Assembly (NCBI GenBank): GCA_904419075.1
Contig: CAJFQM010000002.1
Coordinates: 124,001-188,000 of the forward strand
Origin: an uncultured Clostridia bacterium
GTDB lineage: Bacteria > Bacillota > Clostridia > Christensenellales > Borkfalkiaceae
DNA: 64,000 nucleotides
Reading direction: 5' to 3'
Shown: positions 1 to 64,000 of the stretch, piece after piece
Layout of the letters: each line of letters opens with the position of its first letter
Position numbering within the stretch: position 1 is the first letter of the stretch
The notes under the pieces: generated by a model
Told to the model about the DNA's origin: nothing
What the model saw: only the letters and a program-made list of their open reading frames with translations
Database searches by the model: none
Position numbers and translations under genes: made by a program

Positions 1-57
1 AACGGGAAAATATAACATTTTCTTTCTTTTCACATATTTTGTATTTGTTTTTCACAA

Positions 58-77
58 AAATATAGTACACTATATTT
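58..77. promoter_or_regulatory. perfect 9+9 bp palindrome upstream of marR-like gene
   Basis: The half sites AAATATAGT and ACTATATTT are exact inverted repeats separated by 2 bases. It lies about 80 bases upstream of the promoter of the MarR-type gene. MarR dimers commonly bind palindromes of this size, so an operator is possible, but it could equally belong to a gene left of the window. No T-run follows, so it is not an intrinsic terminator. Confidence 0.4.
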
Positions 78-158
78 AATTTCATCCTTTTTGAAAACCA
101 CCAAAAAATCGGAAAAATGAAAATATGGTGAAAAGTGTTAAACAATGACCTTAAACCC

Positions 159-186
159 TTGACAAAGTGAAGAATCGGCGTATAAT
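159..186 (+). promoter_or_regulatory. promoter of marR-like gene
   Basis: TTGACA at 159-164 and TATAAT at 181-186 with a 16-base spacer match the housekeeping sigma consensus. The predicted start is near 193, giving a leader of about 70 bases before the ATG at 263. Confidence 0.8.
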
Positions 187-262
187 TATATTCGGCCGTA
201 ACGAGCGGCCCCCTCATAAATTATTACGCTATCGAAAAAAACAAACGGAGAGGTAAAAAACC

Positions 263-742
263 ATGGAAAACAACGAAAAGAAAATCGTAGGCGATGCGGA
301 GAAGGCAAGAAACGAAGAATATCTCGGCAAAATCTTCACAATGCTCAAAAAGATGGAAGGAGTAGCGTTGACCAAGGTAAAATCGCATTTCAACAATTCT
401 GAAATGCGCCTGCTGGGCGAAGTCATTCTTGCAGGCTACGACGGAAAACGGATCATTTCCACTCAACTTGCGGCTCGGCTCGGCGTAACTCGTTCCGCCG
501 TTTCTCAGATGGTCAACAAGTTAGAGGCCCGCGGCATTGTCCGTCGCGTCCCCGACGAAGTGGACAGGAAAATCGCTTATATCGAGCTTTCCGATACCGC
601 TCTTACCTATTACAACGAGGAAAAGGGCGTGTGCTGCAATCTCGTCGGCGAGGTCATCGACAGAATCGGCGTCGAAAAGGTCGATAAGCTCTTAGAGCTC
701 AGCGATTTATTTATCGAAACCGTAGTGGATTTGAGAAAATAA
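263..742 (+). CDS. MarR-family transcriptional regulator
   Basis: A 159-residue cytoplasmic DNA-binding protein. A winged helix-turn-helix spans roughly residues 60-115: the stretch TQLAARLGVTRSAVSQMVNK is a typical recognition helix, followed by a wing with EVDRKIAYIELS, the usual DxR and beta-hairpin pattern of MarR proteins. Flanking helices would form the dimer interface. The start is supported by GGAGAGG at 246-252. A terminator separates it from the ABC transporter 80 bases downstream; MarR genes often control an adjacent exporter, so that transporter is a plausible target (inference). The ligand is unknown. Confidence 0.85.
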   Translation: MENNEKKIVGDAEKARNEEYLGKIFTMLKKMEGVALTKVKSHFNNSEMRLLGEVILAGYDGKRIISTQLAARLGVTRSAVSQMVNKLEARGIVRRVPDEVDRKIAYIELSDTALTYYNEEKGVCCNLVGEVIDRIGVEKVDKLLELSDLFIETVVDLRK

Positions 743-766
743 AAAATGAAAAATATATTGGTCGGG

Positions 767-796
767 AAAGCGGAGTACCTTCCGCTTTTCTTTTAT
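767..796 (+). terminator. intrinsic terminator or attenuator between marR-like gene and ABC transporter
   Basis: Stem AAAGCGGA (767-774) pairs with TCCGCTTT (781-788), followed by a T-rich run. A second, outer stem GGTCGGG (760-766) with CCCGACC (798-804) encloses the first one. The nested arrangement lies in the short spacer before the transporter, so it may limit read-through rather than only terminate. Confidence 0.65.
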
Positions 797-822
797 CCCC
801 GACCGTTCGGGAGCTGTGTTTT

Positions 823-3414
823 ATGTTAAAACTCAAAGACATCAAAAAGGATTATGTGACTGCGGGTAGCGTCGTTCATGCTCTGAAAGGCGTGTCGCTC
901 GAATTCCGCGCCAATGAATTCGTCTCCATTCTGGGCGCTTCCGGCTGCGGAAAAACCACTCTTCTCAACATCATCGGCGGGCTCGACCACTACACTTCCG
1001 GAGACCTCATCATTCGCGGCGTCTCCACCAAGGATTATACTGACCGCGATTGGGACGTATACAGAAATCACCGCATTGGGTTTGTGTTTCAGTCCTATAA
1101 CCTCATTCCTCATCAGACCGTTCTTGAAAATGTCGAGCTCGCTCTGACAATCGCGGGCTGCTCCAAAGCCGAACGCAAAAAGCGCGCGGCCGACGCTTTG
1201 AAGCGCGTGGGACTCGGCGCTCACCTCAATAAACGTCCCAATCAGCTTTCCGGGGGACAGATGCAGAGAGTCGCCATAGCGCGTGCACTCGTCAATAATC
1301 CCGAAATCTTGCTCGCCGACGAACCGACGGGCGCTCTCGATAGTACCACCAGTGTCCAAATTATGGACCTTATTCGCGAAATTGCCGGCGAAAGACTGGT
1401 CATTATGGTCACTCATAATCCCGAACTCGCGGAAAAATACTCGACCCGTATCGTCCGCCTTCAAGACGGTCTGGTCGTCTCGGATTCCAATCCCTACGAC
1501 AGTGCAGCGGAACGAAAGGTACTCGAAGCAAAGTTGAAGGAAAAGGGGATTACCCCCGAACAGGTAAAACTCTGGAAACAGAAAAAACTGGAACGGGAAG
1601 GCGCGGAATCGGAACGCGCCGCGATGAGTTTGAAAACCTCGCTCGGCCTGAGCGCTCGCAATCTGAACGCCAAACGCGGACGTACCGTCATCACTTCCAT
1701 CGCGGGCAGCATCGGCATCATCGGGGTGTCCCTCGTGCTGGCTCTCTCAGGCGGATTTAACAACTACATAGCCGATACGGAAAAAGATATGCTTTCCGCT
1801 TATCCCATTGAGATCAACGAAATGGCGTTCGACTATACCTCTATCATGAATGCAATGGTTGCGGGAAATCAAAAAGTGGATATTTCCCAGCTCGACGACA
1901 AAATCTATGTCAATTCTTTCCTGACGAAACTCGCCAACGGCGCAATGAATACAAACTCCATCACGCAGGACTATATCGACTATTTGGATGGTCTCGATCC
2001 GTCTAATTATTACGCTCTGCAATACACTTACGGCGGAGATATTTCCAACAACATTTACAGCGAATTTCAATTTGAAACGGAGGACGGAACTCCGTTCGAC
2101 CTGGACATGTCTTTGAATACCATTCTCGATCTCTATAAGACAAAGCTCATGTCCGACGAAGCCGCTTCCGACTACGCAAGCCTCGCTTCCATGTTTTCCA
2201 CCGTTCAGAGCGTCACTTATGAACTCCCCGAATGCAAAGATTACATTCTCTCTCAATATGACATCATGGCGGGGGAATATCCGACGAGTTCGGACGAGTT
2301 GGTGCTCGTGCTCAATAACGACGGCGGTATGACGGATATCGTTCTGGCTCAGCTGGGATTGATTTCCGTGGACGATTTTTTGGCTCTTTTTCAAAAGGAC
2401 AACGACGAGCCGCCCATGACGATAGAGTTCGAAGAATTGTTGCAGCATACCTATTCCTATTACGAAAATGACGAAATTTATAGCTTCAATCCTCAACTGA
2501 ACGGTGGGGAAGGCGGTTGGCTGTATACCGGATTTTCGGGCGAGAGCTTCCCCGGCGGCTTACAGGATAAGGACGCCAAAACATTGAAAATCGGGTGTAT
2601 TCTGCGGGCAAAAGAGGGCACGACTTACGGCTCCCTTTCCAGCGGTTTGGCTTATACGAAGGCCTTTGCAGACGAATATCGCGCGTCGAGCCTCAAATCC
2701 GAAATCGTGACGGAAGAAAAGGACTCCAAAGTGGTAAACGTCTATTACTACGATCTTTATGAACTGGCTTCCAATCCCGACAATCAATCCAAGGCCCTTC
2801 GGAGCAAGGAAACCACCGTGCGCGAACTCGGCGGCGGTGAACTTCCCAATCAGGTGAAGATTTATGTCAAAGACTTTGAACAAAAGGACATCGTGACCGA
2901 TTATCTCGATTATTGGAACGAAGTCATTCAAAAAGATAACGAGTCTTTACAGATTCAATATACCGATACCGTGGCGATCATGATGACGTTGGTTCGTTCC
3001 ATGTTGGACGCGGTGACTTACGTACTCGTCGCGTTTACGGCGATTTCGCTGATAGTCTCTTCCGTCATGATCGGCGTAATCACTTACGTTTCCGTCGTCG
3101 AACGAACAAAGGAAATCGGCGTCCTCAGATCGCTCGGCGCGAGAAAGAAGGATATTCGTCATCTGTTCAACGCGGAAACCTTCCTGATCGGCCTGTTTGC
3201 CGGCGCGATCGGCGTGGGCGTGACTTATCTGCTCTCTATCCCCATTAATCTCCTGTTGGGACACCTTACGGGAATTACGACTCTGGCGGCACTGCCCGTA
3301 TGGCAGGGACTCGTAATGATTGGCGTAAGCATCGTACTCACTCTGATCAGCGGTCTCGTTCCCGCTCAGTCGGCGGCGAAGAAGGACCCCGTCATCGCTT
3401 TGAGAACGGAGTAA
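823..3414 (+). CDS. MacB-type ABC transporter, ATPase fused to FtsX-family permease
   Basis: An 863-residue fused transporter. Residues 1-225 are a LolD/MacB-type ATPase with Walker A GASGCGKT (38-45), signature LSGGQ (142-146) and Walker B LLADE (163-167). After a charged linker comes one membrane segment near 290-312, a large extracytoplasmic domain of about 420 residues, and three C-terminal membrane segments with the FtsX pattern (VERTKEIGVLRSLGARKKDI between two of them). This family acts by mechanotransmission, exporting peptides or lipids or signalling antimicrobial stress, rather than by classical transport. No separate partner subunit is visible. GGGAG at 809-813 is the likely ribosome site. 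Control by the preceding MarR-type protein is inferred. Confidence 0.9.
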   Translation: MLKLKDIKKDYVTAGSVVHALKGVSLEFRANEFVSILGASGCGKTTLLNIIGGLDHYTSGDLIIRGVSTKDYTDRDWDVYRNHRIGFVFQSYNLIPHQTVLENVELALTIAGCSKAERKKRAADALKRVGLGAHLNKRPNQLSGGQMQRVAIARALVNNPEILLADEPTGALDSTTSVQIMDLIREIAGERLVIMVTHNPELAEKYSTRIVRLQDGLVVSDSNPYDSAAERKVLEAKLKEKGITPEQVKLWKQKKLEREGAESERAAMSLKTSLGLSARNLNAKRGRTVITSIAGSIGIIGVSLVLALSGGFNNYIADTEKDMLSAYPIEINEMAFDYTSIMNAMVAGNQKVDISQLDDKIYVNSFLTKLANGAMNTNSITQDYIDYLDGLDPSNYYALQYTYGGDISNNIYSEFQFETEDGTPFDLDMSLNTILDLYKTKLMSDEAASDYASLASMFSTVQSVTYELPECKDYILSQYDIMAGEYPTSSDELVLVLNNDGGMTDIVLAQLGLISVDDFLALFQKDNDEPPMTIEFEELLQHTYSYYENDEIYSFNPQLNGGEGGWLYTGFSGESFPGGLQDKDAKTLKIGCILRAKEGTTYGSLSSGLAYTKAFADEYRASSLKSEIVTEEKDSKVVNVYYYDLYELASNPDNQSKALRSKETTVRELGGGELPNQVKIYVKDFEQKDIVTDYLDYWNEVIQKDNESLQIQYTDTVAIMMTLVRSMLDAVTYVLVAFTAISLIVSSVMIGVITYVSVVERTKEIGVLRSLGARKKDIRHLFNAETFLIGLFAGAIGVGVTYLLSIPINLLLGHLTGITTLAALPVWQGLVMIGVSIVLTLISGLVPAQSAAKKDPVIALRTE

Positions 3415-3449
3415 GGAAAAATTTGCAAAGGATAAAACGATATGCAATA

Positions 3450-3494
3450 AAAGCGGCTCCTTTCCCTTGGCGGAAAAGAGCCGCTTTGGATTTT
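3450..3494 (+). terminator. intrinsic terminator after ABC transporter
   Basis: Ten-base stem AAAGCGGCTC (3450-3459) / GAGCCGCTTT (3478-3487) with an 18-base loop and a short T-rich tail. Confidence 0.8.
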
Positions 3495-3571
3495 AGCGGT
3501 TAATTATGTAATGAAAATATATTACAAATTTTTGTGGAAAAGTATTAAAATGCGGGATACTCTTTTTGGAT

Positions 3572-3600
3572 TTGACTTTTTTTCGGCCTTTTGATACAAT
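3572..3600 (+). promoter_or_regulatory. promoter of glycerophosphodiesterase gene
   Basis: TTGACT at 3572-3577 and TACAAT at 3595-3600, spacer 17. Predicted start near 3607, giving an approximately 100-base leader. Confidence 0.75.
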
Positions 3601-3649
3601 AGAATCGAGATAAAACGGGCACGGCACAAAAAAGGTACATATCTCTACT

Positions 3650-3673
3650 CCGACGGGAGAGGGCTCCCGTCGG
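3650..3673 (+). promoter_or_regulatory. strong hairpin in the 5' leader of the glycerophosphodiesterase gene
   Basis: A perfect 10-bp stem CCGACGGGAG / CTCCCGTCGG closes a 4-base loop. No T-run follows, so it is not a terminator. It lies between the promoter and the weakly spaced ribosome site, so a role in mRNA stability or translation control is possible. Confidence 0.5.
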
Positions 3674-3707
3674 AACAAGAAGCAAAAGGGCAAGGGTTAT
3701 AAAGTTT

Positions 3708-4586
3708 ATGAAGAAAATCAGGGAAAGTTTCGTTTGCAATACTCCTATTGCACATCGGGGCCTCCATGAAGGAGTGCCCGAAAATTCCCGCGCGGCGTTC
3801 ACGCGGGCGATTGAAGAAAACTACGCCATAGAGGCGGACGTCCGTCGTACCAAAGACGGAACGTTGGTCATTATTCATGACGACAATCTGAAACGATTGA
3901 CGGGAGAGCCGGGAAAGGTCAGCGAGACTTCCTGGCGGGATTTGTCCGCCATGCGCCTGAAAGGTACGCAGGAGCGGATACTCACGCTCGAACAATGTCT
4001 TGAACATATCGACGGCAAAACGCCCCTTCTTTTGGAGGTCAAGGATCTCTCTGCGGCCAAAAATTTCCCCGAAGAAGTCATCCGTACGATGAAACAGTAC
4101 CGCGGGGAATATGCTTTACAATCCTTTAATCCCTTCTATGTCTATAAATTCAAGCAGATGGCGCCGGAAGTGCTGCGCGGACAGTTGGCTATGAGTATTT
4201 TTTCTCCCGACGTACTCATTTCCTGTCGGGATACGTTGGAGGAGTTCGACGTATCGCCCGAAATTTTCGCCCGCGAGGGCGGGCTTTCCCGCCGTCAGAT
4301 CAAAGATGCCGTCGCCGTAGCCGCGGAACAATCGGGATTTACCGATAACCATAAGCATTGGAAGTTTGACGCTTGGGCGATAAAGACCATGATCATGAAT
4401 TTCATCACGAAACCCGATTTTGTCAGTTATTGCTGCTATAATCTTCCCTATCATCGGGCAAAGAAAAAAGAAAATCGGGCGGTTCTGACCTGGACGATCC
4501 GCACGCAGGCGGAAGCAGAACGGCTTCGCCCGTGGGTCGATAACGTCATTTTCGAGAATTTCCGACCGGGAAAGACGACCAACTGA
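3708..4586 (+). CDS. glycerophosphodiester phosphodiesterase family protein
   Basis: A 292-residue enzyme of the GDPD TIM-barrel family, which hydrolyses glycerophosphodiesters to glycerol 3-phosphate and an alcohol. The N-terminal catalytic signature is present: IAHRG (14-18), EN (25-26), E42 and D44 in IEADV, and HDD at 57-59; LLLEVKD further on supplies the third metal-binding acidic residue. There is no signal peptide, so it should be cytoplasmic. The ribosome site is weak (AAGGG lies about 14 bases upstream), but the N-terminus leads directly into the family signature. An own promoter and leader hairpin precede it; the broken acetyltransferase follows 32 bases later. Confidence 0.85.
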   Translation: MKKIRESFVCNTPIAHRGLHEGVPENSRAAFTRAIEENYAIEADVRRTKDGTLVIIHDDNLKRLTGEPGKVSETSWRDLSAMRLKGTQERILTLEQCLEHIDGKTPLLLEVKDLSAAKNFPEEVIRTMKQYRGEYALQSFNPFYVYKFKQMAPEVLRGQLAMSIFSPDVLISCRDTLEEFDVSPEIFAREGGLSRRQIKDAVAVAAEQSGFTDNHKHWKFDAWAIKTMIMNFITKPDFVSYCCYNLPYHRAKKKENRAVLTWTIRTQAEAERLRPWVDNVIFENFRPGKTTN

Positions 4587-4618
4587 TATTCGGACCGCGA
4601 TCAAAGATCATCGAAAGT

Positions 4619-5059
4619 ATGGATATAAGGGAATTGAGCATCGACAATATCGAAAACATCAAGAAATTGATGTTGGATATTTTTTCGGGAGAACCTTGGA
4701 ACGATGTCTGGACGGATAAACAGTTGCATACCTATGTTTCCGAATTGACGGGAAATAAAAATTCTTTGTCTTTCGGTGTTTATTTGGACGGGAATCTGAT
4801 CGGAATGGCGCTGGGACGAACAAAAAGCTGATGCGAGGGAACGGAATATTGGATAGAGGAATTCGGTATTCTTCCCGATTGGCAACGGAGCGGAATCGGT
4901 TCGGCGTTTATCGGGGAATTGGAAAAAATATTGGCGGACAAAGGGATCGGGTACATCGTTCTCCTTACGGAGAGAAGTGTTCCCGCCTACCGCTTTTATA
5001 AAAAGAACGGCTTTCGGGAAAAAGAAGAAAATGTTTTCTTTGTAAAAGCCCTTCACTGA
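4619..5059 (+). pseudogene. GNAT acetyltransferase interrupted by an in-frame TGA
   Basis: Reading from ATG 4619, the frame gives 70 residues, a TGA at 4829-4831, then continues in the same frame for 75 residues to a second TGA ending at 5059. The two halves form one coherent GNAT fold: an N-terminal strand-helix unit, GNLIGMALG, then EYWIEEFGILPDWQRSGIGS with the acetyl-CoA-binding Q/RxxGIG loop, and a C-terminal SVPAYRFYKKNGF motif. Homologous proteins usually carry an aromatic residue at the TGA position, so a single TGG to TGA change is the simplest cause. Either the enzyme is lost, or a truncated, probably inactive product is made. Neighbouring genes use TGA as a normal stop, so reassignment is not supported. 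Confidence 0.8.
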
Positions 5060-5096
5060 GTGAATCTTTTGAGGCGATTTACGAAAATTCGGCAGA

Positions 5097-5137
5097 CCCC
5101 GACGCTCGGGAATACGGAGCGTCGGGGCTGTTTTTAT
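5097..5137 (+). terminator. intrinsic terminator
   Basis: Stem CCCCGACGCTC (5097-5107) / GAGCGTCGGGG (5117-5127), 11 bp, then CTGTTTTTATTT. It closes the GDPD-acetyltransferase unit. The rest of the 340-base gap before pfk holds only the promoter below. Confidence 0.9.
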
Positions 5138-5291
5138 TTATCCGAACGAAATTCGATTTCGAAACCTGCGGTTTGTATCTGAAAATTCGGGGCGTTTTTC
5201 TTTTTTTACCGCTTTGTTACAAGATATCCGAAAGTTTTTTACAAGTCTAAGATATAATATAAAAAGCCTGAAAGAAAATTTCTTTTAAGGG

Positions 5292-5320
5292 TAGACAAAT
5301 TTTGAAAAATGTGGTAAAAT
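5292..5320 (+). promoter_or_regulatory. promoter of pfk-ppx-ppk operon
   Basis: TAGACA at 5292-5297 and TAAAAT at 5315-5320 with a 17-base spacer, followed by an approximately 75-base leader and GGAG at 5391-5394. Confidence 0.65.
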
Positions 5321-5401
5321 ACGGAAAAGAGTCCCCGGGAAAATAAATTCCGAATATAAAAAGTCGGGCAAACGGGCATACTTGTACGTAGGAGAACAAT
5401 T

Positions 5402-6490
5402 ATGAAAATAGGAATATTGACCAGCGGCGGGGATTGTCCCGGCCTCAATGCGGTAATGCGCGCTTTTGCAAAATATGTCTGCTCCCATATCGAAGACGTA
5501 AAAATTATCGGTTTTCTCAACGGATATACCGGCCTCATCGAACGGGAATACGAAATCCTCGAAGAAAAGGACTTTGAAAACTTATTGCTCGCCGGCGGTA
5601 CGATGCTGGGCAGCAAACGCCAGCCCTTCAAACAGATAACCGTCTCCGACGGCAATAATCGCTCCAAACTCGATAAAATGAAGGAAACTTATGAGAAGCT
5701 CGGGCTCGACTGCCTCGTGACGCTCGGTGGCGCAGGGACGCACAAAACGGCGGCTCTGCTCGCCTCTGAGGGCTGTAAAGTCATCGGGCTTCCCAAGACG
5801 ATCGACAACGATATTTGGGGAACGGACGTGACTTTCGGCTTTTCTTCCGCCATGGAAATCGCTACGGAATGCATCGACCGCATGCACAGCACCGCCGCCA
5901 GCCACGGCCGCATTATGCTGGTCGAGGTCATGGGCAACAAAGTGGGGTGGCTCACCCTGTATGCGGGAATCGCGGGCGGTGCGAATATGATTCTCATCCC
6001 CGAAATTCCCTATGACGAAAACGCCGTCATTGCCTTTCTCGAAAAACGCCGCAGGGAGGGAGCCAGATACAGCATCGTCGCCATCGCAGAGGGCGCGGTC
6101 AGCGTGGAGGAGGCCAAGCTCAAACGCAAGGAGATGGCGGCTCTGCGCGCGGCGCGCGGCGAAACCACCGCGACGGAACGTCTCGCTCGCGCCATCGAAG
6201 AGAAAACGGGCGTCGAGACGCGCACGCAGGTCATCGGATATTTACAGAGAGGAGGGTCTCCGAATCCGTATGACAGAGCGATCTGCACACTCATGGGCAG
6301 CTATGCGGGAGAACTTGCGGAAAAGAAAAAATTTGGCGTCACTGTGGCTCTATCGGGCGGAAAAGTGACCTATAATTCCCTCGCGGATATCGCGGGGAAA
6401 ACCAAGAGCGTGCCCCCCGCGCATCAGATGGTAAAGGCGGCGAAAGCCGTGGGGATCAGTTTCGGCGAATCGGAAAACAAAAAGGAGTAA
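5402..6490 (+). CDS. pfkA: 6-phosphofructokinase, phosphoryl donor uncertain
   Basis: A 362-residue phosphofructokinase that phosphorylates fructose 6-phosphate in glycolysis. Visible motifs are TSGGDCPGLNA (7-17), the nucleotide loop LGGAGTHKT (108-116), PKTIDND (131-137, with the catalytic Asp) and MGNKVGW (177-183). Two points differ from classical ATP-PfkA: the Asp of GGDGS is Ala111, and Lys132 replaces the Gly found in ATP enzymes. Lys here is typical of PPi-dependent and mixed-group enzymes, while the retained Gly112 is typical of ATP users. The donor therefore cannot be assigned from sequence. It is followed 6 bases later by a Ppx/GppA gene and then polyphosphate kinase. Confidence 0.9.
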   Translation: MKIGILTSGGDCPGLNAVMRAFAKYVCSHIEDVKIIGFLNGYTGLIEREYEILEEKDFENLLLAGGTMLGSKRQPFKQITVSDGNNRSKLDKMKETYEKLGLDCLVTLGGAGTHKTAALLASEGCKVIGLPKTIDNDIWGTDVTFGFSSAMEIATECIDRMHSTAASHGRIMLVEVMGNKVGWLTLYAGIAGGANMILIPEIPYDENAVIAFLEKRRREGARYSIVAIAEGAVSVEEAKLKRKEMAALRAARGETTATERLARAIEEKTGVETRTQVIGYLQRGGSPNPYDRAICTLMGSYAGELAEKKKFGVTVALSGGKVTYNSLADIAGKTKSVPPAHQMVKAAKAVGISFGESENKKE

Positions 6491-6496
6491 AACAGT

Positions 6497-7684
6497 ATGA
6501 AATACGCGATTATCGATATGAGTTCCAGCAGCATTTCTCTGCTTGTGGCAGAAGGGGAAAAGACGTTTGACGTGATTTTGAGAGAACGGGAAAACCTCTC
6601 TATCCTGCACTATATGGAAGGGAAAAATCTTTCCGAAAGGGGCGTCGAGAAACTGGCGGAAATCCTCAACAAGATGAAGGACGTCTGTATAAAGACGGGG
6701 GTGGAAAAGTGTTATGTCATTTCCACGGCCTCCATGCGGAATTTTGAAAATTTTGAATGGGTGGCCGAAGAACTCAAAAAGCGGGCAGCGGTGAACGTCA
6801 ATCTTCTGGACGGAGAAGAAGAGGCCTATTGCGACCTCGTCTCCAATTCTCGCTATAAAGTTCTGGACCGCGCCGTTCTCATCGACATCGGCGGAGCCAG
6901 CATCGAGCTTTGCGATTTTTCGCGCCGCAAAGCGGAGGCTCTCACTTGTCTCGATTTCGGACCGATTCAGCTCAACGGAAAATTTGTCAAAAACATTCAT
7001 CCCGACGAGGACGAGGCGCGGGAAATCCGTAAATACGTCAAAAAGAAACTTCAAAAGACGGGACTCCCCGCCGACGGAGCTTTCTCCACCGCCGTTCTCG
7101 TCGGCGTAACGGCTCAGGCCATTTACGACGTATATTGTGATTATTACGACGAGAAACCGGAAGCGGAAAAACGAATCGAATACAATAAACTGAAAAAACT
7201 CGGCAAACACCTGGTGCGCTCGTCCGATCGCAGCATGCTGGTCGTAAAAAATGCGCCCGAAAGAATTTACACGCTGACCACGGCGACCGTCATTCTCCGT
7301 GCCATGCTGAAATATTTCGGGGTTTCCAATATCGTCGTTTCCGACTTCGGCGTAAAAGAAGGATATCTCTCCCTGATTACGGGCGGCAAGAGAAAGGGCC
7401 TGGAAACGGATCTGTCCGAACTTCCCGCCCTGTCCGCAGAGGCTCCGAAAAAACAAAAATCGGAAAAGAAAAAACGTTCGAAAAACGGAACGGAAAAGAA
7501 AGATTCGGAGGAAAAGGGAGGCGGAGGGAAAACGGAGATTCCCGACAAAAATAAGAAGCCGGACGGGGAAAACGAAGTGTCTTTTGAGCCGGAGACGGCG
7601 GCGGAAGCGCCTAAGAAAAAGCGCGGTCGGCCCCGTAAACGCCCGACGGAAGAGCCGGAAGTTGAGCCGAGAAAGGAGGTGTAA
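6497..7684 (+). CDS. ppx: Ppx/GppA-family phosphatase with basic AT-hook-like C-terminal tail
   Basis: A 395-residue protein. Residues 1-300 have the ASKHA fold of exopolyphosphatase/pppGpp phosphatase: IIDMSSSSISLL (variant of DLGSNS), STASMRN, LLDGEEEAY, DIGGASIELCDF (phosphate loop 2) and PERIYTLTTATVIL. These motifs are recognisable but less conserved than in well-studied Ppx. Residues 310-395 are low-complexity and highly charged, Lys/Glu rich, and contain KKKRGRPRKRP, the core of an AT-hook. GGAG inside the end of pfk serves as ribosome site. Substrate (polyphosphate or pppGpp) is not determined by sequence, but the adjacent polyphosphate kinase favours polyphosphate. Confidence 0.85.
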   Translation: MKYAIIDMSSSSISLLVAEGEKTFDVILRERENLSILHYMEGKNLSERGVEKLAEILNKMKDVCIKTGVEKCYVISTASMRNFENFEWVAEELKKRAAVNVNLLDGEEEAYCDLVSNSRYKVLDRAVLIDIGGASIELCDFSRRKAEALTCLDFGPIQLNGKFVKNIHPDEDEAREIRKYVKKKLQKTGLPADGAFSTAVLVGVTAQAIYDVYCDYYDEKPEAEKRIEYNKLKKLGKHLVRSSDRSMLVVKNAPERIYTLTTATVILRAMLKYFGVSNIVVSDFGVKEGYLSLITGGKRKGLETDLSELPALSAEAPKKQKSEKKKRSKNGTEKKDSEEKGGGGKTEIPDKNKKPDGENEVSFEPETAAEAPKKKRGRPRKRPTEEPEVEPRKEV

Positions 7685-7688
7685 ACCC

Positions 7689-9761
7689 GTGGGAAGCAAA
7701 AAAAATATCGCCTTTACGAAGGGGATTTATTGCAACAGGGAGTATTCCTGGCTGCAATTTAACCGCCGCGTTCTCGACCAGGCGGGAGATCTGACCAATC
7801 CCCTCCTGGAACGCTGCAAATTTCTGGCGATTTTCTGTTCCAATCTGGACGAATTTTTCATGGTTCGTGTAGGGAGTCTCCTCAACGAAAGCAAAGTGGA
7901 TCCGTCCGCACGTGAAAATAAGACCGATCTCACCGCTCAGGAACAAATAGAGGGGATTTTGAGCGAGACGAAAAAATTATATAAAGAATGTTCGGCGGCA
8001 TTTTCCCGCTTGAAAGCAGAGCTCAATAAAAACGGCATGAGGATTTTGCGTCCGTCCGAACTCACCGCGCGCCAGCGTGCAAAATGCGAAATTCATTTTT
8101 TGGAAGCGATTCTGCCCCTGCTTTCCCCCATGGTGCTCGACGCGAAACATCCCATGATACGCTTTGAAAACAAAAACCTGTATATGATGTTCGAGCTGGA
8201 ACGCGAGGGCAGAGAAATGCTCGGCGTGATGGCCGTGCCGCCTTCCGCGGAACGGATTTTCCGCATAGAGGGCGGGAAGAAAATCAATCTTATTTTATCC
8301 GAGGATCTCGTTTCCGAATTCGGGCATTATGCTTTCCCCGGATATTCCGTAAAGAGCAAGACGCTCGTTCGGGTAACGAGAAACGCCGATTTCGACACTA
8401 ATGTAGACGACGCAGACCTCGAACACGATTTCGACTTCTCCAAGTATATGAAACGAAAAGTGGAACTGCGCTCTACCCTGGACGCCGTGCGGGTGGAAAC
8501 CGATAAAAACAGCGACCGCCTGCGTTCGTTTTTGCTCAAAAATCTCAACCTCAAAAAATCTTATTGCTTCAAGGCGGAGCATTATCTCGATTATAAATTT
8601 TTATTTTCGCTCGGAAAATATTTTCCCGAAGAAAAATTGTCCGTACTTAAATATCCGCCCTTCAAAGGCCGTGTGGCCGCAGACCTGCTGCCTCCCGTCA
8701 GCCTGATCAAGCGGGTAAGAGAAAAAGACGTCTTTCTCGCTTATCCGTTCGATTCCATGGATCCGCTCGTGCGGCTCCTCAACGAGTGCGCGGACGACAG
8801 CCGCGTCGTGGCAATCAAAATTACCATTTATCGGCTCGATAACCATTCCCGAATCGTGGAGGCGCTCAAACGCGCCAGCGAAAACGGAAAAGAGGTTACG
8901 GTCGTCATCGAATTATGCGCTCGTTTCGATGAGGAAAACAACATGTATTTCGCCGGAGTGCTCCAAGAGGCGGGCTGTACAATCATCTACGGCATGCAGA
9001 ATTATAAAGTGCATTCCAAAATTGTTTCCGTTTTGCTCAGCGAAAACGGGGAAATCGGATATATTACCCACCTCGGTACGGGCAATTACAACGAAAATAC
9101 CAGCAAGCAATACACCGACCTCAACATCATTACGGCCGATCGCGAAATCGGAGAAGACGGCGCGGCGTTCTTCCGCAATATCGCCATCTGCAATACCGAC
9201 TACTCCTATGAAAAGTTACTGATTGCCCCGCAGGGACTGAAAAAGGGACTCTTGCAGTGTATAGACGAGCAAATAGAGGCGGCCAGGGCCGGAAAACCCG
9301 CCCGCATCGTCGCCAAGATGAATTCCCTCACGGACAAGCAGATGATAGATCGGCTCTATCAGGCAGGAAAGAGCGGCGTGGAAATTTTTCTCATCGTCCG
9401 CGGCATTTGCTGCCTGCTGCCCGGAATTCCCGGAGAGACCGAACATATCCGCATCATCTCCATCGTCGGAAGATTTCTGGAACATTCCCGCATTTACTGT
9501 TTCGGCGAGGGAAAAGAAAGAAAAATGTATATTTCCAGCGCCGACCTCATGACCAGAAATACCGACAAGCGGGTGGAAATCGCTACTCCCGTTTTGGATA
9601 AAGCGATTGAAGCAAAAATCTACGGCATGCTGGAAACAATGCTGTCGGATAACGTAAAGGCGCGCGTACTTCTTCCCGACGGCAGTTATAAAAAAGCGGA
9701 ACAGGTCGGGGAGGCCGTGGATTCGCAAAACGAATTCCTTCTCGAACGGCAGACGTCCTGA
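7689..9761 (+). CDS. ppk: polyphosphate kinase 1
   Basis: A 690-residue enzyme that reversibly polymerises the gamma-phosphate of ATP into polyphosphate. The frame stays open upstream, but the start chosen is GTG 7689, preceded by a strong AAAGGAGGT at 7672-7680. Family motifs are complete: N-terminal REYSWLQFNRRVL, FDSMDPLVRLL, the first phospholipase-D-like His in NYKVHSKI, THLGTGNYNE, and the second His in EHSRIYCFG. The length is normal for Ppk1. The gene starts 4 bases after the ppx stop, so the two are probably co-transcribed and translationally coupled, giving synthesis and breakdown in one unit. Confidence 0.95.
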   Translation: MGSKKNIAFTKGIYCNREYSWLQFNRRVLDQAGDLTNPLLERCKFLAIFCSNLDEFFMVRVGSLLNESKVDPSARENKTDLTAQEQIEGILSETKKLYKECSAAFSRLKAELNKNGMRILRPSELTARQRAKCEIHFLEAILPLLSPMVLDAKHPMIRFENKNLYMMFELEREGREMLGVMAVPPSAERIFRIEGGKKINLILSEDLVSEFGHYAFPGYSVKSKTLVRVTRNADFDTNVDDADLEHDFDFSKYMKRKVELRSTLDAVRVETDKNSDRLRSFLLKNLNLKKSYCFKAEHYLDYKFLFSLGKYFPEEKLSVLKYPPFKGRVAADLLPPVSLIKRVREKDVFLAYPFDSMDPLVRLLNECADDSRVVAIKITIYRLDNHSRIVEALKRASENGKEVTVVIELCARFDEENNMYFAGVLQEAGCTIIYGMQNYKVHSKIVSVLLSENGEIGYITHLGTGNYNENTSKQYTDLNIITADREIGEDGAAFFRNIAICNTDYSYEKLLIAPQGLKKGLLQCIDEQIEAARAGKPARIVAKMNSLTDKQMIDRLYQAGKSGVEIFLIVRGICCLLPGIPGETEHIRIISIVGRFLEHSRIYCFGEGKERKMYISSADLMTRNTDKRVEIATPVLDKAIEAKIYGMLETMLSDNVKARVLLPDGSYKKAEQVGEAVDSQNEFLLERQTS

Positions 9762-9810
9762 AAGCAGATACCCCCAATTTTCACCGCAACGCAACGGACG
9801 TTTCGGAAGA

Positions 9811-9846
9811 AAACCGCCGAGGAGTTTTTGCCCTCGGCGGTTTTCT
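9811..9846 (+). terminator. intrinsic terminator after ppk
   Basis: Ten-base stem ACCGCCGAGG (9813-9822) / CCTCGGCGGT (9832-9841) followed by TTTT. Confidence 0.85.
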
Positions 9847-9908
9847 GACGGCGGACAAAAGAGAATCGGGAAAGAAATCAAATTTTTTTATTTTTCCTTA
9901 AAAAATCT

Positions 9909-9937
9909 TTGACAATCGGAAAAAAATATGATATAGT
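9909..9937 (+). promoter_or_regulatory. promoter of tRNA-Ser
   Basis: TTGACA (9909-9914) and TATAGT (9932-9937), spacer 17. The predicted start is about 4 bases before the mature tRNA 5' end. Confidence 0.85.
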
Positions 9938-9947
9938 TATAAGGCTT

Positions 9948-10039
9948 GCAGAAGTACCCAAGTGGCTCAAGGGGCTCCCCTGCTAAGGGAGTAGTATGGG
10001 ATAACCGTAGCACGAGTTCAAATCTCGTCTTCTGCGCCA
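9948..10039 (+). tRNA. tRNA-Ser (anticodon GCT)
   Basis: The acceptor arm GCAGAAG (9948-9954) pairs with CTTCTGC (10029-10035); the discriminator is G, and CCA is encoded (10037-10039). The anticodon stem CTCCC/GGGAG encloses the loop CTGCTAA with anticodon GCT at 9982-9984, reading AGC and AGT. A long variable arm marks a class II tRNA, as expected for serine, and the T loop GTTCAAATC is present. Single-gene unit with its own promoter and terminator. Confidence 0.97.
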
Positions 10040-10040
10040 A

Positions 10041-10077
10041 AGTTCCCGAACGAATTTATTCGTTTCGGGAACTTTTT
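10041..10077 (+). terminator. intrinsic terminator after tRNA-Ser
   Basis: AGTTCCCGAA(ACG) pairs with the complementary TTCGGGAACT around a TTTATT loop, followed by TTTTTT. Confidence 0.9.
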
Positions 10078-10079
10078 TA

Positions 10080-10486
10080 TTTCTGTTTTCCAGCGATGAA
10101 ACTCTCTCATGCTCAATACGGTTTTATTGATATACAAAAATAAATAATAAATATTTATTTTTTAGACCGAAATCTCTGAATTTTTACGCTTTTTGTGTTA
10201 AAAACGATAAAAACAATATCGGATTATTCGATACTGTTTTTTGAGATTATTTATAAAATGAATTGCAAATAAAGTATATGCATAAGGGGCGCTTATATGA
10301 TCTATTAAATATTTATATACTTGATAAGTTAAAATTACGTTAAAAGTATTTCACGATAAGATAAAAATTGAGTTATAATATTGAAAATATTATTATAGTG
10401 TCATAATAGTTTACAAGATAATTGCAGAAATCGCGTAACTTTTGTGCAATTAATTTTTTTTGAAAAAATTCAGAGGAGGTTATTTC
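10080..10486. other. AT-rich intergenic region upstream of giant surface lipoprotein
   Basis: About 400 bases, much richer in A and T than the flanks. Only weak promoter-like boxes are seen (TATAAT at 10374-10379 without a convincing -35). No open frame of note, no RNA motif recognised. The last bases hold the ribosome site GAGGAGG at 10473-10479. Confidence 0.6.
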
Positions 10487-10822
10487 ATGAGAACCAAAAG
10501 CCATTGGAAACATTTATTGATCGGATTGTTTTTCATTATCATGGTTTTTATGGTCACGGTAGGAATTGTGTCGTGTAAAAAAAATACAGACGAAGATTCT
10601 TCCAACGTGGACGAACCTATAACGGGCGACGAAGCGGGCATCTATTATTTCGATGCGGACGATGCGGAGTATCTCATTTCCTTGAACGGAAATAATTTTA
10701 CTTTGTCGATTTCCGACGAAGAGATGTACGGCGAGTATACGTTTGACGGAACAAACCTTCAATTGACGTTTGACGGCGAAGGGGGGGGACGGCCACCGCC
10801 ACGCTGTCGGGCGATGTATTGA
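10487..10822 (+). CDS. N-terminal part of giant surface lipoprotein, ends after a frameshift at a G8 tract
   Basis: ATG 10487 follows GAGGAGG with good spacing. The 111-residue product starts with a lipoprotein signal: basic residues, a hydrophobic core GLFFIIMVFMVTVG and lipobox IVSC, so the mature protein would be lipidated at that Cys, followed by an acidic linker. A small beta-rich domain follows (roughly residues 50-100). Coding sense is lost after eight G at 10781-10788: this frame ends at TGA 10820-10822 within a few codons, while the next long frame continues the same domain (GTATATLSGDVLTL) through 18858. I read this as the front end of the following gene. Whether the break is real, variable or a sequencing artefact cannot be told here. 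Confidence 0.8.
   Translation: MRTKSHWKHLLIGLFFIIMVFMVTVGIVSCKKNTDEDSSNVDEPITGDEAGIYYFDADDAEYLISLNGNNFTLSISDEEMYGEYTFDGTNLQLTFDGEGGGRPPPRCRAMY
10781..10788 (+). repeat. homopolymer tract of eight G at the frameshift point
   Basis: Eight consecutive G inside the coding region. The upstream frame and the downstream frame would be joined if the tract had six or nine G, or if the ribosome slipped by -1 here. Such tracts are classic sites of slipped-strand mispairing. Confidence 0.85.
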
Positions 10823-13800
10823 CGCTCACCTATAAAGACAGTACATACAGATTCTTGAAGCGGGTATTCTACAAAGTCACCTATGAGGTGGACGGAGGCA
10901 GCGCGATAGAGCCTTCTTCCGTAATGAACGGAAAAATGCCGGAAAAGCCCGCCGATCCTAAAAAAGACGGATATAACTTTATCGGCTGGTATGCGGACGG
11001 CGATTTTTCGGAGCCCTTTGACTTCTCCCGCCCGATAACGGAAAATATCACCTTATATGCGCGCTTTGAAAAGGCCGTACCTGGGCAGGACGAATTTGAA
11101 GTGAAGTTTGTCAGCGGTACGGAGGGCGAAACGTTTGAAAATCAGAAGACGATCGGCGGAGTCGCTTACGATTTGCCTACGCCTTCGAAAGAGGGTTTCC
11201 TCGGCTGGTGGATAAGCGATTTCGAGGACGCTTCCAAACTTACCTGTAAGTATGAGGGGCAGAAGCTCGCTCAGAATACCACTCTCTATGCCGTGTATGA
11301 GAGCGACGCTCCCGCGGTGTCCGTGAACGCACAGGGGATTTCTTGGACGGCTGAGGGAACGAACAACAATTATCAGCTGAAAGTTACGCTTCCCGACGGA
11401 ACGCAGGACGACACTGTTCCCGAATCGACGGGCACAACTGCTTTTGCTTATGATTTCGCGTCCAAAGACGCGGGCGAATATAAGGTGGAAGTCTCGTTAA
11501 ACGGGAATACGACCACCGTCTATTACAAGAACAAAGCGCTGGCGAGAGTTTCTCTTTTCCAAGTGGCTGAGCCTTCCGTGCTCGTCTTTAACGCAGTGGA
11601 AAATGCGGAAAAATACATCATCACCGTCGATTGCGGCAACAAGGAACATAATCATGCCGAATTCGACAACGGCAATTCCACCAATTTCAATTTCGCAAAT
11701 TGCGAGATGCAGGAGGGCGGAATTACCTTTACCGTGCGCGCGATGGCTTCGGGGTATATGTATTCGCAATCGGAGACGTTCGTATACAGCAGAGACCTCG
11801 AAGGGGCGACAGGCCTTGCGGTGGATGCGGAGCTGGAAGAAGTCGTTTGGAACAAAGTGGACAACGCGACATCGTATGTCGTGGAAATCGTTTCGGGCGA
11901 AGAATCCTATAAGATCGATGTGGGCAATGCTACCCGTTATTCGCTCAAAGAATATAAAGGAGAACTCACGATTAAAGTGACGCCCGTGGCGGAGGGATAC
12001 AATTCTCCCGAAGCGGCGGCGATCACTTATAACAAGACGAGCCTGCCGACGCCCGGCAATATCCGCGTGGCCGAAGGCAGGTTGATTTGGGACGCCGTGG
12101 ACGGCGCCGAGAGCTATAATATCCGTATCGGAGCGACTACTTATCAGGTTGCGCCCGAGGACGCGGCGGAAGTGGAATTTCCTTTGTCCGAAGAGTATTT
12201 CAACGGAGCTTTGGCGGAAATTTCCGTGCAGGCCATCGGCGCGAGCGAAGAGGAAATTTCCTTATATAGCGATCCGATCGCGGTCAGCTACGATACGATG
12301 AGCGACACGCTGAGCTATGGCAACGGCGAGGTTTCCTGGAAATATGTCGTGGGCGCCGCTCGTTACGGAATTACGGTAAACGGAGGCAGTGAGACGATTG
12401 TCGAAGCCGGCTCCAACAAAGCGGCCGTGACGTTGACGCGGGAGGGCACAAACGAGATCGTCGTCTGCTATTACGACGATGCGGGAAATCGTTCCCAAGA
12501 GGCGAAAATTACGGTCTATGCGTATTCCGTCACGTTTGACGTGCGCGGCGGTACGGAGGTAGAGACTCTGTATAAAGCCATCGGCGATCCGATGACGTTG
12601 CCGACCTCCGCGCAGGAAGGATATGATTTCGGCGGTTGGTACAATGTTCCCGGCGGACCGAAGAGCAACGGCGCGGAATACACCGATAAAGTTTTCCGGG
12701 AAAGCGGGGATATCGTTCTTTACGCTTATTGGAAACCGAAGGCGTACACGGTGACGTTCGACCTCGCGGGTGGATCGATGGAGGAGCAGACGATTACCGT
12801 CTATTATAATCAGCCGTATCAGCTTCCCGTTCCGACCACGCAGGACGGAACCAAAGGATTTGTCGGCTGGTTCACGGACCGGGACGGCAACGGAATTCAA
12901 TGCACCGATGAAAACGGCGTGAGCCTGAATGTCTGGAAAAATACGAAGGATACGACGCTGTATGCGTGCTGGGCCGATGCATTGAGCTATGAATACGACC
13001 AGTCTACGGACGGTTACGCCGTCACCCAGGGAAGAGGACTTAAATCTTTGACCAGCGTGACAATTCCCGCTCAGCATGAAGGAAAACCCGTTACCATTGT
13101 CGACGGAGGCGCCTTCAAAAATTGCGTCAACCTCGTCGAAATCAATATCCCCGATACCATAACGAGAATAGAAATGCCCGTAGATGCGTCCGGCGCGGGG
13201 TCTCCTTTTGAAAATTGTTCTAAACTTCAAAATGTCAATATTTATGCGGTCGAGGGAACTCACGAAAAGAAATATGAGTCTGTCGACGGCGTTTTGATTG
13301 CGTTGGATTCCGACGGTGAGGAAGTCCAAGGGCGGACGCTCACGTATTTCCCCGAAGGCAGAAGTGGAGCTTATGCGATTCCCGACGGAATCACTACGCT
13401 TCGCATCAACGTATTCAAAGATGCGGATATTACCGAAATAACTATTCCCGCAAGCGTTGCGCAGATTGAGCAAAACGCTTTCCGCGGCAGTTCCGTTGAA
13501 AAAGTAACGTTCCTGCCGTCGGCCGACGAAGAGACGGAAGTCGAATTGTCGCTTGCGGAAAATGTTTTCCAAAGCTGCTCGTCCTTGACGGAGATCAATT
13601 TTCCCGCCCGTCTGAAAGAATTGCCGCTCAGCTGTTTTACCGGTTGTTCGAAACTTACGACCATCAACGTGGAGGAAGACGGAAAATATTATTCCGCAAA
13701 AGACGGGTTGCTCTGTAATGCCGCGGGAACGCAAATCCTTTTCTGTCCGAAGGGAATTTCGGGAGAATTTACGATTCCTTCCGGTGTACAGTCGATAGGC

Positions 13801-16800
13801 GAAGGCGCGTTTGAAAGCTGTAAAAAGATTTCCACGCTCATCGTTCCCGGCTATGTCACCGAAATCTGCGAGGGGGCGTTCAAAGGTTGCACCGGGCTCG
13901 ACGAAATTCAATTTGAGGGACAGTACGGCGAACCCGCGCTTTCGATCGGAGAATATGCATTTTATCAATGCACGGGGCTCAAAGAAATTACTCTGCCCGG
14001 AAATTTGACGTCTCTCGGACAATATGCGTTCGGCGGCATCGAAAAACTTAAAACCGTCCGCGTAGACAGCGGGCTCGGCATGACGTTGGAAAACGGCGCC
14101 TTTATGAACGAACAAGGGGTCAGCTATGTAACTACGCTTTTCCTCGGACCGAATGTTCCCGTCATCGACATTGCGGGTGTGTTCGGCGCGTTGGATCTCG
14201 AGACGGTCGAGGTCGATCCGAATAACCCTAACTATTCCAGCGACGAGGACGGAGTCCTTTTCAATAAAGATCAGACGAGAATCGTCTATTATCCCACGGC
14301 GAGAGAGGGCGATTACAAGATTCCCGATACGGTCATCGAAATCGGAGCCGGCGTATTCCAAAGCAAGTCGGGACTTACCGAGATAACGATAGGCAAAAAC
14401 GTCACCTCTATCGGCGATAAAGCCTTTATGGATTGTAAAAATCTTATCACGGTGACTTTTGACGAGGGCGGAACGGAGCCTTTGACAATCGGGGCGAGCG
14501 CGTTTGAGGGTGTTTCCGTTTCACAACTCGTTCTGCCCGAACGCGTCGTTTCCGTCGGGGCGCAAGCGTTCAGATCTACCGACGTTACCGAATTCGTATT
14601 CCCCGAAGGCGTAACGGAGATCGGAGATAAAGCTCTTGCCGCTTGTCATTCTCTGATATCGGTTACCATTCCCGCTTCCGTGGAAAGAATGGGACTTTAT
14701 GACGGAGATACGTTGACAAGCATCGATCTCTTTGAGGCCGATGAAGCACTCGAGGAGATTATTGTTGCGGACGACAATGCATATTTTGCCTCCAAAGACG
14801 GAATTCTTTACGGAAAGACGGACGGAAAACTTACGGATCTTTATGTCTGTCCCCGCGCAAAGAGCGGTGAGGTCGTCATTCCCGGAAGCGTAGCGAGGAT
14901 TTGGCCGAAAGCGTTTTTCAGCAACACGGGACTTACCAAGGTCACATTTGAAAAATCGGAAACTTCTCTCGAAATCCTTGAAGGAGATGCGAATGATTCA
15001 GAAGGTTTGTTCGCAAGTTGTACCGCTCTCAGAGAAGTAATTTTCCCGAACGGTCTGACCACGATAAGCGGTGGCATGTTCTGGGGATGTACAGCTTTGG
15101 AAACGGTATTTATTCCCAATACCGTGACCTCCATAAAATCCCTTGCTTTTTACAATTGTAAAAATCTTGCCACGCTTACTTTTGAAGAAGGCGGAACGGC
15201 GAGTCTCGAAATAGAGGACGGAACCAGAACGGATCAAAGCGGTGGCGCGGGCGTTTCCTATAACAGCCCGTTTGTCGGCACCGAAAGCCTTGAAACCCTC
15301 GCTCTTCCCGAAAGAACGACCGTCATCGGCAACTATGCTTTCGCCGCTCATAAAGCGCTGAAAAACATCACTATCCCTGCAACGCTTCAAAGGATCGGGG
15401 ACGGAGCGTTTACGGATTGCAAAACTTTAACCTCTATCAGTTTCCCCGAAAATTCCGCTCTGACGACGATCGGTAAAAATGCTTTCCAAAAATCCGGACT
15501 GACGAGCGTGAATCTTCCTTCCGGACTGACGGAATTGGGGGCTTACGCTTTCAGCGAGACGGCGATAGAACAAATCGTTATTCCCGCCGAGGTCAAGACG
15601 CTGGGAGAGGGCGTATTCTTTAAAATTTTGTCTTTGAAAACGGTAACGTTTTCCGAAAACGGCAGTTTGGAAGCAATTGAAAAGAATGCATTCGCCAGCT
15701 GTTCGGCGTTGACTGAAATCGTAATTCCCGCTACCGTCAAGACAATCGGAGAGACGGCTTTCCAAAGCTGTGAAGCCTTGACGAGAATCGAATTCCAAGA
15801 GGGAAGCCAGATCGCTTCCATAGGAAATCTCGCGTTTTCCTATACGGGAATATCCTCGTTCTCCTTCCCCGAAAGTTCTTCCGATATAGAATTGGGAATG
15901 CAATTATTTGCGGGGATAGAACTGGAAGAGGTATATCTCTCCAATTCCGTTACGAATATAGATAAAATTTTTGACGGATGTTTGTCTGTCGAAAAAATCA
16001 CGATTGCCGAAGGCCACGAGAATTTTTGGCTGGACGGCGAAACTCCCATTATTTACAACAAAGACAAAACTTCTATGTTGTATATCTACGGCGAAATCGA
16101 AGGCGAATTCGCCATTCCGGAAGGGATGACCAATATCGGGGCAAGTGCTTTCAACGGTCAGACGAAAATTACGGGGCTCGTCCTTCCGAGTTCCTTGCAA
16201 AAAATCGGCGATTCCGCGTTCAAGGGATGTACGGCTCTCAAAACGGTTCGTTTTGAAGGCAATAGCAACCTTTTGACGATTGATGCAAATGCCTTTTCCG
16301 GCTGTACCTCGCTCGAATCCATTGCCGTTCCCGTCGGAGTGACCGAAATCGGAAATTCGGCATTTAACGGCTGTACTTCTTTGACTTCCGTTTCCGTTCC
16401 GGATTCGGTGACGACGATCGGCAGTTCTGTTTTCAAGGGAGATACCTCTCTCAAGAATGTTTCTTTGGCAAGCGGACTCATTACGCTCGGGAAAAATATG
16501 TTCCAAGATTGTACGGCTCTTGAAACGATAAAACTTCCTTCAAATGCGGATATTCCCGAATACATATTCGACGGATGTACGCAGCTCGTTACAGTCACGT
16601 TGCCTGTATCGTTCCAAAGTATCGGAAACTATGCTTTCCAGGATTGCGAACTCCTTACGTGGGGCGAAGACGGACTTGTTCTTCCGAATACATTGGTTTC
16701 CATCGGCAGCAGCGCATTTTTAAACAACACGGCGCTCACGAAAGTGTCTTTCCCTACTAACTTGGAAGGCATCGGCAGCAGTGCGTTCAAAAATACGGGG

Positions 16801-18858
16801 CTTACAGAGGTATTTATTCCGAATTCGGTAAAGGATTTCGGAACCCGCAGTACTACTAACAAGTATACTGTTTCGACTTCTGTCTCCGTATTCAGCGGCT
16901 GTGTAAATTTAACGAAAGTAACGTTTGAAGAGGGCAGCACGCTGGAAGCTATTGCCGGATCGGCGTTCTTGGACTGCGAGAAGCTCAGTGAAATTATTTT
17001 GCCGAGTAATCTGGAACTCATCGGAAACAGTGCGTTCAAGAATACGGCTTTGACGACGTTTACCGTGCCTTCAAGCGTGGCAACGGTCGGCTCCAGTGTC
17101 TTCGAGGGATGTCTTGCCCTGACAAGCGTCACTTTCGAGGATTCGGAAGATTCTCCTTCGTCGCTCCAAGCGCTCGGAAACACTATGTTCAAGGATTGTT
17201 CAAACCTCACGACGGTGAAACTTCCTTCTTCGCTGACTTTTATGGGAAAGACAACTTTCCAAAACAGCGGCCTTACCGAAATCGAAATCCCCGGAGGAGT
17301 GACTGCATTGTCTTCTTCCGCTACCGCTTCGTATTCCGGTGAATCGGCTTTGTTCGACGGTTGCAGGAATTTACATACGGTTACTTTTGCCCAAAATAAA
17401 GACGGAGAATATTCTTTGACCGCCATCGGCGGAAAAACATTCCAAGGCTGTGTCTCTTTGAAAACGATCGATTTGCCTTCTTCGTTGACGGGAATCGGAC
17501 AATATGCATTCTCTGGCAGCGGACTTACGGCAATCAAAATTCCCGCCGCCGTGGAAGATTTCAGTAACTATATCTTCATGGACTGCGGAGATCTCGCCTC
17601 GGTCGAGTTTGAAAAAGATAAAGACGGAGAAACGCTGATTGATACCATTTCTATCAGCATGTTTAAGAATTGTACGTCGCTCACGAGTTTTGTCGTTCCC
17701 GACAGCGTGACGTTTATCAACGATTTGGCTTTTGAAAATACCGGACTCGTCGAACTTACGATCGGAGAAAAAGTAGATGAATTCGGAGATAACCCGTTCG
17801 GCGGCTGTAAGGCTCTCACAAAAATCACGGTGGACGAAAAGAACGAAACCTTTTCGGTTACCGAGGAGGGTGCCTTGGTTCAGGGAGATACGCTCATTTG
17901 CTATCCCGCGGGGCTTTCGGGCACCGAAGGAAAGCTGGATCTTTCCAAATCGGGGATTGAAACACTCGGAGTAAAGGCGTTCTACGGATGCGATAAACTT
18001 ACGGAAATCGTTCTTCCCGAAACGCTTATCAAAATTAATGACAGCGCTTTTGAAAACTGTACGAAACTGACGAGTATCGCAATTCCCGATTCCGTGACGA
18101 CGATCGGTTCTTCTGCGGGACTTGTGTTTGCCGGATGCACTTCGCTGACGGAAATCGCGTTCGGGGAAAATTCCGGATTGACGGAAATCAAAAAGGCGGC
18201 TTTCAGCAATATTCTTTCGGTGGAAACGCTCGTCATTCCCGCAAGCGTGACAAAGATCGGCGCCAATGCTTTCGAAAATTCCGGATTTATCGAAGTGACG
18301 ATTTTAGGAAAGTTGACAATCGGAACTACCGACAAAAATATGTTCAAAAATTGTCAAGCGTTGGAAACCGTTACGTTAGCGGAAGGCAATACAAAGACGG
18401 GAGACTATATGTTCCAGGGTTGTACTTCATTGACGACCGTCAACCTGCCTTCTACTTTGACCGAGATAGGCGTTAATACTTTCGATTATTTCGAGGACGA
18501 CAACGACGAGATTTTCGGCTGTACGTCTCTTAAACAAATCACCATTCCCGAGTCTGTGACTACTATCGGAAAGTATGCCTTCCGTGGCAGCGGGCTTACG
18601 AGCATTGAAATTCCCGCAGGCGTGACGTCGCTCGGGGCGAATGCGTTTGCTCAATGCGCTTCTCTTACTTCCGTGGAGTTTGAGGATACCGAAACAAATC
18701 CCGCGAAACTGACCAAGCTGAGCGGGTCGACTTTCAAGGAAAAATGGAGAACTTATTGGACGACTGTCAAAATGATGGTAATTCCTTTGTGTGTCGCTTT
18801 GCTCATTATGGGTGCGCTGTATCTTTTTTTCATGTATCTCGGAGGGGGATTCGGTTAA
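10819..18858 (+). CDS. giant BspA-like leucine-rich-repeat surface protein, body and C-terminus
   Basis: The continuation of the preceding lipoprotein, 2,679 residues as drawn from TTG 10819, although a true start there is unlikely because no ribosome site is seen. Order of parts: two InlB/Listeria-Bacteroides-type repeats (about 18-84 and 92-160, with GYNFIGWYAD and TLYARFE hallmarks), several fibronectin-like beta domains (about 165-565), two more InlB-type repeats (about 568-720), then some 1,900 residues of BspA-type LRR_5 repeats with units such as LTSVSVPDSVTTIGSSVFKG. A single hydrophobic segment near 2650-2674 ends the protein after a Lys/Arg-rich stretch. There is no LPXTG sorting signal. 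BspA-like repeats are known from host- or surface-binding proteins; adhesion is the likely role (inference). With the front part restored, it would be about 2,790 residues. Confidence 0.85.
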   Translation: MTLTYKDSTYRFLKRVFYKVTYEVDGGSAIEPSSVMNGKMPEKPADPKKDGYNFIGWYADGDFSEPFDFSRPITENITLYARFEKAVPGQDEFEVKFVSGTEGETFENQKTIGGVAYDLPTPSKEGFLGWWISDFEDASKLTCKYEGQKLAQNTTLYAVYESDAPAVSVNAQGISWTAEGTNNNYQLKVTLPDGTQDDTVPESTGTTAFAYDFASKDAGEYKVEVSLNGNTTTVYYKNKALARVSLFQVAEPSVLVFNAVENAEKYIITVDCGNKEHNHAEFDNGNSTNFNFANCEMQEGGITFTVRAMASGYMYSQSETFVYSRDLEGATGLAVDAELEEVVWNKVDNATSYVVEIVSGEESYKIDVGNATRYSLKEYKGELTIKVTPVAEGYNSPEAAAITYNKTSLPTPGNIRVAEGRLIWDAVDGAESYNIRIGATTYQVAPEDAAEVEFPLSEEYFNGALAEISVQAIGASEEEISLYSDPIAVSYDTMSDTLSYGNGEVSWKYVVGAARYGITVNGGSETIVEAGSNKAAVTLTREGTNEIVVCYYDDAGNRSQEAKITVYAYSVTFDVRGGTEVETLYKAIGDPMTLPTSAQEGYDFGGWYNVPGGPKSNGAEYTDKVFRESGDIVLYAYWKPKAYTVTFDLAGGSMEEQTITVYYNQPYQLPVPTTQDGTKGFVGWFTDRDGNGIQCTDENGVSLNVWKNTKDTTLYACWADALSYEYDQSTDGYAVTQGRGLKSLTSVTIPAQHEGKPVTIVDGGAFKNCVNLVEINIPDTITRIEMPVDASGAGSPFENCSKLQNVNIYAVEGTHEKKYESVDGVLIALDSDGEEVQGRTLTYFPEGRSGAYAIPDGITTLRINVFKDADITEITIPASVAQIEQNAFRGSSVEKVTFLPSADEETEVELSLAENVFQSCSSLTEINFPARLKELPLSCFTGCSKLTTINVEEDGKYYSAKDGLLCNAAGTQILFCPKGISGEFTIPSGVQSIGEGAFESCKKISTLIVPGYVTEICEGAFKGCTGLDEIQFEGQYGEPALSIGEYAFYQCTGLKEITLPGNLTSLGQYAFGGIEKLKTVRVDSGLGMTLENGAFMNEQGVSYVTTLFLGPNVPVIDIAGVFGALDLETVEVDPNNPNYSSDEDGVLFNKDQTRIVYYPTAREGDYKIPDTVIEIGAGVFQSKSGLTEITIGKNVTSIGDKAFMDCKNLITVTFDEGGTEPLTIGASAFEGVSVSQLVLPERVVSVGAQAFRSTDVTEFVFPEGVTEIGDKALAACHSLISVTIPASVERMGLYDGDTLTSIDLFEADEALEEIIVADDNAYFASKDGILYGKTDGKLTDLYVCPRAKSGEVVIPGSVARIWPKAFFSNTGLTKVTFEKSETSLEILEGDANDSEGLFASCTALREVIFPNGLTTISGGMFWGCTALETVFIPNTVTSIKSLAFYNCKNLATLTFEEGGTASLEIEDGTRTDQSGGAGVSYNSPFVGTESLETLALPERTTVIGNYAFAAHKALKNITIPATLQRIGDGAFTDCKTLTSISFPENSALTTIGKNAFQKSGLTSVNLPSGLTELGAYAFSETAIEQIVIPAEVKTLGEGVFFKILSLKTVTFSENGSLEAIEKNAFASCSALTEIVIPATVKTIGETAFQSCEALTRIEFQEGSQIASIGNLAFSYTGISSFSFPESSSDIELGMQLFAGIELEEVYLSNSVTNIDKIFDGCLSVEKITIAEGHENFWLDGETPIIYNKDKTSMLYIYGEIEGEFAIPEGMTNIGASAFNGQTKITGLVLPSSLQKIGDSAFKGCTALKTVRFEGNSNLLTIDANAFSGCTSLESIAVPVGVTEIGNSAFNGCTSLTSVSVPDSVTTIGSSVFKGDTSLKNVSLASGLITLGKNMFQDCTALETIKLPSNADIPEYIFDGCTQLVTVTLPVSFQSIGNYAFQDCELLTWGEDGLVLPNTLVSIGSSAFLNNTALTKVSFPTNLEGIGSSAFKNTGLTEVFIPNSVKDFGTRSTTNKYTVSTSVSVFSGCVNLTKVTFEEGSTLEAIAGSAFLDCEKLSEIILPSNLELIGNSAFKNTALTTFTVPSSVATVGSSVFEGCLALTSVTFEDSEDSPSSLQALGNTMFKDCSNLTTVKLPSSLTFMGKTTFQNSGLTEIEIPGGVTALSSSATASYSGESALFDGCRNLHTVTFAQNKDGEYSLTAIGGKTFQGCVSLKTIDLPSSLTGIGQYAFSGSGLTAIKIPAAVEDFSNYIFMDCGDLASVEFEKDKDGETLIDTISISMFKNCTSLTSFVVPDSVTFINDLAFENTGLVELTIGEKVDEFGDNPFGGCKALTKITVDEKNETFSVTEEGALVQGDTLICYPAGLSGTEGKLDLSKSGIETLGVKAFYGCDKLTEIVLPETLIKINDSAFENCTKLTSIAIPDSVTTIGSSAGLVFAGCTSLTEIAFGENSGLTEIKKAAFSNILSVETLVIPASVTKIGANAFENSGFIEVTILGKLTIGTTDKNMFKNCQALETVTLAEGNTKTGDYMFQGCTSLTTVNLPSTLTEIGVNTFDYFEDDNDEIFGCTSLKQITIPESVTTIGKYAFRGSGLTSIEIPAGVTSLGANAFAQCASLTSVEFEDTETNPAKLTKLSGSTFKEKWRTYWTTVKMMVIPLCVALLIMGALYLFFMYLGGGFG

Positions 18859-18949
18859 CGATTTTTCATGAAAAATTTTTGCAGTAAAAAGAATCGGTTA
18901 TAAAAGTCCGCCTCTATGGATAAACTAATCAGGTAAAGGAGTAAAAAAT

Positions 18950-19198
18950 ATGTGGTGGCAAGGTATTCTCATCATTCTCGGCGTTATTCTGATTTTGTGG
19001 CTCGTTTTGAAATTGTTCAAAGTAAGTTTCAAAGTGATTTGGAAACTCTTGATAAACGCCTTGATCGGCGGAGTGATTTTATATCTCCTCAATTTGATTC
19101 CCGGCATTTCTATGCCGATCAATTGGTTGACGACGATCTTGACCGGTATCTTCGGCGTCCCCGCCGTAATCGTAATTTTTATTGTCAGCCTGTTTTGA
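18950..19198 (+). CDS. bofA: BofA-family integral membrane protein
   Basis: An 82-residue protein made almost entirely of hydrophobic segments, with three likely membrane helices. The C-terminal NLIPGISMPINWLTTILTG and FGVPAVIVIF follow the BofA family pattern (ISIPIN...GVPGV). In Bacillus, BofA holds back the SpoIVFB protease that activates sigma-K in the mother cell. AAAGGAG upstream of ATG 18950 is a good ribosome site. It follows the giant lipoprotein by 91 bases and ends at a terminator. In many Clostridia bofA sits near recR or dnaX instead, so its position here is unusual. Confidence 0.85.
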   Translation: MWWQGILIILGVILILWLVLKLFKVSFKVIWKLLINALIGGVILYLLNLIPGISMPINWLTTILTGIFGVPAVIVIFIVSLF

Positions 19199-19212
19199 AA
19201 TTCGTTAAAATG

Positions 19213-19241
19213 AAAGGAACCGCTTTGAGCGGTTCCTTTTT
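19213..19241 (+). terminator. intrinsic terminator after bofA
   Basis: AAAGGAACCGCT / AGCGGTTCCTTT stem, 12 bp, with a TTTG loop and T-run. Confidence 0.9.
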
Positions 19242-19292
19242 CCTTATGAGCAGCTTACAATTATTCTTAAAAGAGAAATTCGGACGATACTC

Positions 19293-20555
19293 TTATCCGA
19301 CGGTTATACTCTCTTCGTGGTTCGGCGTTAAAGGAGGCTCAGGGCTTTTATCGTGTGCGGAGAAAAATCCCCAGACAACGACGATAATAAAGCGAAGGGC
19401 GTTGGCGATGAGAGAGAACCAAACGAATCCTTTCAGGCCGTAAAAATAGGTCCCCGCAATGACGAGCGCGAAGAAGGAGGCGGCATAAATCAGATTCAGG
19501 AGGAATTGTTTCTTTTCGCCGCGGAAACGCAATAAAACCACCAAAAGAACGCCTGAGACAAAATAAAAAATTTGACTGAGAATGGCGGGTACGAGAAAGG
19601 GCTTTACCGTTTCGTATAGTTCTTCGTATAAAAACGGAATAAAAATGTGGGAAAATAAAATACACCCTCCCGTACAGACGAGACCGCCGCCTATTCCGCA
19701 GGCGACAAAAATCGTCCATAGTTTTTTCGACAGTCCTTTGTCGTAGCGTATGAGATAACTGATGACGAGGGAATTGACGGGAACGGTAAGGAGTGCGACG
19801 ACTTTTCCGAACAGAGACGCCGTATAATAAATCGTCACTGCCGTGCCTCCCTCCATGGCCAAAAGCAGGAGTCTGTCTGCATTCAGGGTAAGGTTCTCCA
19901 AAAAATTGGAGAGGAAAAGGAGGACGATGCTCTTGCAGACGAGGTCGAAATTCTGAGACGGCCTGAGAGGCCGACGATAAATTTTACTCGCGAAAGCGGA
20001 ATAAAGGATACCGAGAATTTCGCCCGTAAGGATTGCCGTGAGCCATTGTCCCGTCCACCGATAGACGAGGAGTCCTGCAAGATATCCGACCGAAATAGCG
20101 AGATAAAAGAAAAAGTAACGCAGGAAATTGACTTTCAGCTTGAACTCCACGTCGGAATAGCAGCGGAACACGGTGAAGAACATCAAAGCGGCATAAAGGC
20201 CGATGGTAACGGGGGTGAGAAGCTCTAAGTACCAAAGATAAAAAATACCTATAAAGGCGCTGAGAATTCCGCTCAGGAACAGGGGCAGCAGATAATCGCC
20301 GTTGGTAGGTTGCAGAGCTTTTTCATTGACCAAACGCGAATAATTTGCCGCGTAACCGAACGGAGCGGCTATAATCGCTACGAGAGATAACAGAGAAAGC
20401 GCTACCCCATACGCGTCTTCGCCCAAACAGCGGAGAAAGTATGGATATAGCGCGAATTGAAGAACCATGTTGAACAAAGCGGTGGCGCCGATGTTCAGAC
20501 AGACGTCTCCCAAGCGTTTTCTGTTGTCTTTTTCGAAAATTACTTTGATATTCAT
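19293..20555 (-). CDS. polysaccharide flippase (Wzx/PST-like, MOP superfamily)
   Basis: A 420-residue polytopic membrane protein with about 12 hydrophobic segments. The N-terminus (NIGATALFNMVLQFALYPYF, then LGEDAYGVALSLLSL) is the usual start of oligosaccharide-lipid flippases. It probably moves a lipid-linked glycan across the membrane. It is the last gene of a three-gene minus-strand unit and starts 10 bases after the licD stop without a clear ribosome site, suggesting translational coupling. Exact substrate unknown. Confidence 0.8.
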   Translation of the reverse strand: MNIKVIFEKDNRKRLGDVCLNIGATALFNMVLQFALYPYFLRCLGEDAYGVALSLLSLVAIIAAPFGYAANYSRLVNEKALQPTNGDYLLPLFLSGILSAFIGIFYLWYLELLTPVTIGLYAALMFFTVFRCYSDVEFKLKVNFLRYFFFYLAISVGYLAGLLVYRWTGQWLTAILTGEILGILYSAFASKIYRRPLRPSQNFDLVCKSIVLLFLSNFLENLTLNADRLLLLAMEGGTAVTIYYTASLFGKVVALLTVPVNSLVISYLIRYDKGLSKKLWTIFVACGIGGGLVCTGGCILFSHIFIPFLYEELYETVKPFLVPAILSQIFYFVSGVLLVVLLRFRGEKKQFLLNLIYAASFFALVIAGTYFYGLKGFVWFSLIANALRFIIVVVWGFFSAHDKSPEPPLTPNHEESITVG

Positions 20556-20565
20556 CGTTTATCGT

Positions 20566-21372
20566 TTAATCGGAATGTGTGGGATGGCGCTCTGCGGGCG
20601 GCGGGGGAGTCATATAATCCCCGTAAAGCGTCGTCAGAACACAATCATATCCTCCCGGGCAGTTAAAATATGTATTCCGAAGGGGAAGTCTGACGAAAGA
20701 ATCGAACGCCTCCTTAGGATAGCGCTTATTCAGTTCTCCTATGAGCGTATTGCTGATGTAATAATAATTCGTTTTACTTTTATTGTGAGAAGTGCTGAGC
20801 CTTTTTTGCTTTTTGAGAATATGATCCAGAGAATGAAATTTTCCGAAAAATCCGAGCACGGAAATTCTGATTTTTTCCGATACAGAGTAGGCGTGTTTCC
20901 TTTTGTCAAAGCGATGCGCCATTGCCTCTCCGTACAATATTTTTTGCCGGAGCACTTTTGTGCGGAAAGAGAGTTTTTTATCGGGAGCGGAATCTATTAA
21001 AAAAATGTCTACCGATACGCGGTTTTGGTAATTATTTTGAGCCCTGTCCTCCTCTGTTTCTTCGCGCAACGGCTCTTTTGTATGAATGACGCGGGGAATG
21101 AAATCAAAGAAATAACCGTTGTAATCCTGCGGCTCTACCAAAAGATAGGGGGCAGGCAATTCCTTTGCCGCATTGCGGAATTTTTCATAATCTTCCCGCT
21201 TCATCGTGATATCGGCATCATCGTCCCAAGGTATAAAATCCTTGTGTCTTACGGCGCCCAAAAGTGTTCCCGAATCGAGAAAATATCCGATATTATGCTT
21301 TTCGCAAAGCGTTGCGATTTCCTTTAAGATCCCGAATAGAACCGAATGAATCTTGTCGAGATTTTCTTCCAT
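20566..21372 (-). CDS. licD: LicD-family phosphotransferase
   Basis: A 268-residue protein with the LicD nucleotidyltransferase-fold signature: FLDSGTLLGAVRHKDFIPWD followed by DDADI, which supplies the catalytic acidic residues, and C-terminal LYGDYMTPPP. LicD proteins attach phosphocholine or similar phospho-alcohols to surface glycans or teichoic acid. GAGGAA sits 8 bases before the ATG. Between a flippase and a GT87-like transferase, it probably decorates a cell-envelope glycan made by this small operon; the phospho-group is not predictable. Confidence 0.88.
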   Translation of the reverse strand: MEENLDKIHSVLFGILKEIATLCEKHNIGYFLDSGTLLGAVRHKDFIPWDDDADITMKREDYEKFRNAAKELPAPYLLVEPQDYNGYFFDFIPRVIHTKEPLREETEEDRAQNNYQNRVSVDIFLIDSAPDKKLSFRTKVLRQKILYGEAMAHRFDKRKHAYSVSEKIRISVLGFFGKFHSLDHILKKQKRLSTSHNKSKTNYYYISNTLIGELNKRYPKEAFDSFVRLPLRNTYFNCPGGYDCVLTTLYGDYMTPPPPAERHPTHSD

Positions 21373-21388
21373 GGTAAAAATTCCTCAA

Positions 21389-22678
21389 CTATTTTTGAGC
21401 AGAAAGTTCTGATTCTGAAAAAGTTTCCTCCGATTTCCCTCTTCCGCTTATCGCCCTGAACGTATCGACGAGACAGATTATGCCCAAAGCGACGGTGGAA
21501 AGAAGAATACAGATATCTGAAATCGCCGCCCCGTCGCGCAAAAAATGATTTAGGTCGGGATTTCCGGGAATAAAGAGAAAGGGGAGTATGAGAAAGGCAA
21601 AATATGCCCAATCGATGCCCTTGAGCTGTTGTTTTCCGTTGCAGAGATAAATGAGCGGTACGAGAAAAATTCCCCACGCATAGGTGGCGTGGATGGAGGG
21701 AACACACATGAACACCGTACAAGCAAAAAGAATGACTTTCCAGTGTTCTTTTTGAATGTAAGAAGCAACGACAAACATTATTACGACGAAGGCAATCAGT
21801 GTCATGAAAAGGATTTTCAATAATTGTTCGGGAAGATGCAACGTTTTTGCAATGCTCGTCCAAGCTTCGGAATCGGAAAAGTCGGCGATGTTTTCCAACA
21901 TCCAGACGAGGCATTTAGGCCCTCCGAAAAAGAAGGAAGGCAAAAGGAGCAGTAAAATTCCGTACAATGCACAGCGCAGAGCCTCTTTATAACGTTTGTC
22001 AGCAATCAACAGCCAGCCGAAAGCGGCGGGATATAATTTGAGAGAGAATGAAAACGCGAGTGCGACGAGAGAAAGCTCCCGTACGACTTTGTTTTCGCTT
22101 TGATAAAAGAATAAAAAGACTGCCGATGCCAAAGTGGACAAAAGAACAATGTTTCCCCTTTCCAATAAAGAGAGCATGGGGACATTGACGAGAATAAAAA
22201 AGCAGAAGAGAGTTTTTTTCTTTCCCGAAAAACGTACCCGGTTTCCGCAGAGGAAGAAAAACAGAAGTGCAAATATGAGCAGAAACAAAAGGCACGCAAT
22301 GATGGCGGAAGGATAATTGACCCAGTCATGGCGCTGATCGAAAGGCGTCGTCGCATATTCTTCGGGCACCAACCGAAGGCATAACAGAAAGATAAGATTT
22401 GCCATGGGAGGATAGATGACTCCGCGGTCGGTATAGACGCCCGTTCCCTGTGAAACGTCCCGGACGGAATTAAAAAAGTCCATGAACAAATCGGTTCCGT
22501 CCGCAAAGAAGATTCCGCAAAACACCTTGCCGCCCCATATCAGGGAAGCAATCAGATAGATGACCAGACTTACCGCCATGAAAGCCGCAAAAAATTCCGC
22601 GGGATTTTTTCTTTTGAAAAAATCTTTTATCGGGCTCGGGCGATCTTTTTTCTGCTCCGCAGCTTTTTCTTTTTGCAT
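21389..22678 (-). CDS. GT87/DUF2029-like membrane glycosyltransferase
   Basis: A 429-residue polytopic membrane protein with about 10 hydrophobic segments. The first periplasmic loop contains FADGTDLFMDFFNS with acidic residues at the GT-C catalytic position, VYPPMAN-like YPPMANLIF, and later LLERGNIVLL and KLYPAAFGWLL, all typical of DUF2029/GT87 polyprenyl-phosphate-dependent mannosyl- or related transferases. The ribosome site GGAGGT precedes ATG at 22678. It is the first gene of the minus-strand envelope-glycan unit. Sugar and acceptor are unknown. Confidence 0.75.
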   Translation of the reverse strand: MQKEKAAEQKKDRPSPIKDFFKRKNPAEFFAAFMAVSLVIYLIASLIWGGKVFCGIFFADGTDLFMDFFNSVRDVSQGTGVYTDRGVIYPPMANLIFLLCLRLVPEEYATTPFDQRHDWVNYPSAIIACLLFLLIFALLFFFLCGNRVRFSGKKKTLFCFFILVNVPMLSLLERGNIVLLSTLASAVFLFFYQSENKVVRELSLVALAFSFSLKLYPAAFGWLLIADKRYKEALRCALYGILLLLLPSFFFGGPKCLVWMLENIADFSDSEAWTSIAKTLHLPEQLLKILFMTLIAFVVIMFVVASYIQKEHWKVILFACTVFMCVPSIHATYAWGIFLVPLIYLCNGKQQLKGIDWAYFAFLILPFLFIPGNPDLNHFLRDGAAISDICILLSTVALGIICLVDTFRAISGRGKSEETFSESELSAQK

Positions 22679-22713
22679 GGTACCTCCGAATGGATAACGA
22701 TATAGACTTGTTC

Positions 22714-22742
22714 ATTATAGCATGTTTTGTCCGAAAAGACAA
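22714..22742 (-). promoter_or_regulatory. promoter of the glycosyltransferase-licD-flippase unit
   Basis: On the minus strand TTGTCT (22742-22737) and TATAAT (22719-22714), spacer 17, with an extended -10 TGC before TATAAT. Confidence 0.8.
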
Positions 22743-22813
22743 CTGATTATACGACTTTCGGCAAGTTATGACGGATTTGAAAAAATAATTTTGAGGAATT
22801 TTTGTCCGAACTC

Positions 22814-22842
22814 TTGCGAAATTAAGGAAAGTATGATACAAT
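22814..22842 (+). promoter_or_regulatory. promoter of ppa
   Basis: TTGCGA (22814-22819) and TACAAT (22837-22842), spacer 17, just upstream of AAAGGAG and the ppa ATG. Confidence 0.75.
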
Positions 22843-22866
22843 AACGCCGTAAAGGAGAAGTTTTTT

Positions 22867-23397
22867 ATGAATATATGGCACGATATTTCCTCAAAGCGCA
22901 TATCCGCTAAAAATTTTGAGGCGCTGATTGAAATCCCCAAGGGCTGTAAGGCAAAATACGAGCTGGATAAAGAAACGGGAATTCTGAAATTGGACCGCGT
23001 CCTTTATACTTCCACCGTCTATCCGGCGAACTATGGTTTTATTCCCCGTACTTTGGCCGAGGACGGAGATCCTTTGGACGTTCTGGTTTTATGCGCGGAG
23101 GCTATTTATCCGATGACGCTGGTCAATTGTTATCCTATCGGAGTCATCAAAATGATCGACGGAGGTTCTCTCGACGAAAAAGTAATCGCGATTCCCCTGG
23201 GCGATCCCACATATAACGGATACTATGATATCCACGAGTTGCCCTCCCATGTATTCGATGAAATGATGCATTTCTTTGAAGTGTATAAATCCCTCGAACA
23301 TAAACAGACGACCGTCAAGGAAATTTGCCATCGCGACGAGGCGGTAGATATCATAAATAAGTGCATCGCCATGTATAAAGATAAATTCGAAAGATAA
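22867..23397 (+). CDS. ppa: family I inorganic pyrophosphatase
   Basis: A 176-residue cytoplasmic enzyme that hydrolyses PPi to phosphate. Family I motifs are present: IEIPKG, KYELDKETG, YPANYGFIPRTL, and the signature DGDPLDVLVL carrying metal-binding Asp residues. The length is normal. AAAGGAG is placed 8 bases before ATG. It has its own promoter, divergent from the envelope-glycan operon. Its presence matters for the PPi-like features of the phosphofructokinase in this window, because a strong soluble PPase would compete for PPi. Confidence 0.95.
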   Translation: MNIWHDISSKRISAKNFEALIEIPKGCKAKYELDKETGILKLDRVLYTSTVYPANYGFIPRTLAEDGDPLDVLVLCAEAIYPMTLVNCYPIGVIKMIDGGSLDEKVIAIPLGDPTYNGYYDIHELPSHVFDEMMHFFEVYKSLEHKQTTVKEICHRDEAVDIINKCIAMYKDKFER

Positions 23398-23524
23398 ATA
23401 ATTTTTCTGTAACCGCGCATAAAATCGAATGTTGGAATCGATAAAATTCGACGAAAATTGCAGGGGGCTCAGGTTATAAATTTTCATATTTCCGCATGGA
23501 ATAATAGGGAGGAGGCAAAACAAA

Positions 23525-24049
23525 ATGAAGGAGCTTTTGGTCGTTGTGGACATGCAGGACGACTTTGTTTTCGGGGCGTTGGGAACCATGGAAGCGCGGG
23601 CCGTTCTTCCCGCCGTAAAGAGAAAGGCGGAAGAAGCCAGAAGGTCGGGAAAGAGGGTCGTATTCACGAGGGACACGCACGGGGAAGACTACCTTTCCAC
23701 ACAGGAGGGAAAGCGATTGCCCGTTTTGCATTGTTTGCGCAAAACGAAGGGATGGGAAATTGTCGAAGGCCTTTATTTTCAAGGGGAAAAGATATTCGAC
23801 AAACCCTCTTTCGGCAGCCTTTCCCTCGCGGAGTTTGCGGCGGCGGAAAGATATGAAAGGGTGGAACTCGTCGGCGTCTGTACGGACATTTGCGTAGTAT
23901 CGAACGCCTTGATTCTGAAAGCCTTTTTGCCCGAGGCGGAAATCGTCGTGGATGCGGAATGTTGTGCGGGCTCTACGCCCGAAAATCACCTCGCCGCGCT
24001 GAAAACGATGCGTTGTTGTCAGATAGAGACGAAAAATTTTCAAGAATAA
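23525..24049 (+). CDS. isochorismatase-like cysteine hydrolase (nicotinamidase-type)
   Basis: A 174-residue alpha/beta hydrolase. The catalytic triad is visible: Asp9 in VVDMQDDF, Lys in FDKPSFGS and Cys in GVCTDICVVSNAL, with the usual cis-peptide region before it. The family includes nicotinamidase and various amidases. The zinc-binding D-x-H pattern of nicotinamidases is suggested by TRDTHGEDY but is not decisive. GGAGG at 23510-23514 precedes ATG 23525. Monocistronic by context; substrate uncertain. Confidence 0.8.
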   Translation: MKELLVVVDMQDDFVFGALGTMEARAVLPAVKRKAEEARRSGKRVVFTRDTHGEDYLSTQEGKRLPVLHCLRKTKGWEIVEGLYFQGEKIFDKPSFGSLSLAEFAAAERYERVELVGVCTDICVVSNALILKAFLPEAEIVVDAECCAGSTPENHLAALKTMRCCQIETKNFQE

Positions 24050-24101
24050 AGAAGAAACGAAAAAATATTAAAAAACTTGGCGAAAAAATAAGAAAAGAAT
24101 A

Positions 24102-24130
24102 TTGACAATAAAAGAAAAAAAGATTATAAT
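24102..24130 (+). promoter_or_regulatory. promoter of the two-gene envelope unit
   Basis: TTGACA (24102-24107) and TATAAT (24125-24130), spacer 17. Confidence 0.85.
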
Positions 24131-24215
24131 ATAAAGGAATAATATCGGTGTAAGTATTTGTGATAAATGGGATAAATATGATACCGGTGAAAATGAAATT
24201 TTGAGGAGGCTTCGG

Positions 24216-25082
24216 ATGAAAAAGAAAGGCAGAATCTGCGGGACGATCGGTTTGATCCTTTCTCTCGCGTTGGCCGGCGGAACTGTCGTTTACGGCACTA
24301 TGTTCGCGAAAAATACCGTCGGTAAGGCCGAAAAACCTATCGGCAGCGCGACGGGCAACGTTTTCGACGGTTGGATCAACAAAAGCGGGTTTGATGAGAC
24401 AAAGACGCTCATGACCGAATCGGGCGGTATTTTCGACGGCAGTAAAAAGGACGGGAAATATAAGTCGTATTCTCTTTCTTTCACGCAGACTTCGACGATG
24501 ACGGTCACGGGGGACGGCGCTCAGACGGTCAATACTTTGACCGAGGGGGTCATCTATACCGACGCGGATTATACATATTTGAAACTTTCGTTCAAGAATT
24601 TCGAAGGCCGCACGACGACGATCAGCGCGGGAGAATATGTGCTTTCTAAGTCTGACGGCGCATGGTTTGCCCGTACAAACGTTTCTTCCGCGACGGAGAA
24701 CGTCGACGACACGCCGCTTTTGGATGTGGCAAAATGGGAGCAAATGACGGAGACTTCTTCCGATCAGGCGTATATATTGTCGGCATCGAGTATGTTCGGC
24801 CGCATGACCGAAGTATTCGGTTCCGTCAATTCCGATAATCCCGTCTATCTCGGCCTTACGGGAGAATATCATTTCGAAGATACCTCTGTGACCGCCGAAG
24901 GTCAGGCGGGGGAATGTCGATTCACCGTAGGCCTTTGCCCGACGATTCGTTACTGCACGGAGATTTCGGAAACGGAGGAAACGAAAACATACGGCACTAT
25001 GAGCATCGATTTGCATTATTCCAACCTCAATAATACGAAGGTCGATCTGCCCGATTCCGTCAAGGAGGCAATGAAAAAATGA
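24216..25082 (+). CDS. uncharacterised secreted or membrane-anchored protein
   Basis: 288 residues from ATG 24216, chosen because GAGGAGG (24203-24209) is correctly spaced. A basic start followed by a hydrophobic stretch (TIGLILSLALAGGTVVYGTMF) is an uncleaved signal anchor or signal peptide without a lipobox. The rest is beta-rich, Thr/Ser-rich and acidic with no family I recognise. Its stop overlaps the start of the next gene by 4 bases, so the two are translationally coupled and probably act together at the membrane. Confidence 0.7.
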   Translation: MKKKGRICGTIGLILSLALAGGTVVYGTMFAKNTVGKAEKPIGSATGNVFDGWINKSGFDETKTLMTESGGIFDGSKKDGKYKSYSLSFTQTSTMTVTGDGAQTVNTLTEGVIYTDADYTYLKLSFKNFEGRTTTISAGEYVLSKSDGAWFARTNVSSATENVDDTPLLDVAKWEQMTETSSDQAYILSASSMFGRMTEVFGSVNSDNPVYLGLTGEYHFEDTSVTAEGQAGECRFTVGLCPTIRYCTEISETEETKTYGTMSIDLHYSNLNNTKVDLPDSVKEAMKK

Positions 25083-27055
25083 AAGAGAATATTAAAAAGA
25101 CCGTATCGGTAAAAAAACGCATTGCCAAGGCTCATTCCAAAGCGGAATTTGTGGGGATTCTCTATCTGATCGCCACGGTATTTCTCGCCGCGATGGCTTT
25201 TCTCCCCCTCGTTTACGGCACGTCCGTGGGTTCGATGTGGGTAAAGAATTTTTGGAAACCCTTCCTCGAACTTAAAAATATCAAGACTTCCGAAACGGCC
25301 GTTATACTCAACGCTTTCGTCGCGCTCGTATATGCGCTGTTGCTTCTCACCGTCGTTATCAACGTGCTGAAATCCTTGTCAAAGCTCGGACGGCTGTTTA
25401 AGAAAAGAGCTTCCAGACTGAACGGGTTTAACCGCAACGTCATCGCGATGGAGGAAATGGGTAAAATTTTCTCCGGTACATATTGCGTATTTATCGCGTT
25501 TCCCTTTATGATTCACCTCGTTTCCGGCGCGGGGTTTGCCAATTTGTTCTATATTTCCGTCGCCGTGGGACTCATTTTCCATTTCTGGTGCGGTCTCGTG
25601 GGCGGAAACGTCAGTTTGTTTACGGTAGGCGATAATCCCGTGGAGGAAAAACGTACGCTGGGAAGAGTTGCACCCTTCTTCCGCAATATCGCTCAGCTCG
25701 TTTTTGTCGGATTGATTATGTATTTCATCTCTGAGAGCAATCTGATGCTCAATGCGGTGAAATGGTTGGAAAATAATGCGTTCAGCGAACTGTTCAAGTC
25801 GAAGATGGACGTATTGATCTATGGCGTTCTGCCCTTGCTGCAACTTCTCGTCTGCATTTGGACGCTGGTGCTTTTGAAACATGCCACTGCAACGACCGAG
25901 TTTGACCGCGAAGGTATGGAAGCTTCCGGCATGAGGAATTTCCGGGTATTTTCTATCATTACATTCATCACGGCGGCCGTGTTTTTCGCGCTGTTGTTTG
26001 TGGCGAAAGGAAAGCAGGATTTCATTGCTCCCACGATGAGCACGCTGTATCTCGCAATCGTCGCTCTCGCTGCGATTATCGAGGAATTCTGTATGTGTCG
26101 TCTGCCCAACGTAAAAGGTAATCCCGCGGAAGTTTCCGAGGAGGCTTCGGGGACCGAAGAAGCGACGGATAACAATGCTTCCGCAACGCCGAATGCGGCG
26201 AAGGAAACGGCAAACGAAAATGTCCCTGCAATGTATCATGTTCCTTTGCAGTGCATTACTCAACCCGCCGTATTCATGCAGCCTAACGGACAGCCGATTA
26301 TGGTCATGCCGATGATTGCCGGACCTCAGATGCCTCCCGTGCAGTCACCCGATTCGGAAGAAAACGGTCAGCCCGTTTACGAATATTCCAATCCGTACAT
26401 GAATAATCCGTATATGCCTCCATATAGCTCTTATTGGAATAACGGAAGACCTTATCGCCCGTTTAATCCTTATCAGTATGTACAGGAACCTGTTTCCGAA
26501 GAAAACTCGGAGACCGAAATCAAGACGGAAGAAAAGTCGGAGACTCAGGCAGCGGAGGAAGGCAAGCAGGCTCGCGTCAATGAGAAAGAGGCGCAGCCAC
26601 AAAGCCGTGCGGCGGCAGACAGAGCCGCTTTAGAGAGAACTTTGGCTGAAAAGTGGATCCGTAAGGCGAAACAGCCTGTTCCTTCGGACGATAACGAAAC
26701 GGCTTCTTCCGTAACGGGATCGGCCGCGGAGGGAAGCTCGAACGTACCCGCATTGCTTCCGGCTTCTGTTTCCGAATCGGATCAGATAAAAGGAGCTTCC
26801 GTTCAGAGCGCCAAGAAAGAGAATTTCGACAACTATCCCCAAGCCTCAGATTTGTCAAAAGAGGATCTTTCCAAGCCGCTTCCGCCTAAGAAATGGGCGG
26901 TAACCTGTCCCGATTGTGCCACGAAACTGACGGTTAAGGAAGGCGCATTTGCCTATCGTTGTCCGGAATGCGGCGGGGTGTTCCAGTTACGTAAAGTTTT
27001 CCGTGCGAAGCAGAAAGAAAAACAGGAAGAGAATTCGACGGAAGAGACAAAATAA
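25079..27055 (+). CDS. uncharacterised polytopic membrane protein with C-terminal zinc ribbon
   Basis: 658 residues. Roughly residues 20-350 contain about six to eight hydrophobic membrane segments. Residues about 355-600 are low-complexity: acidic and Ala-rich, then Pro/Asn/Tyr-rich (NPYMNNPYMPPYSSYW), then charged again. The C-terminus carries a zinc ribbon, CPDC and CPEC about 19 residues apart. A membrane protein with a disordered cytoplasmic arm ending in a zinc ribbon is unusual; an interaction or sensing role is possible, but I recognise no family. It overlaps the preceding secreted-protein gene by 4 bases. Confidence 0.75.
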   Translation: MKENIKKTVSVKKRIAKAHSKAEFVGILYLIATVFLAAMAFLPLVYGTSVGSMWVKNFWKPFLELKNIKTSETAVILNAFVALVYALLLLTVVINVLKSLSKLGRLFKKRASRLNGFNRNVIAMEEMGKIFSGTYCVFIAFPFMIHLVSGAGFANLFYISVAVGLIFHFWCGLVGGNVSLFTVGDNPVEEKRTLGRVAPFFRNIAQLVFVGLIMYFISESNLMLNAVKWLENNAFSELFKSKMDVLIYGVLPLLQLLVCIWTLVLLKHATATTEFDREGMEASGMRNFRVFSIITFITAAVFFALLFVAKGKQDFIAPTMSTLYLAIVALAAIIEEFCMCRLPNVKGNPAEVSEEASGTEEATDNNASATPNAAKETANENVPAMYHVPLQCITQPAVFMQPNGQPIMVMPMIAGPQMPPVQSPDSEENGQPVYEYSNPYMNNPYMPPYSSYWNNGRPYRPFNPYQYVQEPVSEENSETEIKTEEKSETQAAEEGKQARVNEKEAQPQSRAAADRAALERTLAEKWIRKAKQPVPSDDNETASSVTGSAAEGSSNVPALLPASVSESDQIKGASVQSAKKENFDNYPQASDLSKEDLSKPLPPKKWAVTCPDCATKLTVKEGAFAYRCPECGGVFQLRKVFRAKQKEKQEENSTEETK

Positions 27056-27080
27056 AAAATAAGGTTTATTCGAAGCAACC

Positions 27081-27121
27081 AAAAAAGCAGGCGTTCCTGA
27101 AAAGGAACGCCTGCTTTTTGT
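27081..27121. terminator. bidirectional intrinsic terminator
   Basis: AAAAAAGCAGGCGTTCC / GGAACGCCTGCTTTTT around a short TGAAAA loop. It has T-runs on both strands, so it can serve the zinc-ribbon gene (+) and spoIIE (-). The remaining 150 bases to spoIIE show nothing else. Confidence 0.9.
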
Positions 27122-27269
27122 CTTTGGAATAAAGATATTTCGGAAAAATGAGAAACGATCGGCTTTCTATTGAATAAAAACTTTCCGAAGTAATTTTTTT
27201 CGCTGTCGATGAACGGATTTTCGTGGCGGCTTATAGTATTATCTGTAAGGGACTTTATATACGGCGTCG

Positions 27270-29573
27270 TTATGCCGCGTCTAAACTTTTGAAAAGCCGG
27301 ACGGCCAAGACGGTCATGTCGTCCTTAGCCGAGCCGCCGTATAAAGCCACGGCCTGATTCAAAATCGTATCGGCGAGCTGTTGGGGATTAGCCGCGGGGA
27401 TATTTTTTAAGGTTTCGTATAGATCGGCGGAAGAGCCGAATGCGGACGTAATACCGTCGCTTAAAAAGAGCAAGACGTCATCCTCCTGTAACGTATAAGA
27501 AGACGTATCGGGGTGAAGGGATTCGAGAATCCCGAGCGGCAGAGAACCGCTTTCGAGAATTTTTAAGGTATTTCCCGAAAGAATAAATCCCATGGGCGAG
27601 CCGATTTTGACGATGTCGGCCGCGCCGTTGTCGAGGTCTACCACGGCGATATCGACGCATGCGAACGTCTCCTCCCGACTGAACGTCAGCAGTTTGTTGA
27701 TGGTGGACAGTACCAGCGAGGAGGGCATTTTGGCGCGATAAAAACTTTCCAACAGAGAAATGGTACTTTCGGAAATCCGCCGCGCATATTCTCCGCTGCC
27801 CATGCCGTCGGAGAGCGCGATCATGAATCTGCGTTCGTCTATCTTGATGACGGAGTGCGTATCCCCGCTGGCGGCCTCTCCCGCTTTGGTGAGGGAAGCC
27901 ACGCCGAACGCCGCGTCGAAATAGGGTTTCTTGTGCAAAATACAACAGAATTTATCCTTGCTGAGCGTGAGCCTTTCGGAAATAATGAGCGGATTTCCGA
28001 GCACGTGCGAGGCAATGGCCGCTATCTTTTTTACGTCTGCTTTTCCGAAGGTGATGAGGGACAACGTGAGGTCGTCCTCGTCGCCCGCAATTAGAACTTC
28101 CGAACACACGATGCCCGCTTTCAGGAGCGCTACATTCAATTGCTTTTCTTTTTCCGAATAAATCGTGAGGGGTTCGCTCTGTTCGAGCGCGATGTTTTTG
28201 AGAATTTCACTTACGCCCTGTGCCTGATTGGCGAGGAGCTGTCTGCCCGAAGCGGCATTTTCCGTTTCCAGCATATATTTCCGATAATCTCCGATCTGTC
28301 GGTTTACGGCATACAGAACCCCGCTTTGATTAATACAGGCCTCGGCGAGGTCGGTGGGAATATCGATTAAGCTGGTTTTTCCTTTCGCGCAACCGATGTC
28401 GATGAGTTTGTTTAAGCCATTCTCCAAACCGTGCAGCATGCAGGTCCGGTAATTGGTGCACGATTTGCATACGCTCTCCATGACGCAGCCTCTTATGTAT
28501 TCTTTTGCGCCTTCCTCCGCTTCGTTGGTTCCGAGCGCCGCGAAAGTGGTCTGTATTTCCCTGAACACTCCCGAAATTTCAAAGAGCTGTTCTCCTATGG
28601 AAGCGCGATTGCGGTTGATGGCGATGCGGGAGAGGTGTTTTTCTCGATAAAAGATCAATTTATCTTCCATTTTTCTGACGAGGGGAGGGGGAATGAGTAA
28701 GAATAACAGGCAGGGAATGAGTGCGGAAAGGAGAGATTGTACCAAGAAGGAAGTTTGCAACGAATAAATGCCGTCGAAATACCCGTAAATAAAAAATATG
28801 CCGAGGAGCGCCAGAACGGCGGGAAGCCGTCCCATCTTGATAAACAGGGCGACCGCCGTCCCGTAGAGGAAAAATCTTTCGGGAGAAATTCCTCCGACAA
28901 GCGCGGGCGGCAGACTGAGCGCAAATGCCGCAATGAGTGCGGAAGCGTCCTTTGTCGCGCAGGCAAACAATAATAAGATAAAGAATGCAATACCCATGTA
29001 AGCGGTAATGCTGGCTATCCGACAGATTCCGACGCCGCAGAGTACGAAGAAAAGAACGGAAAAGATAATTTCTTCCGCTTTGAGCCGACAGCGCAGCAGT
29101 TTATTGAGCAGCGCTTTCAGTGCGACCGTAAACATGGCCGAAAGAAGAAAGATGAGTCCTGAAAGAATAATTTTCTGCGAGACGGCTCCCAACGTGAAGG
29201 GGAGATTCAAGGGAATATTGTAAGGCGTAAAAGGAGAAAAGGCTACAAAAAGAACCAAGGAAAGAGATACACAGACGAGAGGAATCGCCACGGCTTTCTT
29301 TTTGAGCTTTGCATAGATGCAGAATACGATGCAGAGAATCGCGGCCTGTCCCGCATAGACGGGCAAAACGGAGAGCGTAAATCCCGACAATCCGGACAAG
29401 AGATATAAAAGGCAGGACACGACGGGATTCAGTCCCGCGGCCAACATGGCATACAGGAGGGCGAGTCCGAAAGGTTCGCCGTTCCGCCCCACATAATAGA
29501 GGGAAAACATCGCCGTAAAGAGAAGTATGTAAAGAAAAACGGTAGAAAAATTGAGCTTTTGGCGTTCGTTCAT
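27270..29573 (-). CDS. spoIIE: stage II sporulation protein E, PP2C-type phosphatase
   Basis: 767 residues from ATG 29573, which has GGAGG 7 bases upstream; the open frame extends further, but that part is not protein-like. The N-terminal third is about ten membrane segments, the middle is the regulatory region with a Cys cluster (CKSCTNYRTC, near residue 365), and the C-terminal 230 residues are a PP2C phosphatase with the hallmark ALSDGMGSGEYA near 585 and LSDGITSAFG. SpoIIE dephosphorylates SpoIIAA to free sigma-F in the forespore and helps place the polar septum. Its presence strongly suggests the organism, or a recent ancestor, forms endospores. Confidence 0.95.
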   Translation of the reverse strand: MNERQKLNFSTVFLYILLFTAMFSLYYVGRNGEPFGLALLYAMLAAGLNPVVSCLLYLLSGLSGFTLSVLPVYAGQAAILCIVFCIYAKLKKKAVAIPLVCVSLSLVLFVAFSPFTPYNIPLNLPFTLGAVSQKIILSGLIFLLSAMFTVALKALLNKLLRCRLKAEEIIFSVLFFVLCGVGICRIASITAYMGIAFFILLLFACATKDASALIAAFALSLPPALVGGISPERFFLYGTAVALFIKMGRLPAVLALLGIFFIYGYFDGIYSLQTSFLVQSLLSALIPCLLFLLIPPPLVRKMEDKLIFYREKHLSRIAINRNRASIGEQLFEISGVFREIQTTFAALGTNEAEEGAKEYIRGCVMESVCKSCTNYRTCMLHGLENGLNKLIDIGCAKGKTSLIDIPTDLAEACINQSGVLYAVNRQIGDYRKYMLETENAASGRQLLANQAQGVSEILKNIALEQSEPLTIYSEKEKQLNVALLKAGIVCSEVLIAGDEDDLTLSLITFGKADVKKIAAIASHVLGNPLIISERLTLSKDKFCCILHKKPYFDAAFGVASLTKAGEAASGDTHSVIKIDERRFMIALSDGMGSGEYARRISESTISLLESFYRAKMPSSLVLSTINKLLTFSREETFACVDIAVVDLDNGAADIVKIGSPMGFILSGNTLKILESGSLPLGILESLHPDTSSYTLQEDDVLLFLSDGITSAFGSSADLYETLKNIPAANPQQLADTILNQAVALYGGSAKDDMTVLAVRLFKSLDAA

Positions 29574-29732
29574 AAAAGCCTCCGGGCATAGGGATATTTC
29601 AGCAATCACTATAACAAAAACGCGGGCGCGGAATTTGACTGATTTTGCTCTATTTTGGCTTTCCCGCACGAAACTCGCGGAGGGGGAGGCGACTTCGCGT
29701 TCGCAACCTCTCCGTTGTTTCGGCAGGCATAT

Positions 29733-29771
29733 ATAAAAACGGTGCAAAGCGGGAACGCTTCGCACCGTTTC
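29733..29771 (-). terminator. intrinsic terminator of mazF (minus strand)
   Basis: AAACGGTGC pairs with GCACCGTTT, and an inner AGCG/CGCT stem stacks inside. On the minus strand it is followed by TTTTTAT. The other bases between mazF and spoIIE (29574-29875) show no gene. Confidence 0.8.
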
Positions 29772-29875
29772 GAGTTGTTCGCAAGAAAGAGGGACTAAAC
29801 GTCCGTCATTCTTACGCGGTATGGGGGAAGATGATGAAAAACATCGTATGAGCGGAAAAGAAAACGCTTCGGCGG

Positions 29876-30226
29876 TCAGTTCTCCTGCGTGAAGCCGAGA
29901 CTGATTAAAATCGCCCTGTTGACGCGATTCATCGTCGAGGGGGGAAGCTCGCCGATGCGTTCTTTTAAGCGGCGTTTGTCGATGGTACGGATTTGTTCCA
30001 AAAGAATGACGCTGTCTTTCGCCAATCCGTAAGCGGAAGGCAGCTCGATATGGGTGGGAAGTTTCGCCTTGTTGATTTTGCTGGTGACCGCCGCGGCGAT
30101 GATCGTGGGGGAGTATTTGTTCCCGACATCGTTCTGCACCACCAGAACGGGACGGATGCCGCCCTGTTCGCTGCCGACCACCGGCGATAAATCGGCATAG
30201 TAAAGTTCCCCTCGTTTGACATTCAT
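29876..30226 (-). CDS. mazF: MazF/EndoA-type mRNA interferase, no antitoxin visible
   Basis: A 116-residue endoribonuclease of the PemK/MazF fold, closest in style to Bacillus NdoA. Start at [13 protein letters not shown] because GAGAGG is correctly spaced and family members begin there. Conserved segments: [21 protein letters not shown] (substrate loop with Arg), [17 protein letters not shown] and [17 protein letters not shown]. It cleaves RNA at short motifs. Normally an antitoxin gene (MazE/EndoAI) sits just upstream; here the upstream 215 bases hold only the pgi terminator, so none is visible. Confidence 0.93.
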
Positions 30227-30338
30227 ATAAGACACCTCTCGTGTGGAAAAACTCCCTTAGTGCATTATATGTAAAGGAGCCGTTTTCCTGTTCAACAGAG
30301 AGTATTCCCGCAAAACGGGGATTTTATACCGAATTTGG

Positions 30339-30375
30339 AAAAAAATCCCCGAAACATGTTCGTTTCGGGGAAAAA
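30339..30375 (-). terminator. intrinsic terminator of pgi (minus strand)
   Basis: CCCCGAAAC / GTTTCGGGG stem around GAACAT, followed on the minus strand by ATTTTTTT. Confidence 0.85.
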
Positions 30376-30442
30376 TATCGAAAGGGGGTAGCCCTTCATC
30401 TATCAACCGATTATATTTTTCTGTCAGATACTTTGTTTTTCA

Positions 30443-31876
30443 TCAGATAATATATTTCGGATCCTTTGCAGGCTGAGCGTCCAGCTCTTCCTTTTTCGCG
30501 GAATAGCCCGCTTTTCCGAGCAGTGCGAACGTGGCTTTCTTGCCTTCCTCTACGCCGGGCTGATTGAAGGTATTGATGTTGAGCATGGCGCCCGCATAAG
30601 CGGTCTGCAACTCGAAGAGGAACAAAAGCTGTCCCAGCGTGAAGGCGTTGAGTTCGGGCAGCCAAAGCGTATAGTTCATTCTGCCCGCCTTGGTCAGCGC
30701 ATAGGCCGTCGCTTCGTTTTCCGCCTGAATAAGCTCTTCCATGGTATGCCCGCCGAGGAAAGCGACGTCGGGGATATTCTCACAACCGTGGGGGATGGGC
30801 ATGGAGCAGGCGTATTTTTTGAGGGAAAGGAAGGTTACGACTTTATCGTAAGGGCCTTCGGTATAGAGCTGAACCTGCGAATGCTGGTCGGTGACGCCCA
30901 GAGATTTGACGGGGGTCTGTCCGACGTTGCAGGGGGTGCCGTCCAGCGTGACGTTCTTCCCGAGGGATTCCGCCCAAAGCTGGCAATACCAATCGGCGAG
31001 ATATTTGAGGTTATCCGAATAGGGCATCATAACGCCCACGTTTTTGCCTTGTTCCATGGCGGCCACTTGCAGAACCGCGCACATGAGGGCGGGATTCTTT
31101 GCAGGGGAAGGATAACGGCAGACGTTGTCCATATACGCCGCACCCGCGAGGAGCCCGTTGATGTCGATGCCGAGCACCGCTGCGGGAAGAAGCCCTACGG
31201 GGCAGAGCTCGGAAAATCTTCCGCCTACGCCGTCGGGGAGAACATAGCTCTTGATTCCGCCGACCTCGTCGGAAATCTTTTTAAGATTGCCCTTATTGGC
31301 GTCGGTGGTGAAAATGACGTTTTCTTTGACATCCACGCCCGCCTTTTTGAGAAGGTCGAGGATAATGAGATACTGCGTCATCGTCTCGCTGGTCGCGCCC
31401 GATTTGGAAATGACGTTGAAGCAGGTCTTTGCGGGGTCGATGACGTCGAGAAGATCTTTCATTCTGACGGGATCGACATTGTCTTCCACGTAAAATTTGG
31501 GGCCTTTTCTTACGGATTTGGGCAGATCGTTATAGTGCAGATGGCAGAGCGCGTTGAATGCCATGATGGGGCCGAGGGCGCTTCCGCCGATTCCGAGAAC
31601 GACGAAATACTGAAATTTTCTGCGCACGTTTCTCGCGGTGGCGAGGATGTCCGAGACGATTTCTTTCTGATTATAGGGAAGCTCCGTCCACCCCATATAC
31701 AGTTCGTCCTTGCCTCTGTTTTCTTTTACGTAGGCAAAAGCGGCGGCAGCCGCGGTATTGTAGGACGCGAGTTGCTTGGGGGTAAATCCCTTGTCGCCGA
31801 GAAATTTGTCGGTCATGTTGTTGTAGTCGAGCGTAACGCGCATGTGGTCGCGCCATTCTTTGGTTTTATAGCCCAT
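30443..31876 (-). CDS. pgi: glucose-6-phosphate isomerase
   Basis: A 477-residue enzyme interconverting glucose 6-phosphate and fructose 6-phosphate. Two SIS domains are visible: VVLGIGGSALGP and ISKSGATSETM (phosphate binding), then GGRFSELCPVG with the catalytic Glu and GQLLFLFELQTAYAG near the C-terminus. The start ATG 31876 has GGAGG 9 bases upstream and a consensus promoter, so it is preferred over an internal Met 11 codons in. Own promoter and terminator make it monocistronic. It feeds the phosphofructokinase encoded at 5.4 kb. Confidence 0.96.
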   Translation of the reverse strand: MGYKTKEWRDHMRVTLDYNNMTDKFLGDKGFTPKQLASYNTAAAAAFAYVKENRGKDELYMGWTELPYNQKEIVSDILATARNVRRKFQYFVVLGIGGSALGPIMAFNALCHLHYNDLPKSVRKGPKFYVEDNVDPVRMKDLLDVIDPAKTCFNVISKSGATSETMTQYLIILDLLKKAGVDVKENVIFTTDANKGNLKKISDEVGGIKSYVLPDGVGGRFSELCPVGLLPAAVLGIDINGLLAGAAYMDNVCRYPSPAKNPALMCAVLQVAAMEQGKNVGVMMPYSDNLKYLADWYCQLWAESLGKNVTLDGTPCNVGQTPVKSLGVTDQHSQVQLYTEGPYDKVVTFLSLKKYACSMPIPHGCENIPDVAFLGGHTMEELIQAENEATAYALTKAGRMNYTLWLPELNAFTLGQLLFLFELQTAYAGAMLNINTFNQPGVEEGKKATFALLGKAGYSAKKEELDAQPAKDPKYII

Positions 31877-31910
31877 GATGTGTTCCTCCGGGTGAAATTT
31901 TCACATTACT

Positions 31911-31939
31911 ATTTTAGAACAAAAAAAGAGTTCTGTCAA
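31911..31939 (-). promoter_or_regulatory. promoter of pgi
   Basis: On the minus strand TTGACA (31939-31934) and TAAAAT (31916-31911), spacer 17. Confidence 0.85.
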
Positions 31940-31960
31940 GGATTGGAAGGGGGGATTTCT

Positions 31961-33463
31961 TTATTTTTCAGATAACAGTTTTTTGAAGGGTTTCGGGGAG
32001 AAAATGTGACAAAAAAAGTAAAAAACGAAAGTAATTATCAACATGATGACGGCGGTGAGAGAAAGCGCCGCGACGGCTCCGAGATATTTTTTCAAAGCGG
32101 CGGAGACGAATTGTCCGATTAAGGAAACGGGGAGCATGAGCGCGCAGAGAATAAGGCTGCGCTTCAGGAGGGAGAGGGGTAGGGGACATTTTCTGCAAAG
32201 AAAGACGAGATTGAGCGTGGAACATACGACATAACTGAGCGAAAGTCCGACGGGATAGGCATAGACGCCGATGTATTGCGGCAGAATCAACACCGCGCCG
32301 AGCATGAGCGCCGCGCCGATAAAGTAATAGACGAGGGTTTGCCGCTCGAAGTTGATGGAATTGAGGATGCCGGTGGAAATCATGGTGAGGCTCATGGGCA
32401 GGAGCATAAAACAGCATCTGCGAATCATTTCTCCCGCATCTGCGTCGGAGTATAAGACTCTGCCGATATCGTCGCCCAGGACGAAAAATAAGGGGATTAA
32501 AAGGCATGCCACGAGGACGGTAACGGAAATTCCCTTTTCGATATTTTTGCCGAGCTGTTTATAGCGTTTCCGGTAGAAGTCTTCGGAAAGCTCGGGAACG
32601 AGGACGAGGGAGATGGAGCCGATGACGGTGGAAGGAATGGAGAGAATGGGGATGGCCATGCCGGAGACGACGCCGAACATTTGGAGTGCTTCGGTCTGAG
32701 TCGCGCCCGCGCGAATGAGCATGGCGGGCAGAAGTACGGCTACGGCGGAACCGACGAGGGAACCGCCCGCGCGCACGGCCGTAATGGGCATGGCGGAAGC
32801 GAACAGCGGTTTTAATTGTTTTTTAGGCGAGGCGAGTCTTCCGCCGCGCGCGAAGAAGCAGACGGAAGAGGCGGAGAAAGAGATGAAATAGGAGATGATG
32901 ACCGCAAAGGCGGCGCGCTTTGCGCCGTCGAATACGTCGGAGATGCCGCGGAGGAGAAGGACACCCGCGATGACCATGACGCTTTCTTCCACGAGTTCGA
33001 GGACGGAGGGAAGAAGAAATTGTTTGTTTCCCCAAAAGCTGCCGCGAATGACGGCGTAGACGGAGGAAAAAATAAGTCCGACGAGCAAAATGGAGAAGAT
33101 ATCCAGGCATCGGTCGTCGGAAAAGAGAAAGGTAAATTTTTTCCCGAAGAGGAGAAAGACGATGCAGACGGGAAGGGTGAGGAGCAGGGACGCGAAAAGT
33201 CCCGCGGTGACGGCGGAGCGTTCCCCTTTCGGATTTCCCGCCGCCTTGCTTTTGGAGATGAGCCGCGATACGGTGATGGGGATTCCGCCCGTTCCCAGCG
33301 TGATGAAGACGGAAAATACGGACAGGGCGACCTGATAGAGTCCGAGTCCCTCCGACCCGATGAGGCGCGAAAGAACGATGCGATATAAAAATCCGAGTGC
33401 GCGCTCCGCGACGGAAAGTCCCGTGACGAGCGCGGCCGTTCGATAGATATTATTTTTTTTCAT
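31961..33463 (-). CDS. spoVB: SpoVB-like lipid flippase (MOP superfamily)
   Basis: A 500-residue polytopic membrane protein with about 14 hydrophobic segments. The N-terminus (AERALGFLYRIVLSRLIGSE, then GLGLYQ) and GGIPITVSRLISK match the SpoVB/YtgP/MurJ-like group, which flips lipid-linked cell-wall precursors; SpoVB acts in spore cortex synthesis. There is no ribosome site; instead TACAAT sits 5 bases before the ATG (33474-33469), hinting at a leaderless or nearly leaderless message, though no -35 is evident. Divergent from the LysM gene. Other MOP members at the membrane would look similar, so the sporulation role is probable rather than certain. Confidence 0.8.
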   Translation of the reverse strand: MKKNNIYRTAALVTGLSVAERALGFLYRIVLSRLIGSEGLGLYQVALSVFSVFITLGTGGIPITVSRLISKSKAAGNPKGERSAVTAGLFASLLLTLPVCIVFLLFGKKFTFLFSDDRCLDIFSILLVGLIFSSVYAVIRGSFWGNKQFLLPSVLELVEESVMVIAGVLLLRGISDVFDGAKRAAFAVIISYFISFSASSVCFFARGGRLASPKKQLKPLFASAMPITAVRAGGSLVGSAVAVLLPAMLIRAGATQTEALQMFGVVSGMAIPILSIPSTVIGSISLVLVPELSEDFYRKRYKQLGKNIEKGISVTVLVACLLIPLFFVLGDDIGRVLYSDADAGEMIRRCCFMLLPMSLTMISTGILNSINFERQTLVYYFIGAALMLGAVLILPQYIGVYAYPVGLSLSYVVCSTLNLVFLCRKCPLPLSLLKRSLILCALMLPVSLIGQFVSAALKKYLGAVAALSLTAVIMLIITFVFYFFCHIFSPKPFKKLLSEK

Positions 33464-33532
33464 AATTTATTGTACGGGCTTGCCCTGCGATTTATGAGGA
33501 TAATTTCTTTTCTTCCCGCATATAATGGAGTG

Positions 33533-33814
33533 ATGCTGACAATTATCATTCCGCAATTTTATAAGGTCAAACGGGGACAGACGCTGAAAGAAATTTCCGA
33601 CGCCTTTCATTTGCCCGAAAGCGTGCTGATAGGCCATAATTCTCTGAAAGAGGACGTTCGGGAGGGGCAAATCCTGTATATTCCCGCCGTCAGGGGAAAT
33701 CTCTATACCGTGCGCGCGGGGGATACGAAGGCGCTGCTTTCGGGAAGCGAAGAAAACTTTGAAAAAAAGAACATGACCACACTTTTATATCCCGGAATGA
33801 AAGTATTGCTATGA
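33533..33814 (+). CDS. small LysM-domain protein
   Basis: 93 residues. Residues about 9-51 form a LysM domain (YKVKRGQTLKEISDAF, HNSLKEDVREGQILYIP), which binds peptidoglycan-type glycans; residues 57-93 resemble a second, degenerate LysM (LYTVRAGDT). No signal peptide is visible, so it may act inside the cell, for example in a developing spore (inference). The start is uncertain: an in-frame ATG exists at 33494, but 33533 has TATAAT at 33521-33526, placing the predicted transcription start exactly on its A. No proper ribosome site exists for either. Confidence 0.7.
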   Translation: MLTIIIPQFYKVKRGQTLKEISDAFHLPESVLIGHNSLKEDVREGQILYIPAVRGNLYTVRAGDTKALLSGSEENFEKKNMTTLLYPGMKVLL

Positions 33815-33994
33815 TTGGGACGCGCCGCGGGGACGAGGGTAGTCGGAACGCGAAGGGAAAATCTTTTTGCGGCATAACACGAAAATTTCCTTCCCGACAT
33901 AAGATATAATAAGTAATTGATTACGGAGGAACTTGAAGCGCCGCGCATCTTTCGCGGTTTCTTCTTCAAGGTTATTTCGTTACAGGAGGTTAAA

Positions 33995-34672
33995 ATGTCG
34001 TTTTATTCTAATTTTCAATCGGATAAGTGCCCCGGCACCATTACGGGCAATCCGTTGAACGGCTTGACGGAAAAAGTATGTATTCAGGCGGAAAAGATAT
34101 TCGACGCCTGCATCAAGCAGACGCAGCTTGAAAACTATACGCTGGAACTTACCGACTTCGTGCCCGAAAATCCTACATATCCGCTGACGTTCATCAGCGC
34201 TCGCTCCCTCTCTTCCGAGGCTACGGTCTCCAATCTCAACATAGACCGCCAATCGGATAAACAGTGCGCCCGCGTTCAGGCGTCCGTCACGATTCCCGTC
34301 GAGGTTCTTTATATGGACGCTTCGGGCACCGAGGGCAAGGCGACTTCGTCGGTCACGCTCAACGAGGACGTGCTTCTTTTCGTGCCGTCTCCGTCCATTA
34401 TGCCGTTTACGGTCAAAGGCGTCGTCAGCGCCGTCGCTCCCGAGGGAACGTTCAACGCGACGAACAATACCTTCACCGTCAGCATGTGTACGACCGTCAT
34501 TCTCAAAATCGCCATGCAGGTGGAGCTTTTGGTTCCGTCTTACGGATATTGTGCGATTCCGCCCGCGCAGGAATACTCTCAGGAAATCTGTACGGGCTTC
34601 TTTGAACTTCCGCTTTACCCTCAGGCCCGTTCCTGCGCCTGCAAGGGAAACGGAACGGATAACCGTTTCTGA
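33995..34672 (+). CDS. conserved-looking cysteine-rich protein of unknown function
   Basis: 225 residues from ATG 33995, with AGGAGGT 7 bases upstream. About nine Cys are spread over the length, four of them in the last 40 residues (SCACKGNG near the end). The body alternates beta-strand-like segments (IPVEVLYMDASGTEG, VLLFVPSPSIMPFTVKG, VELLVPSYGYCAIPP). No signal peptide. The style recalls structural spore-coat or SPOCS-like proteins of clostridia, but I cannot assign a family. It lies between a LysM gene and a phosphoesterase with its own promoter. Confidence 0.7.
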   Translation: MSFYSNFQSDKCPGTITGNPLNGLTEKVCIQAEKIFDACIKQTQLENYTLELTDFVPENPTYPLTFISARSLSSEATVSNLNIDRQSDKQCARVQASVTIPVEVLYMDASGTEGKATSSVTLNEDVLLFVPSPSIMPFTVKGVVSAVAPEGTFNATNNTFTVSMCTTVILKIAMQVELLVPSYGYCAIPPAQEYSQEICTGFFELPLYPQARSCACKGNGTDNRF

Positions 34673-34754
34673 AACGCCGAAATTAAAAAAGTGTCCGTAT
34701 CCCCGCCCTTTCTTAAAAATGAAGGGCGGGAATTTTTTCAGAGAAATAAAATCC

Positions 34755-34783
34755 TTGCTTTTCCGCAGAGAATCTGCTATAAT
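34755..34783 (+). promoter_or_regulatory. promoter giving a predicted leaderless mRNA for the phosphoesterase gene
   Basis: TTGCTT (34755-34760) and extended -10 TGC-TATAAT (hexamer 34778-34783), spacer 17. The expected start, 7 bases after the hexamer, is 34790, the A of the ATG. Confidence 0.75.
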
Positions 34784-34789
34784 ATTGCC

Positions 34790-35485
34790 ATGAATGTTTA
34801 TGCGATAAGCGATCTGCACCTTTCTTCGGATTCCTCCAAACCCATGAATATTTTCGGGGGAAACTGGGAAGGACATTTCGAAAAAATAAAAGCGGATTGG
34901 CGGGAAAAAGTGACGGAAGAAGACGTCGTGCTCGTTGCGGGCGACATCAGCTGGGCGATGAAAATGGACGGCGCGATGTCCGACCTGTACGCGCTCGCCT
35001 CTCTGCCCGGGAAAAAGGTCTTTATCCGCGGCAATCACGATTATTGGTGGAACGGCATCACGCGGCTCAGGGACAGGGCGCCCGACGAATCTTTCGTCTT
35101 TCTTCAAACGGACGCGGTCAGAATCGGGGATTTTGTTATCTGCGGTTCCCGCGGGTGGACGTGTCCCGGAAGCCCCGACTATACCGAGCGCGACGAAAAA
35201 CTCTATCGCCGCGAAGCGGAGCGCTTCCGCCTCGCCCTCGCCTGCGCGCAGGCGCTCCGACAAGAGGGGGATAAGGCGATAGCGCTCATTCATTATCCGC
35301 CTTTCAATCTCAAAAGAGAGGACAGCCTGTTTACCGAAATGTTTGAAAAAAACGGGGTGAATACAGTAATTTTCGGACACCTGCACGGCCCCGTATATTT
35401 CCCTCTGTATTCGGAAAAAAACGGGGTGGAATACTATCTCACCTCTTGCGACAAGACGGATTTCAGATTGGTGAAAATTTATTGA
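34790..35485 (+). CDS. calcineurin-like metallophosphoesterase
   Basis: 231 residues from ATG 34790. The full dinuclear-metal set is present: DLHLS (D-x-H), VAGDISWA, RGNHDYWW, a later His in IHYPPF, and GHLHG. Such enzymes cleave phosphomonoesters or phosphodiesters; the substrate is unknown. No ribosome site precedes the ATG. An upstream GTG frame extends 33 codons, but it overlaps the promoter and is not protein-like. The promoter places the transcription start on the initiation codon, so a leaderless message is predicted. Confidence 0.85.
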   Translation: MNVYAISDLHLSSDSSKPMNIFGGNWEGHFEKIKADWREKVTEEDVVLVAGDISWAMKMDGAMSDLYALASLPGKKVFIRGNHDYWWNGITRLRDRAPDESFVFLQTDAVRIGDFVICGSRGWTCPGSPDYTERDEKLYRREAERFRLALACAQALRQEGDKAIALIHYPPFNLKREDSLFTEMFEKNGVNTVIFGHLHGPVYFPLYSEKNGVEYYLTSCDKTDFRLVKIY

Positions 35486-35559
35486 AGAATTTTTTTTGCG
35501 GGTTTGTTCGGCTCCGCGGAAAAGAATAAAATTTTTTTCCGAAAAGGGCTTCGGAACTC

Positions 35560-35588
35560 TTTACAAGCGAAAAGGAGTGTGCTATAAT
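35560..35588 (+). promoter_or_regulatory. pyr operon promoter
   Basis: TTTACA (35560-35565) and extended -10 TGC-TATAAT (35583-35588), spacer 17. The predicted start is about 35595, one base before the PyrR-binding hairpin. Confidence 0.88.
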
Positions 35589-35595
35589 AAAACTA

Positions 35596-35627
35596 TCTTT
35601 AAGAGCGGTACCGAGATGCCGACAAGA
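35596..35627 (+). promoter_or_regulatory. PyrR-binding loop in pyr leader RNA
   Basis: The upper stem GGTA (35607-35610) / TGCC (35617-35620) closes the hexaloop CCGAGA (35611-35616), which fits the conserved CNGNGA loop of PyrR binding sites. Relative to the common consensus ARUCCNGNGAGGYU, the four differing positions form two compensating pairs (A-U to G-C and C-G to A-U). A lower stem TCTT / AAGA (35596-35599 with 35624-35627) encloses it. UMP-bound PyrR would hold this hairpin and favour the downstream terminator. Confidence 0.82.
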
Positions 35628-35691
35628 CAAAACGCAGACAGTATATTCGCCGCGGTTTTTTCGCGCGGCGCGGAAAGCATGAGGATTTTTG

Positions 35692-35731
35692 CGGTCTTGG
35701 GCGTCGGTGCCCGGGCCGTATTTTTATTTTT
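35692..35731 (+). terminator. pyr attenuator terminator
   Basis: CGGTCTTGGGC pairs with GCCCGGGCCG (one mismatch and G-T pairs), followed by TATTTTTATTTTT. It ends 14 bases before the pyrR start, in the leader, so it is an attenuator and not the end of a gene. A 7-bp hairpin (35648-35654 with 35664-35670) lies between it and the PyrR site and may take part in antitermination. Confidence 0.8.
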
Positions 35732-35745
35732 CGGAGAGGAATCGC

Positions 35746-36294
35746 ATGGCGGAACATATCATTATGGACGCGAACGGAATGAGGCGGACGCTGATAAGAC
35801 TGGCGCACGAAATTGCCGAGCGGGACGAAAATCCCGAAACGGTGGTGTTTGTCGGCATTCGGCGCGGCGGAGAAATCGTGGCGAAGCGCATACGGGATTG
35901 TTTTTCCGAAGCGGAGGGGATCACTCTTCCCTGCGGCGGAATCGATATCGGCATGCAGCGCGACGATCTGGTCTCCGCTTTTTTTGTACCCCAACATACC
36001 GACTGCGAGCTGGATTTTTCCGTAGAGGATAAAATCGTGGTGCTCTGCGACGACGTCCTGCATACGGGCAGGAGCGTCCGCGCGGCTATCGAAACGATTT
36101 TCAGGCTCGGCAGACCCAAGGCGATCCGGCTTCTGGAACTTATCGACCGCGGCGGCAGAGAATTGCCCGTCCGTGCGGATTTTGTGGGTAAAAACGTACC
36201 CACCGCGCGCAGAGAATACGTAGAGGCATACTTTACCGAACTGGGCGCGGCGGAGGATAAAATCGTCGTCGGAAAGGAGGACGCGAATGATTAA
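35746..36294 (+). CDS. pyrR: PyrR, pyr operon attenuator protein / uracil phosphoribosyltransferase
   Basis: 182 residues from ATG 35746 with GGAGAGG before it. Contains VFVGIRRGGEIVA, the PRPP loop VVLCDDVLHTGRSVRAA and ELIDRGGRELPVRADFVGKN, which is diagnostic for PyrR. It binds the leader hairpin when UMP is high and causes early termination; it usually has some uracil phosphoribosyltransferase activity. First gene of the operon, overlapping pyrB by 8 bases. The leader contains its own binding loop and terminator, so it regulates itself and all downstream genes. Confidence 0.95.
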   Translation: MAEHIIMDANGMRRTLIRLAHEIAERDENPETVVFVGIRRGGEIVAKRIRDCFSEAEGITLPCGGIDIGMQRDDLVSAFFVPQHTDCELDFSVEDKIVVLCDDVLHTGRSVRAAIETIFRLGRPKAIRLLELIDRGGRELPVRADFVGKNVPTARREYVEAYFTELGAAEDKIVVGKEDAND

Positions 36295-37216
36295 AAGAAA
36301 AGATTTGCTCGGCCTTGTGGACGCGAGCGCGGAAGAGATTTGCGAAATACTCGACACCGCCGCGAACATGAAGAGGCTTTTGAGGCAGGGAATCAAGAAA
36401 CTGCCGCATCTCGAAGGCTGTACCGCCACCATTCTCTTTTACGAGAACAGCACGCGGACGCGCACCAGCTTTGAGCTGGCGGCAAAATACATGGGCGCGA
36501 CGACCATCAATATCGCGGCGAGTTCTTCGTCCGTCGCAAAGGGAGAGACGCTCATCGATACGGGCAAGACGCTGGACGCGATGAAGAACGATTTCATCAT
36601 TATCCGCCACCCCATGGGCGGGGCGCCGTATCTGCTTGCGAGGACGGTCAAAGCGGGCGTCATCAACGCGGGCGACGGCATGAACGAGCATCCCACCCAA
36701 GCCCTTCTCGACCTTTGCACCATGCGGGAAAAATTCGGAAGAATCGAGGGCTTGAAGGTGGCGATTCTGGGAGACATCAAGCACTCGCGCGTGGCGAAAT
36801 CCAATCTGTTCGCCCTTGCCAAACTCGGGGCGGAAGTGAGAATGTACGCGCCCGAGACGCTCATTCCCAAGGGAATCGACCGTTTGGGGGCAAAGCTCTG
36901 CACCTCCCGCGAAGAAGCGGTGGAGGGAGCGGACGTCGTCATGGGGCTGAGAATTCAATTGGAGCGCCAGCAGGCGGGAAATTTCCCCTCTCTCAACGAA
37001 TACGCGGAATTTTACGGCGTCAACGAGCGGGTATTGTCTTTGGCTTCCCCCGATGCGATCGTCATGCACCCGGGACCCGTCAACCGCGGGGTGGAGCTTA
37101 CCAGCGACGTCATCGACGACGGGAAAAGCCGCATAGAGGATCAGGTGCTTTCGGGCGTGGCGGTGAGAATGGCGATTCTGTTCCTGTTGGAGCAGTACAG
37201 AAAATCGGGTAAATAA
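36287..37216 (+). CDS. pyrB: aspartate carbamoyltransferase catalytic subunit
   Basis: 309 residues. Carbamoyl phosphate site STRTRTSFE, then HPMGGAPYL, DGMNEHPTQALLD, LGDIKHSRVAKSN and MHPGPVNRG, all catalytic landmarks of ATCase. It condenses carbamoyl phosphate with aspartate, the first committed pyrimidine step. No pyrI regulatory subunit is in the operon, as in Bacillus. The start overlaps the end of pyrR, so translation is coupled. The carbamoyl-phosphate synthase genes are not in this operon and must lie elsewhere. Confidence 0.97.
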   Translation: MIKRKDLLGLVDASAEEICEILDTAANMKRLLRQGIKKLPHLEGCTATILFYENSTRTRTSFELAAKYMGATTINIAASSSSVAKGETLIDTGKTLDAMKNDFIIIRHPMGGAPYLLARTVKAGVINAGDGMNEHPTQALLDLCTMREKFGRIEGLKVAILGDIKHSRVAKSNLFALAKLGAEVRMYAPETLIPKGIDRLGAKLCTSREEAVEGADVVMGLRIQLERQQAGNFPSLNEYAEFYGVNERVLSLASPDAIVMHPGPVNRGVELTSDVIDDGKSRIEDQVLSGVAVRMAILFLLEQYRKSGK

Positions 37217-37230
37217 GCGAGGTTATAAAA

Positions 37231-38496
37231 ATGATTATCAAAAACGGAAGCGTAATTTTCAAAGATACGGTGGAAAAAAAGGATATCCGCGTTCTCGGCG
37301 GAAAGATCGAAAAGATCGCGGACAAGCTCTCTCCCGAACAGGGCGAAGAAGTTATAGACGCGACGGGGCTGCACGTATTTCCTGGCCTCATCGACATGCA
37401 CGTTCATCTTCGCGAGCCGGGATTCGAATATAAAGAGGACATCGAGAGCGGCTCCAAAGCGGCGGTAAAGGGCGGATTTACGCAGATCTGCTGCATGCCC
37501 AATACGCAGCCCGTAGCGGATAATAAAGTCGTGATCAGTTATATCCGCCATCGCGGCGAGGAAGTGGGGCTTTGCAAAATCCGTCCGATCGGCGCCATTA
37601 CGAAAGGAGAAGAAGGGGAGCAGATGGCGGATATCGGCGAAATGAAAAAAGCGGGCGCGGTGGCGATTTCCGACGACGGAAAGACGGTGAAAAGCTCCCG
37701 TCTCATGCGGCTTGCCATGGAGTACGCGAGCGGCTTCAATATGCGTTGCCTGTGTCATTGCGAGGACAAGGAACTCGCGGACGGCGGAGTCGTCAACGAG
37801 GGCTATAATTCCACCTTGGCGGGGTTGAAAGGAATCCCCCGCGCGGCGGAGGATGTCGTTATCGCGCGGGAAATCTGCCTTTCCGAAAGCCTCGGCGTGC
37901 CCGTGCATATCTGCCATGTCTCGACGTACAGCGGCGTGCGCATGATCCGCGACGCCAAGCGCGCGGGCGTCAAAGTGACGGCGGAGACCTGCCCGCACTA
38001 TTTTGCGGCGACGGACGACGTCATTACCGGATTCGACACGAATACAAAGGTGAATCCGCCCATTCGGGAGGAAAAGGACAGGCTTGCGATTATTGAGGGC
38101 TTGAAGGACGGAACGATCGACGCAATCGTTACCGACCATGCCCCGCACCACGCGAACGACAAAAACGTCGAATATAATTTGGCCGCGTTCGGGATCAGTG
38201 GAATAGAGACTTCTTTCGGATTTGCCGTTACCTATCTCTATAAGACGGGGATTCTCACTCTCAATCAGCTCGCGGATAAAATGAGCCGTCTCCCCGCGGA
38301 AATTCTCTCCTTGGAGGGCGGAAAAATCGAAGAGGGGGTGCCCGCGGATCTCACGATAGCCGACCTCGACGAAGAATGGGTCGTGGATTCCTCCGAATTT
38401 GTTTCCAAGGGAAAGAATACCCCCTTTAACGGGCGGAAGCTCAGCGGCGCCGTAAAATATACGATTGTCGACGGAGACATCAAGTATAAAGCGTAA
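37231..38496 (+). CDS. pyrC: dihydroorotase
   Basis: 421 residues, class I dihydroorotase. Zinc ligands are in DMHVHLREPGFEYKED, HCED, HICHVST and the catalytic Asp in TDHAPHH. It cyclises carbamoyl aspartate to dihydroorotate. It starts 14 bases after pyrB with AGCGAGG as a modest ribosome site. A 160-base spacer with imperfect short repeats separates it from pyrF, the largest gap in the operon. Confidence 0.97.
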   Translation: MIIKNGSVIFKDTVEKKDIRVLGGKIEKIADKLSPEQGEEVIDATGLHVFPGLIDMHVHLREPGFEYKEDIESGSKAAVKGGFTQICCMPNTQPVADNKVVISYIRHRGEEVGLCKIRPIGAITKGEEGEQMADIGEMKKAGAVAISDDGKTVKSSRLMRLAMEYASGFNMRCLCHCEDKELADGGVVNEGYNSTLAGLKGIPRAAEDVVIAREICLSESLGVPVHICHVSTYSGVRMIRDAKRAGVKVTAETCPHYFAATDDVITGFDTNTKVNPPIREEKDRLAIIEGLKDGTIDAIVTDHAPHHANDKNVEYNLAAFGISGIETSFGFAVTYLYKTGILTLNQLADKMSRLPAEILSLEGGKIEEGVPADLTIADLDEEWVVDSSEFVSKGKNTPFNGRKLSGAVKYTIVDGDIKYKA

Positions 38497-38511
38497 AGCG
38501 GCGGATAAGAA

Positions 38512-38638
38512 ATGTTTGCCGACCGTTTCCAAGCAACGCGCAAGAAGCGCGCTTATCCAACGGTTTATGGCAAGAACGAAAAAACAGCTTACCGAATGTT
38601 TCCTGTCAGAGCGCAAGAAACATGTTTATTGACCGTTT
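38512..38638 (+). repeat. imperfect short direct repeats in the pyrC-pyrF spacer
   Basis: ATGTTT-3 bases-GACCGTTT occurs at 38512-38528 and again at 38622-38638, 110 bases apart. GCGCAAGAA occurs at 38538-38546 and 38611-38619. The order suggests a decayed local duplication. No terminator-like hairpin with T-run is seen, so the operon probably continues through it. Confidence 0.5.
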
Positions 38639-38657
38639 ATAACGAGGAGAAAAAATT

Positions 38658-39566
38658 ATGATTACCGATCGTCTCATTGAACGCATCATAGAATTGCAGA
38701 ATCCCACCTGCGTGGGGTTGGATACGAGTTTCGATTACCTGCCCGACGATATGCGTGCGGGCGCAAAAGATTTTTCCGACGTCGCGGAACGCATTTTTTA
38801 TTTCAATAAAAAGCTCGTGGATACCCTCTGCGATATTGTCCCTTCCGTAAAGGTGCAGATCGCCTATTACGAAATGTACGGGGCGGAAGGGCTGAAAGCG
38901 TACAGGGAAACGCTCTCTTATGCGGCGGAGAAGGGGCTCGTCGTCATCGCGGACGCGAAACGCAACGACATCGGCTCCACGGCGGCCTGTTATTCCAAAG
39001 CATTTCTGGGCGAAACGTCCGTAGAGGGCGCGCGTTTTTCCGCTTTTCCCTCCGACTATGTGACCGTCAACGGCTATCTCGGCACGGACGGAATCGTGCC
39101 TTTCGTCGAAGATTGCAAAGAGCGGGACAAAGGAATTTTCGTGCTCGTCAAGACCTCCAATCCGTCGAGCGGGGAGCTCCAAAATCTTCTCCTCGAAAAC
39201 GGAACGCCCGTATACGAATACATGGGCGGCCTCGTGGAGAAATGGGGAGAAAGCACCGTGGGAAAATACGGTTATTCCGCGGTCGGCGCGGTCGTGGGTG
39301 CGACGCACCCCGAAGAAGCGGCACGGCTGAGGAAAAAGCTACCGCATACCTTTTTCCTCATTCCGGGGTACGGCGCGCAGGGCGGAAGCGCGGAAATGCT
39401 GCGCTGCTGTTTCGGAAAAGACGGGCTGGGCGGCGTAGTGAATAATTCCCGCGGAATTTTGTGCGCATATAAGAAAACGGGCGGCACTTATTACGAAGCG
39501 GCGCGCGCGGCGGCCGTCGCAATGCAGAAAGACCTGTCCGAAACGATCGGAAAAATGGGCAGGTAA
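38658..39566 (+). CDS. pyrF: orotidine 5'-phosphate decarboxylase, type 2
   Basis: 302 residues, the longer subfamily. Catalytic block DAKRNDIGSTA (99-109), preceded by GLDTSFDYLP and followed by VNGYLGTDGI, VKTSNPSSGE and IPGYGAQGG. It decarboxylates OMP to UMP, the last step of the de novo route. In the operon it lies before the pyrK-pyrD pair, a common clostridial order. GAGGAG precedes the ATG. Confidence 0.96.
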   Translation: MITDRLIERIIELQNPTCVGLDTSFDYLPDDMRAGAKDFSDVAERIFYFNKKLVDTLCDIVPSVKVQIAYYEMYGAEGLKAYRETLSYAAEKGLVVIADAKRNDIGSTAACYSKAFLGETSVEGARFSAFPSDYVTVNGYLGTDGIVPFVEDCKERDKGIFVLVKTSNPSSGELQNLLLENGTPVYEYMGGLVEKWGESTVGKYGYSAVGAVVGATHPEEAARLRKKLPHTFFLIPGYGAQGGSAEMLRCCFGKDGLGGVVNNSRGILCAYKKTGGTYYEAARAAAVAMQKDLSETIGKMGR

Positions 39567-39577
39567 CGGAGGAAATC

Positions 39578-40333
39578 ATGCGCGAATATACGGCGAAAAT
39601 CGTCGAAAATATCCCGATTGCGGAAAATATTCATTCTTTGACTTTTGAACTCCCCGAGGAACCCGAAGTGCGTGCGGGACAATTTGCCGAGCTTTCCGTC
39701 GGCGGCAGTCATCTTTTGCGCCGCCCTTTGGCGGTATGTCGTGCGGAGGGAAAGAAAATTACCGTCTGTTTCCAGATTAAGGGCGAAGGAACCAAACTTT
39801 TGGCTTTGAAGAAGGCGGGAGAAACCTTGAACGTGCTCATGCCCCTCGGCAACGGTTTTTTTGTCGCGGAAAACGAAAAGAAAGTCGCTCTCGTGGGCGG
39901 CGGCGTGGGGATTTTCCCCATGATTTCTGTTCTCCGCGAATATGCGGAAAAAAAGGAGCTTTCCGCCTATATCGGCTTCCGCAATCGAGGCGCGGTCTGC
40001 GGCATGGAGGATTTGAAGCGGGCGGACAGGCTTTTGGCGGTGACGGACGACGGCAGCTTCGGAGAAAAGATGAACGCCGTACAGGCGTTTGTGCGCGACC
40101 TTGGCGCGGGGTACCGTCCCGACGTGGTTCTTTCCTGCGGTCCTCTGCCCATGCTCCGTGCGTTGAAGGAGGCTTTGGACGGGAAAAACATTCCCTGTTT
40201 CGTCTCTTTGGAAGAGCGCATGGGCTGCGGAATCGGAGCCTGCCTCGTATGCGTATGCAATCTTACGAACGGTGAGCACGCGCGGGTATGTAAAGACGGT
40301 CCCGTCTTTGATATTCGGAACGTGATTTTATAA
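39578..40333 (+). CDS. pyrK: dihydroorotate dehydrogenase B, electron transfer subunit
   Basis: 251 residues, ferredoxin-reductase-like. FAD site LLRRPLAV, NAD site VGGGVGIFPM, and a C-terminal [2Fe-2S] cluster with Cys217, Cys222, Cys225 and Cys238. It passes electrons from dihydroorotate via PyrD to NAD. Its pairing with the class 1B PyrD that follows 15 bases later identifies an NAD-linked, anaerobe-compatible enzyme. GGAGG stands before the ATG. Confidence 0.96.
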   Translation: MREYTAKIVENIPIAENIHSLTFELPEEPEVRAGQFAELSVGGSHLLRRPLAVCRAEGKKITVCFQIKGEGTKLLALKKAGETLNVLMPLGNGFFVAENEKKVALVGGGVGIFPMISVLREYAEKKELSAYIGFRNRGAVCGMEDLKRADRLLAVTDDGSFGEKMNAVQAFVRDLGAGYRPDVVLSCGPLPMLRALKEALDGKNIPCFVSLEERMGCGIGACLVCVCNLTNGEHARVCKDGPVFDIRNVIL

Positions 40334-40348
40334 AGGAGCGGGAGAATT

Positions 40349-41263
40349 ATGGCAAATTTATCGGTAAATCTCTGCGGAGTGACTTTGAAAAATCCCGTCA
40401 TCGCCGCGTCGGGCACTTTCGGATTCGGCCGCGAATTCGACGAATTGTACGATATAGGGCGTCTGGGCGGCGTATCCACGAAAGGACTGACGATGGAGCC
40501 CCGTCTCGGAAATCCCGTTCCCCGTATAGCGGAATCGCGCGGAGTCATTTTGAACGCCGTGGGATTGCAGAATCCGGGAGTCGAACATTTTATAAAATAC
40601 GATTTCGATTGGCTGAAAGCCAAAGGGACGGCCGTCGTCGCCAATGTCGCGGGAAAAACCTTGGAAGACTACGCGGCAATCTGCGCCCGTTTGGACGGGC
40701 TGGCGGATATCATAGAGCTGAATATCTCCTGTCCGAACGTCCGCTCGGGCGGAATGGCGTTCGGAATTCGCCCCGAGAGCGTGAAAGAGGTGACGAAAAC
40801 GGCAAAAACCGCCCTGAAAAAGACGCCTTTGATGGTCAAACTTTCGCCGAACGTGGAAAGCATCGCCGCCAATGCCCGCGCGGCGGAGGAAGGAGGAGCG
40901 GACTGCGTTTCGCTCGTCAATACCTTTACGGGCATGACGATCGATATCGAGCGCCGCAGACCCGTATTGGCGAACAATACGGGCGGCGTTTCGGGCGCGG
41001 GGATTAAGCCGATTGCCGTCCGTATGGTATATGAAGCCGCGAATGCGGTAAAAATTCCCGTCGTGGGAATGGGCGGAATTACTTGCGCGGAAGACGCCGT
41101 GGAGTTTCTTATGGCGGGCGCCGTCGCGGTACAGGTGGGGACGGCAAATTTTACCGACCCGTTTGCCTGTCCTAAGATTATCGACGGGTTAAACGATTGG
41201 TGCGACCGTCACGGAATAAAAAACGTATCCGAATTGACGGGTACGGTAAAATTAAACGGATAA
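40349..41263 (+). CDS. pyrD: dihydroorotate dehydrogenase B, catalytic subunit
   Basis: 304 residues, class 1B, FMN-binding TIM barrel. ASGTFGFGREF at the N-terminus, NAVGLQNPGVEHF, ELNISCPNVRSGG with the Cys catalytic base, VSLVNTFTGM, and VGMGGITCAEDA. It oxidises dihydroorotate to orotate together with PyrK. GGAGCGGGAG precedes the ATG. Confidence 0.97.
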   Translation: MANLSVNLCGVTLKNPVIAASGTFGFGREFDELYDIGRLGGVSTKGLTMEPRLGNPVPRIAESRGVILNAVGLQNPGVEHFIKYDFDWLKAKGTAVVANVAGKTLEDYAAICARLDGLADIIELNISCPNVRSGGMAFGIRPESVKEVTKTAKTALKKTPLMVKLSPNVESIAANARAAEEGGADCVSLVNTFTGMTIDIERRRPVLANNTGGVSGAGIKPIAVRMVYEAANAVKIPVVGMGGITCAEDAVEFLMAGAVAVQVGTANFTDPFACPKIIDGLNDWCDRHGIKNVSELTGTVKLNG

Positions 41264-41284
41264 CCGTTCGGGAGGAAAAGAAAA

Positions 41285-41950
41285 ATGCAGCAACTTACCT
41301 ACAAGGAAGAATTTATCAGATTCATGGTGGAAAACGGCGTTTTGCGCTTCGGGGAATTTACGCTGAAAAGCGGCCGGAAAGCCCCGTATTTCATCAATAC
41401 GGGAAATTACAAGACGGGGGCGCAGCTCGCGCGTTTGGGGGCTTATTACGCGGCCTGCGTGCACGACAACGGCTTGCAGGCGGATACGCTGGTCGGACCC
41501 GCATATAAGGGAATTCCCTTGGCGGTCACTACGGCGGTAGCGCTGTATGAAAAATACGGCACGGACGTAAATTACTGCTTTGACAGAAAAGAGGTGAAGG
41601 ATCACGGCGAAGGCGGCCTGTTCGTCGGAAAAGCGTTGGAGAACGGAGAGCGGGTCATTATCGTCGAGGACGTCATGACGTCTGGAAAGGCTTTGAGGGA
41701 AATTCTGCCCAAACTCAAATCGGCGGCGGATGTGGAAATAGCGGGAATGGTCATTTCCGTGGACAGAATGGAAAAAGGCTTGGAAAGCGGACTTTCCGCC
41801 GTTCAGGAGGCGTATAAAGAATTCGGCGTAAAGGTATATTCCATCGTCACGATGGCGGATATTATTTCGGCGATCGAAAAGGGCGTCATCGACGGAAAGG
41901 AATATCTCCCCGCGATGTATGAATACAGAAAGACCTACGGAGTGGATTAA
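41285..41950 (+). CDS. pyrE: orotate phosphoribosyltransferase
   Basis: 221 residues. The PRPP loop VIIVEDVMTSGKA and YFINTGNYKTG, YKGIPLAV are typical of PyrE. It converts orotate and PRPP to OMP, used by pyrF of the same operon. It is the last pyrimidine gene. Downstream, the operon end has been altered by the HNH cassette: the first hairpin copy 45 bases later lacks a T-run. Confidence 0.97.
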   Translation: MQQLTYKEEFIRFMVENGVLRFGEFTLKSGRKAPYFINTGNYKTGAQLARLGAYYAACVHDNGLQADTLVGPAYKGIPLAVTTAVALYEKYGTDVNYCFDRKEVKDHGEGGLFVGKALENGERVIIVEDVMTSGKALREILPKLKSAADVEIAGMVISVDRMEKGLESGLSAVQEAYKEFGVKVYSIVTMADIISAIEKGVIDGKEYLPAMYEYRKTYGVD

Positions 41951-41995
41951 AGAAAATAAGTATACCTGAGAAATAAATTGACGAACAGAAAAATG

Positions 41996-42017
41996 CGGGC
42001 ATACCGATTTCGGTATG
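41996..42017. repeat. 22-nt hairpin repeat, copy 1 (before HNH gene)
   Basis: CGGGCATACCG-ATTTCGGTATG is identical to the copy at 42888-42909. Each copy is itself an inverted repeat (GGCATACCG with CGGTATGCC, or CGGTATGTCC here). Copy 1 is followed by CCGAAAGGATAG instead of T residues, so it is not an efficient terminator. Confidence 0.9.
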
Positions 42018-42034
42018 TCCGAAAGGATAGTACA

Positions 42035-42868
42035 GTGATCATATTGGGGATATTTCTAATTATTTTTGGCGGTATCGTTACATTCTTTACGGTAAAGAAA
42101 ATATGCGTCTCAAAACGAAAAAAATATGATGATTTTATTTTGAGAAATAGTATTTGTTTGAAACAGCTGAACGAAATAAATAATCGATATCAATTTTATC
42201 CGATTATAGATTTAAATCAAGAACATACATATGATAATGAGAAATTTTATGATAACATTTCTTGCAAAGATTATTTAATTTATCAGTTACAATTTATCAA
42301 AAAGAAGGTGGTTGATCAAATCGGGAAAATCGATATAAACAAAAAACGATATACTGAATATGTTACCGAGATAAAAACCATAGATCAATTTGGTCGGTTT
42401 TACGATTCGCCTGGGAAAATGAAAATTAAAAAGTTATTGGAAAGAGAAAAGAAGATTTTTGAGAATGAAATTTATTCTGCTCCCATTACACAATTTTACT
42501 TGACGGTAACTTTATATTGCGCCACGATAAGAGGATATATATATAGCCGAAAAGTAGAGATTTTTTATGACAAAGATATCATGCAGTTTATCGCGCGGTT
42601 GAATAAAAAGAACGGGGCATTTTATACCGATTGTGAAATTTGGAATTCTATCTGTCGTGTTGAAAGAGGAAAGGTTTCTAATAAAATGCGGTTTTCGATT
42701 TACGCCAGAGACGGATATAGGTGTTGTATATGTGGCGCTTCCGGAAATTTTGCTCAATTAGAAATAGATCATATAATACCGATTGCAAAAGGTGGAAAAT
42801 CCGTATATAATAACCTACAAACTTTGTGCCATAGATGTAATATAGAAAAAGGAGATAATATATATTAA
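42035..42868 (+). CDS. membrane-anchored HNH-type nuclease, AT-rich, probably acquired
   Basis: 277 residues from GTG 42035, chosen because AAAGGA lies 8 bases upstream; a longer frame would run through the hairpin repeat. An N-terminal membrane segment (IILGIFLIIFGGIVTFFTV) is followed by Lys-rich residues, an alpha-helical middle of about 170 residues without a recognised fold, and a C-terminal HNH domain: YARDGYRCCICG, LEIDHIIPIAKGG, NNLQTLCHRCN, with both CxxC zinc pairs and the His/Asn residues intact. Base and codon use (AAA, AAT, TTT, ATA) differ sharply from the neighbouring pyr and gal genes. It is flanked by two identical 22-nt hairpins. Role unknown; a defence or mobile nuclease is possible. 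Confidence 0.8.
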   Translation: MIILGIFLIIFGGIVTFFTVKKICVSKRKKYDDFILRNSICLKQLNEINNRYQFYPIIDLNQEHTYDNEKFYDNISCKDYLIYQLQFIKKKVVDQIGKIDINKKRYTEYVTEIKTIDQFGRFYDSPGKMKIKKLLEREKKIFENEIYSAPITQFYLTVTLYCATIRGYIYSRKVEIFYDKDIMQFIARLNKKNGAFYTDCEIWNSICRVERGKVSNKMRFSIYARDGYRCCICGASGNFAQLEIDHIIPIAKGGKSVYNNLQTLCHRCNIEKGDNIY

Positions 42869-42887
42869 AATTGAAAATCCCGCAATA

Positions 42888-42920
42888 CGGGCATACCGAT
42901 TTCGGTATGCCCGCATTTTT
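42888..42920 (+). terminator. 22-nt hairpin repeat, copy 2, acting as terminator
   Basis: CGGGCATACCG / CGGTATGCCCG, 11-bp stem with ATTT loop, followed by CATTTTTTG. The first 22 bases (42888-42909) are identical to 41996-42017. This is probably the original pyr operon terminator, now behind the HNH gene. Confidence 0.88.
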
Positions 42921-42931
42921 TGTTTAAGCGG

Positions 42932-43078
42932 TTAAAAGGGACGCAGGGGAAGAAAAGCGGGAATGACGGGCAGGTCGGAAAGGGGAAGGGACGGAAAGAG
43001 CAGAAAAGCTCCTGCAGCTACGAAAAAAACCGCGCATAAAAACATGAGCGCCGCAAAGGGCAAAAGATTTTTTTTCAT
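42932..43078 (-). CDS. possible small hydrophobic peptide, 48 residues
   Basis: The minus-strand frame from ATG 43078 to TAA 42932 encodes a Lys start (MKKN), a hydrophobic run (LLPFAALMFLCAVFFVAAGAFLL) and a Pro-rich tail. It looks like a signal-anchored or small membrane peptide and uses GC-rich codons like its non-HNH neighbours. AGGA is very close to the ATG, so initiation is doubtful. Too short for family assignment. Confidence 0.35.
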   Translation of the reverse strand: MKKNLLPFAALMFLCAVFFVAAGAFLLFPSLPLSDLPVIPAFLPLRPF

Positions 43079-43110
43079 GTCCTTATTTTGTGTAAAATCG
43101 CTTTCCGATA

Positions 43111-43139
43111 TTTACAAAAACAAAAAAGTGTGATATAAT
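43111..43139 (+). promoter_or_regulatory. promoter of galK-galM
   Basis: TTTACA (43111-43116) and extended -10 TGA-TATAAT (43134-43139), spacer 17. It leaves a leader of about 155 bases before galK, in which I recognise no riboswitch. Confidence 0.8.
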
Positions 43140-43301
43140 AAACGTGCATCCGAACCATATTCTTATAAAAGAGGAAAAAACTTCGGAACTTTCGCGGCTT
43201 TTTTTAAAAATAGCGGCGCGGATCGTTGAAAGATAAAATACGCTCGCGAAAGAGAACGCTTTGCGGAGTTGAAAAAACTGCCGAAGCGGGAGGAGGGGCT
43301 T

Positions 43302-44525
43302 TTGGATTATCGGATTTTATACGGCGAAACGGCCGCGGGCGTCCCCGAAGCACGATATCGTGCGGTCGCAAAAGGTTTCAGGGCGTTGAAGGGGTGTGAA
43401 CCCGAAGCGTTCTATTCCTCTTCGGGGCGGGCGGAAATTATCGGGAATCATACCGACCATAACGGCGGAAAAGTAATCGTCGCGGCGATTTCCTGCGATA
43501 TCGTGGCGGCGGTGAAACGCCGCGGGGACGGACTCGTTGAAATTGCTTCCAAAGGTTTTCGTCCCGTCCGTTTTCAGGTCTCGGACACGGCGCGAAAGCG
43601 CGCGGAGACGGGCAGGAGCGCTTCCCTTGCCCGCGGGGTTGCCGCAGGGATAGAAAGGCTCGGATACTCCCTCAAAGACTTCGGCGGCTTTTCCGCTTAT
43701 ACGGAGAGCACGGTATTCCGCGGCGCGGGGGTGTCTTCTTCCGCGGCTTTTGAAGTATTGATTGCGGAAATTTTCAACGATTTGCATTTGGACGGAAAAA
43801 TGACGCCTTCGGAAAAGGCGGAGGTCGGCCGTTTTGCCGAAAACGAGTATTTCGGAAAACCCTGCGGACTCCTGGATCAGTCCGGCGTCGCTTACGGCGG
43901 ACTGAATAAAATCGATTTCAGAAATTCGTCGGCTCCTTCCGTATCTTCTCTTCCTCTTCCGAAAGGATATAGTCTTGTCATTACGAATACGGGCGGTACC
44001 CATTCGGAACTGACGGAATATTATGCCGCAATCCGCGGCGAAATGTCGGAAGTGGCGGCTTTTTTCGGTAAAAAGACTCTTCGTGAAATCAATGAAAATT
44101 CGCTGTTGAACGCTCTTCCGAATCTTCGGAAGAAGGTCTCCGAACGGGCGATCTTGCGCGCGTTTCATTTTTTTGAGGAAAACGTTCGCGTCGATCGTGC
44201 GGCAGAGGCTCTGCGCCGCGGCGATATGTCCGTGTTTTTGAATTGCATGAAGGAAAGCGGCGAAAGCAGTCAGAAATATTTACAGAACTGTTTTGTTCCG
44301 AACAGCGATGTTCAGCCCGTTTCCCTCGCGTTGAAGCTGTCGGAAAAGCTGCTGAAAAACGGCGGGTACCGCCTGCACGGAGGCGGCTTCGCGGGAACGG
44401 TGCTCGCCTGCGTTTCCGATGCGGAAAAGGAAAAATATATCCGCGCAATGGCGCGCGTATTCGGGCGGGAAAACGTATTTCCCGCGGCGGTGAGAAAGGT
44501 CGGAACCATGCGCGTAAATTTTTGA
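43302..44525 (+). CDS. galK: galactokinase-family sugar kinase
   Basis: 407 residues from TTG 43302, which has GGAGGAGGGG immediately upstream; an earlier TTG at 43269 lacks spacing for a ribosome site. GHMP kinase motifs: substrate motif GRAEIIGNHTDHNGGKV, ATP motif GAGVSSSAAFEV, catalytic Asp in CGLLDQSG, and motif 3 LHGGGFAGTVLA. Classical galactokinases have GEHTDYNGG; the GNHTDHNGG form marks a divergent group, so the exact sugar could differ. The downstream galM supports galactose use. No galT or galE is present in the window. Confidence 0.85.
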   Translation: MDYRILYGETAAGVPEARYRAVAKGFRALKGCEPEAFYSSSGRAEIIGNHTDHNGGKVIVAAISCDIVAAVKRRGDGLVEIASKGFRPVRFQVSDTARKRAETGRSASLARGVAAGIERLGYSLKDFGGFSAYTESTVFRGAGVSSSAAFEVLIAEIFNDLHLDGKMTPSEKAEVGRFAENEYFGKPCGLLDQSGVAYGGLNKIDFRNSSAPSVSSLPLPKGYSLVITNTGGTHSELTEYYAAIRGEMSEVAAFFGKKTLREINENSLLNALPNLRKKVSERAILRAFHFFEENVRVDRAAEALRRGDMSVFLNCMKESGESSQKYLQNCFVPNSDVQPVSLALKLSEKLLKNGGYRLHGGGFAGTVLACVSDAEKEKYIRAMARVFGRENVFPAAVRKVGTMRVNF

Positions 44526-44669
44526 TTTTTATCGGCGGATAAAAAATCGAAAAACGGGACGTGTATGAAAATTTTCAAAGTGTATTTTTTGTGCGCGACC
44601 TCGACGGAAAATAGAATTAAAAAGTTGAAAAAATTTGACTGCGGAAGATTCCGCGTAAGGAGGATTTAT

Positions 44670-45728
44670 ATGACGAAAATTACAAAATCGGTATTTGACA
44701 AAATGCCCGACGGAAGAGAAGTATACGCTTATACTTTCGCGGACGGCGATAAAAGCATGAAGGTACTTTCTTTGGGCGGGATTATACAAAGTCTCGTCCT
44801 TCCCGATAAGGACGGCCGTCCGACGGACGTGCTTTTGGGGTATGATACCGTAAAGGGATATCTCGAAAACGGAGGCTATCTCTGCGCGCTCATCGGACGT
44901 TTCGGAAACCGTATCGACAAAGGGCATCTCGAAATCGACGGAAAAACGTACTCCCTCTATATCAACGACAGAAGCAATCACCTTCACGGCGGAAAAGAAG
45001 GCTTCGACAAAAAGCTCTGGGACGGAAAGATCGAGGGGGATAAATTGGAACTTTCCCTGTTCTCGCCCGACGGGGAGGAAAATTATCCGGGAAATCTCAA
45101 AGTGACGGTCGTATATACTTTTTCCGACGGCGTTCTGGGGATCGAATATACGGCGGTTTCCGATAAAAAGACGGCGATCAACCTCACCAATCACGCTTAT
45201 TTCAACCTGAGCGGAGAAGGGGATAAATGCACGATTTTGGATCATGAACTTTTCCTCGATGCTCCGTATATCGCTCCGACCGATTCCGAACTCATTCCCC
45301 ACGGGGAATTTTTGAGCGTGAAGGATACTCCGTTCGATTTCACGACGGCCAAAGAGGTCGGAAGGGACGACGGGCAGCGGACGACGAATAGGGACCTCTC
45401 TTACGGCGGCGGTTACGACCATTGTTTCATTTTCGATAAAAACCGCGACGTCTCTGAGCCTTACGGCGTTTTATACAGCCCCAAGAGCGGCATCGAAATG
45501 AAATGCTATACCGATATGCCCGCCGTGCAGTTCTATGCGGGAAACGGACTCGATCAGACGGGGAAAAAGGGACATTATTACGGCCGTTGCGGAGGGCTTT
45601 GCCTCGAAACGCAGGCGATCCCCAATAACGTCAACGTGCCCGCTTATGCGGAATACGGCTCTTCGATTGTTCCCGCGGGACAGGTTTACCATTTTACCGC
45701 CCGTTATGCCTTCGGCATCAGAAAGTAA
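44670..45728 (+). CDS. galM: aldose 1-epimerase (mutarotase)
   Basis: 352 residues from ATG 44670, preceded by AAGGAGG. Motifs GGIIQSLVLPDKDG, LIGRFGNRI, NHLHGG (catalytic region), LTNHAYFNLSG with the catalytic His, and a C-terminal ETQAIPN with the catalytic Glu. It interconverts alpha and beta aldose anomers, feeding the kinase encoded just upstream. The 144-base gap to galK has no terminator, so co-transcription is likely. Confidence 0.93.
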   Translation: MTKITKSVFDKMPDGREVYAYTFADGDKSMKVLSLGGIIQSLVLPDKDGRPTDVLLGYDTVKGYLENGGYLCALIGRFGNRIDKGHLEIDGKTYSLYINDRSNHLHGGKEGFDKKLWDGKIEGDKLELSLFSPDGEENYPGNLKVTVVYTFSDGVLGIEYTAVSDKKTAINLTNHAYFNLSGEGDKCTILDHELFLDAPYIAPTDSELIPHGEFLSVKDTPFDFTTAKEVGRDDGQRTTNRDLSYGGGYDHCFIFDKNRDVSEPYGVLYSPKSGIEMKCYTDMPAVQFYAGNGLDQTGKKGHYYGRCGGLCLETQAIPNNVNVPAYAEYGSSIVPAGQVYHFTARYAFGIRK

Positions 45729-45809
45729 AGTCGGTTGGCGGACGGCGGAAAGTATCGGGAAGTAAAAATATCCGAAAAATATCCGGCGAGCATCAAAAAA
45801 GAAAATTCC

Positions 45810-45839
45810 TTGACAACCTCGGCGGACGCGTGGTATAAT
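45810..45839 (+). promoter_or_regulatory. promoter of trpS
   Basis: TTGACA (45810-45815) and TATAAT (45834-45839), spacer 18. No T-box antiterminator motif is recognisable in the short 30-base leader. Confidence 0.85.
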
Positions 45840-45876
45840 ATCCCTCAAACGGATACTTCGGAAAGGAAAAATTTTT

Positions 45877-46926
45877 ATGAAAAATATCATTCTGACGGGC
45901 GACAGACCTACGGGAAAACTGCATATCGGGCATTACGTCGGGTCCTTGAAGCGCCGAGTAGAACTGCAAAACAGCGGAAAATACGATAAAATTTATATCA
46001 TGATTGCGGATGCGCAGGCACTCACCGACAATTTCGACAATCCTGAAAAGGTGCGTTCCAACGTCGCGGAAGTGGCGCTCGATTATTTCGCTTGCGGGAT
46101 CGATCCCGAAAAATCCACCGTCTTTATTCAATCCTATGTGACGGAACTTACGGAACTTACGTTCTATTACATGAATCTCGTCACCCTGTCGCGGTTGGAA
46201 CGCAATCCGACTGTAAAGGCGGAAATCAAACAGAAAAATTTCGGCGCTTCCCTGCCTATGGGATTTTTAACCTATCCGGTATCTCAGACGGCGGACATTA
46301 CTGCGTTTAAGGCCAATACCGTCCCCGTCGGAGAGGATCAGCTTCCCATGCTGGAACAGGCGCGGGAGATCGTGAGGAGCTTTAACGGCTTATACGGAGA
46401 GACCCTGACGGAGCCGAAGGCGGTTCTTCCCGAGAATAAATCCTGTCTTCGTCTGCCGGGAACGGACGGCATGGCAAAGATGAGCAAATCCTTGGGAAAT
46501 TGTATCTATCTTTCCGATTCGGCGGACGAAATCAAGCGGAAAGTCATGGGAATGTATACCGACCCCAATCACTTGAAAGTGAGCGATCCCGGCGACACGG
46601 AGCACAATCCCACGTTTATTTACCTCGACGCATTTTGCAGGGAAGAGCACTTTCAGCGGTATCTGCCCGAGTATGCGAACCTTGCGGAGATGAAAGCGCA
46701 TTACGAACGCGGAGGCCTCGGCGACATGAAGGTAAAGAAGTTTTTGAACGCGGTCATGCAGGAGACTTTGGAACCCATTCGCTTAAAGAGAGAAAAGCTG
46801 GCGGAGGATCTCCCTGCAATTTGGGACATTCTCTTCAAAGGCTGCAAAGAGGCCCGCGCCGCGGCGGCGGAAACGCTCTTGGAAGTCAGAAAAGCGATGA
46901 AAATAGATTATTTCTCCGGCATGTAA
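45877..46926 (+). CDS. trpS: tryptophanyl-tRNA synthetase
   Basis: 349 residues, class I synthetase. HIGH signature KLHIGHYVG, tryptophan pocket region [20 protein letters not shown] and KMSKS loop [10 protein letters not shown]. It charges tRNA-Trp. AAAGGA precedes ATG. Own consensus promoter and a terminator at 46970 make it monocistronic. Confidence 0.97.
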
Positions 46927-46969
46927 TGATCGGTCGAAAGAGAAAGAATCAAAAAATCGGAAAAATTTT

Positions 46970-47008
46970 ACGGAGTCCTTGCGGATATGCGCGAGGACTC
47001 CGTTTTTT
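46970..47008 (+). terminator. intrinsic terminator of trpS
   Basis: CGGAGTCCT / AGGACTCCG stem around a GC-rich loop, followed by TTTTTT. Confidence 0.88.
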
Positions 47009-47067
47009 GCGGCGGACGAAGGGCGGTTTACGGACAAAAAGGCGCAATCGGGCATATACTGCTTATA

Positions 47068-47095
47068 AGCGGTACTCCGCATATACGGAGCCGCT
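47068..47095 (+). promoter_or_regulatory. stem-loop upstream of ZIP transporter gene
   Basis: AGCGG-TA-CTCCG pairs with CGGAG-CCGCT around CATATA. A TATACT at 47055-47060 would put the transcription start at 47067, so the mRNA could begin with this stem-loop. No clear -35 box. It may be a stability element or an operator for a metal regulator. Confidence 0.4.
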
Positions 47096-47124
47096 GTCAA
47101 GATAAAAAAGGAATGTATTTACCG

Positions 47125-47877
47125 ATGAATTTTTTGGAAAACCTTTCGCCTGTATGGCAGGCGTTGTTCGCGTCGTTATATACCTGTTTCATGACCGCGG
47201 CGGGGGCGAGCGTGATTTTCTTTTCCGATAAACCGAAAAAGGGATTTTCGGTGATTGCGGAAAGCTCCGCTGCGGGGATCATGCTGGCGGCGTCTTTCTT
47301 TTCTCTGCTCTCACCCGCGTTCGATTATCCCTGTGCCGTTCCGCCCTATGTCGCCGTGACTTTGGGCTTTTGTATCGGCGGCGCTTTTATCGTCCTTACC
47401 GACCGTCTCCTTTCCCGTTCCGAGAAAAGGGCGGAGAACGGCGGAAAAAGCGGCCTTTTATATACCGCGGTGACTTTGCACAATATTCCGGAGGGCATGG
47501 CGGTAGGCGTGGCTTTCGCCGGCGGCGGTCTCGTCCCGGCGGCTATGCTGGCTTTCGGAATCGGCGTACAGAATTTTCCCGAAGGGCTTTGCGTCGCCTG
47601 TCCTTTGCGCGCCCGCGGAATGAGCCGTAAAAAAAGTTTTTTCCTCTCCGTTCTTTCGGGCGCGGTGGAAATTCCCTCCGCCGTTTTGGGCGCTTTGGCA
47701 GCTACGTTTATCGGAAGTCTGATGCCTTGGGCGCTGGCTTTTGCCGCCGGGGCCATGGTGGCCGTAACGGCCGCCGAACTTATTCCCGAGAGCTTTTCGG
47801 AGAACAAATCTTTGGCGCTCGTCGGTCTATTGGCAGGCTTTGCTCTAATGATGCTCTTGGATACGGCTCTGGGCTGA
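47125..47877 (+). CDS. ZIP-family divalent metal transporter
   Basis: 250 residues from ATG 47125 (AAAGGA upstream; ATG 47113 is an alternative). About eight membrane helices. The metal-binding signature HNIPEGMAVGVAF in TM4 and QNFPEGLCVA in TM5 are present; the TM5 His of many ZIPs is replaced by Gln (QNFPEG), as in ZupT/GufA-type members. A charged loop (SRSEKRAENGGK) precedes TM4. It imports zinc, iron or manganese; selectivity is unclear. Confidence 0.88.
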   Translation: MNFLENLSPVWQALFASLYTCFMTAAGASVIFFSDKPKKGFSVIAESSAAGIMLAASFFSLLSPAFDYPCAVPPYVAVTLGFCIGGAFIVLTDRLLSRSEKRAENGGKSGLLYTAVTLHNIPEGMAVGVAFAGGGLVPAAMLAFGIGVQNFPEGLCVACPLRARGMSRKKSFFLSVLSGAVEIPSAVLGALAATFIGSLMPWALAFAAGAMVAVTAAELIPESFSENKSLALVGLLAGFALMMLLDTALG

Positions 47878-47987
47878 GAAAAAGAGCGGAGTAAAAATTC
47901 CCGAAAGGGGAACAAAGAGGAGAGCTTTTCAATCGAGGGGGAATTTACGGAAACGAAAAAGAAACTCGCCGAAAAACCTAAGGAAAT

Positions 47988-48057
47988 GAAAGAAGGGGCA
48001 AGTGACGGGAGAAAACTTTTTTTCGCCTGCGGCGGCCCCTTCTTTCGTTTGCTTTTT
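47988..48057 (+). terminator. large-loop hairpin between ZIP gene and dut
   Basis: GAAAGAAGGGGC (47988-47999) is perfectly complementary to GCCCCTTCTTTC (48035-48046), with a 35-base loop and a T-rich sequence after it. Its 3' edge abuts the dut -35 box. Confidence 0.55.
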
Positions 48058-48077
48058 CGTCCGTTATCTGATATAAT
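48049..48077 (+). promoter_or_regulatory. promoter of dut-trmB-adh-HAD unit
   Basis: TTGCTT (48049-48054) and extended -10 TGA-TATAAT (48072-48077), spacer 17. Confidence 0.75.
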
Positions 48078-48113
48078 AAATTTCGGATAAAATTTATTGT
48101 CGGGAGAAAAGAT

Positions 48114-48554
48114 ATGCCTACGATATCGGTGAAAAAACTTGACGAACGCGCGGTATTGCCCAAATACGGTTCCGCTTACGCGGCTGGCGCGGATTTATAT
48201 GCCGTGACCGACGGAGAAGTGAGCTTCCGTCCCGGAGAAACAAAGATGATTCGGACGGGGATTGCGGTGGAAATTCCCGAGGGATATGCGGGATTGGTAT
48301 ATGCGAGAAGCGGGCTCGCAAGCAAGCGCGGTCTTGCTCCCGCGAATAAAGTGGGCGTGATAGACGCGGATTATCGGGGCGAGGTTTTTGTCGCTCTCTA
48401 TAATCATTCGGATTCCGTCCAGACGATAGAGTGCGGAGAACGCATTGCGCAGCTCGTCGTCACTCCCTTTTTGAAGGCGGAATTTCAGGAAGCGGACGAG
48501 CTTTCCGATACGGTCCGCGGCGCGGGCGGATTCGGAAGCACGGGCAGAGGATGA
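48114..48554 (+). CDS. dut: dUTP pyrophosphatase
   Basis: 146 residues, trimeric dUTPase. All five motifs are in order: AGADLYA, ARSGLASKRG, NKVGVIDADYRGEV, ERIAQLVV and RGAGGFGSTG. It hydrolyses dUTP to dUMP and PPi, preventing uracil incorporation. GGGAG precedes ATG. First of four closely spaced genes. Confidence 0.97.
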   Translation: MPTISVKKLDERAVLPKYGSAYAAGADLYAVTDGEVSFRPGETKMIRTGIAVEIPEGYAGLVYARSGLASKRGLAPANKVGVIDADYRGEVFVALYNHSDSVQTIECGERIAQLVVTPFLKAEFQEADELSDTVRGAGGFGSTGRG

Positions 48555-48566
48555 GGAAAAGACGCC

Positions 48567-49259
48567 ATGTCCATGAGAATGAGAAAAAAACGCAATTTCG
48601 AAAGTCGTATGGAGGCCTGTAAAGACCTTCTTCTCGCGCGCGGAGCGGGCGGAATTCTCAACATGAAGGAAGCTGCGGAAAATTACCGTGCACTCGTCGA
48701 TTTTGCCGCCGTGTTCGGAAACGATTTCCCCGTAGAATTGGAAATCGGTTGCGGGAAAGGCGGTTTTATTTGCGCTCTTGCTAAAAAAAATCCGAATATC
48801 AACTATCTTGCGCTCGAAAAGATGAGCAACGTCATTTTGACGCCCATGGAGGAAGCGAAAAGGCAAGGAATAGAAAATATCCGCTTTCTTAATATCCGCG
48901 CCGAATGTCTGCCCTGCTATATTCCGGAAAATTCCCTCGGGAAAATTTATCTGAATTTTTCCACGCCGCTGCCGAAGCTCGGCTATGCGACGCAGAGACT
49001 CACGCATCGGAATTTTTTGGAGATTTATAAAAAACTTTTGAAAAAGGGCGGAAGAATTCTTCAAAAGACGGACAACAGGGACTTTTTTGAATTTTCCCTC
49101 GAAGAATATACCGCCTGCGGATTCCGTTTGGAAAAAGTCACTTACGATTTGCATAAAGACGGAAATCCCAAAGAAAATATCGTCACCGAATACGAGGCGA
49201 AGTTTATTTCTTCGGGACAACCTATCTGTGCGGTCGAAGCGGTATTGGAGGAGCATTGA
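48567..49259 (+). CDS. trmB: tRNA (guanine-N7-)-methyltransferase
   Basis: 230 residues. SAM motif VELEIGCGKGGFI, YLALEKMSN, IRFLNIRAE and the TrmB C-terminal KTDNRDFFEFS and TEYEAKF motifs. It methylates G46 of tRNA. The usual FSDPWPK active-site block reads FSTPLPK here, with the Asp and Trp replaced, which may affect activity. Lies 12 bases after dut and 6 before the alcohol dehydrogenase. Confidence 0.9.
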   Translation: MSMRMRKKRNFESRMEACKDLLLARGAGGILNMKEAAENYRALVDFAAVFGNDFPVELEIGCGKGGFICALAKKNPNINYLALEKMSNVILTPMEEAKRQGIENIRFLNIRAECLPCYIPENSLGKIYLNFSTPLPKLGYATQRLTHRNFLEIYKKLLKKGGRILQKTDNRDFFEFSLEEYTACGFRLEKVTYDLHKDGNPKENIVTEYEAKFISSGQPICAVEAVLEEH

Positions 49260-49265
49260 ACGGGC

Positions 49266-50393
49266 ATGGAAAAATCCTCTTTTGAATACACGTGGTACAT
49301 GCCGACGAAAATCGTTTCGGGTCGGGATTGCGTGAAAAATAACGCTATGCTTTTGTCTCCGCTCGGAAAACGCGCGTTGATCGTGACGGGAAAAAGCTCC
49401 GCGGCGAACGGTTCTCTCGCGGATATGTGTGCGACGCTGAGAGAAAACGGACAGGAATTTGAGGTGTTCGACGAGGTGACGCCCAATCCCGTTGTCGCCT
49501 GCGTACAGAAGGGCGCGGCGAAGGCGCGGGAAATGCATGCGGATTTTATCGTAGGGATCGGAGGAGGTTCTCCCATGGACGCCGCAAAGGCGATCGCCGC
49601 CCTCGCGAGACAGCCGAGGACGGACGAGGAAATTTTTTCGGGAGGTTGGAGCGAGGACATTCTTCCCGTCGCCGCGGTGCCGACTACGGCGGGCACGGGC
49701 AGCGAAGTCACTCCGTATGCGATCGTCACGAACGATTTCAAGAGAACGAAAACGAGCTTGTCTGCTCCCGAAATGTTTCCGAAACTCGCCTTCCTCGACG
49801 GGAAATACATGCTTTCCCTGCCCGAGAATACAACGATTCATACGGCGATAGACGCCCTCTCTCACGCAGTGGAGGGAATGTTCACGACAAAATCTACTCC
49901 GCAGGGAGACTTGGCCGCGCTCGAAAGCATCCGCTTGCTGTTCGGGATATTTCCGAAACTGCAAGTCTCTTCGGCGCTGTCTTTATCCGAAAGAGATACT
50001 TTGTTGTATGCTTCCATGCTGGCGGGGACGGTCATCGCGCAGGCGGGGACGACGGCAGTGCATACGCTCGGATACGCGCTCACGTATCATTACGGAACCG
50101 ATCACGGCGAGGCAAACGGCGTATTGCTCGGCGAAATGCTTGCGCTCGCAGAGGAGCGACTTCCCGAACGGACGGAAAAGATTCTCCGCGCCGCGGGAAC
50201 GAAAGACGCCGAAGAGTTCGGAAGAGTTTTGAAATTGCTGTTGAAAGAGCATATCAGGTATCCGCGCGAAGCGTTGATTCGGTATGCGGAAGAGGCGGCG
50301 GACAGTCCGAAACTGAAAGGAACAACTTATTTCAGGGATAAAGAGGATTTGCTGCGCATTTATTTGAAGAGCGATATTGTAAAGGAAGCATAA
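49266..50393 (+). CDS. iron-containing (group III) alcohol dehydrogenase
   Basis: 375 residues. NAD-binding GIGGGSPMDAAK, PTTAGTGSEVTP, and metal-binding His residues in DALSHAVEG, AVHTLGYALTYHYG and DHGEANGVLL. Family members reduce aldehydes such as acetaldehyde or butyraldehyde, or oxidise diols. In an anaerobe this fits NAD(P)H re-oxidation during fermentation. Specific substrate unknown. It is translationally packed between trmB and the HAD gene. Confidence 0.92.
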   Translation: MEKSSFEYTWYMPTKIVSGRDCVKNNAMLLSPLGKRALIVTGKSSAANGSLADMCATLRENGQEFEVFDEVTPNPVVACVQKGAAKAREMHADFIVGIGGGSPMDAAKAIAALARQPRTDEEIFSGGWSEDILPVAAVPTTAGTGSEVTPYAIVTNDFKRTKTSLSAPEMFPKLAFLDGKYMLSLPENTTIHTAIDALSHAVEGMFTTKSTPQGDLAALESIRLLFGIFPKLQVSSALSLSERDTLLYASMLAGTVIAQAGTTAVHTLGYALTYHYGTDHGEANGVLLGEMLALAEERLPERTEKILRAAGTKDAEEFGRVLKLLLKEHIRYPREALIRYAEEAADSPKLKGTTYFRDKEDLLRIYLKSDIVKEA

Positions 50394-50394
50394 G

Positions 50395-51021
50395 ATGGTC
50401 GAAAATATTATTTTGGATGTGGACGGAACCTTGTGGGACAGTTCGGAGACGATTACAAAGAGTTGGAACGAAGTCTATCGCCGCCGCGGACTTTCGAGAA
50501 GGTTTACCGTGGAAGAGGTCAATTCGTATATGGGGAAACTTCCTTCCGAAATCGCGGAGGAGCTTTGCGGGGGACTGTCGGAAAAAGAACGAAACGATAT
50601 TGTGGAAGATTGCATGAACACTCAGCTCAAACTGCTCGAAAAAGAGGGCGGAAAGTTATACCCGGGCGTATTTGAAACCTTAAAGCGGCTGTCCGGTCGT
50701 TATGAAATTTTTATCGTCAGCAATTGCGGGTGCGGATATATCGAAAAATTATTTTCTTTTACCGGAATCGGCCCGTTCGTCAAGGATTATTTATGCGCGG
50801 GAATGACGGGAAAAAATAAAGGCGAAAACTTAAAACTTCTCATGGAAAAAGAAAATTTGAAAAATTGCGTCTATGTAGGGGATACCCGCATGGACGAGGT
50901 CGCTTGCCGCTATGCGGGGATTCCTTTTATATGGGCTGCTTACGGGTTCGGAAAAACCGAAAAACCCGACGCGGTTTTGTATTCTTTCTCCGATCTCGAA
51001 AAGACCATTTTGACGCTTTGA
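50395..51021 (+). CDS. HAD-superfamily phosphatase, phosphoglycolate-phosphatase-like
   Basis: 208 residues. HAD motifs: I LDVDGTLWD, II IVSNC, III Lys in MTGKNKGENL, IV VGDTRMDEVACRYAG. A helical cap domain lies at about residues 15-85. It dephosphorylates a small metabolite, possibly phosphoglycolate. The ATG begins one base after the alcohol dehydrogenase stop, so the pair is coupled. Confidence 0.87.
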   Translation: MVENIILDVDGTLWDSSETITKSWNEVYRRRGLSRRFTVEEVNSYMGKLPSEIAEELCGGLSEKERNDIVEDCMNTQLKLLEKEGGKLYPGVFETLKRLSGRYEIFIVSNCGCGYIEKLFSFTGIGPFVKDYLCAGMTGKNKGENLKLLMEKENLKNCVYVGDTRMDEVACRYAGIPFIWAAYGFGKTEKPDAVLYSFSDLEKTILTL

Positions 51022-51074
51022 AAATTTATACGGAGAAAAAGTCAAAAAAATCCAAAAAAATTTTTTCTTAACTA

Positions 51075-51103
51075 TTGAAAAAGCTCGGAATTTGTGATAT
51101 AAT
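51075..51103 (+). promoter_or_regulatory. promoter of degenerate hydrogenase-like gene
   Basis: TTGAAA (51075-51080) and extended -10 TGA-TATAAT (51098-51103), spacer 17. About 75 bases before the GTG start. Confidence 0.82.
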
Positions 51104-51181
51104 AAAACCAATATAGATTTGCAGAAAACGGAATCGGTAAAAATATTGCAATTCCGTCGGGAAAACAAGGAGGATTTAAAG

Positions 51182-53011
51182 GTGAGTTACATAGTTATCG
51201 ACGGCGAAGAACGGGAGGCCGTTTGCCCTACGGGAGCGATGACCATTAAAAACGAAACGGATAAAGCCTGGGAAATTTTGCGTGGAGATAAAGAATCGAC
51301 GCGCGCCGTCGTTCAGATTGCTCCTGCCGTGAGAGTGACTTTGGGTGAAAAATTCGGTTTAGCGCGCGGCGAAGATGCGATGGGAAAGATTGTCGCCGCC
51401 CTTAAAAAAATCGGCGCGGATTTTGTCGTCGATGCCGCTTTTGCGGCCGATATCGTTGCCGCCAGGGAGGCGGAAGAGCTCGCCGAAAGAATGAAGAACG
51501 GCGGCAAGCTGCCCATGTTTTCGGCGGCTTGCCCCGCTTGGGCGCATTATGCGGAAAATCGGTATCCCGACTTGAAAGAATATTTCTCCTCCTGCCGTTC
51601 CCCCATGCAGACGTTCGGAGAAGGATTGAAAAAATGCTTCGCGGCATTGAATGACGGCAAGGAAACAAAGGTCATCGCGGTAGTATCCTGTGCTGCTGAA
51701 AAGTGCGAGGAAGTTTCCGAAGATGAAATTCCGTCCGTGGATTTAGTATTGACGACGGACGAACTTTCCGAGATGTTCGCCGAAGAGAAAATCCGTCTGC
51801 GCCTTCTTAAAAACGAAAAAGCGGACGAGCCGTTCTCTTCTTATACCGGCGCGGGGATTTTGACGGGAACCGCGGGCGGCGTTACCGAAGCGATTGTACG
51901 CGCGCTCAGCGAAGATAAATCCGAAGATGCGTTTGCAAAGATAGAATACAGCGGTATCCGCAGCCGAAAAGAATTCAGAGAAGCCGAAATTCAGGTCGGC
52001 GGATTGACGATAAAGGCCGCGGTGGTTTGCGGTCTGAAAGCCGCGGACGAATTGGCGGAAAAAATAGTTGCGGGCGAAAGTACTTATGACTTTGTAGAAG
52101 TATCCGTTTGCCCTGACGGATGCGTTTCGGGCGGCGGTCAGATAACCTCCGATGAAACGACGGAAAAACTTCGTGCCGCGGGACTTTGTTATATGGACAA
52201 AAATTGTGCCTTGCGTTCGCCCGAACAAAATGAAACCGCGATGAATTTCGGCTCTCCCGAATTTGCCGCGGAATTCGTCGAAGAATTTAAGGCGCGTACC
52301 GAGGAAGTCGTTGAAGCCGCTGAGACGGTGGAAGAAGAACCCGTCGAGGAACCGACCGAGGAAGTCGTTGAAACCACTGAGACGGTGGAAGAAGAACCCG
52401 CCGAGGAACCGACCGAGGAAGTCGTTGAAACCACTGAGACGGTGGAAGAAGAACCCGCCGAGGAACCGACTGAGGAAGTCGTTGAAACTGTCGAAACGGT
52501 GGAAGAAGAACCTGTTGAGGAACAGGCAGAAACTTCTGAAGAGCTTTCTCAGATAGAAGGAGAAATCGCCGCGGCTGACGATATTACAGACGATATCGAA
52601 GAGGAACCGTTAGAAGAGCTTTTTGAGGAAGAGACGAGCGAGCCTGTTTTGGAAGAAAGCAAAGACGAAGAAAACGTCGAAGAAATATTGACGGAACAGG
52701 CAAATCCTTTGGAAGAGGCTGCGGCAACAGAAGCAGAATCCGAAAAAGATACGATTGAAGATACTTTGGAAGAATCTTCAGAGACGGAAGTGGAGCCTGC
52801 GGAAGAGTCTATGGAAGAAAAGGCCGCAGAAATGCAGGAGGCGGAAGAAACGGAGGAAGTTCTTTCGTCCGACAACGATGATTCGGAGACGGAAGAAATT
52901 TTGCAAGACGCTGCCGAAGAGGATTCGGAGAAAAAAGCTGAACCTTATCATAGAACGCTTTCCCGTAAAGAGCGCAAAAAATTAAAGAAAATGAGAAAAG
53001 CCAAACATTAA
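51182..53011 (+). CDS. [FeFe]-hydrogenase-like H-cluster protein with acidic repeat tail
   Basis: 609 residues from GTG 51182, which follows AAGGAGG by 8 bases. Residues 1-25 keep only the end of a ferredoxin domain (CPTGAM). Residues about 40-365 match the [FeFe] hydrogenase catalytic domain (VVQIAPAVRVTLGEKFGL). The four Cys expected to bind the H-cluster are kept: Cys117 (AACPAW), Cys170 (SCAAEKCE), Cys310 and Cys314 (CPDGCVSGGGQ). The proton-relay Cys of TSCCP is Ala116, and the conserved Lys of the second motif is Glu173. This pattern is reported for sensory-type rather than catalytic hydrogenases. Residues about 372-585 are an extremely Glu-rich, presumably disordered tail with four 19-residue tandem repeats, ending in a Lys/Arg-rich stretch. 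A redox or hydrogen sensor for the adjacent enzyme is a reasonable guess. Confidence 0.8.
   Translation: MSYIVIDGEEREAVCPTGAMTIKNETDKAWEILRGDKESTRAVVQIAPAVRVTLGEKFGLARGEDAMGKIVAALKKIGADFVVDAAFAADIVAAREAEELAERMKNGGKLPMFSAACPAWAHYAENRYPDLKEYFSSCRSPMQTFGEGLKKCFAALNDGKETKVIAVVSCAAEKCEEVSEDEIPSVDLVLTTDELSEMFAEEKIRLRLLKNEKADEPFSSYTGAGILTGTAGGVTEAIVRALSEDKSEDAFAKIEYSGIRSRKEFREAEIQVGGLTIKAAVVCGLKAADELAEKIVAGESTYDFVEVSVCPDGCVSGGGQITSDETTEKLRAAGLCYMDKNCALRSPEQNETAMNFGSPEFAAEFVEEFKARTEEVVEAAETVEEEPVEEPTEEVVETTETVEEEPAEEPTEEVVETTETVEEEPAEEPTEEVVETVETVEEEPVEEQAETSEELSQIEGEIAAADDITDDIEEEPLEELFEEETSEPVLEESKDEENVEEILTEQANPLEEAAATEAESEKDTIEDTLEESSETEVEPAEESMEEKAAEMQEAEETEEVLSSDNDDSETEEILQDAAEEDSEKKAEPYHRTLSRKERKKLKKMRKAKH
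52298..52525 (+). repeat. four tandem 57-nt repeats encoding an acidic 19-residue unit
   Basis: Units start at 52298, 52355, 52412 and 52469. Each encodes variants of TEEVVETTETVEEEPAEEP. The middle two units are nearly identical at the DNA level, which implies recent duplication and possible copy-number change. Confidence 0.92.
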
Positions 53012-53172
53012 GGCACCTAAATTTATATTTATAAAACTTAAACCGAAAGAATTATCCGACGGTGAAAGAAGAATCCGAAAATTTATGAAAACAAAACGGA
53101 AGGCCTTTGCCGACCGCCATGTTTGATATTCATAAAGAAAAAAGCTCTCCGTGTTTATCGGCGGAGCGCGAG

Positions 53173-53205
53173 ACTCTTTTGCCGTTCGGGCAAAGGAGTT
53201 TTTTT
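53173..53205 (+). promoter_or_regulatory. terminator-like hairpin burying the ribosome site of the hydrogenase regulator
   Basis: ACTCTTTTGCC (53173-53183) pairs over 11 bp with GGCAAAGGAGT (53189-53199), loop GTTCG, then seven T. The 3' arm contains the ribosome site AAAGGAG (53192-53198) and the ATG lies 7 bases after the stem. The hairpin could both terminate transcription and block translation, which suggests attenuation. Upstream, CCGCC (53115-53119) and GGCGG (53160-53164) could form an alternative pairing. Confidence 0.7.
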
Positions 53206-53454
53206 ATGACCGAAAAACGTATAAGCGTCGTAAGCATTCTCGTTTCCGATCGTTCGGAAAGCGAAAAGGTAAACAATCTTCTTTCCGAATACGGGGAATA
53301 TATTCTCGGACGAATGGGGATACCGTATAAGGAAAAGAACGTTTCCGTGCTGTCCGTCGTACTCGACGCTCCGATAGAAATTACCAACGCTTTGACGGGA
53401 AAATTGGGAAAGATAGACAATGTTGCCGTCAAAGCTCTGTTTGGAAAAATTTGA
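53206..53454 (+). CDS. TM1266-type iron-only hydrogenase system regulator
   Basis: 82 residues from ATG 53206. An ACT/NikR-C-like ferredoxin-fold domain: RISVVSILVSDRSESEKVNN, EYGEYILGRMGIPYKEKNVS, SVVLDAP and a C-terminal GKLGKIDNVAVKALF. This is the pattern of the small TM1266 family, which is named for its genomic link to [FeFe] hydrogenases; biochemical function is not established. Its leader contains the hairpin that hides the ribosome site. It stands between the degenerate and the intact hydrogenase genes. Confidence 0.85.
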   Translation: MTEKRISVVSILVSDRSESEKVNNLLSEYGEYILGRMGIPYKEKNVSVLSVVLDAPIEITNALTGKLGKIDNVAVKALFGKI

Positions 53455-53561
53455 AGATGGCCAATGCTTGAAACTCTTCCGGAAATAAGAATATCGGCAG
53501 CAAAGTGCCGTGAATTCTTTGTCGAAAAAATTTGAAAATATCAAAAAGGAGATATACATTC

Positions 53562-54560
53562 ATGAAAAAAATTTTATCCGCAATATGCGGAACGCTCGCC
53601 GCCGCATTTATCTTTGTCGGTTCCGCTTGTTCGACGAAGATCGAAACCAATCCGACAAAAGAAATTTATATGCCCGACGGTGCGCCCGCCTTGGCCATGG
53701 CGCAGCTTATGGCTTCCGAATCGGAAACGGAAAGCTATCATGTCGTCGACTCTTCCACCATTCAGACTTATGTCACGGGGGAAAATCCCAAAGCCGATCT
53801 CTGTATTCTTCCCCTGAATCTCGCCAGTAAACTCTTGGGAACGGGGGAGACCTATCAAATGCTCGGAACCGTGACGCACGGCAATTTATATATGCTTTCG
53901 ACGGATACTTCCGTTCAATATACGACGGAAAATCTGGACGGATTGATCGGAAAAACCGTCGGGGTCGTCCAGCTCCAAAACGTACCCGGACTTACTTTCA
54001 AAGTCATTCTCGAACAAAACGAAATTCCTTGGCAGGAAATGGGAAACAGCACTCAGCCGGCGGCGGACAAGGTCAATCTGAAAGCGGTGACGCCCGACGC
54101 GGTAAGCCCTGCCACGGGGCTGGATTGTTACGTGGCGCCCGAGCCTGCGGCAAGTTTGAAGGTGTCTAAGACCGATTTGGAATTTGTCGGAGACTTGCAG
54201 CAGCTTTACGGCGGTGAAAAGGGGTATCCCCAAGCGGTATTGGTCGCAAAAAAGAGTCTGATACAGACGCACGAAGATTGGGTAAAGAGTTTTATGACAT
54301 CCATGACAAACGCCGCAAAGTGGCTGGAAACGGCGGAGATAAAGACGATCGTTTCCGCTGTATCCTCTCATCTCACGGACGGCCTGACTCCCTCTTTGAC
54401 GGAGAACAATCTTTCCGCGACTGCCATCGAACATTCGGGAATCCGCTTTGAGAAGGCGTCGGATTGCAAAGAAGAGGTAAACGGCTTTCTCGAAAAGATG
54501 ATCAAGGTCAATCCCGAATCGGCAAAGGCTGTTTCGGATAATTTCTACTATCATGTCTGA
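53562..54560 (+). CDS. ABC transporter substrate-binding lipoprotein (NMT1/SsuA-like)
   Basis: 332 residues from ATG 53562 with AAAAGGAG upstream. Signal peptide with lipobox VGSAC, so it is a membrane-anchored binding protein. The body resembles NMT1/TauA/SsuA-type periplasmic-binding folds: IYMPDGAPALAMAQLM, KADLCILPLNLASKLL, VGVVQLQNVPGLTFK. Such systems import sulfonates, nitrate, pyrimidine thiamine precursors or other small anions. Its stop overlaps the permease start by 8 bases. The ligand is unknown; the hydrogenase neighbourhood suggests a link to that locus but does not prove one. Confidence 0.85.
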   Translation: MKKILSAICGTLAAAFIFVGSACSTKIETNPTKEIYMPDGAPALAMAQLMASESETESYHVVDSSTIQTYVTGENPKADLCILPLNLASKLLGTGETYQMLGTVTHGNLYMLSTDTSVQYTTENLDGLIGKTVGVVQLQNVPGLTFKVILEQNEIPWQEMGNSTQPAADKVNLKAVTPDAVSPATGLDCYVAPEPAASLKVSKTDLEFVGDLQQLYGGEKGYPQAVLVAKKSLIQTHEDWVKSFMTSMTNAAKWLETAEIKTIVSAVSSHLTDGLTPSLTENNLSATAIEHSGIRFEKASDCKEEVNGFLEKMIKVNPESAKAVSDNFYYHV

Positions 54561-55311
54561 AAAGAAATTCTTTTTGAGAAATCTTTTATGGTCGGTAGCC
54601 GCGCTCGCCTTTTTATGGGCGGCGTGGCTGTTGGTGCATCTTCTCGTGAAAAACGATTATCTCGTTCCGTCCTTTTCGTCGGCTATGCAAAAAGTCGGGG
54701 AATATCTGAGAGACGGAGCATTTTGGAATGCGTTTTTCAATACGTTTCTGCGCACATTAACGGCATTTTTTATTTCCTTTTTCGGGGCGGCAATCTTCGC
54801 GACGGCCGCTTATCTGCTGCCTCCGCTGGGGTATTTTTTGTCGCCTTTGGTGTCCGTGATGAGAAGCCTTCCCACAATGGCCGTCATTCTCATTATTCTC
54901 GTTTGGACGACGCCCGTTCAAGCTCCCGTCGCCGTGGCGTTTCTCGCACTGTTTCCGCTTCTTTATTCGGGAATTTTTTCGGCGTTGAAGCAGGTTGATG
55001 GGAAGCTGGTGGAAATGAGTAAAATATATCGTGTTCCCGTAAGAAAGCAAATTTTCGGATTATATCTTCCCTCCGCCGCCCCGTACGTCCTTCGGGAAGC
55101 CGCCGCGGCGCTTTCCTTTTCCTTGAAACTTACGGTTTCGGCCGAAGTGCTCGCCAATACCTATCAGAGCATCGGCGGCATGATGCAGGAGGCGAAAATT
55201 TATGTGGAGGTGCCCGCGCTGTTCGCTTTGACCGCGCTTGTCGTAATAGCGGGATTTTTGTTGGAAGGCCTCGGAGCGGCTGCCGCATACGCGGCAAGGA
55301 GGCGGATATGA
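54553..55311 (+). CDS. ABC transporter permease (SsuC/TauC-like)
   Basis: 252 residues with about six membrane helices. The cytoplasmic EAA loop is visible around YRVPVRKQIFGLYLPSAAPY, the contact site for the ATPase. It resembles permeases of sulfonate/nitrate/HMP importers. It overlaps both flanking genes (8 bases upstream, 4 bases downstream), giving a compact SBP-permease-ATPase operon. Confidence 0.88.
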   Translation: MSEKKFFLRNLLWSVAALAFLWAAWLLVHLLVKNDYLVPSFSSAMQKVGEYLRDGAFWNAFFNTFLRTLTAFFISFFGAAIFATAAYLLPPLGYFLSPLVSVMRSLPTMAVILIILVWTTPVQAPVAVAFLALFPLLYSGIFSALKQVDGKLVEMSKIYRVPVRKQIFGLYLPSAAPYVLREAAAALSFSLKLTVSAEVLANTYQSIGGMMQEAKIYVEVPALFALTALVVIAGFLLEGLGAAAAYAARRRI

Positions 55312-55994
55312 TACGGCTTTCGGACATATCTAAGGCATACGGTCCGCAAAGGGTGTTTGAAAATTTTTCTCTCGAAATAGAGGACGGAAAAATTCTCTGT
55401 GTTTTAGGGGAATCGGGCGGCGGAAAGACGACGCTTTTGAATATCTTGGCGGGGCTCGTTCCCTTTTCGGGCAATCTTTCGGGCGTCCCGAAACGTGTTT
55501 CTTATATCTTTCAGGAGCCGCGCCTGCTGCCCAATATGACCGTGAAACAAAACCTCGCTTATGCGGGCGGAGCGCCGGAGAAAATCGACGATATTCTCGA
55601 AAAGACGGAACTTATAAAGTGTGCAAATAAGCGGCCCGGAGAACTTTCCGGCGGTGAAAAACAGCGGGTTTCGATCGCTCGCGCGTTTTTAATTCCTTCC
55701 GAACTTTTGTTGATGGACGAGCCTTTTTCGTCGTTGGATACGGCGCTGAAAATTCGATTGACGGAAGTTTTCGCCCGGCTTTGGAAATCTCTGCCAGAAA
55801 AGCGGACGGCAGTATTCGTCACGCACGATCTGGAAGAAGCGCTGATGCTCGCCGATCGGATAATCGTGTTGAAAAACGGACGGGTATCCGCGGACGTTTC
55901 TTTGAATCGGGAGGTTTTTCCCTCGGCTTATGCGGCGCCCTGTACGGAGCGGAAAAAATTGCTTTCCGTATTGCTGGAAGGGGAAAATTGCTGA
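55308..55994 (+). CDS. ABC transporter ATP-binding protein
   Basis: 228 residues. Walker A GESGGGKTT, Q-loop FQEPRLLP, signature LSGGEKQRVS, Walker B LLLMDEPFSSLD and H-loop VFVTHDLEEALM. The nitrate/sulfonate/taurine class is likely from the partner genes. It is the last gene of the importer operon; the hydrogenase promoter follows 50 bases later. Confidence 0.92.
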   Translation: MIRLSDISKAYGPQRVFENFSLEIEDGKILCVLGESGGGKTTLLNILAGLVPFSGNLSGVPKRVSYIFQEPRLLPNMTVKQNLAYAGGAPEKIDDILEKTELIKCANKRPGELSGGEKQRVSIARAFLIPSELLLMDEPFSSLDTALKIRLTEVFARLWKSLPEKRTAVFVTHDLEEALMLADRIIVLKNGRVSADVSLNREVFPSAYAAPCTERKKLLSVLLEGENC

Positions 55995-56043
55995 AAAATC
56001 TGTAAAAACGATGTAAAAAACGCATTTGCGAGTGTGTATCTGT

Positions 56044-56072
56044 TTGACAATTTTTTTCGTTTGCGATATGAT
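56044..56072 (+). promoter_or_regulatory. promoter of the intact [FeFe] hydrogenase gene
   Basis: TTGACA (56044-56049) and TATGAT (56067-56072), spacer 17, followed by AAAGGAG before ATG 56128. Confidence 0.85.
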
Positions 56073-56127
56073 ATTATAGAATGTCAATTCGTCCTGTATA
56101 TCGGACGCAAAAGGAGAAGAAAGAACT

Positions 56128-57636
56128 ATGAGAGGATTGGAAACTTCCGTCGTACGTTTGAGACACGAAGTTTTTAAGGAAGTGGCGAAAGTCGCCTACA
56201 ATTCCGCGCCCGAAGATATCAACAGCGATATCGAAGCAATTCCCTACACCATTACCCCTACGGAGGTACCCCAATACCGCGAGAGCATTTACCGCGAACG
56301 TGCAATTGCTTCCGAGCGGGTACGGCTGGCGATGGGCATGTCGCTCAGGCCTTCAGATAAACCCGTACACATTACCAGCGGTTTGGATCAGAGCAATATC
56401 TCCGATAAATATTACGAACCGCCTTTAATGCAGGTGATTCCCTCCGCATGCGATAAATGCGAAGATAACGTCTATGAAGTCACCAATCAATGCCGCGGCT
56501 GTGTCGCGAAAGCATGCGTGGCGGCTTGCCCCAAAGGCGCCATTTCCATCGTCGACGGAAAATCCGTCATCGACAGGGAAAAGTGTATTCGCTGCGGGAA
56601 GTGCAAAGCGGCGTGTCCCTATGACGCGATCGCGCATAAAGTGCGCCCTTGCGCGCAGGCGTGCGGAATCAAAGCCATTTCTTCGGACGAACTCGGCCGA
56701 GCGAAAATCGACAACGATAAATGCGTCGGCTGCGGTCAGTGCATGGTCAGTTGCCCCTTCGGCGCGATTGCCGACAAGTCTCAGATTTTCCAACTGATTC
56801 AGGCGATCAAGAAAGGGGACTATATCGTGGCGGAAGTGGCTCCCGCCATTGTCGGACAATTCGGAGAAAACGTCTCTCTCGCGCAGATCAAGGGCGCCTT
56901 GAAAGATATCGGCTTCAAAGAGGTTCACGAGGTCGCCAGCGGCGCGGACGTCGGCGCGGCGACGGAAGCACATCACTACGTAGAAGAAGTGGTGCCCGGG
57001 AAACTTCCGTTCCTCTTGACCTCCTGCTGTCCCGCGTGGGCGATGCTCGCCAAGAAACAGTTCCCGCAGCTGATCGGAGAGGTCTCTCAGGCGCTGACGC
57101 CCATGGTCGCGACGGCGCGTAAGATAAAACAGAAAACGCCTCAGGCCCGCGTGGTCTTTATCGGGCCTTGCGCAGCCAAAAAATTGGAGGCTTCCCGCGC
57201 GTCCGTGCGGAGCGACGTGGATTTCGTCATCACGTTCGAGGAGCTGGCGGGCATGTTCGCGGCGAAGGAAATCGATTTCTCGAAATACGCCGAGGGCTGT
57301 GCTATGCATGAAGCCACGGGCGCCGGACGCGGATATGCCGTCGCGGGCGGCGTCGCCTCCGCGATCGAACAATGCGTCAAGGCTTACTATCCCGGCGTCG
57401 ATGTGAAAATCGAGCACGCGGAAGGGCTCGATGCCTGCAAGAAAGTATTGATTCTCGCCAAATTGGGCAAGAAAAACGGCTGTCTTATCGAAGGAATGGG
57501 CTGCCCGGGCGGCTGTGTAGCGGGCGCGGGCACAAATCTTGCCGTGGAAAAGGCGACGGCGGAGGTCAAAAAATTCGTGGAAAATTCCACGAAGAAACTT
57601 CCGCCCAAAGAATTGTACGAAATCGATTTGCCGTAA
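56128..57636 (+). CDS. [FeFe] hydrogenase, group-B-like monomeric
   Basis: 502 residues, no signal peptide, so cytoplasmic. Ferredoxin-like cluster motifs occur at Cys122-134 (QCRGCVAKACVAACP), Cys153-163 (CIRCGKCKAACP) and Cys199-209 (CVGCGQCMVSCP). The H-cluster motifs are intact: TSCCPAW (298-304), GPCAAKK (347-353) and CPGGCVAGAG with Cys459 and Cys463. The second and third motifs (GPCAAKK, EGMGCPGGCVAGAG) are those of group B enzymes rather than the classical MPC/MACPGGC set. It should catalyse H2 evolution or uptake with ferredoxin. The HydE, HydF and HydG maturases are not in the window. Confidence 0.92.
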   Translation: MRGLETSVVRLRHEVFKEVAKVAYNSAPEDINSDIEAIPYTITPTEVPQYRESIYRERAIASERVRLAMGMSLRPSDKPVHITSGLDQSNISDKYYEPPLMQVIPSACDKCEDNVYEVTNQCRGCVAKACVAACPKGAISIVDGKSVIDREKCIRCGKCKAACPYDAIAHKVRPCAQACGIKAISSDELGRAKIDNDKCVGCGQCMVSCPFGAIADKSQIFQLIQAIKKGDYIVAEVAPAIVGQFGENVSLAQIKGALKDIGFKEVHEVASGADVGAATEAHHYVEEVVPGKLPFLLTSCCPAWAMLAKKQFPQLIGEVSQALTPMVATARKIKQKTPQARVVFIGPCAAKKLEASRASVRSDVDFVITFEELAGMFAAKEIDFSKYAEGCAMHEATGAGRGYAVAGGVASAIEQCVKAYYPGVDVKIEHAEGLDACKKVLILAKLGKKNGCLIEGMGCPGGCVAGAGTNLAVEKATAEVKKFVENSTKKLPPKELYEIDLP

Positions 57637-57772
57637 CGGATAAAAAAACGAAAATCGAAAAAAGAAAAACGACCCGTTTTGCGTTTCGAGCGCCGAACGG
57701 GTTGACTTTTTATACGGAAAAGATTAAAATAAGACTTGGCTTTTCGGTAAAGAAAAAGGAGCATACATATTC

Positions 57773-59332
57773 ATGGAAGAACAGAAGAATTTGCAGGAAG
57801 AACAGCCGCGGGAGGAAACGAGCTCTAAACTCGGCACGCAGCCCGTCGGAAAATTGCTTCTCAAACTTTCTATCCCCACGATTACGGCGCAGCTCGTCAA
57901 TGCCCTGTATAATATCGTGGACAGAATATATATCGGTCATATGCCCGGTTCGGGTTCCTATGCTCTGACGGCGATGGGGGTATGTCTTTCGCTCATCATG
58001 ATTATTTCCGCCTTTGCCTATCTGACGGCGATCGGCGGCGCTGCCCGCGCTTCGATTATGATGGGAAAAGGGGATAAAGAAGAGGCGGAAAGAATACTCG
58101 GCAACTGTGCGGTCGTCACGGCTGCCGTAGGAGCGATTCTTACCGTGATTTTCGTCATATTTGCGGAGAAGTTGCTCTGGATGTTCGGGGCGACGGAGGA
58201 CACGATAGAATATGCCGTCGAATACATGCGCATATATGCATTGGGCTCCGTTTTTGTGGAGCTGGCGCTCGGCCTGAACGCCTTTATCACCGCGCAGGGT
58301 TTTTCTCTTATCGGCATGCTGTCCGTATTGATCGGCGCCGTCACGAATATCGTCCTCGATCCCATTCTCATTTACGGCTTTTCCATGGGAGTTAAAGGCG
58401 CGGCAATTGCCACCGTCGTTTCCCAAATGTTCAGCGCCATATGGGTAGTGGCATTTTTGTCCGGGAAAAAGACGGTGCTCAGAATTCGTCCGAAATATTT
58501 CAGAGTTTGCCTCGCTTCATACCTGCCATGCATCTTTTTGGGCTTGTCGCCCTTTATCATGCAGTTTACGGAGAGCGTAATTTCCATTTGTTTCAATGTT
58601 TCCCTGAAAAAGTACGGGGGAACGATAGCTGTAGGCGCGATGACGATTTTGTCCAGCGTCATGCAGTTCGCCATGCTTCCTTTACAGGGAATGACGCAGG
58701 GCGCTCAGCCCGTTGTCAGCTACAATTACGGCGCGGGAAAGAAAGAACGGGTGAAAAAGGCGTTTTCTATCCTCTTGCGTTCGTGCGTTATCTATTCCGC
58801 TTTGCTTTGGGCCGTGTGTATGATTTTCCCGCAACTGTTCGTAATGATGTTCACTTCCGACGAAACGCTGAAAGCATATGCGATAAAACCTTTGCGCATC
58901 TATATGTGCATGTCTCTCATTTTCGGGGCACAGATCGCCTGTCAGCAGACCTTTATCGCGCTCGGGAACGCAAAGACCTCTTTCTTTCTGGCCGTGCTCA
59001 GAAAAATTATTTTGCTCATTCCGCTCATTTTTGTCCTTCCCTATATCTTTACGGCGGATAAAGTCACGGCCGTATTTATGGCGGAGCCGATAGCCGACAC
59101 TTTGGCCGTGGCCACGACGGTTACCACTTTTGCAATCTCTTTTTCGAGGTATTTGAAGCGGGAGAATACGGAAGAAAAACTTCCCGTTCCCGTGTCCGAA
59201 ACGTCCAAAGGCGCCGCGGCGGAGGACGGAAAGGAAGAAAATTCCGCGCATGTCGGCGGAGCATCGGAAAAAGCGGAAGGAAATCTTTCCGAGGAAGGGA
59301 AAGACGAACCGAATCCTTTTGACGGGATTTGA
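57773..59332 (+). CDS. MATE-family multidrug efflux transporter
   Basis: 519 residues with 12 membrane helices in two related halves. Family features: SIPTITAQLVNALYNIVDRIYIG at the first helix, AQGFSLIGMLS, QGMTQGAQPVVSYNYGAGK in the second half. MATE proteins export cationic compounds by Na+ or H+ antiport. The last about 60 residues are a charged, Glu/Ser-rich cytoplasmic tail longer than usual. No adjacent regulator; the ribosome site is weak (AAAAGGAG about 11 bases upstream). Confidence 0.92.
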   Translation: MEEQKNLQEEQPREETSSKLGTQPVGKLLLKLSIPTITAQLVNALYNIVDRIYIGHMPGSGSYALTAMGVCLSLIMIISAFAYLTAIGGAARASIMMGKGDKEEAERILGNCAVVTAAVGAILTVIFVIFAEKLLWMFGATEDTIEYAVEYMRIYALGSVFVELALGLNAFITAQGFSLIGMLSVLIGAVTNIVLDPILIYGFSMGVKGAAIATVVSQMFSAIWVVAFLSGKKTVLRIRPKYFRVCLASYLPCIFLGLSPFIMQFTESVISICFNVSLKKYGGTIAVGAMTILSSVMQFAMLPLQGMTQGAQPVVSYNYGAGKKERVKKAFSILLRSCVIYSALLWAVCMIFPQLFVMMFTSDETLKAYAIKPLRIYMCMSLIFGAQIACQQTFIALGNAKTSFFLAVLRKIILLIPLIFVLPYIFTADKVTAVFMAEPIADTLAVATTVTTFAISFSRYLKRENTEEKLPVPVSETSKGAAAEDGKEENSAHVGGASEKAEGNLSEEGKDEPNPFDGI

Positions 59333-59361
59333 CGAGGTTTGAGAAAATATTGCGGAAATTC

Positions 59362-59390
59362 TTGCAAAAATATGTCGGTTGTGCTATACT
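59362..59390 (+). promoter_or_regulatory. promoter giving a predicted leaderless tilS mRNA
   Basis: TTGCAA (59362-59367) and extended -10 TGC-TATACT (hexamer 59385-59390), spacer 17. The expected start is 59397, the A of the ATG. Confidence 0.75.
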
Positions 59391-59396
59391 GAAATC

Positions 59397-60734
59397 ATGA
59401 ATATGCGGGAATTTTCGGGAAAACGGATATGTGTGGCGGTGTCGGGCGGCGCCGATTCCATGGCGCTTTTGCACTTCATGAAAACCCGCGCGCGGGAGGA
59501 CGGATTTTTTCTTTCCGCAGTCAACTGCGAACACGGTATCCGAGGAAAAGAGAGTTTGGACGATTCCCGCTTTGTGAAAGAGATTTGCAGGGAATGGGAA
59601 ATTCCGCTCTTTTTCTTTTCCGCCGACTGTCCCGCGGAGGCCGCGCGGGACAAAGTGAGCTTGGAAACGGCGGCCCGAAATTTTCGATATCGTTGTTTTT
59701 ATTCCCTCCTCGGTATTGAGGCGGATTACATCGCCACGGCGCACCACGCGGACGACGAGGCGGAAACGGTATTGTTCCGGCTCTGCCGCGGTGCGGCTCT
59801 GTCGGGAGCAAAAGGAATGGAACCCGTTTCGGGCAATTTTTTGAGGCCGTTTTTGGATAGGACGAAAGCGGAGATTCTGCAATACGTCGAAAGAGAAAAA
59901 ATTCCTTTTCGGGAGGATAAAACCAATTTCGAGGAAGCCGCTACGCGGAATAAACTGCGGCTCCGGATTCTTCCGGAATTGGAAAAGGCAATCCCGGGAA
60001 CGGCAGGGAATCTGGTGCGTTTTGCACGCTTTGCGGCGGAGGACGACGCGTTTTTATACGAACGGAGCAAAGAGCTTGTGAAAGAAGTTTTTCCGCGCTC
60101 GCGGAGGGATACGGGGTTGAGAATAAAATTCTCCGACAGTCCTCCCCTGATGCGGAGAGCGTGTCTGATCGCGCTGAAAAAGGCAGGGATAGAAAAGGAT
60201 TATACCTCCGCGCACCTCGAAGCGGTATGCTCGCTCGAAAATTTGCAGACGGGAAGCAGAATTTCCCTGCCCGACGGCATAGAAGCCGAACGAACGTATG
60301 ACGAAATCGCGCTGTTTTTCAGAAGGGATTCCGAAAAAGCGGAAAGGCATATCGGAAAGGACTCCGACGGGAGAGATGCGTCGGAAACCGACGACGCGGA
60401 AGGATATATCGCCGAAATTTGCTCTTCGCCGCCGAGCGAAGAAACGCATTTCGGAAAAATTCTCCGTTTCGATGCGGACAGTCTGCCAGATACCGCGGTG
60501 TTTCGATTGAAACGGGAAGGGGATCGATTTGAAAAATTCGGCGGCGGAAGCAAGCCTTTGAAAAAATATCTCATCGATAAAAAAATTCCCAAGGATATAA
60601 GGGAGGAGCTGCCCGTGTTGGCAGAGACGCAAGGGACGGAAGTCTATGCCGTCTGCGGAGTGGAAATTTCCGATAAGATAAAAGTTTCGGAAAAGACCGA
60701 AAGGATAAAATATATTATCGTACGAAAGAAATAG
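59397..60734 (+). CDS. tilS: tRNA(Ile)-lysidine synthetase
   Basis: 445 residues from ATG 59397. PP-loop SGGADS in VAVSGGADSMALLH, then NCEHGIRGKES, TAHHADDEAETVLFRLCRG and a C-terminal TilS domain (FRLKREGDRFEKFGGGSKPLKKYL). It ligates lysine to C34 of tRNA-Ile(CAU), allowing it to read AUA, and is essential. A central acidic insert lies near 325-350. No ribosome site is present upstream; the promoter predicts a leaderless message. Followed 14 bases later by hpt, a pairing conserved in Firmicutes. Confidence 0.94.
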   Translation: MNMREFSGKRICVAVSGGADSMALLHFMKTRAREDGFFLSAVNCEHGIRGKESLDDSRFVKEICREWEIPLFFFSADCPAEAARDKVSLETAARNFRYRCFYSLLGIEADYIATAHHADDEAETVLFRLCRGAALSGAKGMEPVSGNFLRPFLDRTKAEILQYVEREKIPFREDKTNFEEAATRNKLRLRILPELEKAIPGTAGNLVRFARFAAEDDAFLYERSKELVKEVFPRSRRDTGLRIKFSDSPPLMRRACLIALKKAGIEKDYTSAHLEAVCSLENLQTGSRISLPDGIEAERTYDEIALFFRRDSEKAERHIGKDSDGRDASETDDAEGYIAEICSSPPSEETHFGKILRFDADSLPDTAVFRLKREGDRFEKFGGGSKPLKKYLIDKKIPKDIREELPVLAETQGTEVYAVCGVEISDKIKVSEKTERIKYIIVRKK

Positions 60735-60748
60735 AGAGGAGAAATTTC

Positions 60749-61288
60749 ATGAATCAAGATTTGGAACGGATTATGCTGACCGAGGAGCAAATTTCTGCGC
60801 GGGTAAAAGAAGTGGCTGCGCAGCTCGACAGGCTTTACGAGGGGAGGCGGCCGCTCGTCGTCTGTATTTTGAAGGGCAGTATCATGTTCTTTTCCGACCT
60901 CATACGCAATATGAATACGCCGTTGGAGTTGGACTTTATGGCCGTATCTTCCTACGGAAAAGGGAGCGTATCCACGGGCGCGATCGAAGTGAAAAAGGAT
61001 CTGACGACGGATATAGCGGGGCGGGACGTGCTCATCGTCGAGGATATCATCGATTCGGGAAATACGCTCTATAATCTCAAAAAATTGCTCAATTCCCGTT
61101 CTCCTTCCAGCGTGAATATCGTAACGCTTCTGGATAAGCCGGAACGTCGGGAAGTCCCCATGGAGCCGGAGTATACCTGTTTCGTCATCGAGGACGAATT
61201 CGTCGTGGGATACGGCATGGACTATGCCGAGGAATACAGGAATCTTCCGTATATCGGCGTATTAAAGCGTTCGGTCTATGAAAAATAA
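60749..61288 (+). CDS. hpt: hypoxanthine phosphoribosyltransferase
   Basis: 179 residues. PRPP loop VLIVEDIIDSGNTL, preceded by VCILKGSIMFFSDL and DFMAVSSYG, and followed by LLDKPERR and GYGMDYAEEYRNLPYIG. It salvages hypoxanthine (and guanine) to nucleotides. AGAGGAG precedes ATG. Usually tilS-hpt is followed by ftsH in Firmicutes; here a TetR gene follows instead. Confidence 0.95.
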   Translation: MNQDLERIMLTEEQISARVKEVAAQLDRLYEGRRPLVVCILKGSIMFFSDLIRNMNTPLELDFMAVSSYGKGSVSTGAIEVKKDLTTDIAGRDVLIVEDIIDSGNTLYNLKKLLNSRSPSSVNIVTLLDKPERREVPMEPEYTCFVIEDEFVVGYGMDYAEEYRNLPYIGVLKRSVYEK

Positions 61289-61309
61289 CGATAATAAAGA
61301 GGTAAACAG

Positions 61310-61861
61310 ATGTCGAAGATTCCCGACGGAGAAATCGGAGCAGAGTTAAAGGATTATATCGTGACGGGGCTTTTGCGGTTGATGCGGAAAGTTCCCTATG
61401 AACGGATCAAAGTGACGGATATCGTACGCGAAGCGGGCGTCTCCCGTATGACGTATTACAGGCATTTTAAGACGAAATCGGACGTTTTGGCTTCTCTCAT
61501 CGACTATATCATCAAAGACGTCAATCCCGTATGCCATGAAAACAGGCGCAACGGGGACTGGTATCGGTTTTGGCTGACGCTGTTCGACTATGCCGACCGA
61601 TATGCTTCCGCTTTGAAGACGATTATTGCGGCGGGACAGGAACATATCATTTTGGAATGTCTCAATCGGTCTGCGTTTCCGCATCTCCAAAAGGACGAAT
61701 CCTCGGAGACTGCCTACCGCCTGTATTTTTTATCGGGAGCCATGTATAACGTTTTTATCGAATGGCTGAAAAAGGAACAGCGGGAGACGCCCGCCGAAAT
61801 GGCGTCCGTCTGTTGCTCGTTTATGAAAGGCTTGGTTTCCGAAGAAGCGGGAACTTATTAA
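61310..61861 (+). CDS. TetR/AcrR-family transcriptional regulator
   Basis: 183 residues. N-terminal helix-turn-helix about residues 12-60: VTDIVREAGVSRMTYYRHFKTK is the typical recognition segment. The C-terminal ligand domain is of the compact type (YRLYFLSGAMYNVFIEWLKK) seen in TetR_C-type regulators of clostridia. Follows hpt by 21 bases with AGAGG before the ATG, so it may be co-transcribed. Target and ligand unknown; the MATE exporter 2 kb upstream is one candidate. Confidence 0.88.
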   Translation: MSKIPDGEIGAELKDYIVTGLLRLMRKVPYERIKVTDIVREAGVSRMTYYRHFKTKSDVLASLIDYIIKDVNPVCHENRRNGDWYRFWLTLFDYADRYASALKTIIAAGQEHIILECLNRSAFPHLQKDESSETAYRLYFLSGAMYNVFIEWLKKEQRETPAEMASVCCSFMKGLVSEEAGTY

Positions 61862-61862
61862 A

Positions 61863-61900
61863 TAAAAAATCGGACTCCTGAAAAGAGTCCGATTTTTGTT
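61863..61900. terminator. bidirectional intrinsic terminator
   Basis: AAAAATCGGACTC / GAGTCCGATTTTT around CTGAAAA, T-rich on both strands, shared by the converging TetR and lipoprotein genes. Confidence 0.9.
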
Positions 61901-61910
61901 GACGATTTTG

Positions 61911-62894
61911 TTATTTGGCGAACGATGCCGATTTCAGCGTGTAGACCAAAGTGCCCAAATTATAGGAAATGGGAGTTTCCAATTTCAGCATGACGTTGCG
62001 CCAGGTGTTGTTCGTCGCCGCCACCGTCTTGGCATAGTATGCGGTCTGCGTCGCTCCGGGGTTCGTCGCGTTGATGGCAATGGATACGGGACGATAAGTG
62101 ATCGTCTTTTTAGAGGCTTGTCCGTCCACTTCAAATTCAAATTCGTCATCGGCTTCTTCCGCGGGGACGACTTTGACGGTCTGTACGCTTTCGGTGGAGG
62201 CATTATATACGAGAAGCTGTTCGGACGTGGTGAGAGACATTCCGCGGATCGCAAAGAGCAGTTCTTCGTTGTCGATATAAGAATAATCGTCCGAAATAGA
62301 GAAATTCGTAGTTTGTACGGTTCCGTTTTCTTCCGAAAGGTCGGTGAGAGTAGCCGTTCCCGCCGTACATTTGTCCCGATATTCGGTGACAACCTTATAG
62401 TGGTATTCCGCATAGCATCCTTCGAGGGAGGACGGCGCGATGTTTATGGGAGAATGGCTGTAAACTTCTTTTTCGGAATAGATGGGTTGCAGACCCAGCT
62501 GTGTGCTTCTGAACAGCACTTTTGAAGTGAGTACGTCATTAAAGACCTCGGACACCTCCGCCCCGAAAAGGAATTGCACGGAAATTTCCAGCTTTGTCTG
62601 ATAAGAATAGAACAATTCGGTCTTTCCGTCTTCGTTCGCGCGCTGTTCGGTGGAAAGGGTCGTCGTATAAGTCCCTTTTTGGTACTCTACGGAATAGCTG
62701 GAATTGAGTCCGCTGTCCGCTTTCTTTTCCACGTCATAGACGAGCGTTTCGTTCGTACCCGGTGCAACGGTGTTGTTGCCTGTATTTTCGTACCAGTTGG
62801 CGCTGAAATTGGTAGATACGCTCGTGCTGCACGAAGCGAAGAGGACGGCGCTGAGCGCCGCGGAAATTAAAATAAAGGATTTTTTCTTTTTCAT
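61911..62894 (-). CDS. uncharacterised secreted lipoprotein
   Basis: 327 residues. Signal peptide (MKKKKSFILISAALSAVLFA) with lipobox LFASC, so the mature protein is anchored by Cys21 or its neighbour. The rest is Ser/Thr- and Tyr-rich, beta-strand-like, with one Glu-rich stretch (EEADDEFEFEVD). No family recognised. Promoter TTTACA-17-TATAAT lies upstream. Monocistronic, converging on the TetR gene. Confidence 0.75.
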   Translation of the reverse strand: MKKKKSFILISAALSAVLFASCSTSVSTNFSANWYENTGNNTVAPGTNETLVYDVEKKADSGLNSSYSVEYQKGTYTTTLSTEQRANEDGKTELFYSYQTKLEISVQFLFGAEVSEVFNDVLTSKVLFRSTQLGLQPIYSEKEVYSHSPINIAPSSLEGCYAEYHYKVVTEYRDKCTAGTATLTDLSEENGTVQTTNFSISDDYSYIDNEELLFAIRGMSLTTSEQLLVYNASTESVQTVKVVPAEEADDEFEFEVDGQASKKTITYRPVSIAINATNPGATQTAYYAKTVAATNNTWRNVMLKLETPISYNLGTLVYTLKSASFAK

Positions 62895-62971
62895 GAAATT
62901 ACTCCGTCGGGGCGGGATTTTGTGTCTTTCGCCCGTCCGATTTTTTCTTTCTGATATTGCAGTCTTTATTC

Positions 62972-63000
62972 ATTATAGCATATATTTCGGAATTTGTAAA
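62972..63000 (-). promoter_or_regulatory. promoter of the lipoprotein gene
   Basis: On the minus strand TTTACA (63000-62995) and extended -10 TGC-TATAAT (62977-62972), spacer 17. Confidence 0.8.
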
Positions 63001-63185
63001 AACAAATTAGAGATTTCTGCAAATTTAATGTGAAAAAAAGCTGAAATTTTTTTGTCGGATATGCTATAATAGAAGCGGAAATGCGGAAGCGCGGAGCATT
63101 TACAGGTATTGCAGGCTCTGTTCGTGCCGATAATAGAGACGGAAACGGAATTGCGCGCGGTGTTTTTGCGCGGGAGGAAGGAAGA

Positions 63186-64000
63186 ATGACGACGTTGATT
63201 CAAGCGTATACCCTTTCGGAGTGTATGGAGGCGATGGCCGAATATGCCTCCGCTTACGAGCGCGCGGGTACGGGAAATCTGATTTTCTGCGAGGACAGGC
63301 TCACGCTCATTGCGGAACGCGCGCTTGCCCGAGCCACGGGCGGGACGTTTCTTTCGTCCGTCACGACGTTCGCGAGGTTTTTGAAATCGGAGGGGAGAAT
63401 TCTGACGAAACAGGGTTCCGTCATGGCGGTCGGGAATATCATGTCCGAATTGCAGCGGAAAAAGGCGCTGAAATGTTTTACTTCCGCCGCGGGAATCAAA
63501 AACAACGCAAAGTGCGTTTACGAAACGGTTGCACAGCTCGCCGCTTCCGAGGTGACTCCCGAAACATTGAAGGCGAGCCTCGAAGATTTGCCGCAGGACA
63601 TGCTGAAAGATAAGATTTCCGATCTCGCCGCCGTCTATGAAGAATATACTCGTTTTTTGAGAGAGAAAGGGTATGTGGACGAAAGCCGCTATCTCTCCCT
63701 TCTTCCCGGCTGTATCCGCCGCGACGGGAGTCTGAAAGGGAAAAATATTTTTTTCCTCTGTTTCACCTCCTTTACGGCGCAGGCGGCGGAGACGATACGG
63801 GCCGCGGCAGAGACGGCGGAGAATACGATCGGAATTTTCTGCGCGGGAGAGGAGGAAATTTACACCAACCGCGCTTCCTCCGTCTTTTCGAGAATCTGTA
63901 ACGAATCGGGAAAAAAAGTTCGGAAACTCCTCCGCGGAAGAAAACTCGACGGAGAAGCGGAAGTGCTCCGTTCGGGATTATTCGAGCCCGAAAAATTATC
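63186..64000 (+). CDS. addB: AddB-like helicase-nuclease subunit, truncated by window end
   Basis: From ATG 63186 (GAAGGAAG upstream) the frame stays open for 271 codons to the window edge. The visible part resembles the N-terminal inactivated helicase domain of AddB/RexB: NLIFCEDRLTLIAERAL, SSVTTFARFLKSEG, DLAAVYEEYTRFLREKGYVD-type helices, and IFFLCFTSFTAQAAE. No Walker A lysine motif is visible at the start, and the C-terminal nuclease and iron-sulfur cysteines would lie outside. AddAB processes double-strand breaks up to Chi sites. A TATAAT at 63065-63070 is a possible -10. Confidence 0.65.
   Translation, partial: MTTLIQAYTLSECMEAMAEYASAYERAGTGNLIFCEDRLTLIAERALARATGGTFLSSVTTFARFLKSEGRILTKQGSVMAVGNIMSELQRKKALKCFTSAAGIKNNAKCVYETVAQLAASEVTPETLKASLEDLPQDMLKDKISDLAAVYEEYTRFLREKGYVDESRYLSLLPGCIRRDGSLKGKNIFFLCFTSFTAQAAETIRAAAETAENTIGIFCAGEEEIYTNRASSVFSRICNESGKKVRKLLRGRKLDGEAEVLRSGLFEPEKL

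Follow-up and report, generated by a model that had tools for sequence, protein, structure and literature searches.

A candidate pseudohydrogenase with a long acidic tail, encoded ahead of an ABC importer in a genus of uncultured Clostridia

The window analyzed here, a stretch of 64,000 nucleotides from an uncultured Clostridia bacterium of the family Borkfalkiaceae (contig CAJFQM010000002.1, positions 124,001 to 188,000), carries a gene for a protein with an [FeFe]-hydrogenase H-domain, which we call the pseudohydrogenase, followed by a putative regulator gene, the three genes of an ABC importer and a second hydrogenase homologue. The features of this locus, with positions counted from the start of the window, are as follows.

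51075–51103, + strand: sigma-A-like promoter TTGAAA-N17-TATAAT with an extended -10 (11 of 12 matches)
51167–51173, + strand: ribosome-binding site AAGGAGG, ahead of the GTG start at 51182
51182–53011, + strand: pseudohydrogenase gene, 609 amino acids, GTG start at 51182 and stop at 53011
51305–52135, + strand: H-domain (Pfam Fe_hyd_lg_C, residues 42–318, 247.8 bits)
51521–51541, + strand: motif 1, SAACPAW, with Ala116 in place of the relay Cys and ligand Cys117 kept
51683–51703, + strand: motif 2, VSCAAEK, with ligand Cys170 kept and M353, P354 and K358 changed to V168, S169 and E173
52103–52123, + strand: motif 3, SVCPDGC, with ligands Cys310 and Cys314 kept and M497 changed to S308
52280–52927, + strand: Glu-rich acidic linker, with four 57-bp (19-amino-acid) repeats at 52298–52523
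52928–53008, + strand: conserved basic C-terminal peptide, found with the pseudohydrogenase family only
53173–53205, + strand: terminator-like hairpin and T run, the 3' arm holding the TM1266 Shine-Dalgarno sequence (predicted fold z -3.68)
53206–53454, + strand: TM1266-family putative regulator of the hydrogenase system (TIGR03959, 105.2 bits; cut-off 60.8)
53562–54560, + strand: ABC importer substrate-binding protein (SBP), predicted TauA/NMT1-type fold, best match 3hn0
54553–55311, + strand: ABC importer permease (Pfam)
55308–55994, + strand: ABC importer ATPase (Pfam)
56128–57636, + strand: group B1 [FeFe]-hydrogenase homologue (TIGR04105, 602.5 bits; cut-off 450), three motifs intact

The reading frame of the pseudohydrogenase is intact and real, and its orthologues at the same locus in nine further genomes show that it is not a chance open reading frame; the call of the start is well backed by the AAGGAGG and the promoter. 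As the promoter scan overall came close to chance (7 promoter-like sites against 5.6 expected), only the strength of the pair at 51075–51103 and its recurrence at the orthologues count: by eye, a similar pair precedes the gene in 9 of the 10 orthologous loci, G078 not being clear. A Rex-like box at 51065–51082 (3 mismatches) was rejected, being at chance level for the window, with 3 found against 2.92 expected; of the ten upstream stretches, that of the window alone beat most of its shuffles (13 of 300 as good), the other nine did not, and locus L071 has 0 such boxes.

Fe_hyd_lg_C is the sole Pfam domain of the protein, the search having matched neither an Fe-S domain nor a PAS domain toward the C-terminus. 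The predicted fold of the H-domain (pLDDT 78.4, pTM 0.83) best matches HydA of the T. kivui HydABC (TMq 0.79), and the closest curated family match is the NADH-dependent group A6 HydA (NCBIfam); the TIGR02512 score, 290.8 bits, lies below the cut-off of 405.95. The ferredoxin domain is gone, C15 being all that is left of the ferredoxin-region Cys residues N-terminal to the H-domain. An original prediction, made by a model from the sequence alone, had described a nearly vanished ferredoxin domain, an added acidic tail and, as neighbors, a TM1266-type regulator, an ABC importer and an intact group-B-like hydrogenase, all of which the present analysis bears out, the regulator and the hydrogenase by their TIGR03959 and TIGR04105 scores.

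Residues were placed by alignment to the solved CpI together with a local alignment, the ligand positions resting on one alignment. As that prediction had it, all four H-cluster Cys residues are kept in the window copy (C300, C355, C499 and C503 of CpI are C117, C170, C310 and C314), the relay Cys C299 is replaced by A116, leaving neither Cys nor Asp at that place, and the motif-2 Lys K358 is replaced by E173. The pocket is further changed at M353 (V168), P354 (S169), Q325 (M142), F417 (T228) and M497 (S308); M353, K358, F417 and M497 are pocket residues of a catalytic group A hydrogenase. Retained are the equivalents of E279, E282, R286 and S319, namely E96, E99, R103 and S136, which belong to the outer proton path. 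Nor is the loss of the relay Cys peculiar to this genome: none of the 10 orthologues has a Cys there, the residue in its place being A, E, R, Q or P. In 8 of the 10, one or more cluster ligands are missing, and the full set of four is present solely in the window copy and G078; C300 is retained in 7, C355 in 3, C499 in 8 and C503 in 7, with a Cys one residue away from position 499 in G035. If the ancestor carried all four, these losses amount to at least seven separate events on the tree.

The tail, put at roughly 210 residues in the original prediction, comprises 243 (367–609) and is 36% Glu, free of Cys and of net charge -82, save that its final 27 residues, which close with KAKH, carry a net +10. 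Eight copies of this basic peptide were aligned, and at E <= 1e-5 it is found in 10 of the 57 genomes of the genus, exactly those that carry the H-domain, with one copy per carrier genome and two in G078. It was seen in none but the window's own genome in a sample of the order (396 genomes) and one of the class (391), two samples that overlap, and a search of 13 genomes at E <= 1 added just five matches, all at E 0.06 or worse. The idea that the acidic tail is a common module was dropped, since a search of its own genome (E <= 0.001) returned only itself.

An H-domain search of the 57 genus genomes gave the gene in nine besides that of the window, and the ten orthologues were told from other H-domains by match start, tail and position in the locus. 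All were read, the genes of G007, G004 and G079 being cut by a contig end, with the tail peptide and SBP on a second contig. The nine others share 33–46% identity with the window copy, and no stop codon falls inside the ten H-domain matches. The phylogeny with hydrogenase groups A–D that had been proposed as a check separates the family, and does so beside group A rather than with the sensory groups C and D: the ten form one clade (100/95), and a 100/100 branch parts them from B, C and D. This tree holds 62 rows from 81 distinct H-domain frames, after removal of a second copy of the window gene and of group A rows nearly identical to one another, and represents groups A–D only; G007 and G067 have unusual composition, and group A minus the pseudohydrogenase clade has only 90/83.

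The H-domain is under purifying selection, roughly gauged: dN/dS is 0.13–0.20 in 6 of 6 pairs, including two in which both members are ligand-depleted; dS, at about 1.0 to 3.0, is close to saturation or past it, which makes the values rough. TrmB, for which the ratio could be computed in 3 of the 6 pairs, lies lower at 0.04–0.13, so the pseudohydrogenase gene evolves faster. Nine or more of the 10 orthologues agree at 68 H-domain positions, and just 28 of these hold group A-constant residues; the new constants D65, V83, S257 and A347 occur in 0 of 23 group A rows.

The place of the gene is constant. In all ten orthologous loci it follows trmB or trmB-FeADH-HAD and precedes the SBP gene; upstream stands trmB in seven (with dut ahead in six, the G066 contig starting at trmB) and dut-trmB-FeADH-HAD in three, and TM1266 lies between the pseudohydrogenase gene and SBP in 3 of the 10. 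The gene is absent from all 34 further importer loci of the genus, where SBP comes after trmB, with another open reading frame between them in three and a 1.8-kb stretch in G023. It is thus dispensable, an optional first gene ahead of the importer. A tblastn search of 7 intergenic stretches from gene-free loci gave one weak reverse-strand match and no gene remnant. The synteny that the original prediction had suggested examining is that of the importer unit, often with TM1266, Rex, AdhE or HydB, the pseudohydrogenase joining it in only 10 of 57 genomes. Of the 44 genus loci, 29 have a Rex-type gene, so named from two Pfam domains plus BLAST to one of them and frequently accompanied by AdhE, and 12 have HydB; both counts are lower bounds, as several contigs end early. 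Rex control of the pseudohydrogenase gene was considered and set aside: for all the frequency of this neighbor, no operator emerged.

TM1266 stands directly before SBP in 10 of 44 loci of the genus and, in two sets from other genera, in 1 of 4 and 10 of 18, and it looks as if TM1266 and the importer are the older unit, to which the pseudohydrogenase gene was added in first place. The row TM1266-SBP-permease-ATPase recurs across families of the order (L155, L181–L188, L192, L196), the ATPase not being seen in L192, and in G053 and G102 (L179, L180) a diverged SBP-permease pair lies directly 3' of a group A hydA. On a Dut+TrmB tree of 40 genomes, which includes 9 of the 10 carriers (the G066 contig lacks Dut), the presence of the gene needs seven changes, four of them forced by the starred branches, and is no more clustered than shuffled labels (87 of 500 as low). 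The simplest reading, from the constant place and the single protein clade, is one gain and repeated loss; the Dut+TrmB tree, with its poor resolution, does not demonstrate this. The pairing of a group C with a group B hydrogenase, seen in other families of the order, was rejected as a counterpart locus, having a different arrangement in which the importer is missing and a SpoIIE-like protein lies between; a PAS match was found in 1 of the 2 group C proteins scanned.

Several smaller features of these loci are recorded here. The SBP has a predicted fold (pLDDT 86) with 3hn0 as best match (E 2.1e-16, TMq 0.69), followed by PqqT and a thiamin binder, and matches no Pfam family. In 8 of 121 genomes it appears to be circularly permuted, the C-terminal half preceding the N-terminal half in match order (G035:C6, at L067:5694-6707, and G006, G016, G020, G031, G002, G120 and G088); in G035 the rearranged protein opens with what resembles a signal peptide. 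The hairpin before TM1266, CTCTTTTGCC..GGCAAAGGAG and a T run, has the TM1266 Shine-Dalgarno sequence within its 3' arm and is absent from the list of a simple terminator scan. By eye, a comparable hairpin lies upstream of TM1266 in G010, G007, G062, G031, G081 and others, and in G010 it is not in the lowest-energy fold; an attenuator is possible. An element TATGCCCG-N-GCA(T/A), downstream of trmB and upstream of the pseudohydrogenase gene or the importer genes in G066, G079, G004, G011, G022, G023, G033, G008 and G027 and common to loci with and without the pseudohydrogenase gene, is a possible operator. A riboswitch before the importer did not emerge from Rfam, which at the gathering threshold gave only one tRNA in the window.

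The genome of the window (G000) has three H-domain genes, the pseudohydrogenase, its group B1 neighbor and an A6-type HydA; the last is complete, lies on another contig (G000:C12), scores 780.4 bits against a cut-off of 765 and keeps all H-cluster motifs. HydB proteins from the genus loci likewise have all three motifs intact in 12 of 12 read. The maturase HydG (TIGR03955, E <= 1e-3) had no match in any of the 57 genus genomes, many of which are incomplete, with 12 reaching 90% completeness or more at 5% contamination or less. Among 14 control genomes 7 match, T. maritima among them, and one passes the cut-off; HydG passes it in 10 of 121 relatives, all of other families, which indicates that the search works. 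HydF (TIGR03918) was over the cut-off in 0 of the 10 carriers, its matches lying in the GTPase part, up to about position 185 of 392. Together these results make an H-cluster assembled by the known route unlikely, and the chance that the pseudohydrogenase of the window ever carries a 2Fe subcluster is lowered by the missing maturases. That it is an H-cluster protein, as first proposed, is thus not upheld, most of its orthologues being also unable to bind the cluster canonically.

The apparent lack of maturases alongside hydrogenases that look intact poses a second puzzle, and a larger one. A few species are described, in the part of PMC3226654 available, as holding [FeFe]-hydrogenase genes without the three maturases, and PMC11437800, likewise seen in part, gives them as absent in G. 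intestinalis, G. muris and S. barkhanus; a genus-wide bacterial case was not found in the literature searched. As a separate observation, motif 1 reads TSCSP in 36 of 42 group A rows (for example L091:4526-6271, L012 and L022), the relay Cys being kept and ligand C300 changed to Ser, with Q325 changed to His in 3 of 3 aligned. Such HydA proteins occur in genomes with and without HydG, and an excerpt of PMC3787301 mentions TSCSPGW for a Melainabacteria genome.

Fold, place and tail peptide have been kept, and selection maintained, while the ligands decay in parallel, and from this we infer an adaptor. On balance we judge, with modest confidence, that the gene encodes a pseudohydrogenase, an H-cluster-free cytosolic adaptor derived from a group A-type HydA and placed first before an ABC importer. 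The sequence shows that a copy related to group A HydA lost its ferredoxin domains and catalytic pocket while the H-domain fold was retained, and that it acquired an extended acidic spacer ending in the conserved basic peptide. Its position before the importer is observed, and cotranscription with it seems probable. The H-domain would bind a partner from its own locus, either the cytosolic side of the importer or a hydrogenase complex, and the flexible acidic arm would place the basic tip on an anionic surface, for example membrane or RNA. The scaffold half of the original 'sensor or scaffold' is favored by the relay Cys missing throughout and the ligands lost in eight of ten. Judging from the residues kept, the four remaining Cys of the window copy and of G078 could hold a [4Fe-4S] cluster, which those of the other eight orthologues, by the same alignment, cannot hold canonically; a cofactor role may persist in the window copy, given its four ligands and four outer proton-path residues.

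The alternative that survives best, unlikely in our view yet deserving real weight, is a Nar1-like Fe-S protein, the H-domain of which would hold a [4Fe-4S] or other Fe-S cluster and serve as redox sensor or as cluster carrier for its neighbors. The window copy and G078 retain all four cubane-site ligands, and Nar1, as described in PMC12621388, has the hydrogenase fold and lacks the 2Fe part. However, one or more ligands are missing from the canonical places in 8 of 10 orthologues, and the second cluster site of Nar1 has no counterpart, only C15 being left. A decaying, functionless gene under relaxed selection after duplication is improbable: patchy presence (10 of 57), repeated ligand loss and fast divergence would suit it, but the lack of stops, the dN/dS values, the recurrence of promoter and C-terminal peptide and the new constant residues speak for maintenance.

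The hydrogen sensor of the original prediction, a hydrogen or redox sensor of the HydS kind with a full H-cluster, regulating the hydrogenase at 56128, is more doubtful still. A TM1266-family gene is nearby, and the change of the relay Cys to Ala is, according to an excerpt of PMC10407848, what groups C and D mostly show (among our aligned rows, Ala in 2 of 2 group D and Cys in 2 of 2 group C). Yet the family is placed outside the C/D part of the tree, the C-terminal Fe-S or PAS domain is absent and the tail Cys-free, K358, M353, F417 and M497 are all replaced, the orthologues lose ligands, HydG is not found and HydF stays below its cut-off. We give least credence to the reading as a hydrogenase that still turns over, slowly, by a proton path of its own. 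This would agree with the four ligands and E279/E282/R286/S319 equivalents of the window copy and with a group D enzyme that, in the same excerpt (PMC10407848), works slowly without the relay Cys, but not with Glu in place of Lys358, the want of ferredoxin clusters for electron supply, the missing HydG and HydF, or the finding, from the part of PMC3485046 available, that CaHydA keeps efficient turnover only with Asp at the relay place.

Under the adaptor reading, the data suggest that an enzyme fold has apparently been given a new, non-catalytic job. In eukaryotes a hydrogenase-fold protein without hydrogenase chemistry is known in Nar1 (PMC12621388, in part); a bacterial family of such make-up was not found in the literature searched, the coverage of which was partial and gives no proof of absence in print. 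With its graded loss of the cluster site, a bacterial family like this would offer a naturally occurring series in which fold and chemistry can be told apart and the still indispensable parts of the fold read off. More tentatively, and short of an even chance, the whole genus may hold the [FeFe]-hydrogenase fold loose from the known H-cluster machinery, the pseudohydrogenase standing at the far end as an importer-linked adaptor and bacterial counterpart of Nar1. HydG, and HydF where tested, are missing, and motifs are kept in group B and some group A proteins, which would call for an unknown route to the H-cluster or another job. If the absence of maturases holds, the question becomes how an H-cluster comes about, or what role such proteins play in its absence, across a whole clade, and homology-based counts of hydrogenases would overstate H2 production by these bacteria.

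Among known systems, the group A HydA (A6; T. kivui HydA1, PDB 8a6t) shares the H-domain fold, with 38% identity in the fold match, and forms the neighboring clade. In contrast to it, the pseudohydrogenase lacks ferredoxin domains and relay Cys, has a changed pocket, falls below the TIGR02512 cut-off and bears the acidic tail and basic tip as extras; the four H-cluster Cys of catalytic group A are found in the window copy, but in just 2 of the 10 orthologues. The monomeric group B1 [FeFe]-hydrogenase, represented by the neighbor at 56128–57636, shares the H-domain family, yet keeps all its motifs and is divided from the pseudohydrogenase by the 100/100 branch. Sensory HydS proteins (groups C and D) have the change of the relay Cys to Ala and a nearby hydrogenase in common with it, but differ in their C-terminal Fe-S/PAS module and tree position, and the pseudohydrogenase has lost further pocket residues. 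Nar1/IOP1/CIAO3 of eukaryotic Fe-S assembly, set beside it by description, has a hydrogenase fold and, like the pseudohydrogenase, apparently no hydrogenase chemistry, and the window copy and G078 retain the cubane-site Cys residues. For Nar1 itself, PMC12621388 describes a further cluster site and targeting through a C-terminal Trp, whereas in the pseudohydrogenase the N-terminal cluster site is gone, the C-terminus is basic (KAKH, with no Trp) and the cubane ligands are incomplete in 8 of 10. By this analogy the likeness to Nar1 would be one of kind of working and not of membership.
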